Source: a virus
DNA: 22,818 nucleotides
Direction: 5' to 3' (one strand)
IMG/VR virus record: IMGVR_UViG_3300037882_003476
Location: 1 to 22,818 of that record
Shown: positions 1-22,818 of the stretch, one piece after another
Layout of the letters: each line of letters starts with the position of its first letter
How positions within the stretch are numbered: the first letter of the stretch is position 1
The notes under the pieces: generated by a model
Seen by the model: only the letters and a program-made list of their open reading frames with translations
What the model was told of the DNA's origin: nothing
Databases searched by the model: none
Made by a program: the position numbers and the translations under genes

Positions 1-838
1 AGCCACCTGCTGGGATGCGTGCCTTTAGCCAGTCCCAGCTGCTGGATGCATCCAGGGTCTGCGAGCGCATGACGAGGCCCAGCTCTAGGCCGCGATTCCT
101 CAGGGTGTAGGCTGTGCCTGGTAGCCACTGCACTTGCACATCCAGCCGGGCTCCAGTGGGGACACTGGCTAGAGCGAGCGCGTTCAGCGGCACGAGTTCG
201 CTCTGCGCAGTGATGTCTCGCCAGTCCAGCAGGGTGGTGCCGTTGGAGGTGATCTTCACCTGCCCTCCTGGGTGATACTCCGCTACGCTGAGCCGCAGCG
301 CGGTGATGCTGCCTCCGGTGGTGACGTTGCCTGCGTAGGTGCTGAGGTCTGTCCACTCCTGTTCGGGATTGATCAGCGTTTGGTTCCAGTCCTCGCGCTC
401 AGTGCTGCCGAGCAGTGGTGGTGGTAGGTCTCCTGGTGCGTAGTAGCTGGGCTCAAGTGTGCAGGTGAGGCTCTGCGCTGCGTAGGGTGCTGCGCCCACA
501 TTCCAGACGATCTGCATGGCCATGCTGGTGGTGGTGGCCACTGCGTCTCTGAGTGGCTGGCTGTCCATGACAGCGGAGACGCGGTAGCGGCGACTCAGGC
601 CTGAGCCTGCTGCCTGCCAGTGCGCGATGTAGAGCGGGCTCTCGAGGTATTCACCGAGGGGCTTAATGATGAGGCTGCCTGTGGTGCCACTGGGCAGCTC
701 AGTGACCTTCCCCGCGTCATCGAGAAATACCACGTCGAGGTCGAAGGTGGAGCCCACTCTGAAGCTGAGAGTGGGGGCTGCATTGCCGACGATGATGAGG
801 GAGCCCGAAGCCTGGGCGAGGTGGACCGTGTTGCTCAC
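1..838 (-). CDS. Tail-tip/baseplate structural protein, 3' truncated by the window edge
   Basis: An open frame runs from a GTG at 838-836 to the window edge, giving at least 279 residues. The GTG overlaps the TGA stop of the upstream gene (GTGA), a junction style used elsewhere in this operon, and no ATG lies nearby in frame. The protein is rich in Thr, Ser, Gly and beta-type stretches with no membrane segment. Residues about 20-90 resemble the N-terminal attachment domain of the 698-residue tail protein at 1970-4066: a hydrophobic-polar strand pattern, then an LP turn, then an I-x-x-x-G-E/R-Y segment. BppU-like baseplate proteins have this general look. Being last in the late module fits a tip or fibre component. 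The specific role is inferred and no enzymatic motif is visible. Confidence 0.65.
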   Translation of the reverse strand, partial: MSNTVHLAQASGSLIIVGNAAPTLSFRVGSTFDLDVVFLDDAGKVTELPSGTTGSLIIKPLGEYLESPLYIAHWQAAGSGLSRRYRVSAVMDSQPLRDAVATTTSMAMQIVWNVGAAPYAAQSLTCTLEPSYYAPGDLPPPLLGSTEREDWNQTLINPEQEWTDLSTYAGNVTTGGSITALRLSVAEYHPGGQVKITSNGTTLLDWRDITAQSELVPLNALALASVPTGARLDVQVQWLPGTAYTLRNRGLELGLVMRSQTLDASSSWDWLKARIPAGG

Positions 839-1665
839 TCTGCGCAGGCTGAGTCAATGAGTGGCGGCAGTGCGGTGCGCATGGGTCCGTATCTGTCTGT
901 GAGCTGCAGATGCACCTGGGCGCGGGTGCCAGCTCTCAGGCAGCGCTCCAGCTCCACTGCTGCTCTGCGTAGCAGGCCGGGCACGTCGATGAGGGTGTAG
1001 CTGTGCATCTCCCTCATGTGGGATCGCCACCACTGGCAGAGGAAACGTTCGTCCGGGTGAAAGGCATCCGGCCAGGTGCTGCGTGGCTCAGGTGCCTGCG
1101 TGGTGAGCGCGTGAGCCATGCTGGTGATGCCCTGACCTGCGAGTGAGACGGAGCCTCTGACGGGGTAGTAGGTGCGGCCTCTGCGGTAGGGAGCGCGGAG
1201 CACGTCCCAGCCCTCTGCTGCCCACTGGTGAAGTCGCGGCATGTCGTCGCGGTCCACATTATCCAGACCACGGAAGTGCAGGCAGGGAGGCCTCTGGCTA
1301 GGAGGCAGAAGAGCTGCGTAGTAGCGCCACAGGTGCTGTGCCCAGGGGAAGGCAGGCGGCTGGGTGACGAGGTAGACAGAGCCTAGCTCCAGCGCCAGCG
1401 CAGTGTCCAGCATCGTCTGATCCACGAAGAGAATGAGCGCGGCTCCCCAGTGCTGGAGGAAGCTGCCGATGGGACCTGCGCGAAGGTAGCGAGCGGCGAA
1501 GTCGTATCTCCTCAGCTCTGTCTGCGCGTACTGCGGCTCATGAAAGAGGCAGCAGCAGAAGGCATGGTCTGCGGTGGTGGGCTCCATCCGCACCGGGGTG
1601 AAGCTGGGCGGCTGCCAAGGGTTGTGTGGTAGTGTCTCTGCCTTCGCTACGGGTCCGCGCCTCAT
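835..1665 (-). CDS. Putative glycosyltransferase-like protein (GT-A fold suspected)
   Basis: 276 residues; the ATG overlaps the stop of the preceding gene (ATGA). I see a pattern typical of nucleotide-sugar transferases found near capsule and tail genes: an N-terminal FHEPQY segment (41-46), a strand LILFVD (77-82), HLWRYYAAL (111-119), then FRGLDNVDRDD (131-141) where relatives carry RDxDS, a Gly-rich AGQG (176-179), and FHPDERFL (202-209) where relatives have DE/DQ-F-L. The metal-binding DxD is therefore degenerate (LDNVD), so activity is doubtful without an alignment. It sits between tail-tip genes and could modify a virion or host surface sugar. The fold assignment is inference from motif order. 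It could also be an uncharacterised tail-tip protein. Confidence 0.5.
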   Translation of the reverse strand: MRRGPVAKAETLPHNPWQPPSFTPVRMEPTTADHAFCCCLFHEPQYAQTELRRYDFAARYLRAGPIGSFLQHWGAALILFVDQTMLDTALALELGSVYLVTQPPAFPWAQHLWRYYAALLPPSQRPPCLHFRGLDNVDRDDMPRLHQWAAEGWDVLRAPYRRGRTYYPVRGSVSLAGQGITSMAHALTTQAPEPRSTWPDAFHPDERFLCQWWRSHMREMHSYTLIDVPGLLRRAAVELERCLRAGTRAQVHLQLTDRYGPMRTALPPLIDSACAE

Positions 1666-1967
1666 GTTGTCTGCTGCTCTGAGTTAATGCGGCGGCTCCT
1701 GGGGTGCCGCATCCTCTGGGTGCCCTTGCAGCGAGGGCAGGCAGTCCAGCAGCCCTGCCAGCGATAGCCGGGTCGCGAGTCCGCTGCACAGGTGCAGAGC
1801 GGCCGTGTGGGATCATCCACGGGCTGCACTCGCTGGAGTGCAGTAGCATACTTGGCTACGACCTTGTCATGCCGTCCGTCCTCTCTCCGCCAGCGGTAGG
1901 TGCGGTAGTAGGCCTCCCGCCAGCCTGCGAGGAACCAGTCACGCGGCGGCCAGGGATCGCGCCTCAT
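1662..1967 (-). CDS. Small Cys-rich basic protein, unknown function
   Basis: 101 residues, ATG start 2 nt after the stop of the large tail protein, and ending with an ATGA overlap into the glycosyltransferase-like gene. The N-terminal half is Arg/Trp/Tyr-rich (MRRDPWPPRDWFLAGW). The middle holds a CTC pair (58 and 60), a single Cys in GCW (73) and a CPRC knuckle (77-80), a spacing that could bind one zinc ion. The C terminus is basic and probably disordered. I do not recognise the family. Tight spacing on both sides supports it as a real gene, and the position suggests a tip-assembly or accessory role. Confidence 0.6.
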   Translation of the reverse strand: MRRDPWPPRDWFLAGWREAYYRTYRWRREDGRHDKVVAKYATALQRVQPVDDPTRPLCTCAADSRPGYRWQGCWTACPRCKGTQRMRHPRSRRINSEQQTT

Positions 1968-1969
1968 GG

Positions 1970-4066
1970 CTACTCGGTGGGCTGCACGCTGAACTCTGCG
2001 ATGTCTAGGGCCACAGCCAGCGCGGTGCTGCCATTCCCACGATAGAGGGCAGGGGTCAGCAGCGCGTGGCTGCGGGGGAGGTTGGTGCTGACGGTGCCGG
2101 TGGCTACGTGTGCGGTGCCGATGCGCGTGACCTCATACTGCACCGTTCCGTCTGTGGCGCAGACCAGCTTCACGCGATACATGATGCCTCGCGTGTGGGG
2201 GAAGTTCGCGCCGAGGTCCACGCTGCTGATTTGGGTGCTGCTGCCGATCGAGAAGATGCGCAGACTTTGGCCCACGCCACTGGCATTGCTGGCGAAGCCG
2301 ATGCTGTCTCGCATGGTGGCGAGGACGAGGTTTCCGGCGAAGGCAGGCACCATGCTGGCCATGCCGACGAAGAGCCGAGCGTCTGCTACATCCGCTGCGT
2401 CTGAGATGGCGAAGCGGGCCTCGAAGGTCCAGCCACCGAGGTGCTGCACGGTGCTGCGCGCCCACTCCTGCCGGGCATGGCGGATGCCTGCCATGCTGTT
2501 AGCCGTGGCCGCACTCACGTAGCCCAGCCTGCGCACGCGTGGTAGTGCCCATGCTGCGGGGTCCACATACTTCAGCAGCTGCGTGCCTGTGCCTGCGGAG
2601 GTGCGTGAGATGATGGAGTTGTTCGCGTCTTGCAGGCTGATGGCGTTGGCCGAGATGACGTTGACGTAATACCAGACTCCTGCGGTGTAGCCTGCTGCCA
2701 GTGTGCCACCTGCACCTGCTGCCATCTGCACAGCGGTGCCTGCGGCGAGGCCATGCGCGGTGAGGTTGATCTGCTGCGTGGAGGTGTAGGTCACTGCACG
2801 CCCAGCATCCGTCAGGTCTATGCTGCGAGCGGTGGCAGTGCCACCCAGCACGGTGGTGGTGATGCCGAGTGTGGTGGGTGTGGTGCTGCCTGCTGCGGCC
2901 GTCCAGAAGAGCCTCTCTCTGCGCTCTGGATCTGCGCTGCCTGCGCTGGCTCCAAGCAGGGGCAGCTTCAGGTTCTCTCTCACTCGATCAATCTCGGGAT
3001 CGGTGAAGGTCTGCTGCGTCTTCTTCAGCACCACTGCATCCAGACTTGTGACTCGGGTGTCCACTGCGGCGGTGGCGCTGGCTGCGGTGGCACTGGCTGC
3101 ACTCAGTGCGGTGGTGGTGGCCTTGGTCGCCATCGCAGTCTCGAGCGCGTCGATGTCTGCCTGGGCAGTGGTGAGAGCGCTCTCTGCTGCTGCGCCGATG
3201 TTCGTGCGGGCCTGCGCTTTTTCGTTGGTGGTTAGTGTCTGCTCTGTGCTTAGCAGCACGTGAGTCAGGTCTGCATCCAGCTCTCCGCGAGTGACGAACT
3301 CTGCGGCTGCATTGGGGTCCTGTGGTGCGCCTTCGTCACCACGGATGACATCGTTTGCGATGATCAATCGGAACTGTGGCGAGCTGGTCCACTTGGCTGG
3401 CACAGCAGTGTCTCTCCAAGTGAACTCCCCCATGAGTTCCACCACTGCTCTCTCTGTGGGAATGGTGGCCAGCCAGGTGTCTGCGGTGGCCTGCCTTGTG
3501 AGCTGAATGATGCGCTGACCCGATGCCGCGAGCACGTCTCCAGTGAGGGTGACTCCGTTCGCTGCGGCTACGGTGACGACGCCTTCTCCTCCTGCCATGA
3601 CGTAGAGCAGGCTGCCTGTCTGCCCTAGTCCCGTGGGCAGTGTCAGCGTGCAGTCCGTGGTGTGGCTAAGCACGATGAGGCCTGCTAGCTCAGTGCTGGT
3701 GGCGGTGTAGGCAGAGCCGCTGCGTAGCCACAGCGGGACACCTGCTGAGCCGAGAAATTGAGCGTTCATCTGCACGGTGCCGAAGCTGGGCCTGCCCACG
3801 TAGACCTGCTCTGTGGGCCACCACGCGAAGGCAGATTCCCCAACGATGAGGTCATCTCCATAGCGGCCTGTGGCCTTCCCTCCGAAGTGGATTTCTGGCG
3901 TGCCAGGGAGCTGCACAGGCGCTGCCTCTCCCTGCTCACCGCGAATGAACATGATCTCCACTTCCTCCGAGTCTCTGCGGCGAAAATCCGCAAGCAGAGC
4001 CGTGGGCAGCGTGCTGCCGAGTGTGGTGACGAAGGTGCCTAGGCCGAGATGAAAGAAGAACCTCAC
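1970..4066 (-). CDS. Large tail fibre / receptor-binding protein
   Basis: 698 residues from a GTG start (ATG at residue 39 is the alternative; the residues in between look coding). Order of parts: an N-terminal attachment-like domain (about 20-120); a beta region (125-205); a helical neck at 275-345 starting with the fibre-type motif LTTNEKAQARTNIGAA (278-293), followed by Ala/Thr heptad-like repeats; a small beta domain (about 425-497) with the AHGL..G..V...YYV pattern; and a C-terminal jelly-roll-like domain (545-695) containing GWTFEARFAI and alternating strands that resemble a concanavalin-type fold. The neck motif is common in trimeric phage fibres. The C-terminal domain is the likely receptor-binding part. 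It follows three tip proteins, as expected for a fibre. There is no sign of a chaperone or self-cleaving domain. Confidence 0.8.
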   Translation of the reverse strand: MRFFFHLGLGTFVTTLGSTLPTALLADFRRRDSEEVEIMFIRGEQGEAAPVQLPGTPEIHFGGKATGRYGDDLIVGESAFAWWPTEQVYVGRPSFGTVQMNAQFLGSAGVPLWLRSGSAYTATSTELAGLIVLSHTTDCTLTLPTGLGQTGSLLYVMAGGEGVVTVAAANGVTLTGDVLAASGQRIIQLTRQATADTWLATIPTERAVVELMGEFTWRDTAVPAKWTSSPQFRLIIANDVIRGDEGAPQDPNAAAEFVTRGELDADLTHVLLSTEQTLTTNEKAQARTNIGAAAESALTTAQADIDALETAMATKATTTALSAASATAASATAAVDTRVTSLDAVVLKKTQQTFTDPEIDRVRENLKLPLLGASAGSADPERRERLFWTAAAGSTTPTTLGITTTVLGGTATARSIDLTDAGRAVTYTSTQQINLTAHGLAAGTAVQMAAGAGGTLAAGYTAGVWYYVNVISANAISLQDANNSIISRTSAGTGTQLLKYVDPAAWALPRVRRLGYVSAATANSMAGIRHARQEWARSTVQHLGGWTFEARFAISDAADVADARLFVGMASMVPAFAGNLVLATMRDSIGFASNASGVGQSLRIFSIGSSTQISSVDLGANFPHTRGIMYRVKLVCATDGTVQYEVTRIGTAHVATGTVSTNLPRSHALLTPALYRGNGSTALAVALDIAEFSVQPTE

Positions 4067-4081
4067 TCTGCGCCACTGGCG

Positions 4082-4603
4082 TCAATGCAGAGACACCACG
4101 TCCAGGTATCCGTCCTCTTGCCACGCAGCGGCGGGATTGCCCAGCTGAAGCCGCAGCTGAATGGGTCCCATGAGGCTAGTGATCCTGTCTGCTGTGCGCA
4201 CTGCCAATCCTCCGCCACTGAAGGTAGGCACATGCACCAGCACTCCGAGCAAATTAGGGCTCACATAAGCGGTGCCTTGCTCCGTCTCCAGTGGAGCGTC
4301 CGGCCCTCTCCAAAACCTCACGGGGAAGGTCTCTGTGCTAACGTAGTAATCTCTGCCAATGTGATCCGAGCTGAGTCCAAGCCAGTCTTGCCAATTCGCC
4401 ACATTCTCCAGCATTTGCGCATCTGCTACGGTGGCTCTCCGAAATTGAACGGATGCGGAGTAAGCGATACGATTGGAGCCCTGCTCGGAGGAGTCGAACT
4501 GAAGCTCGGCACGCAGCGGCACGTAGCCATACTTGCCCAGGCTCTCATCCGTTGTCCCTGCGACTTTGAAGAGGGGAAGAGCGCGATAGCTGGGGGTGAT
4601 CAT
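4082..4603 (-). CDS. Tail-tip structural protein, unknown family
   Basis: 173 residues. The ATG overlaps the stop of the upstream gene (ATGA), and the next gene starts 15 nt after this one ends. The sequence is mostly beta-type and soluble, with no signal peptide, membrane segment or catalytic motif. It ends in a conspicuous strand-rich segment (IQLRLQLGNPAAAWQEDGYL). I do not recognise it. Its place between the tape-measure-proximal tip proteins and the fibre suggests a baseplate or tip subunit, which is inference from gene order only. Confidence 0.7.
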   Translation of the reverse strand: MITPSYRALPLFKVAGTTDESLGKYGYVPLRAELQFDSSEQGSNRIAYSASVQFRRATVADAQMLENVANWQDWLGLSSDHIGRDYYVSTETFPVRFWRGPDAPLETEQGTAYVSPNLLGVLVHVPTFSGGGLAVRTADRITSLMGPIQLRLQLGNPAAAWQEDGYLDVVSLH

Positions 4604-5229
4604 GTCTCGGGTGGTGGTGCCGCATTGCTTTCGGTGAACCTGAATCCGAGGTAGTTCACGTCTGCAAAGATGGTGCTGCGGACTTGCTGGTGGATCACTC
4701 CATTCACCACGCGGGCGAGCAGCACGTAGTATTGCCCATCCTGCTTATTCGGGTCAGGCAGCAGGACGCATGGCGTGTCCTCTGGCGGCTGGGAGAGCAG
4801 GGCGATGTCCCATGGCAGGATGGGCGCACCAGAGGTGTTCCACCGAGTGCGGCACACGACGTAGCCACTGGTGCTCAGCGTGCTGTAGATGGGCGGCGTG
4901 CTGGCATCCAGCGGTGTGCCATTAATGGTGGGCATGATGTAGGGCGCGCGCTCTTCTCCACCTGTCCAGTCGGGCACATAAAAGTAGCCTGGACTCACGG
5001 AGTAGCCATCTCCTCTGCGCTGCACGCGGAAGGGGTGCTCTCCGCTGCCTATGCCACCTGTGGCAGAGAGGTGCAGTGATCCGTCTCCGTTTTGTGTGAG
5101 CTCAATGCCCTCTGCGGAGATGTTCAGCTTTCCCAGCGCTCTGCGGATCTGGCGCATGACCCAGCGCTTGCCTGCCAAGCCCTTCTCCGTGGTCTGGAGG
5201 TCGGTACTTTTGAACGGTTTGATGCTCAT
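4600..5229 (-). CDS. Tail-tip structural protein, unknown family
   Basis: 209 residues, ATG start 1 nt after the stop of the upstream gene. Residues 1-35 are basic and likely helical (KRWVMRQIRRALGKLNI). The rest is beta-rich with many Gly, Pro and Thr, and resembles hub or fibre-collar proteins in composition. The C terminus is Pro-rich (AAPPPET). No enzymatic motif is visible. The 4-nt overlap with the following gene suggests translational coupling, so the two products may be made in fixed ratio. Confidence 0.7.
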   Translation of the reverse strand: MSIKPFKSTDLQTTEKGLAGKRWVMRQIRRALGKLNISAEGIELTQNGDGSLHLSATGGIGSGEHPFRVQRRGDGYSVSPGYFYVPDWTGGEERAPYIMPTINGTPLDASTPPIYSTLSTSGYVVCRTRWNTSGAPILPWDIALLSQPPEDTPCVLLPDPNKQDGQYYVLLARVVNGVIHQQVRSTIFADVNYLGFRFTESNAAPPPET

Positions 5230-5230
5230 G

Positions 5231-6004
5231 CTAGAAGAGGACGGCTGGCACCCACTCGTAGATGTAATCGTTCCGCCAGAGGCTCACGTCTGTGCCGAAG
5301 GGCTGCTGGCCACTCACGGTGTAGGTCCAGCCATTCGGCCAGAAGTGAGTGAGGTCTGGGCCTGTGAGGTTGATGTTCCTCACGGGTGGTGCGCCGATGG
5401 GGAATGCGTTCCCCGGGATGTTGGACGTGGGCGGTGGCGCGGTGCTGAGGTAGGTGTCTACGACGACGACTTTTGGCACGCTGACCACGCCCTTTCGGAA
5501 GTCATTCCAGCCTCTCTCCAAGTTCACTTTCAGCTGCTCTCTGCTGACCTGCTGTCCGTTACAGCTGATGGTGCGCTGCACTCTGCGAGAGCCACCACCG
5601 ATGCCGACCAGCTGCGCAGTGACGCGATACACGGAGAGTCTGTCATGCAGCTTGTCTCTGCTGCAAGAGATGCAGACCTTGCCGTTGTAGTGGCCACCCT
5701 TCACGAAGTGCTGCGGGTTCGTGGTGAGCCACTGATCTGTCTCCGTATCGAAGTCGTTGATCTTGTCTTCGGGCCTGGGGTAGCCATCCACGCGGCGATG
5801 CTTGCTGCCACGCAGCCCCTTGCTCATCACGTCATACTCGTAGCCCTCTGCCTCTGAGCCATCGATGTCCACGTCCTCGGTGTAGAAGCCTGGCAGGTCC
5901 GGGTGTGTTTGGTCCTCGGTGAGGTAGTTGGCCGTGGGTGCCCAGAATTTCTGGCGGGCAGTGTCCAGACCACTGCGTGACTGCGTGATGCGCACGGTGT
6001 CCAT
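5231..6004 (-). CDS. Tail-tip / distal tail protein candidate
   Basis: 257 residues, first gene after the tape measure protein, the position normally held by the distal tail protein or tip minor protein (lambda M/L position). It is acidic in the first half (residues about 40-95, with EDVDIDGSEAEGYEYD) and beta-rich in the second. Two Cys in VCISC (about 111-115) and one near 148 are noted, with no clear metal site. I do not recognise the family, so the tail-tip call rests on position. ATG start; the 40-nt spacer upstream has no obvious ribosome-binding motif. Confidence 0.65.
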   Translation of the reverse strand: MDTVRITQSRSGLDTARQKFWAPTANYLTEDQTHPDLPGFYTEDVDIDGSEAEGYEYDVMSKGLRGSKHRRVDGYPRPEDKINDFDTETDQWLTTNPQHFVKGGHYNGKVCISCSRDKLHDRLSVYRVTAQLVGIGGGSRRVQRTISCNGQQVSREQLKVNLERGWNDFRKGVVSVPKVVVVDTYLSTAPPPTSNIPGNAFPIGAPPVRNINLTGPDLTHFWPNGWTYTVSGQQPFGTDVSLWRNDYIYEWVPAVLF

Positions 6005-6044
6005 GGCAAAGGGGGCGGCGGCAGGTGTGCGATGATGTGCGTCA

Positions 6045-7466
6045 TTAGTTTACCGAAGAGAGGTGTTTCTCAATGGCTTGGAGGGTGCTCAGCATCCCAG
6101 CTGCTTCAGGCACCAGCTTGTTTTCCTTCGCCTGCTGCAACTTGGCATTCGTGGCGTTTTGTCGCTGGAATGCCTGACCAAGGGGGATGGATCTGTTTCC
6201 TAGATAGTCGCGGGCTTGCAGAGACTGCAGCCGATCCAAGCCGGGGAACTTGCGCCCATCCAGCCCTTCAAAGGTACTACTAGAGACGCCCCCTCTGATT
6301 TTCCTGCGTCCACCTGCTCTATCTGCCAGCTTGTCTTCAGCGAGCTGCTCTCGTTTCGCAAACTCAGCGGCCGCTGCCGGGGTAGCTCCTGTTGTGCGTG
6401 AGATTTCCGCCGCTCGATCACGCAGATCAAACTGCTTTTGCAGCTTGTCCGCAGCTGTGTTTTTGCCAGCTGCTCGCAGCTCTTTGACCTGCAAGTTTTC
6501 CTCAATTGAGCGGGTGGACTTGAGTTGAGACTCTTGCTTTTTCTGCACCTCTCTTTGGGCTGCTGTCGTGTTGGCATTTGGGTTCCCTAACGAAAAGCGG
6601 GCTTGCGCCTCCTTAATCAGTATTTCCTGCGTATCGGACTTCAGAGAGCTGTCCTTGATGCTGGCAATCTCGCGCTCCAAATCACGCGCACGCTCAATCG
6701 CTGCTAGCTTGTCTTTGGCGAACGCAGCAGCTGCTTTGTCTTCTCCAGCTGCCTCTTCCTTCAGCTTCGCAATTTCAGTGAGTGCCTTTGCCTCCGCGAT
6801 GGCATTCTTGTTCAGCTTAGTTTCAGCTCTGGCCAATCGATCTTTGCTCAGCTCTCTCTCCACTTTCTTTTCATCGCTTAGCGGTGCGCCTGTGAAGGGG
6901 GCCAGGAAGTCCCCGCCGATCTCTCCAATCTTCCCGAAGAAGGTGTTACTCTTGTCCTGCTGAGCGATGACGGTCTTCTGTGCTGCTATGACTTTATCCA
7001 AGGTGCTTACCACTGCACCAATGCCTGCTGAACCTGCCAGTGATGCCGTAGCCTTCTCCGCTGCCTCTACCTCTTGAGCCATCTCAGCAAAGGCTTCATT
7101 TCCTGCTTGGCCCATGGACAAGAGAGCACCTCCAATGGCAATGACTCCACCGATGATGGCTCCCTTGGTCCCGAATGCGCCAGCCAGCTGCGAGCCCTGC
7201 TGGGTGAACACAGTGAGCGCCGAGGTTCCTCCCTGGAGCTGCACGGCGATGTCTTGCAGCTGTGCTGAAGCTCCACCTAAGCCCCGCTGAAAAGCCCCCC
7301 CTTTTCCAACACGATCAAGGCCAGCCGCAGCCCCAGAGAGCTTGCGTCCTGATGCCTCGACTTGTGTGCCAAACTGTGTAGTGCGTTGCGAGAGGCGGTT
7401 CAGCCCCTGCTCTACCTGCACTCCGTCGAAGCCAAAGACTAGCGTCGCTGCGTTGTTGTTCGCCAT
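6045..7466 (-). CDS. Tail tape measure protein (short)
   Basis: 473 residues. The N-terminal third has the segment LQDIAVQLQGGTSALTVF (70-87) followed by QQGSQLAGAFG (89-99), a signature of lambda-type tail length proteins. It leads into a Gly/Ile/Ala hydrophobic stretch (102-117) that could enter the membrane during DNA ejection. Residues about 128-370 are Lys/Glu/Ala-rich and predicted to form long coiled coils, the part that sets tail length. At roughly 1.5 angstrom per residue this implies a tail well under 100 nm, short for a siphovirus. It directly follows the G/T frameshift chaperone genes, as in lambda. No peptidase or lysozyme domain is present. Confidence 0.9.
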   Translation of the reverse strand: MANNNAATLVFGFDGVQVEQGLNRLSQRTTQFGTQVEASGRKLSGAAAGLDRVGKGGAFQRGLGGASAQLQDIAVQLQGGTSALTVFTQQGSQLAGAFGTKGAIIGGVIAIGGALLSMGQAGNEAFAEMAQEVEAAEKATASLAGSAGIGAVVSTLDKVIAAQKTVIAQQDKSNTFFGKIGEIGGDFLAPFTGAPLSDEKKVERELSKDRLARAETKLNKNAIAEAKALTEIAKLKEEAAGEDKAAAAFAKDKLAAIERARDLEREIASIKDSSLKSDTQEILIKEAQARFSLGNPNANTTAAQREVQKKQESQLKSTRSIEENLQVKELRAAGKNTAADKLQKQFDLRDRAAEISRTTGATPAAAAEFAKREQLAEDKLADRAGGRRKIRGGVSSSTFEGLDGRKFPGLDRLQSLQARDYLGNRSIPLGQAFQRQNATNAKLQQAKENKLVPEAAGMLSTLQAIEKHLSSVN

Positions 7467-7472
7467 GCGCCG

Positions 7473-7495
7473 AGACCGGAGTCAATCTCCGGTCT
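7473..7495 (-). terminator. 9-bp perfect hairpin upstream of the tape measure gene
   Basis: AGACCGGAG, a 5-nt loop and CTCCGGTCT form a perfect 9-bp stem in the 37-nt spacer before the tape measure ATG (7466). It ends 6 nt from that start codon on the minus strand, and no T-run follows, so it is not a classical intrinsic terminator. It may be a processing site, a stability element or a structure limiting initiation. Confidence 0.5.
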
Positions 7496-7503
7496 GCCCT
7501 TGT

Positions 7504-7725
7504 CTACTGCCCTATCCATTTTCTGAGTTGCTGCCACCACCTGCCCACACTGCTCTGCTCTAAGCGTGGCCACACCATAGGCTGGCCATCGTAAATGCGG
7601 CGGGCGTGAATGAGCGCGTAGCCTTCTGCGAGTGAGATGCGCCAGTAAATTTGGGACTTGGTCAGGGAGGGAACTGCCGCTGCCAGTAGCACGGCGTAGA
7701 CTGCTACTGGTAGCGGCTCGGCTAG
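7504..7725 (-). CDS. Tail assembly chaperone, T extension made by -1 frameshift
   Basis: This 73-residue segment has no good start of its own. Its frame is -1 to the upstream chaperone and is entered at GGGAAAC (7731-7725), after which translation continues at CTA (7725-7723). The product is a G-T fusion of about 225 residues, as in lambda gpG-T. The segment has a hydrophobic helix (PVAVYAVLLAAAVPSL) and then a basic, Trp-rich end (RWWQQLRKWIGQ). In lambda, the T part recruits the tail tube protein while G binds the tape measure protein. Upstream of the slip site this frame also stays open, but the peptide there is shadow-like (His/Gly/Arg-rich, no structure). The position immediately before the tape measure gene supports the call. 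Confidence 0.85.
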   Translation of the reverse strand, partial: LAEPLPVAVYAVLLAAAVPSLTKSQIYWRISLAEGYALIHARRIYDGQPMVWPRLEQSSVGRWWQQLRKWIGQ

Positions 7726-7731
7726 TTTCCC
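7677..7731 (-). promoter_or_regulatory. Programmed -1 ribosomal frameshift signal (slippery site plus stem-loop)
   Basis: The minus strand reads G GGA AAC (7731-7725) in the upstream reading frame, immediately followed by the TAG stop (7724-7722). An 8-nt spacer leads to a large stem-loop at 7716-7677: CCGCT, one mismatch, CCAGTAGCA, a 10-nt loop, TGCTACTGG, one mismatch, AGCGG (9 + 5 bp). This is the X-XXY-YYZ heptamer, spacer and stimulator arrangement; lambda uses GGGAAAG at the same place. Confidence 0.93.
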
Positions 7732-8180
7732 TCCCGTGTTCCTCCAGCTCGACTGGTCCTCTCCACAGCTCGTGTTGATTCTGCGTCCGCGATGATCCGA
7801 CTCGCTAACTGGATGGCCTCTATCGCTACTTCCTTCCCGATGTTCTTGCGCCCCCATTCCTGGGTGTGCTTCAGCAGTCGCAGCGGGTAGGGCAGCAGCG
7901 GCGCTAGCTCTTCTTCCGTCATGCTGCACAGGCAGATGATCTTCTCTGCGTCCCAGAGCACGAACTGTGGATTCAGCGTGCGCAGCTCAGATGGCATGGG
8001 CGCGTCCAGTGCTTGCAGCCTCTCGAAGAGGCGGTCCCGCATGATGCTGTAGGGCTCCAGTGTGGCACCCTTCCAGCTGTATCCGGCAGTGAACGCAGCG
8101 TCTGCGGCTGCTGTGGGAGATGTTGGCGCTGGGCTGTCGTCGAGTGCGACGATCTTTGGCTCTATGGGGTCATCTGTCAT
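7722..8180 (-). CDS. Tail assembly chaperone, G-like
   Basis: 152 residues from ATG at 8180. A TTG at 8201 that overlaps the upstream stop would add seven residues. The N-terminal 35 residues are acidic and Pro/Ala-rich; residues 40-140 are largely helical (YSIMRDRLFERLQALD, EEELAPLLPYPLRLL). The C-terminal residues (TSRAGGTREGN) lead to the slippery heptamer and TAG. Family size, position between the tube candidate and the tape measure protein, and the frameshift cassette identify it. G-like chaperones coat the tape measure protein in the cytoplasm before tube polymerisation and are not part of the finished tail. Confidence 0.85.
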   Translation of the reverse strand: MTDDPIEPKIVALDDSPAPTSPTAAADAAFTAGYSWKGATLEPYSIMRDRLFERLQALDAPMPSELRTLNPQFVLWDAEKIICLCSMTEEELAPLLPYPLRLLKHTQEWGRKNIGKEVAIEAIQLASRIIADAESTRAVERTSRAGGTREGN

Positions 8181-8197
8181 GCAGACACTTCTCTGCG

Positions 8198-9004
8198 TCA
8201 AAGGCGGAAGTGTCGTTGCACGCGATCCATGACTGTGCCTGTGGCGTCACTGGATACCATTGCGCACAATGCCGAGCCGGGGTTGGGCTGGATGTGGATG
8301 ATGCGGGTTCCGTGGTCGATCCTGTGCCGCAGGTAGAGGTATCGCCATGCGCAGATGATGGCGTGGCACATGGGGTGCTCTGGCTCGGTCTGCTGGATGG
8401 CTAGCTGGCGGGTGCCTAGCTCATTCAGTGGCTCGGCTCTCTGCACCAGTGCAGCGGGCTGCTGGTGTGCCTGCTGCGGCGTGGCGTAGTCTCTCAATGG
8501 CTTGTGCAGGCCGCTGATGAACCAGCTGCCTGATGCCTGGTCAACGAGTGGGAATCCACAGACGGTGAGGGCTGCTGCGAGGGCTCTGTCTTGGGTCTGG
8601 ATGCGGCCTACTGCGGGCTCGCGGTAGAGGCTATCTTCCGTGTCCTCCTCTAGCTCGTAGTGTGTGGGCCAGGGGGCTGCTCCACTGTGGCTGCGCGGCT
8701 GGAGACGCAGGGCACGCAGCTTCCCCTCTGCCCAGTGGCGCAGCTGCACCACGGCACGCACTGCTGCCATGCCGATGACGAGGGCGGGCTCTGTCTGCAC
8801 GGTGAGTGCTCTGACCTGCGCGGCGATGTGGGGACCACGGAGGTCATGCACTACGCTGACTTTGCCTGTGGTGTGGCCACGGATGACTTGCTCTGTGACC
8901 TCTGTGCGGACGGTGTTCCCAGGCTGCGCGGAGAGCACAGCGGCAGCGAGTGTGTCTGTGGTGACCCAGCTCTGCTGGCCTGCTATGACTCTCCGCTCAA
9001 GCAT
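8198..9004 (-). CDS. Unknown protein inside the tail module
   Basis: 268 residues, ATG at 9004, 9 nt after the stop of the tail tube candidate. I do not recognise it. It is a soluble mixed alpha/beta protein with no signal peptide or membrane helix. Visible features: Val/Thr-rich strands in residues 10-60, an acidic patch ELEEDTEDS (about 116-124), a helix-strand segment IQTQDRALAAALTVCGFPL (134-152), and a C-terminal region with many His and Arg. No Walker, HTH or nuclease motif stands out. Most lambda-like phages have nothing between the tube and the chaperone, so it is an accessory or lineage-specific tail gene. Confidence 0.65.
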   Translation of the reverse strand: MLERRVIAGQQSWVTTDTLAAAVLSAQPGNTVRTEVTEQVIRGHTTGKVSVVHDLRGPHIAAQVRALTVQTEPALVIGMAAVRAVVQLRHWAEGKLRALRLQPRSHSGAAPWPTHYELEEDTEDSLYREPAVGRIQTQDRALAAALTVCGFPLVDQASGSWFISGLHKPLRDYATPQQAHQQPAALVQRAEPLNELGTRQLAIQQTEPEHPMCHAIICAWRYLYLRHRIDHGTRIIHIQPNPGSALCAMVSSDATGTVMDRVQRHFRL

Positions 9005-9013
9005 GGCGCGGGC

Positions 9014-9436
9014 TTAGTTCGTGGCGCTGCTGAAGTCTGCCAGCTCAGGGTAGAAGGTGCAGGGCACCGTCATCTCTGGGTCTGCGTCTTCGTCCAGTGT
9101 GAGGCTCACGTCCTTCACTACGACCTTGCTTCCGCTGGCACTGGTGAAGCCCATGAGGGATTCGTTGTTGGTGCCGTTGAAATTGATCAAGGTCACAGCG
9201 ATGCCGGGGTGAGCGACAGCGAGGCCTTCGTAGGCTCCGAGTGATGTCGGGATGGGCTGGCCTTTCAGCTCGATGTCCAGCTGCGGTGTGCGGCTGGTGT
9301 GCGCTGCGACCTGACGGTCTTTGTTCAGCGTTTCTTTGTGGTTCCTCTTCGCAGAGAATTGGATGTTGGTGACGACGAGTCCCGTCTCGTTGATGGGCTC
9401 TTTACGTGCGGCTCCGTGGTGAATGCGGTCAGTCAT
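9014..9436 (-). CDS. Major tail tube protein candidate
   Basis: 140 residues, ATG start. Predominantly beta with the segment ELKGQPIPTSL (55-65) and a C-terminal EMTVPCTFYPEL (120-131), fitting a single-domain tube fold where strands are followed by a closing beta-arm. Size is at the small end for siphovirus tube proteins (140-250). It follows a tail-terminator candidate and precedes the chaperone genes by one gene, the expected slot. No other gene in the region fits better, but sequence alone is not decisive. Confidence 0.55.
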   Translation of the reverse strand: MTDRIHHGAARKEPINETGLVVTNIQFSAKRNHKETLNKDRQVAAHTSRTPQLDIELKGQPIPTSLGAYEGLAVAHPGIAVTLINFNGTNNESLMGFTSASGSKVVVKDVSLTLDEDADPEMTVPCTFYPELADFSSATN

Positions 9437-9454
9437 GGCAACGAGGGCCAGAAG

Positions 9455-9880
9455 TCAAATTAAGCAGCGCAGCTCCACAGAGTGCGCGTATCTCACGGTG
9501 ACGTCTCCAGGCTCACGGTCGATGTCTGGAGAGACGCGAGCGATGCGGTAGCAGAACCAGCCGGTGCGCTGCTGCTCTGTGAGTGCGGCGAGGTAGCCCC
9601 ACAGGGCATCCACGTCTAGCATGCGCCTGCCAATGGCGAGCTGCCATGCTGCGAGCTGCGAGAGGTCATGCCGCAGCAGCAGCTCTGCGGTGAGGGTGTA
9701 GGTGACTCTGCCTCCCTGCTGCGTCTCCCGGCCTGTGATGGCCAAGCAGGGCATGGTGAAGTCCTCACCAGAGTCCGCTGTGCGGCGCGGCAGATCTGTC
9801 TCGTCTGGCACACCAGCGGCGATGCTGGCGGGCGTGGTCAGGTAACCGCGCAGGTGCTGAAGCATGGAGGGGAGAAGCAT
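9455..9880 (-). CDS. Tail terminator-like protein (gpU position)
   Basis: 141 residues if it starts at the ATG at 9880 (second ATG at 9865). A GTG at 10003 would add 41 residues, but those are Ser/His/Pro-rich and look non-coding. The core contains helix MLQHLRGYL, a strand TYTLTAELLLRH (59-70), helix LAAWQLAIGRRML (74-86), then YRIARVSPDIDREPGDVTVRYAHSVELRC. A start helix followed by alternating strands and a final strand pair fits tail-terminator or minor tail U proteins, which cap the tube. The position between the HK97-gp10-like gene and the tube candidate agrees. Function is inferred. Confidence 0.6.
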   Translation of the reverse strand: MLLPSMLQHLRGYLTTPASIAAGVPDETDLPRRTADSGEDFTMPCLAITGRETQQGGRVTYTLTAELLLRHDLSQLAAWQLAIGRRMLDVDALWGYLAALTEQQRTGWFCYRIARVSPDIDREPGDVTVRYAHSVELRCLI

Positions 9881-9914
9881 GGGGGCGGTTGGAAAATGAT
9901 GAAGGGTGAATGGG

Positions 9915-10073
9915 CTAGACTCTCCACATGACGGAGACGCTCCAGAATGCCCATTGGAATGAAATCTCGTAGCCGTGGATGGTACGGCAACGAGGATCCT
10001 CACAGACTCCTGCTGCGATGCAGAGGCTGGGGAGAAGGTGGCACTCGTGGGGATGGTATGCGGCGGAGAACAT
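9915..10073 (-). CDS. Possible 52-residue protein in the longest gene-free stretch
   Basis: The 216-nt stretch 9881-10096 contains an ATG-initiated frame of 52 codons ending in TAG (9917-9915). It begins MFSAAYHPHECHLLPSL, has four Cys, and ends in an aromatic hydrophobic run (SFQWAFWSVSVMWRV) that could insert in a membrane. Its spacers (23 and 34 nt) match the compaction of this operon. No family is recognised and no ribosome-binding motif is seen, so it may be a chance ORF. Confidence 0.35.
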   Translation of the reverse strand: MFSAAYHPHECHLLPSLCIAAGVCEDPRCRTIHGYEISFQWAFWSVSVMWRV

Positions 10074-10096
10074 AAGCGCTGAGTGATGAGGGGCGG

Positions 10097-10324
10097 TTAT
10101 CTTGGTGAGGCTGTGGTGCGCCTGCGGTAGTCAGTTTGCATGTTCAGCTTGGCGCGTGTTTGGTCGCTGCCGGAGACATAGTCTGCGCTGATCTTGCCTC
10201 GCTTGAAGAGCGCGAAATTCATGCGTTTGGCGTCTTGCGATTCACCGGGCATGTCTAGCCAACACTTCCCGAGGTGGTGAGGCAGAGTGCTGCGGTCGAT
10301 AGGCTTGGCTTTGGATCTTGGCAT
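10097..10324 (-). CDS. Small basic protein, unknown function
   Basis: 75 residues, ATG start, 16 nt after the previous gene. Strongly basic at both ends (MPRSKAKPIDRS and YRRRTTASPR) with a central CWLDMPGE and FALFKRGKISADYVSG. No domain recognised. Lying between the tail-completion and terminator candidates, it could be a minor head-tail joining component or an RNA/DNA-binding accessory. Confidence 0.55.
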   Translation of the reverse strand: MPRSKAKPIDRSTLPHHLGKCWLDMPGESQDAKRMNFALFKRGKISADYVSGSDQTRAKLNMQTDYRRRTTASPR

Positions 10325-10340
10325 CTCCGTTCGGATGCGG

Positions 10341-11057
10341 TCAAAGGGCTACCTTCTGTAACGTCTTCTCGAGTGCCTTGGGCAGTCTGCGGCGGAGCTT
10401 ACCTTCGCGCAGCTTGGCCACCCTCTCCAGGATGCGCGGCATGCCTGCGCGGTTGGCGTAGCGCACGTTGTTGATGGCGGTTATGTAGTAGGAGCTGCGG
10501 GTTTGATCGGTCTTCACGTTGCCTTGGCTGGCGCTGCGTTTGGCGATCCACACGGGCACTGAGGCTTCCACTTCTTTTGCTGCGGCGAGCCAGCCAGCGG
10601 CGAGTCTGCCCACTCCAGACTGTCTGCGCTTTGTCATGCGCTTCAGCTTCTTTTCGTCTGCGTAGTAGGCCTGCTTCCGGCCTCGACTCACGCGGTGTCT
10701 GCCAGCTCCTGCTTTCCGCTTGAGTCGGGCTTGGTAGAGCCCTTCCACATCGACATGCAGCTCCTTTGTTTTCACCTTCACGGGCTTGGCTAATTTCTTC
10801 CCGAACACCTTCGTGATGGTCCGATAACCTTTAATCTGCACCGGGGTGAAAACGGCCAACACGTCTGAGGTGATGGTGCCTTCGCCTCTCCGTTTGTCGC
10901 TCAGTCGTGTGCCGGGCGGCGTGAGCGCGATGGCATCCTTGATGCCGTTGCGCGTCTCGGTCCGCACCTGCTCCCGCATGAACTGAGCGAAGGCCGCAGG
11001 GTAGGCCTGCAGCTTTCTGATGAGCTCTGCGGTGTTGGCGGTGACGACGACTCTCAT
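10341..11057 (-). CDS. Tail-completion / HK97-gp10-like protein
   Basis: 238 residues, ATG directly abutting the previous stop. The N terminus MRVVVTANTAELIRKLQAYP (1-20), followed by a helix and a TPPGTRLSDKRRGEGT loop (46-61), matches the gp10/gpZ pattern of connector proteins: a helix over residues 10-45, a TP.GTG-L-like turn, then strands. The middle (85-160) is an unusually Lys/Arg-rich insertion. The C-terminal third (175-238) is helical and basic. Relatives are usually 120-190 residues, so this one is enlarged. Its role would be at the head-tail interface, joining the tail terminator. Confidence 0.65.
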   Translation of the reverse strand: MRVVVTANTAELIRKLQAYPAAFAQFMREQVRTETRNGIKDAIALTPPGTRLSDKRRGEGTITSDVLAVFTPVQIKGYRTITKVFGKKLAKPVKVKTKELHVDVEGLYQARLKRKAGAGRHRVSRGRKQAYYADEKKLKRMTKRRQSGVGRLAAGWLAAAKEVEASVPVWIAKRSASQGNVKTDQTRSSYYITAINNVRYANRAGMPRILERVAKLREGKLRRRLPKALEKTLQKVAL

Positions 11058-11378
11058 CTACTCAATGCAGGTGATGCGCCACTCATGCGAATGGCTCTCG
11101 CTGCCGCTGATGTTTTGCACCACCCACTGTCTGCTCTGTGCTGCCACTGTGGTGCCAATGGCAGGCGCAGTGCTGAGCAGCGTCTTGCTGACCCACACGG
11201 TCAGCACGTCACGCGAGTGGATGCCAGCCAGCTCCAGCTCTGGAGGTGCGGAGTTGATCAGCAGCGCACATGCGTAGCTGGTGGTGGCAATCTGCACCGT
11301 GCCTGGGTGCATGGCAGTGTCCCAGGCCTGCTGCTGGCCTCTGAGCTTAGCGAGAGAGTCTGCCAGGGTGAAGGCCAT
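11058..11378 (-). CDS. Head-completion / head-tail connector candidate
   Basis: 106 residues, ATG start 4 nt after the acyl carrier protein stop. A helix (SLAKLRGQQQAWDTAM) is followed by beta-strand segments and ends in WVVQNISGSESHSHEWRITCIE, the strand-turn-strand closing typical of small head-closure proteins. It precedes a gp10-like protein as in HK97-type clusters. It shares its first five residues (MAFTL) and 14 coding bases with the 84-residue gene two genes upstream. The assignment rests on position and size. Confidence 0.55.
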   Translation of the reverse strand: MAFTLADSLAKLRGQQQAWDTAMHPGTVQIATTSYACALLINSAPPELELAGIHSRDVLTVWVSKTLLSTAPAIGTTVAAQSRQWVVQNISGSESHSHEWRITCIE

Positions 11379-11382
11379 GGTG

Positions 11383-11622
11383 CTAGGCGAGCTGCTCCTG
11401 CAAGTAGCTGCTGACGTCTCCGAAGGTGACCCACTTCTCCGTGATGTCGTCCTCTACAGCGAGGCCGAATTCTTCTTCAATGGCCATGACTAGCTCGACT
11501 TGATCCAGGCTGTCCATGCCTAGCTTTTCGAGGGTCTGCTCCGGGTAGCAGTCGTCCCTGTCGGTGCCGAGTTGCTCTTCGAGGATCTTGGTGAGTTTAC
11601 GGTGGATGTCTTCTTCGCTCAT
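11383..11622 (-). CDS. Acyl carrier protein
   Basis: 79 residues from the ATG at 11622 (a GTG further upstream at 11655 would lie inside a hairpin and is less likely). The protein is acidic and helical, with the 4'-phosphopantetheine motif LGMDSLDQVELVMAIEEEFG, Ser38 being the attachment site, and the length and helix layout of AcpP. The DSLD-VELVMA-EEEF part matches bacterial fatty-acid ACPs closely, so a host AcpS-type transferase could probably load it. Role known for the family: carries acyl chains on a thioester for fatty acid and lipid synthesis, and binds many partner enzymes. Its location between capsid and connector genes, rather than in a metabolic cluster, is odd. Stop TAG; the start overlaps the stop of a short leader ORF. 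Confidence 0.95.
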   Translation of the reverse strand: MSEEDIHRKLTKILEEQLGTDRDDCYPEQTLEKLGMDSLDQVELVMAIEEEFGLAVEDDITEKWVTFGDVSSYLQEQLA

Positions 11623-11696
11623 GCACCGAAGACTCGGAGTAAAAAGCGAACGCACGGCAGACCGAGGTCCACCGTGCGCTGCTTCCCTTTTTTCAT
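11619..11696 (-). CDS. Possible 25-residue leader ORF upstream of the acyl carrier gene
   Basis: The ATG at 11696-11694 opens a 25-codon frame (MKKGKQRTVDLGLPCVRFLL, then five more residues). It ends in TGA at 11621-11619, overlapping the ATG of the acyl carrier gene by 3 nt (ATGA). It spans the 12-bp hairpin at 11651-11678, so ribosomes translating it would melt that structure. The basic, hydrophobic peptide has no recognised family. It may act mainly by coupling or attenuation. Confidence 0.4.
   Translation of the reverse strand: MKKGKQRTVDLGLPCVRFLLRVFGA
11641..11678 (-). terminator. 12-bp hairpin followed by a T-run, attenuator-like
   Basis: On the minus strand 11678-11651 reads CGCACGGTGGAC, loop CTCG, GTCTGCCGTGCG: 12 bp counting two G-T pairs. 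Five bases later comes TTTTT (11645-11641). The layout resembles a weak intrinsic terminator or attenuator directly before the acyl carrier gene and inside the short leader ORF. Confidence 0.55.
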
Positions 11697-11697
11697 G

Positions 11698-11721
11698 GCG
11701 CAGCGCACTCCAACGCTGCGC
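11698..11721 (-). terminator. 8-bp perfect hairpin upstream of the leader ORF
   Basis: GCGCAGCG, an 8-nt loop and CGCTGCGC form a perfect GC-rich stem ending one base before the ATG of the leader ORF. The minus strand then reads through that ATG and a run of A, so no T-run follows. It sits in the 121-nt spacer between the 84-residue gene and the acyl carrier gene, in tandem with the hairpin at 11651-11678. Confidence 0.45.
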
Positions 11722-11743
11722 TGTGATGCGCGTGTTAAGTGGG

Positions 11744-11998
11744 CTAGTCTTCTGCGGGTGCGGTGATGTTCATGGCGTAGCGCGAATTCAGGGCTTTCGC
11801 GGCGATCTGCACCAGCACGTCAGCGAGCTGAGAGTTCGTGATGTTGATGGCATCATAGCGCACTCGCTCTCCACTGAGCTGCACTTGCTCCTCTGCTTGA
11901 ATGCTGAGGGTGACGCGAGAGTCTCCAAGGTCTGCCACGATGTGGCGAGCAACACTGGTTCCATCTGGGTGGCGGGTTTCGGTAAGGGTGAAGGCCAT
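11744..11998 (-). CDS. Small unknown protein upstream of the acyl carrier gene
   Basis: 84 residues, ATG start, flanked on both sides by spacers with hairpins. Sequence pattern: strands VARHIVADL, SRVTLSIQAEEQVQLSG, then a helix SQLADVLVQIAAKALN and a short final strand (YAMNITAP). No family recognised. It could be a small capsid decoration or connector protein, or a partner of the acyl carrier protein, since the two are flanked by regulatory-looking hairpins. The MAFTL start matches that of the connector candidate at 11058-11378. Confidence 0.6.
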   Translation of the reverse strand: MAFTLTETRHPDGTSVARHIVADLGDSRVTLSIQAEEQVQLSGERVRYDAINITNSQLADVLVQIAAKALNSRYAMNITAPAED

Positions 11999-12030
11999 GC
12001 TGTGCGCGTGCTGTTAAGCTGTACGCAGTG

Positions 12031-12060
12031 ACCCCGCTGGCACACAACTACCAGCGGGGT
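12031..12060 (-). terminator. 10-bp perfect hairpin between the Ala-rich gene and the 84-residue gene
   Basis: ACCCCGCTGG, a 10-nt loop and CCAGCGGGGT form a perfect 10-bp stem in the 106-nt spacer 11999-12104. No T-run follows on either strand. It is strong enough to act as a factor-dependent terminator, a processing site or an mRNA-protecting 3' structure. Confidence 0.6.
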
Positions 12061-12104
12061 CTAGCAACACGACAGGCAGCGCAGCCTGAAGCGAAAGGGG
12101 TTGG

Positions 12105-12512
12105 TTAAGGGGCGGGTTTGTCTGCCTTCTTCTCTGCCTTCTTTTTGGCAGCAACTTCAGCAGCGGCTTCCTCTGCGGTTTCCTCTGCGACTTTGGCAGA
12201 GGCTTCAGCAGCGGCTTTGGCAGCGGCTTCCTCTGCGGCTTTGGCAGCGGCTTCCTCTGCGGCTTTGGCAGCGGCTGCGGCAGCGGCTTCAGCAGCGGCC
12301 TTCTTTTGGGCAGCCTCGATCCTGTCTGGATCAGGATACATGCAGATGCCTGGTGGTGGTGCTAGCAGCTCCACCACGGGATGGAGTGCGGCATCCAGCG
12401 CTTGTTCACGCGCAGCGCGTGCGGCGTCTGCGTCGTAGCCTGCGTAGAGGACGGTGGGAGCGGTGTCCCGGCTGAAGCTGGTGTGGCCCAGGGTGAGGTG
12501 AAGCTGTGGCAT
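12105..12512 (-). CDS. Capsid-proximal protein with Ala/Glu/Lys repeat tail
   Basis: 135 residues, ATG start, first gene after the major capsid gene. Residues 1-60 look folded (LHLTLGHTSFSRDTA, then VELLAPPPGICMYPDPDR). Residues 64-135 are almost only Ala, Lys and Glu in 8-residue units of the type KAAEEAAA, predicted to be a long single helix or coiled coil, ending in a Lys-rich tail. In phages this slot often holds a decoration or head-completion protein. The N-terminal domain with a Pro-rich PPPG linker is compatible with capsid binding, but the function is not established. Confidence 0.65.
   Translation of the reverse strand: MPQLHLTLGHTSFSRDTAPTVLYAGYDADAARAAREQALDAALHPVVELLAPPPGICMYPDPDRIEAAQKKAAAEAAAAAAAKAAEEAAAKAAEEAAAKAAAEASAKVAEETAEEAAAEVAAKKKAEKKADKPAP
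12211..12276. repeat. 24-bp tandem repeat, 2.75 perfect copies
   Basis: The plus-strand unit GCGGCTTTGGCAGCGGCTTC plus CTCT repeats exactly at 12211-12234 and 12235-12258, with 18 further bases to 12276. Diverged copies lie on both sides (about 12125-12210 and 12277-12305). It encodes the 8-residue Ala/Glu/Lys repeat of the overlapping gene, so copy number can change without a frameshift. Confidence 0.9.
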
Positions 12513-12531
12513 GGAGGTGGTGGGAAGTAGT

Positions 12532-12576
12532 GAGTGGGGGAGGCTTCAGCAGCGGCCTGATTGCTCTCCCCCACTC
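12532..12576 (-). terminator. 11-bp perfect hairpin after the major capsid gene
   Basis: GAGTGGGGGAG (12532-12542) pairs perfectly with CTCCCCCACTC (12566-12576) around a 23-nt loop, 19 nt downstream of the capsid stop. No T-run follows. Its position behind the gene needed in the largest amount suggests a 3'-end or processing element that raises capsid mRNA. The loop contains GAGGCTTCAGCAGCGGC-type sequence also found in the next gene's repeats. Confidence 0.6.
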
Positions 12577-12595
12577 GGTTCTCATGTGGGGTAGT

Positions 12596-13942
12596 TTATG
12601 CGGTGCGGAGGATCTGGCCGCTGGGCTCCATGGCGAGCTGCTCTACGTCAGCAATGGCACCTGCGGTAGCTCCGTAGAGCACTGCGAAGGTGATGTAGCT
12701 GTCCATGGTGCCGGGCTCGAACCACTTGTAGCAAATCATGCTGAGGCCAGTGTCTGGGTCTGTGACGACCTCACCTGCTGCGGTCACAGGGATGCCAAGT
12801 CCCTGTGCGATGTCGATGCCATCCGAGGGCAGCGCGGTCTTGATAGCAATGGCCTCACGAGTGCCGAAGAAGCCGGAGATGTTCTCCTTCTTGGCCATGG
12901 TGCCAGCGGTGTAGGCAGTGGTGACATCCACTGCGCTGCCGCCCCGTGTGGCGGAGACCTTCAGCGTGGTGGTGCTGGGCACATCCGACACGAAGTAGAA
13001 GGTGCTGCCACCTGCGGTGAGGCCTGCGCCACCTGTGAGCGCGGAGAACTGCACGCGGTCACCAACGAGCAGCCCGTGAGCAGCGCTGGTGGTGATCAGG
13101 TCTGCGGTGGAGATGGAGCTGATGGTGAGGTCAGCACCATTGCCTGTCAGCATGTCTGGATACTCCACGATCTCCTGGAATCCAGAGAGCCCACGGAACA
13201 CGGCATGAGGGTCTGCGTCGTTGCGTTGGCTGGCGTTGTCGTAGCGGTTCGTGATGCGGCTATCTCCCTCCAGTGCCTCTGCTACGTCCGAGTTGATGAG
13301 ACCAAAACGAGGGCCGCCCACACCACGCTTGTTCATGGCTTTACGAATGGCATTCAGCGCGTCCTTGTTGCTATTCGCGAGGCTGTAGGTGCTGGCATTG
13401 CCGAAGGCTTTGCTGCCGATCTTACCGAGCACGTGATCATTCACGGCTTTGCCCAGCACGCTGGCGCTGTCCTGGAAGTGGCCTTCCAAATCGGTGATGC
13501 TGTCACCCAGAGATGCGAGGTGAGAAACGTTCAGCGTTACGTGCAGGTGCTGACTCATGGTGAAGGGCACGTCGACTAGCAGGTCGCGGCCTTGCTGAGC
13601 ACCTGCCTTGTAGCCACCGTTGTTGGCATCGTATTGGCCAGTGACGGGGCGCTTCCTAATTTTGCCGATGACTTGCTGGTCCTTCTTCAGCCGCTCCGTG
13701 GTGAAGTCATGAGCGAAGAAGCTGAGTGCAGGGCAGCGCACAAACAATGCGCGGATGGTCTGCTGAAGCAGCACCACCGGCGTCAGTGTGGGCACGAGGA
13801 GCGCGCCCTGCTGAGCAGGCTGCTGCATGAGTGCGGCAGCACCTACGAAGAGGCAGGCAGCGGCGAGCACGGGACTGGTGACTGCCAGCACTGCGGTGAG
13901 TGCGAAGAGCAGGGAGGCGAGGATGATGTGGGCGAGTTTCAT
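12596..13942 (-). CDS. Major capsid protein (HK97-fold, P22-coat-like)
   Basis: 448 residues, ATG at 13942 (ATG at residue 39 is the alternative). Core features of P22-coat-like proteins: TTERLKKDQQVIGKIRKRP (81-99), a helical spine (140-205), a strand RFGLINSDVAEAL (212-224), GLSGFQEIVEYPDML (251-265), then ISGFFGTREAIAIKTALP (355-371) and a C-terminal beta-closing region with CYKWFEPGTMDSYITFAVLYGA. A beta domain of about 85 residues (268-352, AHGLLVGDRVQFSALTGG) is inserted in the A-domain region, where P22 has its I-domain. Residues 1-38 form one or two membrane-like hydrophobic stretches, very unusual for a coat protein. They would have to be removed or not translated. It lies after protease and scaffold genes. 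Confidence 0.85.
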   Translation of the reverse strand: MKLAHIILASLLFALTAVLAVTSPVLAAACLFVGAAALMQQPAQQGALLVPTLTPVVLLQQTIRALFVRCPALSFFAHDFTTERLKKDQQVIGKIRKRPVTGQYDANNGGYKAGAQQGRDLLVDVPFTMSQHLHVTLNVSHLASLGDSITDLEGHFQDSASVLGKAVNDHVLGKIGSKAFGNASTYSLANSNKDALNAIRKAMNKRGVGGPRFGLINSDVAEALEGDSRITNRYDNASQRNDADPHAVFRGLSGFQEIVEYPDMLTGNGADLTISSISTADLITTSAAHGLLVGDRVQFSALTGGAGLTAGGSTFYFVSDVPSTTTLKVSATRGGSAVDVTTAYTAGTMAKKENISGFFGTREAIAIKTALPSDGIDIAQGLGIPVTAAGEVVTDPDTGLSMICYKWFEPGTMDSYITFAVLYGATAGAIADVEQLAMEPSGQILRTA

Positions 13943-13995
13943 AGACTGGCTGATGGCTTGGCGCGGTGGCGTGCTTCGTGAGTTGTCAAAAAGGC

Positions 13996-14466
13996 TTAGT
14001 TGCTGGCAGTGGGCTTTTTCTTGGCAGCGCTCTGCTTCATGAGGTCCCAGACCTCCTGTGCGAGAGCGCCCTTCTTCCGTGGATCGTCCTCGGCTTCGAT
14101 CTGCTTATTCAGATCGTCGATGCGGAGGGTGATGTCTTCAGTGGTGGCGGCTCCAGCAGGGGCTGTGCCGGGCAGCTGAGGCTCTGCCACGCCAGCGGAT
14201 GCGAGGGCGTCATTGATGGCAGACTGGAGCCTTGCCTCATGGTCTGTGGCAGCCTGGGTGAGGGCGGCGGTGTGTGCCTCCCGGAGCTGCTCCACAGCGG
14301 CGGTGTGCTCTGCGCGGAGAGCCTCCAGCTGCGTGGCATGAGTGGCCTCCAGCTGCGTGGTGGCCTCTGTCACTGCCTGAGCTGAGGCTTGCTGGAGGGT
14401 TGCAAGCTCTGCCTCTTTCTGAGACAGAGCTTCCGTTAACTGGGCGATTTTAGCTGAGTTGAACAT
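13996..14466 (-). CDS. Scaffolding-like coiled-coil protein
   Basis: 156 residues, ATG start. Residues 5-75 are a continuous heptad-rich coiled coil (ALSQKEAELATLQQASAQ onward). A Pro/Gly/Ala linker follows (about 91-106), then an acidic-basic helical region (ITLRIDDLNKQIEAEDD) and a Lys-rich end (SAAKKKPTASN). A long coiled coil, a flexible hinge and a basic C-terminal coat-binding tail are typical of head scaffolds. It lies between the S49 protease and the capsid gene, where lambda-type phages encode their scaffold. A protease-cleavage role cannot be seen from the sequence. Confidence 0.75.
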   Translation of the reverse strand: MFNSAKIAQLTEALSQKEAELATLQQASAQAVTEATTQLEATHATQLEALRAEHTAAVEQLREAHTAALTQAATDHEARLQSAINDALASAGVAEPQLPGTAPAGAATTEDITLRIDDLNKQIEAEDDPRKKGALAQEVWDLMKQSAAKKKPTASN

Positions 14467-14498
14467 GACTGGCTCGGCCGCATGTCAATGCAGCAGAA

Positions 14499-15383
14499 CT
14501 AGCCGATGAGGTCCCCCACGTAGTCATCCAGCGTGGCGGTGGTGAGTGCGTCCACCAGCTTCCGCTCATGGCCTGTGCCGCAGTCCATCCACTGACCTTC
14601 CATGGTGGACTGAGCCACTTCTCTGTGTGCGGTGACTGCCTGCCTGAACTCAGCGTAACAGCGGTCCACACTGCCTTGCAGGTGAGCGCGCTCCTGCTCT
14701 GTGATGGGCCGCCAATCTGCTCCCATGGTCTTCATCTCTCCTGCCTTCAGCACCTGCATGTTCAGCCCTTCGTCTGTGTACCAGCGCGAGGCATCCAGCA
14801 GGGCGATGTAGACGCCGATGCTGCCGACGATGGCGGACTCTCCCGCAGCGATGAGGTCTGTCTGCGAGGCGAGGTAGTAGGCAGCGGAGCAGCACATACC
14901 GCTGATGTAAGTGTGGACCTCCTTCTCCTTCGTCAGCTGCGCGATGCGCTGCGCGGTCTCCTTCACTCCCACAGTGCTGCCGCCTGGGGAATTCATGTCT
15001 AGCACGATGGTGTCCACTCGCTTGTCCCCCGCTGCGAGTGAGAGCGCTGAGTCCACGTCATCCAAGTCTACAGCACCGTAGCACTGCATCTCCAGCATGG
15101 TCAGTGACTTGTCGATCGCGCCATGCAGCTTGATCACTGCGACATTCCCATGGCGGGTGTAGATCATCTCCTGCCGGACGAGCGGCTCGGTGGCTTTCAT
15201 CATGCGCTCATACTCCAGCCAGTCCGAGGAGACACGGCCAGCGCTGCCGATGGCCTCCTGATGCGGTGAGACGTCTCCTCTCATGCGAGCGAGCAGTGCT
15301 GTCTCGAATGCCTGGCGTGCAGGCGTGTGGAGCATGAGTGGGCTGGCGAAGAGCTTGGCGAAAAGGTGGGGGTATTGTCTCAT
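14499..15383 (-). CDS. S49-family head maturation protease
   Basis: 294 residues; the ATG overlaps the portal stop (ATGA). Motifs: VAVIKLHGAI (81-90), VLDMNSPGG (127-135), the catalytic serine in GMCCSAAYYLAS at Ser166, IVGSIGVY (185-192), and the base lysine Lys218 in GEMKTMGADWRPIT, corresponding to the SppA/S49 Lys that precedes the W/F-RP-IT-like segment. The Ser-Lys dyad is intact. Lambda gpC and relatives cleave scaffold and portal during head maturation, and this one probably acts on the adjacent scaffold and possibly on the capsid N terminus. The length fits a stand-alone protease without a fused C-terminal scaffold, which is encoded separately next door. Confidence 0.9.
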   Translation of the reverse strand: MRQYPHLFAKLFASPLMLHTPARQAFETALLARMRGDVSPHQEAIGSAGRVSSDWLEYERMMKATEPLVRQEMIYTRHGNVAVIKLHGAIDKSLTMLEMQCYGAVDLDDVDSALSLAAGDKRVDTIVLDMNSPGGSTVGVKETAQRIAQLTKEKEVHTYISGMCCSAAYYLASQTDLIAAGESAIVGSIGVYIALLDASRWYTDEGLNMQVLKAGEMKTMGADWRPITEQERAHLQGSVDRCYAEFRQAVTAHREVAQSTMEGQWMDCGTGHERKLVDALTTATLDDYVGDLIG

Positions 15384-16969
15384 GCTTCGGAGGATGCTTC
15401 AGGGTCTGTGGAGTCTTCTGGGTCTGGCTGTGCCTTGTCTTTTTTGGCTGGGGGCGCGTCTGTGGGACCGGGCTGGAATTGCTGGCCTGCCTTGCCGGGG
15501 AATACCTCTGCATACTGCAGCTCCACACCGTAAAGCTCCTTCGCGGAGAGGCACTCCCGCTTGGCGAAGGCGACCTCTGCCACACGCTGGCGGATGCGCT
15601 TTTTCCAGAAGACGCCCTGTGCTCCCCACTCGTCTAGCCAAGTCGTTAGGCCGCAGTCCAACTGAATGACGGAGAGGTTGCCTTCGCGCCCTCTGTCGAT
15701 GGTCATGTCTGCCTGGCCGATCCACTCTACTTGCCTCCACCAGTTGGCTGGGCCTGCGGGCAGTCTGCCTGCCTTGATCTCCTTGGCGATGTGGTAGCCG
15801 AAGTAGCGGTTGCAGCGCTTTGCCATGCGATACTGTCGATTGGTCACCCACCTCTTGATCTCCGCCATGATGTAACGGATGCCGGGTCCGGTGACTCCGC
15901 TGATGTCGCATAGTGCCTCGAAGGGCAGGTCCACCGCGAAGCAGCAATCCTGCAAAACTGCACGCTCGAACTCGCGGTTGTTTTGGCTGGGGCGGTCATC
16001 TGTCAGCACCTTCGCGGTGACACCCTGGGGGAGCAGTGGCACCTGCGCACCGGAGCCTACTAGCTCCCAATTCACGTTCGTGGTGCTGTTGTCCGGCATA
16101 CGCGCCGGAGTCTGTAGCATGGGGCCAAGCATCCCTCCTCCGGGTGCGGTGAGTGTGGCTGTGGCGGACTGCTCCAGCACGGTGCCCACTCTTGCATTGG
16201 CCTTGATGCCGCTCTTCCAAAAGCCTCGCGTCTCGACGATGTCGATCATGTTCACCACTGCTGCGGCGAGGATGCTGACTGCGCGGATCATACCGCGTGC
16301 ATCCAAGCTGCCGATGTAGATGGCATCACGACTCTCGATGTCGGTGTAAGAGTCGCTGATGCCGTTGCGCACACAGTAGCCGATGTGCTTGTCGAACCGA
16401 TCCAGATGAATGCCATCACGCCAGGTGTCTCCGGTGTGTCTGCCATTCACGATCTGGTGGCCTTCGTAGTACGCGCAGCGCGCACCTCCGCTGGAGGTCT
16501 CTGTGAGCACCTGTAGGAGGTCGCCATCCCGGAAGGCGGTGAGGTTATCCATGGGCTGGCTCTCGAAGAAATCAAACTTGCCTGCGCGGTCGTAAATCTC
16601 TGCGCTGCCTGCGCGGGCCATGAAGTTCTCAAAGGCCATCTCATTCCAGCTTTCGTTGCGCGTATTCGGCTGCGGAGTCACGAAGCCGATGAGCTTGGAG
16701 GTGCCGTGGACGAGGCGACGAGCGAAGCCGAAATGGTTGTAGAGCCACTGCACACGACGAGCGATCTCGGTGCGTGTGAGGGTGTCCGACCAGTTTCGGG
16801 GATTGGTGTCCCTCCAGTAGAGGTAGCCACGATTCGGGCTGGAGTTGGCCGCTTGGTAATTGCTGAAGCCGGGCACCAAGAGGAATGCGCTGGACTGCTG
16901 CTGCGCGGGTGCTGCGTCAATAATTCTTGACGGTGCTGCGGTGCGTTGGGCTTTGGTTTTGCGGCTCAT
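15380..16969 (-). CDS. Portal protein (lambda gpB-type)
   Basis: 529 residues; the ATG overlaps the stop of the upstream gene by one base. Long helical N terminus with RRVQWLYNHFGFARRLVHG (46-64), a RDGDLLQVLTETSSGG region (about 146-161), a wing region, and the clip/stem segment DLPFEALCDISGVTGPGIRY with the conserved SGVT. The C-terminal third is Pro/Gly-rich and then disordered. The pattern matches lambda portal proteins and the length (lambda gpB is 533) is almost the same. It lies between the gpW-position gene and the head protease. The dodecameric portal forms the DNA entry vertex. Confidence 0.9.
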   Translation of the reverse strand: MSRKTKAQRTAAPSRIIDAAPAQQQSSAFLLVPGFSNYQAANSSPNRGYLYWRDTNPRNWSDTLTRTEIARRVQWLYNHFGFARRLVHGTSKLIGFVTPQPNTRNESWNEMAFENFMARAGSAEIYDRAGKFDFFESQPMDNLTAFRDGDLLQVLTETSSGGARCAYYEGHQIVNGRHTGDTWRDGIHLDRFDKHIGYCVRNGISDSYTDIESRDAIYIGSLDARGMIRAVSILAAAVVNMIDIVETRGFWKSGIKANARVGTVLEQSATATLTAPGGGMLGPMLQTPARMPDNSTTNVNWELVGSGAQVPLLPQGVTAKVLTDDRPSQNNREFERAVLQDCCFAVDLPFEALCDISGVTGPGIRYIMAEIKRWVTNRQYRMAKRCNRYFGYHIAKEIKAGRLPAGPANWWRQVEWIGQADMTIDRGREGNLSVIQLDCGLTTWLDEWGAQGVFWKKRIRQRVAEVAFAKRECLSAKELYGVELQYAEVFPGKAGQQFQPGPTDAPPAKKDKAQPDPEDSTDPEASSEA

Positions 16970-17268
16970 CAGGATGCCACGCAGCCAGCGTCAAAGCGCA
17001 CATGAACGGTGCCGTTGTTTGGCGCTGCTGCGATGGTCTCTCCTAACTGCTGAAGTGCGGCGATGCAGGTGGCGATGAAGGCACGCTGCTCTGCTGGTGT
17101 GGTGAGGGTGAGCCCAGAGAGGGAGGAGCCGTCTCTGCTGCTGCTGGTGGCGTGAATGTTCAGCACCTGCCTCTGCATGAGTGCGTCCAGCGCCTGCTTC
17201 CAGAACTCGCGGATCTGGGTAGTGGTGTAGTGCTCTACGAGCGATGCAACGAGGATGGGATCAGACAC
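16969..17268 (-). CDS. Small protein at the gpW position
   Basis: 99 residues from a GTG (17268); no in-frame ATG occurs before residue 31. Helix LVEHYTTTQIREFWKQALDALM (9-30), a polar SSSRDGSSLSG turn (42-52), a second helix PAEQRAFIATCIAALQQL, and a strand-like GTVHVRFDAG end. Lambda gpW (68 residues) sits in the same place, between large terminase and portal, and closes the head channel. Family identity is not demonstrated; the match is position plus the helix-loop-helix layout. Confidence 0.5.
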   Translation of the reverse strand: MSDPILVASLVEHYTTTQIREFWKQALDALMQRQVLNIHATSSSRDGSSLSGLTLTTPAEQRAFIATCIAALQQLGETIAAAPNNGTVHVRFDAGCVAS

Positions 17269-17283
17269 GAGTCTGAGGGGGCG

Positions 17284-17520
17284 TCAATCTGCGGCCTCTG
17301 CTGCGGGCGGCGGCTGCTGTGGCTGCTCTGTGGCCTGGGCTGCTGCGGCTGCCTCACGCTCTGCTGCCTTAAGCCTTCGCTTGGTCTCCACTCCCTTCAG
17401 CTGGTTCAGTCTGCTCTGCTCTGGGTCTCTGGCCTTGGTCGGTCCCGTGGTCCTCCCTCCCTTGGCTCCTATCTTGGCCAGGTATCGCGAGATGGGGTTG
17501 CTTTTCTTTTTCGGTGGCAT
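17284..17520 (-). CDS. Small basic protein with IGAKGG motif
   Basis: 78 residues, ATG start. Lys-rich N terminus (MPPKKKSNPISRYLAK), a Gly-containing IGAKGGRTTGPTKARDPEQS (residues 17-36), a basic helix (LKGVETKRRLKAAEREAAA) and a disordered Gln/Pro/Ala end. Small phage proteins with a K-G-G-x-A/T pattern are common but unassigned, and a DNA or RNA binding role is possible. The N terminus lies inside another frame's ORF (17369-17653); of the two, this frame looks more protein-like over the shared part. Confidence 0.6.
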   Translation of the reverse strand: MPPKKKSNPISRYLAKIGAKGGRTTGPTKARDPEQSRLNQLKGVETKRRLKAAEREAAAAAQATEQPQQPPPAAEAAD

Positions 17521-17653
17521 GCTCGGGCGTTACCAAAACAAGGCAGCCTCGACAAGGGGCACGGATGATGAGTCCGCGTGCTTTCAAAGGCTCCAGCTCT
17601 TTTGCGAGCGTGGCAAGGATGAGTTCGAGATCGGTGTAAGGTGGATTGCTCAT
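17369..17653 (-). CDS. Possible small protein overlapping the IGAKGG-motif gene
   Basis: 94 codons from ATG at 17653 near the large-terminase stop. The first 44 residues (MSNPPYTDLELILATLAKEL, then EPLKARGLIIRAPCRGC) look like a real folded segment. After the other ORF's ATG (17520) the sequence becomes a low-complexity Gln/Arg/Gly run typical of a shadow frame. Possible readings: a genuine overlapping gene, a +1 frameshift fusion into the 78-residue frame, or a sequencing error. No slippery heptamer is present at the junction. Confidence 0.4.
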   Translation of the reverse strand: MSNPPYTDLELILATLAKELEPLKARGLIIRAPCRGCLVLVTPEHATEKEKQPHLAIPGQDRSQGREDHGTDQGQRPRAEQTEPAEGSGDQAKA

Positions 17654-17677
17654 GTAAGCTGCTTACTTGGCTATGCG

Positions 17678-19684
17678 TCAATGTTTCAGGGCTGCGGCTT
17701 CTTTCTCTGCTCTCTCTCTCTCGGCTCGTTGCTGGGCTTCTCTGAGGGCGAGAGCGGGCGCGAGAACATACCAGCCGACGTCATTCATTTTCATGGCGTC
17801 GCCAAAATCGTTCTTGGTTTTCGGCTCTGCCCACAGCCACTGCCTACGCTTTTGGTTGTAGCCGAATTTCTCCGCGCACAGCTCTGAGACGAAGCCGGGA
17901 TCCTGCTGAATCTCCACAGGGAAATGCACGCGTGCCACTCCGAGTGGGCGAGCTACTCCAGCTTTCTCTGCATCTCGCAGCTCCTTGAATCTGCCGAAGG
18001 TTTTGTTGTAGAGCTGATCCTTGAAGTTGTCGTCACTGAAGCGGTAGCACCACAGTGGCCACGCATTGTGCGTGGTGTTAGGCGGGTCTCCTGAACGAGG
18101 CCAGACGAGGTCTCGTGCGCTGCGCATCCGCATTCCCTCCTGTCCCCAAACGGACACGAAGCGGTAGATGGGCAGGCTGCGTTCATCCATGCCCATGTAG
18201 GTGCTGACGACGAAGTCTCTCACGTCCTTCTGGATGTAGCCTTCATCGATGATGCCCTTGTAGACGACGGGGTCCACACGCTGCTCCAGTGGGGTGTCCT
18301 CTGGCCAGTGCAGCACTCTCACGGGCCTGTCTGCTTCCTCCATGAGTGCGGCGAAGCTGAGGCTCTCTCCCCAGTCGATGACGTAGCTGTCACCATTGGT
18401 CATGTAGGCTCGCTTCACCCATTTCCTTGCGACCTGCTGCACGTCACATGCCATCAGTACGATGGCTGGTGGCACGGGGCACTCTCCTCTTCGGTAGGGG
18501 GATACCATCTGGTAGATGTCGTTGTCCTGCACCTCGATGCTCTTCTGCTTCCAGCCTCTGGCAAGTCTGCCACGCATGAAGGTCTTGAGCTTGTCTTCCT
18601 CTGGGTCTTCCACGGCCTCTAGCCACTCTGTGACGAGCACGGGCCAGGTGGCTGTGGGGAAGGTGCTCATGAGGTCATCTAGCTGCAGGCTGAAGATGCC
18701 GGGCACTGCCTTGATGGGGTCTGCCTCCGTGCGGGTGGAGAGCAGTGTGCGGCGGCGGATCATCCATGCCTTCCAGCACTCATGAATGTGGCCACCACTG
18801 GTGCCGAGTGGTGCTGGCAGCCGCTCCCTCTCTGTGAGTGGCTGGCTCTGCGCGTAGGCTCCGTAGCTGTGCGTGTGGCAGTCTGCGTTCACGCAGCGCA
18901 GGTGGATGCCTGTGCGCATGGCGTTGTAGTCCCATGCTCCGAGCAGATCCTTGCAATGGGAATACATGATGCGCTCCCACTCCACGGTCTGCACGGTGCC
19001 GCAGTGCGGGCAGGGAAAGTGGTGCTGGTGCTTGCTGCCCTTCAGCCATTCCTGCGTGATGTTGTCCTCATAGTTCTCCGGTTTGCTGAGCTCGATGCTG
19101 ATGAAGTTGCTCTGCTTCTTTCCACGCTCTCTGCCCACTGCGGTGGCGGCTTTGTTACGATAGGTGTCGGTCTCATCGAAGATGGCGAGGCCGACACTTT
19201 TGTTCGCCAGCTCCCCGAGTGAGTTGCTACCGCAGAGGTAGCCGACGAGCCCCTTGAAGGAGAGGGTGAGGTTCGCGAGATCGTCCTCGTTCTCACTGAT
19301 GGAACCTTGTACCGCCTTGCATGCGCGGAGCATGGGCTTGAGTCGCTCCTTGCTGATCCTTCGCATCTCATCGCGCACGTCGATGACGTACAGGAAGTTG
19401 CGGCAGACGTAGCGGACGTAGTAGCAAATGTAGATGAGCAGCACCAGGGTGACTCCGGTTTGGCTGCTCTTCTTCACGATGACGCGGTTGTATTTCCGGC
19501 TCTGAATGATCTCCCACAGGTCCGTGGGCAGTGGGTTCAAGTCGGGGTCATAGGGGCCGGGGAAGTCGCCACTCTCCTTCGTGGAGAGCTTGATGTTTTC
19601 CTTGGCCCAGTCTCTGAGGCTCTGTGTGGGACGAGGCGCGAAGACCTCTCGCATGAGTGCTGCCACTCGTTGTCTCAGAGTCAT
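17678..19684 (-). CDS. terL: Terminase large subunit, GpA type
   Basis: 668 residues; the ATG overlaps the small-terminase stop (ATGA) and is one of the few starts with a GGAGG-type motif in front (spacing 4). Domains: N-terminal ATPase with a Walker A-like KSSQTGVT (72-79, Lys replaced by Val as in lambda, which has a nonstandard loop), Walker B LAIFDETD (166-173), and a zinc-knuckle set PCPHC (224-228) with Cys264 and Cys269. The nuclease region contains MACDVQ (411-416) and NDFGDAMKM (625-633) with the acidic metal ligands. Size is close to lambda gpA (641). It packages and cuts concatemeric DNA, which implies cos-type ends, though the end type cannot be proved here. Confidence 0.95.
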   Translation of the reverse strand: MTLRQRVAALMREVFAPRPTQSLRDWAKENIKLSTKESGDFPGPYDPDLNPLPTDLWEIIQSRKYNRVIVKKSSQTGVTLVLLIYICYYVRYVCRNFLYVIDVRDEMRRISKERLKPMLRACKAVQGSISENEDDLANLTLSFKGLVGYLCGSNSLGELANKSVGLAIFDETDTYRNKAATAVGRERGKKQSNFISIELSKPENYEDNITQEWLKGSKHQHHFPCPHCGTVQTVEWERIMYSHCKDLLGAWDYNAMRTGIHLRCVNADCHTHSYGAYAQSQPLTERERLPAPLGTSGGHIHECWKAWMIRRRTLLSTRTEADPIKAVPGIFSLQLDDLMSTFPTATWPVLVTEWLEAVEDPEEDKLKTFMRGRLARGWKQKSIEVQDNDIYQMVSPYRRGECPVPPAIVLMACDVQQVARKWVKRAYMTNGDSYVIDWGESLSFAALMEEADRPVRVLHWPEDTPLEQRVDPVVYKGIIDEGYIQKDVRDFVVSTYMGMDERSLPIYRFVSVWGQEGMRMRSARDLVWPRSGDPPNTTHNAWPLWCYRFSDDNFKDQLYNKTFGRFKELRDAEKAGVARPLGVARVHFPVEIQQDPGFVSELCAEKFGYNQKRRQWLWAEPKTKNDFGDAMKMNDVGWYVLAPALALREAQQRAERERAEKEAAALKH

Positions 19685-20721
19685 GCTGCCTCCAGTGCGA
19701 AGGGTTCCACTGGCTGGCTGAAGTCTGACTCTGCGAGGTGGCTGAAGACGCTATCCAGCTCTGACTGGTAGACGGGCTCGAGAGTCTCAAATGTCTCACG
19801 TGAGACTCCTGCCTTCGTGCAGATGCGGACGCAGAGCGAGCGCAGGGACTGGTTCACCACATGCAGCCTCTCGCTGAGTATGTGCTCTGCCTCTGACCAT
19901 GCTCTGCCCTCACGTGACATGATCTTCTCGGCATCTCTCTGGAACTCACGGTAGCGCGTGAGGACGGCATCGTAGCTGCGCTCCGCGAGAATGAAACGAG
20001 ACGAGTCTGTCTTGTCCTCGCGTGCTGCGTCTCTCTCCTGCCTGGCGTCATGCACGTCCTGCTCGAGCTGCTCCAGCTTGGCCGCGAAGCCCATGTCCTC
20101 TGGCCGTAGCTGAGTCCTCCTCTGCTGGAGTGGTGGTGGCGTGCTGCTGGCTGGTGCTGCTGGTGGAGCTGCTGCTGTGCGAGGTGCTGAGGATGGTGCC
20201 GCAGGTGCAGGAGGGGTGCTGCGCGGGCCTGCTGCGGAGGCTGCATCCAGGATGCGCTTTGGCACCTGGTGCTTCATATGCCGTGTCCACCATGCTGGCA
20301 TGGAGGCTGGGTCATCCAGTGGCGGCAGGTCGCTCTTCTGTCTGCCGAGGCTGACCCAGCGCTTGATGGTGCGGGCGTCGTTTGGCTTCTGGCCATAGAT
20401 GGGCTCGTAGTCTTGCAGGCGTCGCTGGTAGGTCTCACGCGTGACTCGCTTCACCACGGTGCTGGTGTCTGGGACGAGGTCCGCTATCTCTGCGAGCTCT
20501 CCTTTGGTGAGCCTGCCTCCGGTGCTCCACCTGCGCAGAAGGACGGAGAGCCGCATGCGTGCGTGCTGCTCTGTGAGCTCTGTACTGCATGCGAGCTGAT
20601 GCATGAGCTCACGATCTGGAGCGCCGAGGGTGCTGCCCTCTGAGATGCGCTTGATGAGGTTCCTCATGCTCGCAGACATGACTTTCTCTGCGATCTCTGG
20701 TGTGATGGTGATGTCAGCCAT
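19681..20721 (-). CDS. Terminase small subunit candidate
   Basis: 346 residues from the ATG at 20721, which overlaps the upstream stop by 8 nt; a longer frame to 20832 would add 37 shadow-like residues. Order: a helical N-terminal region (1-60), a helix-turn-helix-like segment with RETYQRRLQDYEPIYGQKPN (95-114), then ARTIKRWVSLG (116-126), and PPLDDPASMPAWWTRHMK (133-150). The wording PPLDDP-x-x-M-x-x-W-W is common in small terminases and DNA-recognition partners of GpA. An Ala/Pro/Ser linker (160-205) leads to a coiled coil (212-300) and a C-terminal tail that would contact the large subunit. It is larger than typical Nu1 (181) because of the linker and coil. Gene order supports it strongly. 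Confidence 0.75.
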   Translation of the reverse strand: MADITITPEIAEKVMSASMRNLIKRISEGSTLGAPDRELMHQLACSTELTEQHARMRLSVLLRRWSTGGRLTKGELAEIADLVPDTSTVVKRVTRETYQRRLQDYEPIYGQKPNDARTIKRWVSLGRQKSDLPPLDDPASMPAWWTRHMKHQVPKRILDAASAAGPRSTPPAPAAPSSAPRTAAAPPAAPASSTPPPLQQRRTQLRPEDMGFAAKLEQLEQDVHDARQERDAAREDKTDSSRFILAERSYDAVLTRYREFQRDAEKIMSREGRAWSEAEHILSERLHVVNQSLRSLCVRICTKAGVSRETFETLEPVYQSELDSVFSHLAESDFSQPVEPFALEAA

Positions 20722-21364
20722 GGTGGGGCAGGGAGCTGAGCCACTCCCGGTGGAATGCACCGAGGGTGGCGTCGTTGAAGAGGGTGATCTGCTCGGTGTT
20801 GTCCGAGCTGCGGATGTTCGCACTGCCCTCAATGACGTAGTGATCTGAGCCGATGGGTAGGCAGATGATCTTCGCGTGGCAGCGTGTGATGATGAGGTCT
20901 GCTACGGGCTTCAGAATGCTGGCCACTGCCTGGCACTCTCTGCCTCCCTCCAGCCTGGCGAAGTAATGCGAGGCGACGATGGTGATGCTGCCGAGGAGCC
21001 CGAGTGCCTTCCACTTGGCCAGGGCAGTGGCGTTTGCCTGACTGAGCCCAAGCGTGGCGATGAAGAGGTCTGGGCAGTGCGCTGCGGGGTGGTGCCGGAG
21101 GATGGCCCCGATGATGTCGCACAAGACGAAGTCACCACAGAGAGCGCAGTGGGTATGCTCTCCTGGTGCTGGTAGGTGTGGCAGGATGCTCTGCGCATTC
21201 TCTGGCCGGATGAGCGCCTTGATCCCTCTGCGGCTAGCCTTGTCTTCTGCCTTGGCCTTGATGGTGAGGATGCGTGTCCTGGCGAGGGCGAACTGTGGGC
21301 CTCGGGGGGGTGCGTCCAGGCTGGCAAGGACTGCGGTCAGGTCCGTGTTGAGCTCAACATCCAT
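20714..21364 (-). CDS. Phospholipase-D-like nuclease candidate
   Basis: 216 residues from the ATG at 21364 (GTG three bases before); overlaps the methyltransferase by 11 nt. Residue numbers here count from the GTG. Single HKD-type active site: H164-x-K166 (CHAKIICLP) followed by GSAN (181-184) and Glu192, the order seen in PLD-fold enzymes. The usual D four residues after the K is displaced. A Cys/His cluster (H73, C74, C77, C83) could hold zinc. PLD-fold members include phosphodiesterases, nucleases and the restriction enzyme BfiI, and single-motif forms dimerise. Next to a methyltransferase, a nuclease role is plausible but unproven. Confidence 0.7.
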   Translation of the reverse strand: MDVELNTDLTAVLASLDAPPRGPQFALARTRILTIKAKAEDKASRRGIKALIRPENAQSILPHLPAPGEHTHCALCGDFVLCDIIGAILRHHPAAHCPDLFIATLGLSQANATALAKWKALGLLGSITIVASHYFARLEGGRECQAVASILKPVADLIITRCHAKIICLPIGSDHYVIEGSANIRSSDNTEQITLFNDATLGAFHREWLSSLPHHG

Positions 21365-22709
21365 CACAGAGTCTGGCCTGTAGTCCGAGGCTGGTGAGTC
21401 TCTCCAAAATCACCGCGCAGAACTTGGGATCTAGCTCGGTGCCGATGCACCTGCGACCGTGCAACTCTGCTGCGACGAAGGTGGTGCCGGAACCGCCGAA
21501 CAGCTCTGCTACGGTCTCACCTCTGCGGCTGCTATTCCAGATCTGGCGAGCGACGAGTCGCACGGGCTTCACGGTGGGATGCAGCTCAGAGACGGTGTTG
21601 CGTGGCTCTCTGACGACGGTGGTGTCCGCCGAGTTACGCAGGTGGTTCACTAGGGCCACCAGCTCTGCTTTGCTCAGCTTCTTGAGCTGCTGCTCATCGT
21701 CGATGACGGTGGATTGCGAGTAGCCGCCCTGCCAGTAATGGCCTGCTCCAGGTAGCCAGCCGTAGAGGATGGGCTCGTGCTGCCACTGGTAGTCCTGCCT
21801 GCCCAGCGTCCACGCTTGCTTCACCCAGATGATGCACTGGGCAACGTGAAAGCCTGCTGCCTTCAGTGCTGCACGTGTCTCGTGACCGTAGGCTTCTGCG
21901 TGCGCTACGTAGCATGCTCCGCCTGGCTTAACGACAGCGGCCGCTGCGGTGAACCATGCGTGCAAAAGGTCCAGATACGCAGCAGCGGAGACGTTGTCAT
22001 TGAGGATGGTGACGGGCTTCACGTGGCTCGTTTCTCCACCTGCTGCCTTGATCTCATTCCTCTTCTTCATGCTCGCGTCGTAAGCGACATTGTAGGGAGG
22101 GTCGCACCAGATCATGTCTGCCTTGTCTCCACCTTGGAGCAGTCGCTGCCAGTTATGCAGTGACTCACTGGCTCCGCAGAGCAGGCGATGCGCGCCGATC
22201 TGGTAGAGCTGCCCAGGCTGCACCTGCCACTTCTGCTGGAGCTGCTCTGCCTTGGTGACCATCTCCTGCGCAGCCTCATCGTCTCCCTCTGCCTCAGGTG
22301 GCGAGACGAGAGCCATCAAGCTCTTTTCATCGTAGCCCGCTAGCGCTGCGTCTAGGCCTGCTTCTTCGATTTCGCCAGCGAGGGCACGAAGCACTTCGTC
22401 TTCCCACTCACCGAGGGGGCGATTCGCAGCGATCATGCGAGCGTAGTGCGTGGGCTCGTCGTATTCGACGACGGACACGTCCACCAGAGTGACGCCTTCC
22501 ATCTCCATGACCTTCCGCCTGAAGTGCCCACTGACCAGGAAGCCATTCCTCTCATTCCACACCAGCGGGTCGAAGTAGTCATGCGCCAAGCTCCGCTTCA
22601 GCGCAGCCCAGAGCGGAGACCCAGGCTCAGGGTGCTTACGTGGATTGCGAGGATGGAGGGCGAGCTGCTCAATGGGCAGTCTCTGGAGCCTGATGGCAGC
22701 TACGGACAT
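21354..22709 (-). CDS. ParB-domain DNA methyltransferase (adenine-N6 or cytosine-N4)
   Basis: 451 residues from the ATG at 22709 (a GTG two codons before is possible). Residue numbers here count from the GTG. N-terminal ParB/Srx-like domain (5-100) with HPRNPRKHP and GFLVSGHFRRKVMEME. The linker reaches about 165. The catalytic domain has motif IV DPPY (205-208), a PGG strand (264-266), HPTVKP (379-384) and motif I FGGSGTT (406-412) followed by ELDP (427-430). The order IV...I is that of beta-type N6-adenine/N4-cytosine methyltransferases. It overlaps the PLD-like gene. The ParB-like domain probably aids DNA recognition. It could protect phage DNA from host restriction or mark its packaging sites; the target sequence is unknown. 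Confidence 0.92.
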   Translation of the reverse strand: MSVAAIRLQRLPIEQLALHPRNPRKHPEPGSPLWAALKRSLAHDYFDPLVWNERNGFLVSGHFRRKVMEMEGVTLVDVSVVEYDEPTHYARMIAANRPLGEWEDEVLRALAGEIEEAGLDAALAGYDEKSLMALVSPPEAEGDDEAAQEMVTKAEQLQQKWQVQPGQLYQIGAHRLLCGASESLHNWQRLLQGGDKADMIWCDPPYNVAYDASMKKRNEIKAAGGETSHVKPVTILNDNVSAAAYLDLLHAWFTAAAAVVKPGGACYVAHAEAYGHETRAALKAAGFHVAQCIIWVKQAWTLGRQDYQWQHEPILYGWLPGAGHYWQGGYSQSTVIDDEQQLKKLSKAELVALVNHLRNSADTTVVREPRNTVSELHPTVKPVRLVARQIWNSSRRGETVAELFGGSGTTFVAAELHGRRCIGTELDPKFCAVILERLTSLGLQARLCDGC

Positions 22710-22739
22710 GACCACTCGCCAATGTCAAACCGCGCAGGG

Positions 22740-22791
22740 TCATAAAACTTTTGCACCCTTGTCGCGAAAAACCTCAAGGGGTCGCTTTGCC
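22740..22791 (-). CDS. Possible C-terminal end of an upstream gene
   Basis: Seventeen codons in one frame, ending in TGA at 22742-22740, read AKRPLEVFRDKGAKVL and stop 30 nt before the methyltransferase ATG. The peptide is plausible and spacing fits the operon, but 16 residues cannot establish a gene. The contig is cut at 22791 by adapter sequence. Confidence 0.3.
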
Positions 22792-22818
22792 AGATCGGAA
22801 GAGCGTCGTGTAGGGAAA
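22792..22818 (+). other. Illumina adapter sequence at the contig end
   Basis: The last 27 bases, AGATCGGAAGAGCGTCGTG then TAGGGAAA, equal the start of the Illumina TruSeq universal adapter as read through in the second read. They are not biological sequence. The real contig ends at about 22791. Confidence 0.97.

Follow-up and report, generated by a model that had tools for sequence, protein, structure and literature searches.

Acyl carrier proteins (ACPs) are known from phages, in which acpP has been classed among the auxiliary metabolic genes (PMC8224337) and the function of the protein remains unclear (PMC5463345). In eight annotated ACP-bearing phages, the gene is surrounded by replication, nucleotide, methylase or tRNA genes or by genes of unknown function. 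The phage ACPs filed in this way (PHROG 5934; Bajun, pf16, GAP32, phiXF1, Erythrobacter R6L and Rhodobacteraceae prophages) are, like the one described here, stand-alone ACPs with a DSL motif; none of those examined, however, lies between capsid and tail genes. No prior report of an ACP inside a head-tail cluster was found in the literature searched, whose coverage is incomplete; ACPs in phages are thus known, and their location within a head-tail gene cluster is apparently new.

Phages close in gene order to the stretch of DNA analyzed here (the window, an entire IMG/VR record of 22,818 bases) include Verrucomicrobia phage P8625 and Akkermansia phage Moulinsart. Both share with the window the order terminase, portal, protease, capsid and head-tail genes, whereas neither carries the ACP gene or its neighbor g84 between the capsid and head-completion genes.

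The ACP gene and its genomic setting

Every recognised gene of the window is on the minus strand. In the direction of transcription the order is ParB-N6 methylase, PLD-like ORF, terminase, portal, S49 protease, scaffold-like ORF, major capsid, g12, g84, ACP, g106, g238, and then tail genes with the tape measure and tail-fibre-like proteins. The main features are as follows:

17678..19684, minus strand: terminase large subunit (GpA), PF05876 4.1e-29, PF20454 9.1e-17
15380..16969, minus strand: portal protein, lambda family, PF05136 5.5e-13, phrog_21
14499..15383, minus strand: S49 head maturation protease, PF01343 5.5e-24, phrog_53 3.7e-60
12596..13942, minus strand: major capsid protein, phrog_283 E=1.7e-8, homologues in L081 and L083-L088
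12105..12512, minus strand: g12, Ala-rich small protein 3' of the capsid gene, assigned by position in L081-L088 and by hhalign (93% probability)
11744..11998, minus strand: g84, 84-aa ORFan beside the ACP gene, second gene of the putative insertion
11383..11622, minus strand: ACP gene, 79 aa, predicted phosphopantetheine site D37-S38-L39
11058..11378, minus strand: g106, head-completion-type protein, function suggested by position, homologues in about 24 related loci
10341..11057, minus strand: g238, minor tail or head-tail junction protein, adjoining g106 as in relatives
6045..7466, minus strand: tape measure protein, phrog_1538 4.8e-12

The ACP gene starts with an ATG at 11622 and stops at 11385-11383, with an in-frame GTG at 11655 as an alternative start. 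It lies between the capsid gene (13942-12596) and the head-tail and tail genes (11378 down to the tape measure gene at 7466-6045). The original prediction had placed it between capsid and connector genes; its location in the late structural operon stood, but two small genes, g12 and g84, separate it from the capsid gene. The late expression also suggested for it is kept as a prediction that follows naturally from the operon.

The product of the gene is, by family profile and predicted fold, a type II, stand-alone ACP, with a carrier function predicted from sequence and model. It matched PF00550 (PP-binding) with an E value of 8.9e-13 and 48.7 bits, above the family cut-off of 20.8, and PHROG 5934 (acyl carrier protein) with 8.9e-17; its top match in the PDB was the Aquifex ACP 2ehs (1.2e-15). 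The AlphaFold2 model, obtained from an input alignment of six rows, showed four helices with a pLDDT of 87, and aligned to solved ACPs with TM values of 0.8 to 0.9, in agreement with the four-helix ACP fold. These family and fold matches are far above chance. Residues D37, S38, L39 and E49 were invariant in an alignment of 28 phage and host ACPs; Ser38 is by sequence the phosphopantetheine serine, and its modification is predicted. Thus, the earlier reading of the sequence as a full-length ACP whose DSL serine is intact was confirmed by the PF00550 match, the predicted fold and D37-S38-L39, and conservation of the serine, proposed as a check, was observed in every aligned phage ACP.

The protein resembles AcpP (PF00550; Verrucomicrobiota copies, Aquifex 2ehs and E. 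coli) in its 79 aa, four-helix fold, DSL serine and near-identical helix II. It differs in being phage-encoded, in an identity of at most ∼49 to 51%, in being one residue shorter before the DSL, and in missing the NCBIfam ACP equivalog cut-offs, narrowly with the subfamily model (2.7e-19; 68.8 bits versus 71) and also with TIGR00517 (61.4 versus 70.45 bits). Neither these cut-offs nor its surroundings indicated a housekeeping AcpP, the gene being flanked by phage head and tail genes in place of a fab neighborhood.

The best matches of the ACP were the Verrucomicrobiota AcpP copies, 49 to 51% identical, and the nearest annotated phage ACP was that of Bajun (45.9%). The shorter loop before the DSL is common to the window, Bajun, phiXF1, pf16, RHph_X2_30 and X2_24. 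A tree of 58 ACPs (80 columns) placed the window ACP on a long branch, with the surrounding branching without resolution. Given those identities and that tree, capture from a present-day verrucomicrobial host was rejected as its origin, and a recent capture from the host is unlikely. Helix II (DSLDQVELVMAIEEEF) was identical at 15 of 16 positions to that of a verrucomicrobial AcpP (L121), whereas identity over the whole protein was about 48%.

Despite its strong divergence from host AcpP, the protein has kept its frame, predicted fold and recognition helix intact and thus appears to be maintained. This argues against a neutral or recent passenger devoid of function, as does the recurrence of similar genes described below. 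A single occurrence in the family and a patchy distribution elsewhere would fit such a passenger, which we regard as improbable.

An assembly chimera, in which a bacterial acpP fragment became fused into a phage contig, is hardly credible. The record is metagenome-derived and no second copy of the genome was found, but the ACP gene has the same strand, GC, GC3 and codon use as its neighbors, and its stop is only 4 bases from the g106 start. Furthermore, no fabF or fabG adjoins it, its identity to any host ACP seen is ∼49 to 51% at most, and the phage genes on either side are uninterrupted and keep the order seen in relatives. For its part, the tape measure gene (6045-7466) has GC3 and a codon-use score clearly below those of most of the late operon.

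The capsid to head-completion junction in related phages

Relatives were found with the portal as the anchor, aligned first with Moulinsart and subsequently with L014 and L015. Pattern scans that started from a single protein (capsid, terminase or portal) revealed no close relative. The window portal was 30.6% identical to that of Moulinsart (4e-42), also matched that of P8625, and was 49% identical to that of a Verrucomicrobiia MAG contig. Its nearest IMG/VR relatives were 42 to 53% identical, and 66 of the 387 genomes from the same order (Verrucomicrobiota) contained related lambda-family portals. Because portal relatives occur in phages and genomes of Verrucomicrobiota, the host probably belongs to this phylum. 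Portals of this broad type are common in Verrucomicrobiota genomes, so that such prophages seem widespread there.

In relatives spanning the junction, the capsid gene was followed by a g12-like and then a g106-like gene, the latter two separated by about 0 to 160 bp versus 726 bp in the window. The gap measured 130 bp in L084, 159 bp in L085, 123 bp in L087, 77 bp in L089 and 60 bp in P8625, while in L082 the two genes overlapped. Profile comparison supported the kinship of g12 to its counterpart with 93% probability. The 726 bp of the window hold g84 and the ACP gene. The 82-aa gp12 of P8625, which occupies the corresponding place, was considered as an ACP and rejected by its sequence.

A profile search of 133 related loci (1.67 Mb, some of them short or overlapping) detected an ACP only in the window and in L151, the latter a biased count as L151 had been chosen because ACP and portal matches fell on one contig. 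None of about 24 other loci with a g106 homologue contained an ACP. L151 is a contig of a Verrucomicrobiota genome (G219), thus from the same phylum, in which about 2 kb separate an ACP (PF00550, 1.9e-10) from a lambda-family portal; unlike in the window, the ACP is on the other side of the portal among different neighbors, and it was probably acquired independently. The same contig (L151:16043-16432 and 6758-9433), with its ACP near the portal, also carries a DNA ligase gene and an ORF of 891 aa that weakly matches LRAT (acyltransferase-like).

Given the junction-spanning relatives without ACP and their short g12/g106 gap, g84 and the ACP gene are, by gene order, a two-gene insertion, and the ACP a moron-like cargo gene and not a family-wide structural gene. 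As expected of a moron, it is an extra gene missing from relatives at the same place. A conserved virion or assembly gene would be present in relatives with the head-tail module, and there it was absent. Retention of the gene in this slot by related phages, which the original prediction had proposed to look for, was seen in none of them (133 loci, the L151 ACP being elsewhere), and its suggestion of a structural or chaperone-like use in the virion is disfavored. Because the slot is empty in related phages, the ACP is unlikely to be a virion component or assembly chaperone conserved in this phage family.

Three hairpins border the genes of this region:

11639..11688, minus strand: hairpin plus T run in the g84/ACP gap, terminator-like, 14 pairs
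12019..12068, minus strand: hairpin in the g12/g84 gap, 11-bp perfect arms
12529..12578, minus strand: hairpin in the capsid gene/g12 gap, 11-bp perfect arms

When the transcribed strand of the whole 22.8-kb record was scanned in 50-nt windows, these were the three most stable hairpins (−30.9 to −30.7 kcal/mol versus a mean of −12.0, standard deviation 4.3). They sit one each directly before g12, g84 and the ACP gene, in the capsid to head-completion stretch. A hairpin like that at 12019..12068 was found in or beside the same junction in L081, L083, L084 and L085, and L087 also has a strong hairpin 3' of the capsid gene. Since hairpins of similar strength flank the same genes in these five relatives, at least one of the window hairpins probably predates the insertion. 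The insertion gave no sigma-70 promoter match, and terminators in the window were no more numerous than in shuffles, the hairpin before the ACP gene being terminator-like nonetheless; thus, the insertion may not be an autonomous moron.

ACPs at the gp14/gp15 junction of marine T4-like contigs

A scan of IMG/VR yielded 262 ACP loci; the 80 retained carried 55 distinct ACPs. Records of Listeria, Staphylococcus and human-fecal phages matching the window ACP were not used, as they are unannotated and may be bacterial contigs. The neighbors in the kept loci were often replication or ribonucleotide reductase genes, and in some loci virion genes. In L264 a few genes separate the ACP from the large subunit of a ribonucleotide reductase, and in L262 from an ORF of like size; L264 also contains a spanin-like ORF and an ORF matching the ribosomal protein S6 glutaminyl transferase family.

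L249 and its kin carry the ACP exactly between the T4 neck protein gp14 (PF11649, 8.3e-37) and the tail sheath stabilizer gp15 (phrog_227, 1.4e-82). The terminase comes next after gp15, and the ACP ORF ends a few bases from both neighbors. A gp14-anchored scan covered 83 loci, 80 of them newly fetched, with L249 and L276 already known as ACP carriers. The arrangement gp14-ACP-gp15, with a gp14/gp15 gap of 214 to 216 bp, was present in 10 of the 83 (8 of the 80 newly fetched):

gp14-ACP-gp15 loci: L249, L276, L307, L318, L327, L335, L336, L337, L350, L354

The other 73 of the 83 had no ACP at the junction, and in most of them gp14 and gp15 overlap; in the isolate Melnitz-3, gp14 adjoins gp15. 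The nine distinct junction ACPs all had an intact DSL. On the gp14 tree, five changes of ACP presence were needed, at least four of them forced by supported branches, so that by this tree the ACP has been gained or lost at the junction several times. Seven other loci (L369-L374 and L376; e.g., L370:4927-5172) have a different small ORF (MAIWYLN...) in the gap, which marks the junction as a landing site for small genes. Such patchy gain and loss, together with other small genes at the same site, is moron-like behavior. Two further T4-like contigs (L257:5861-6339 and L292:1419-1897) have two tandem ACP genes upstream of gp13-gp14-gp15.

The marine T4-like arrangement resembles that of the window in the location of the ACP within the head-tail joining cluster, the intact DSL, the tight spacing and the patchiness among relatives. 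It differs in lineage, which is unrelated (T4-like neck), in neighbors, and in consisting of a single gene of ∼71 aa without g84. The presence of an ACP in a head-tail cluster is therefore recurrent across unrelated phages and not unique to the window. A possible tie between ACPs and the head-tail module is unexpectedly strengthened by these unrelated phages, although the pattern is patchy there (10 of 83).

A role as structural protein or chaperone, either in the virion or when head and tail are joined, would fit an ACP gene beside head-completion genes and its similar place in T4-like phages, but relatives that have this head-tail gene set all lack an ACP, as do 73 of the 83 T4-like loci. 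Furthermore, virion proteomics of Sajous1, an ACP-bearing Vi01-like phage, the only such data found for a phage with an ACP, gave one ACP spectrum versus 924 for the capsid protein (PMC10892097), although in Vi01-like phages the gene lies outside the neck cluster. We consider this role very unlikely; the evidence favors a late-expressed cargo gene rather than a structural protein.

Candidate roles of the ACP

AcpS and the enzymes of fatty acid synthesis (FAS) recognise the acidic helix II of ACP. The identity of 15 of 16 helix II residues in a protein otherwise so diverged is as expected if the face contacting AcpS and FAS is under selection, although it is moderate evidence, helix II being the most conserved part of all ACPs. 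The reading we prefer, to which we assign a probability of about one half, is that of a working carrier, charged by the host, made late and predicted to act on host lipid or acyl metabolism. A moron-type gene would have entered the late structural operon with g84, between g12 and g106, and would be cotranscribed late with the head-tail genes. Host AcpS would place phosphopantetheine on Ser38, and host FAS enzymes would load acyl chains by way of the preserved acidic helix II. While particles assemble and the cell lyses, the extra holo-ACP might then alter the pool of acyl groups that the host has for membrane, lipid A or other products fed by ACP.

Host enzymes would be needed because profile searches recognised no partner enzyme for the ACP within the window. 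The 22.8-kb fragment contains no second lipid gene, and the missing part of the genome may hold further auxiliary genes. Phages, Verrucomicrobiota genomes and profile libraries yielded no match to the neighboring g84; without relatives and with a low-confidence AlphaFold2 model (pLDDT 52), this gene was discarded as a clue to function. A purely metabolic role would need an added reason for the repeated head-tail placement, such as late timing or a permissive junction.

That placement would be explained if holo-ACP were an acyl donor for an acyltransferase (HlyC-like logic) whose substrate is a phage protein, be it a virion, lysis or secreted one. The repeated presence of ACPs beside neck and head-completion genes in unrelated phages and the invariable retention of the DSL in phage ACPs are consistent with such a donor, as is L151, where an ACP near the portal accompanies a large ORF with a weak LRAT-type match. 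No acyltransferase, however, was recognised within the window, and relatives assemble without any ACP, which leaves this a minor possibility.

Host ACP also binds SpoT, MukB and IscS/LYR-type proteins. The phage ACP might therefore be an adaptor that, late in infection, captures one of the host's ACP partners to block or redirect it, acyl transfer being beside the point. Such an adaptor would agree with the predicted ACP fold and the preserved acidic helix II, and ACP complexes with MukBEF and cysteine desulfurase were among the structural matches of the model. Nevertheless, the serine, needless for a pure binder, is invariant in phage ACPs, and no candidate partner was identified; we hold this role to be unlikely.

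With the working carrier as the preferred reading, a broader and doubtful proposal is that at least two unrelated phage lineages independently placed an ACP at their head-tail genes because the charged protein (acyl or phosphopantetheine) serves late virion formation or release, for example by acylating a neck, tail or lysis protein. If this were true, there would be a lipid-carrier step in phage assembly hitherto undescribed. The repeated, independent presence of ACPs in head-tail clusters, always with the modification serine kept, points to a late function. It also provides a small set of genomes for testing which step of lipid or protein acylation phages need at assembly, and identifies two landing sites for cargo genes, the gp14/gp15 junction and the capsid/head-completion junction.
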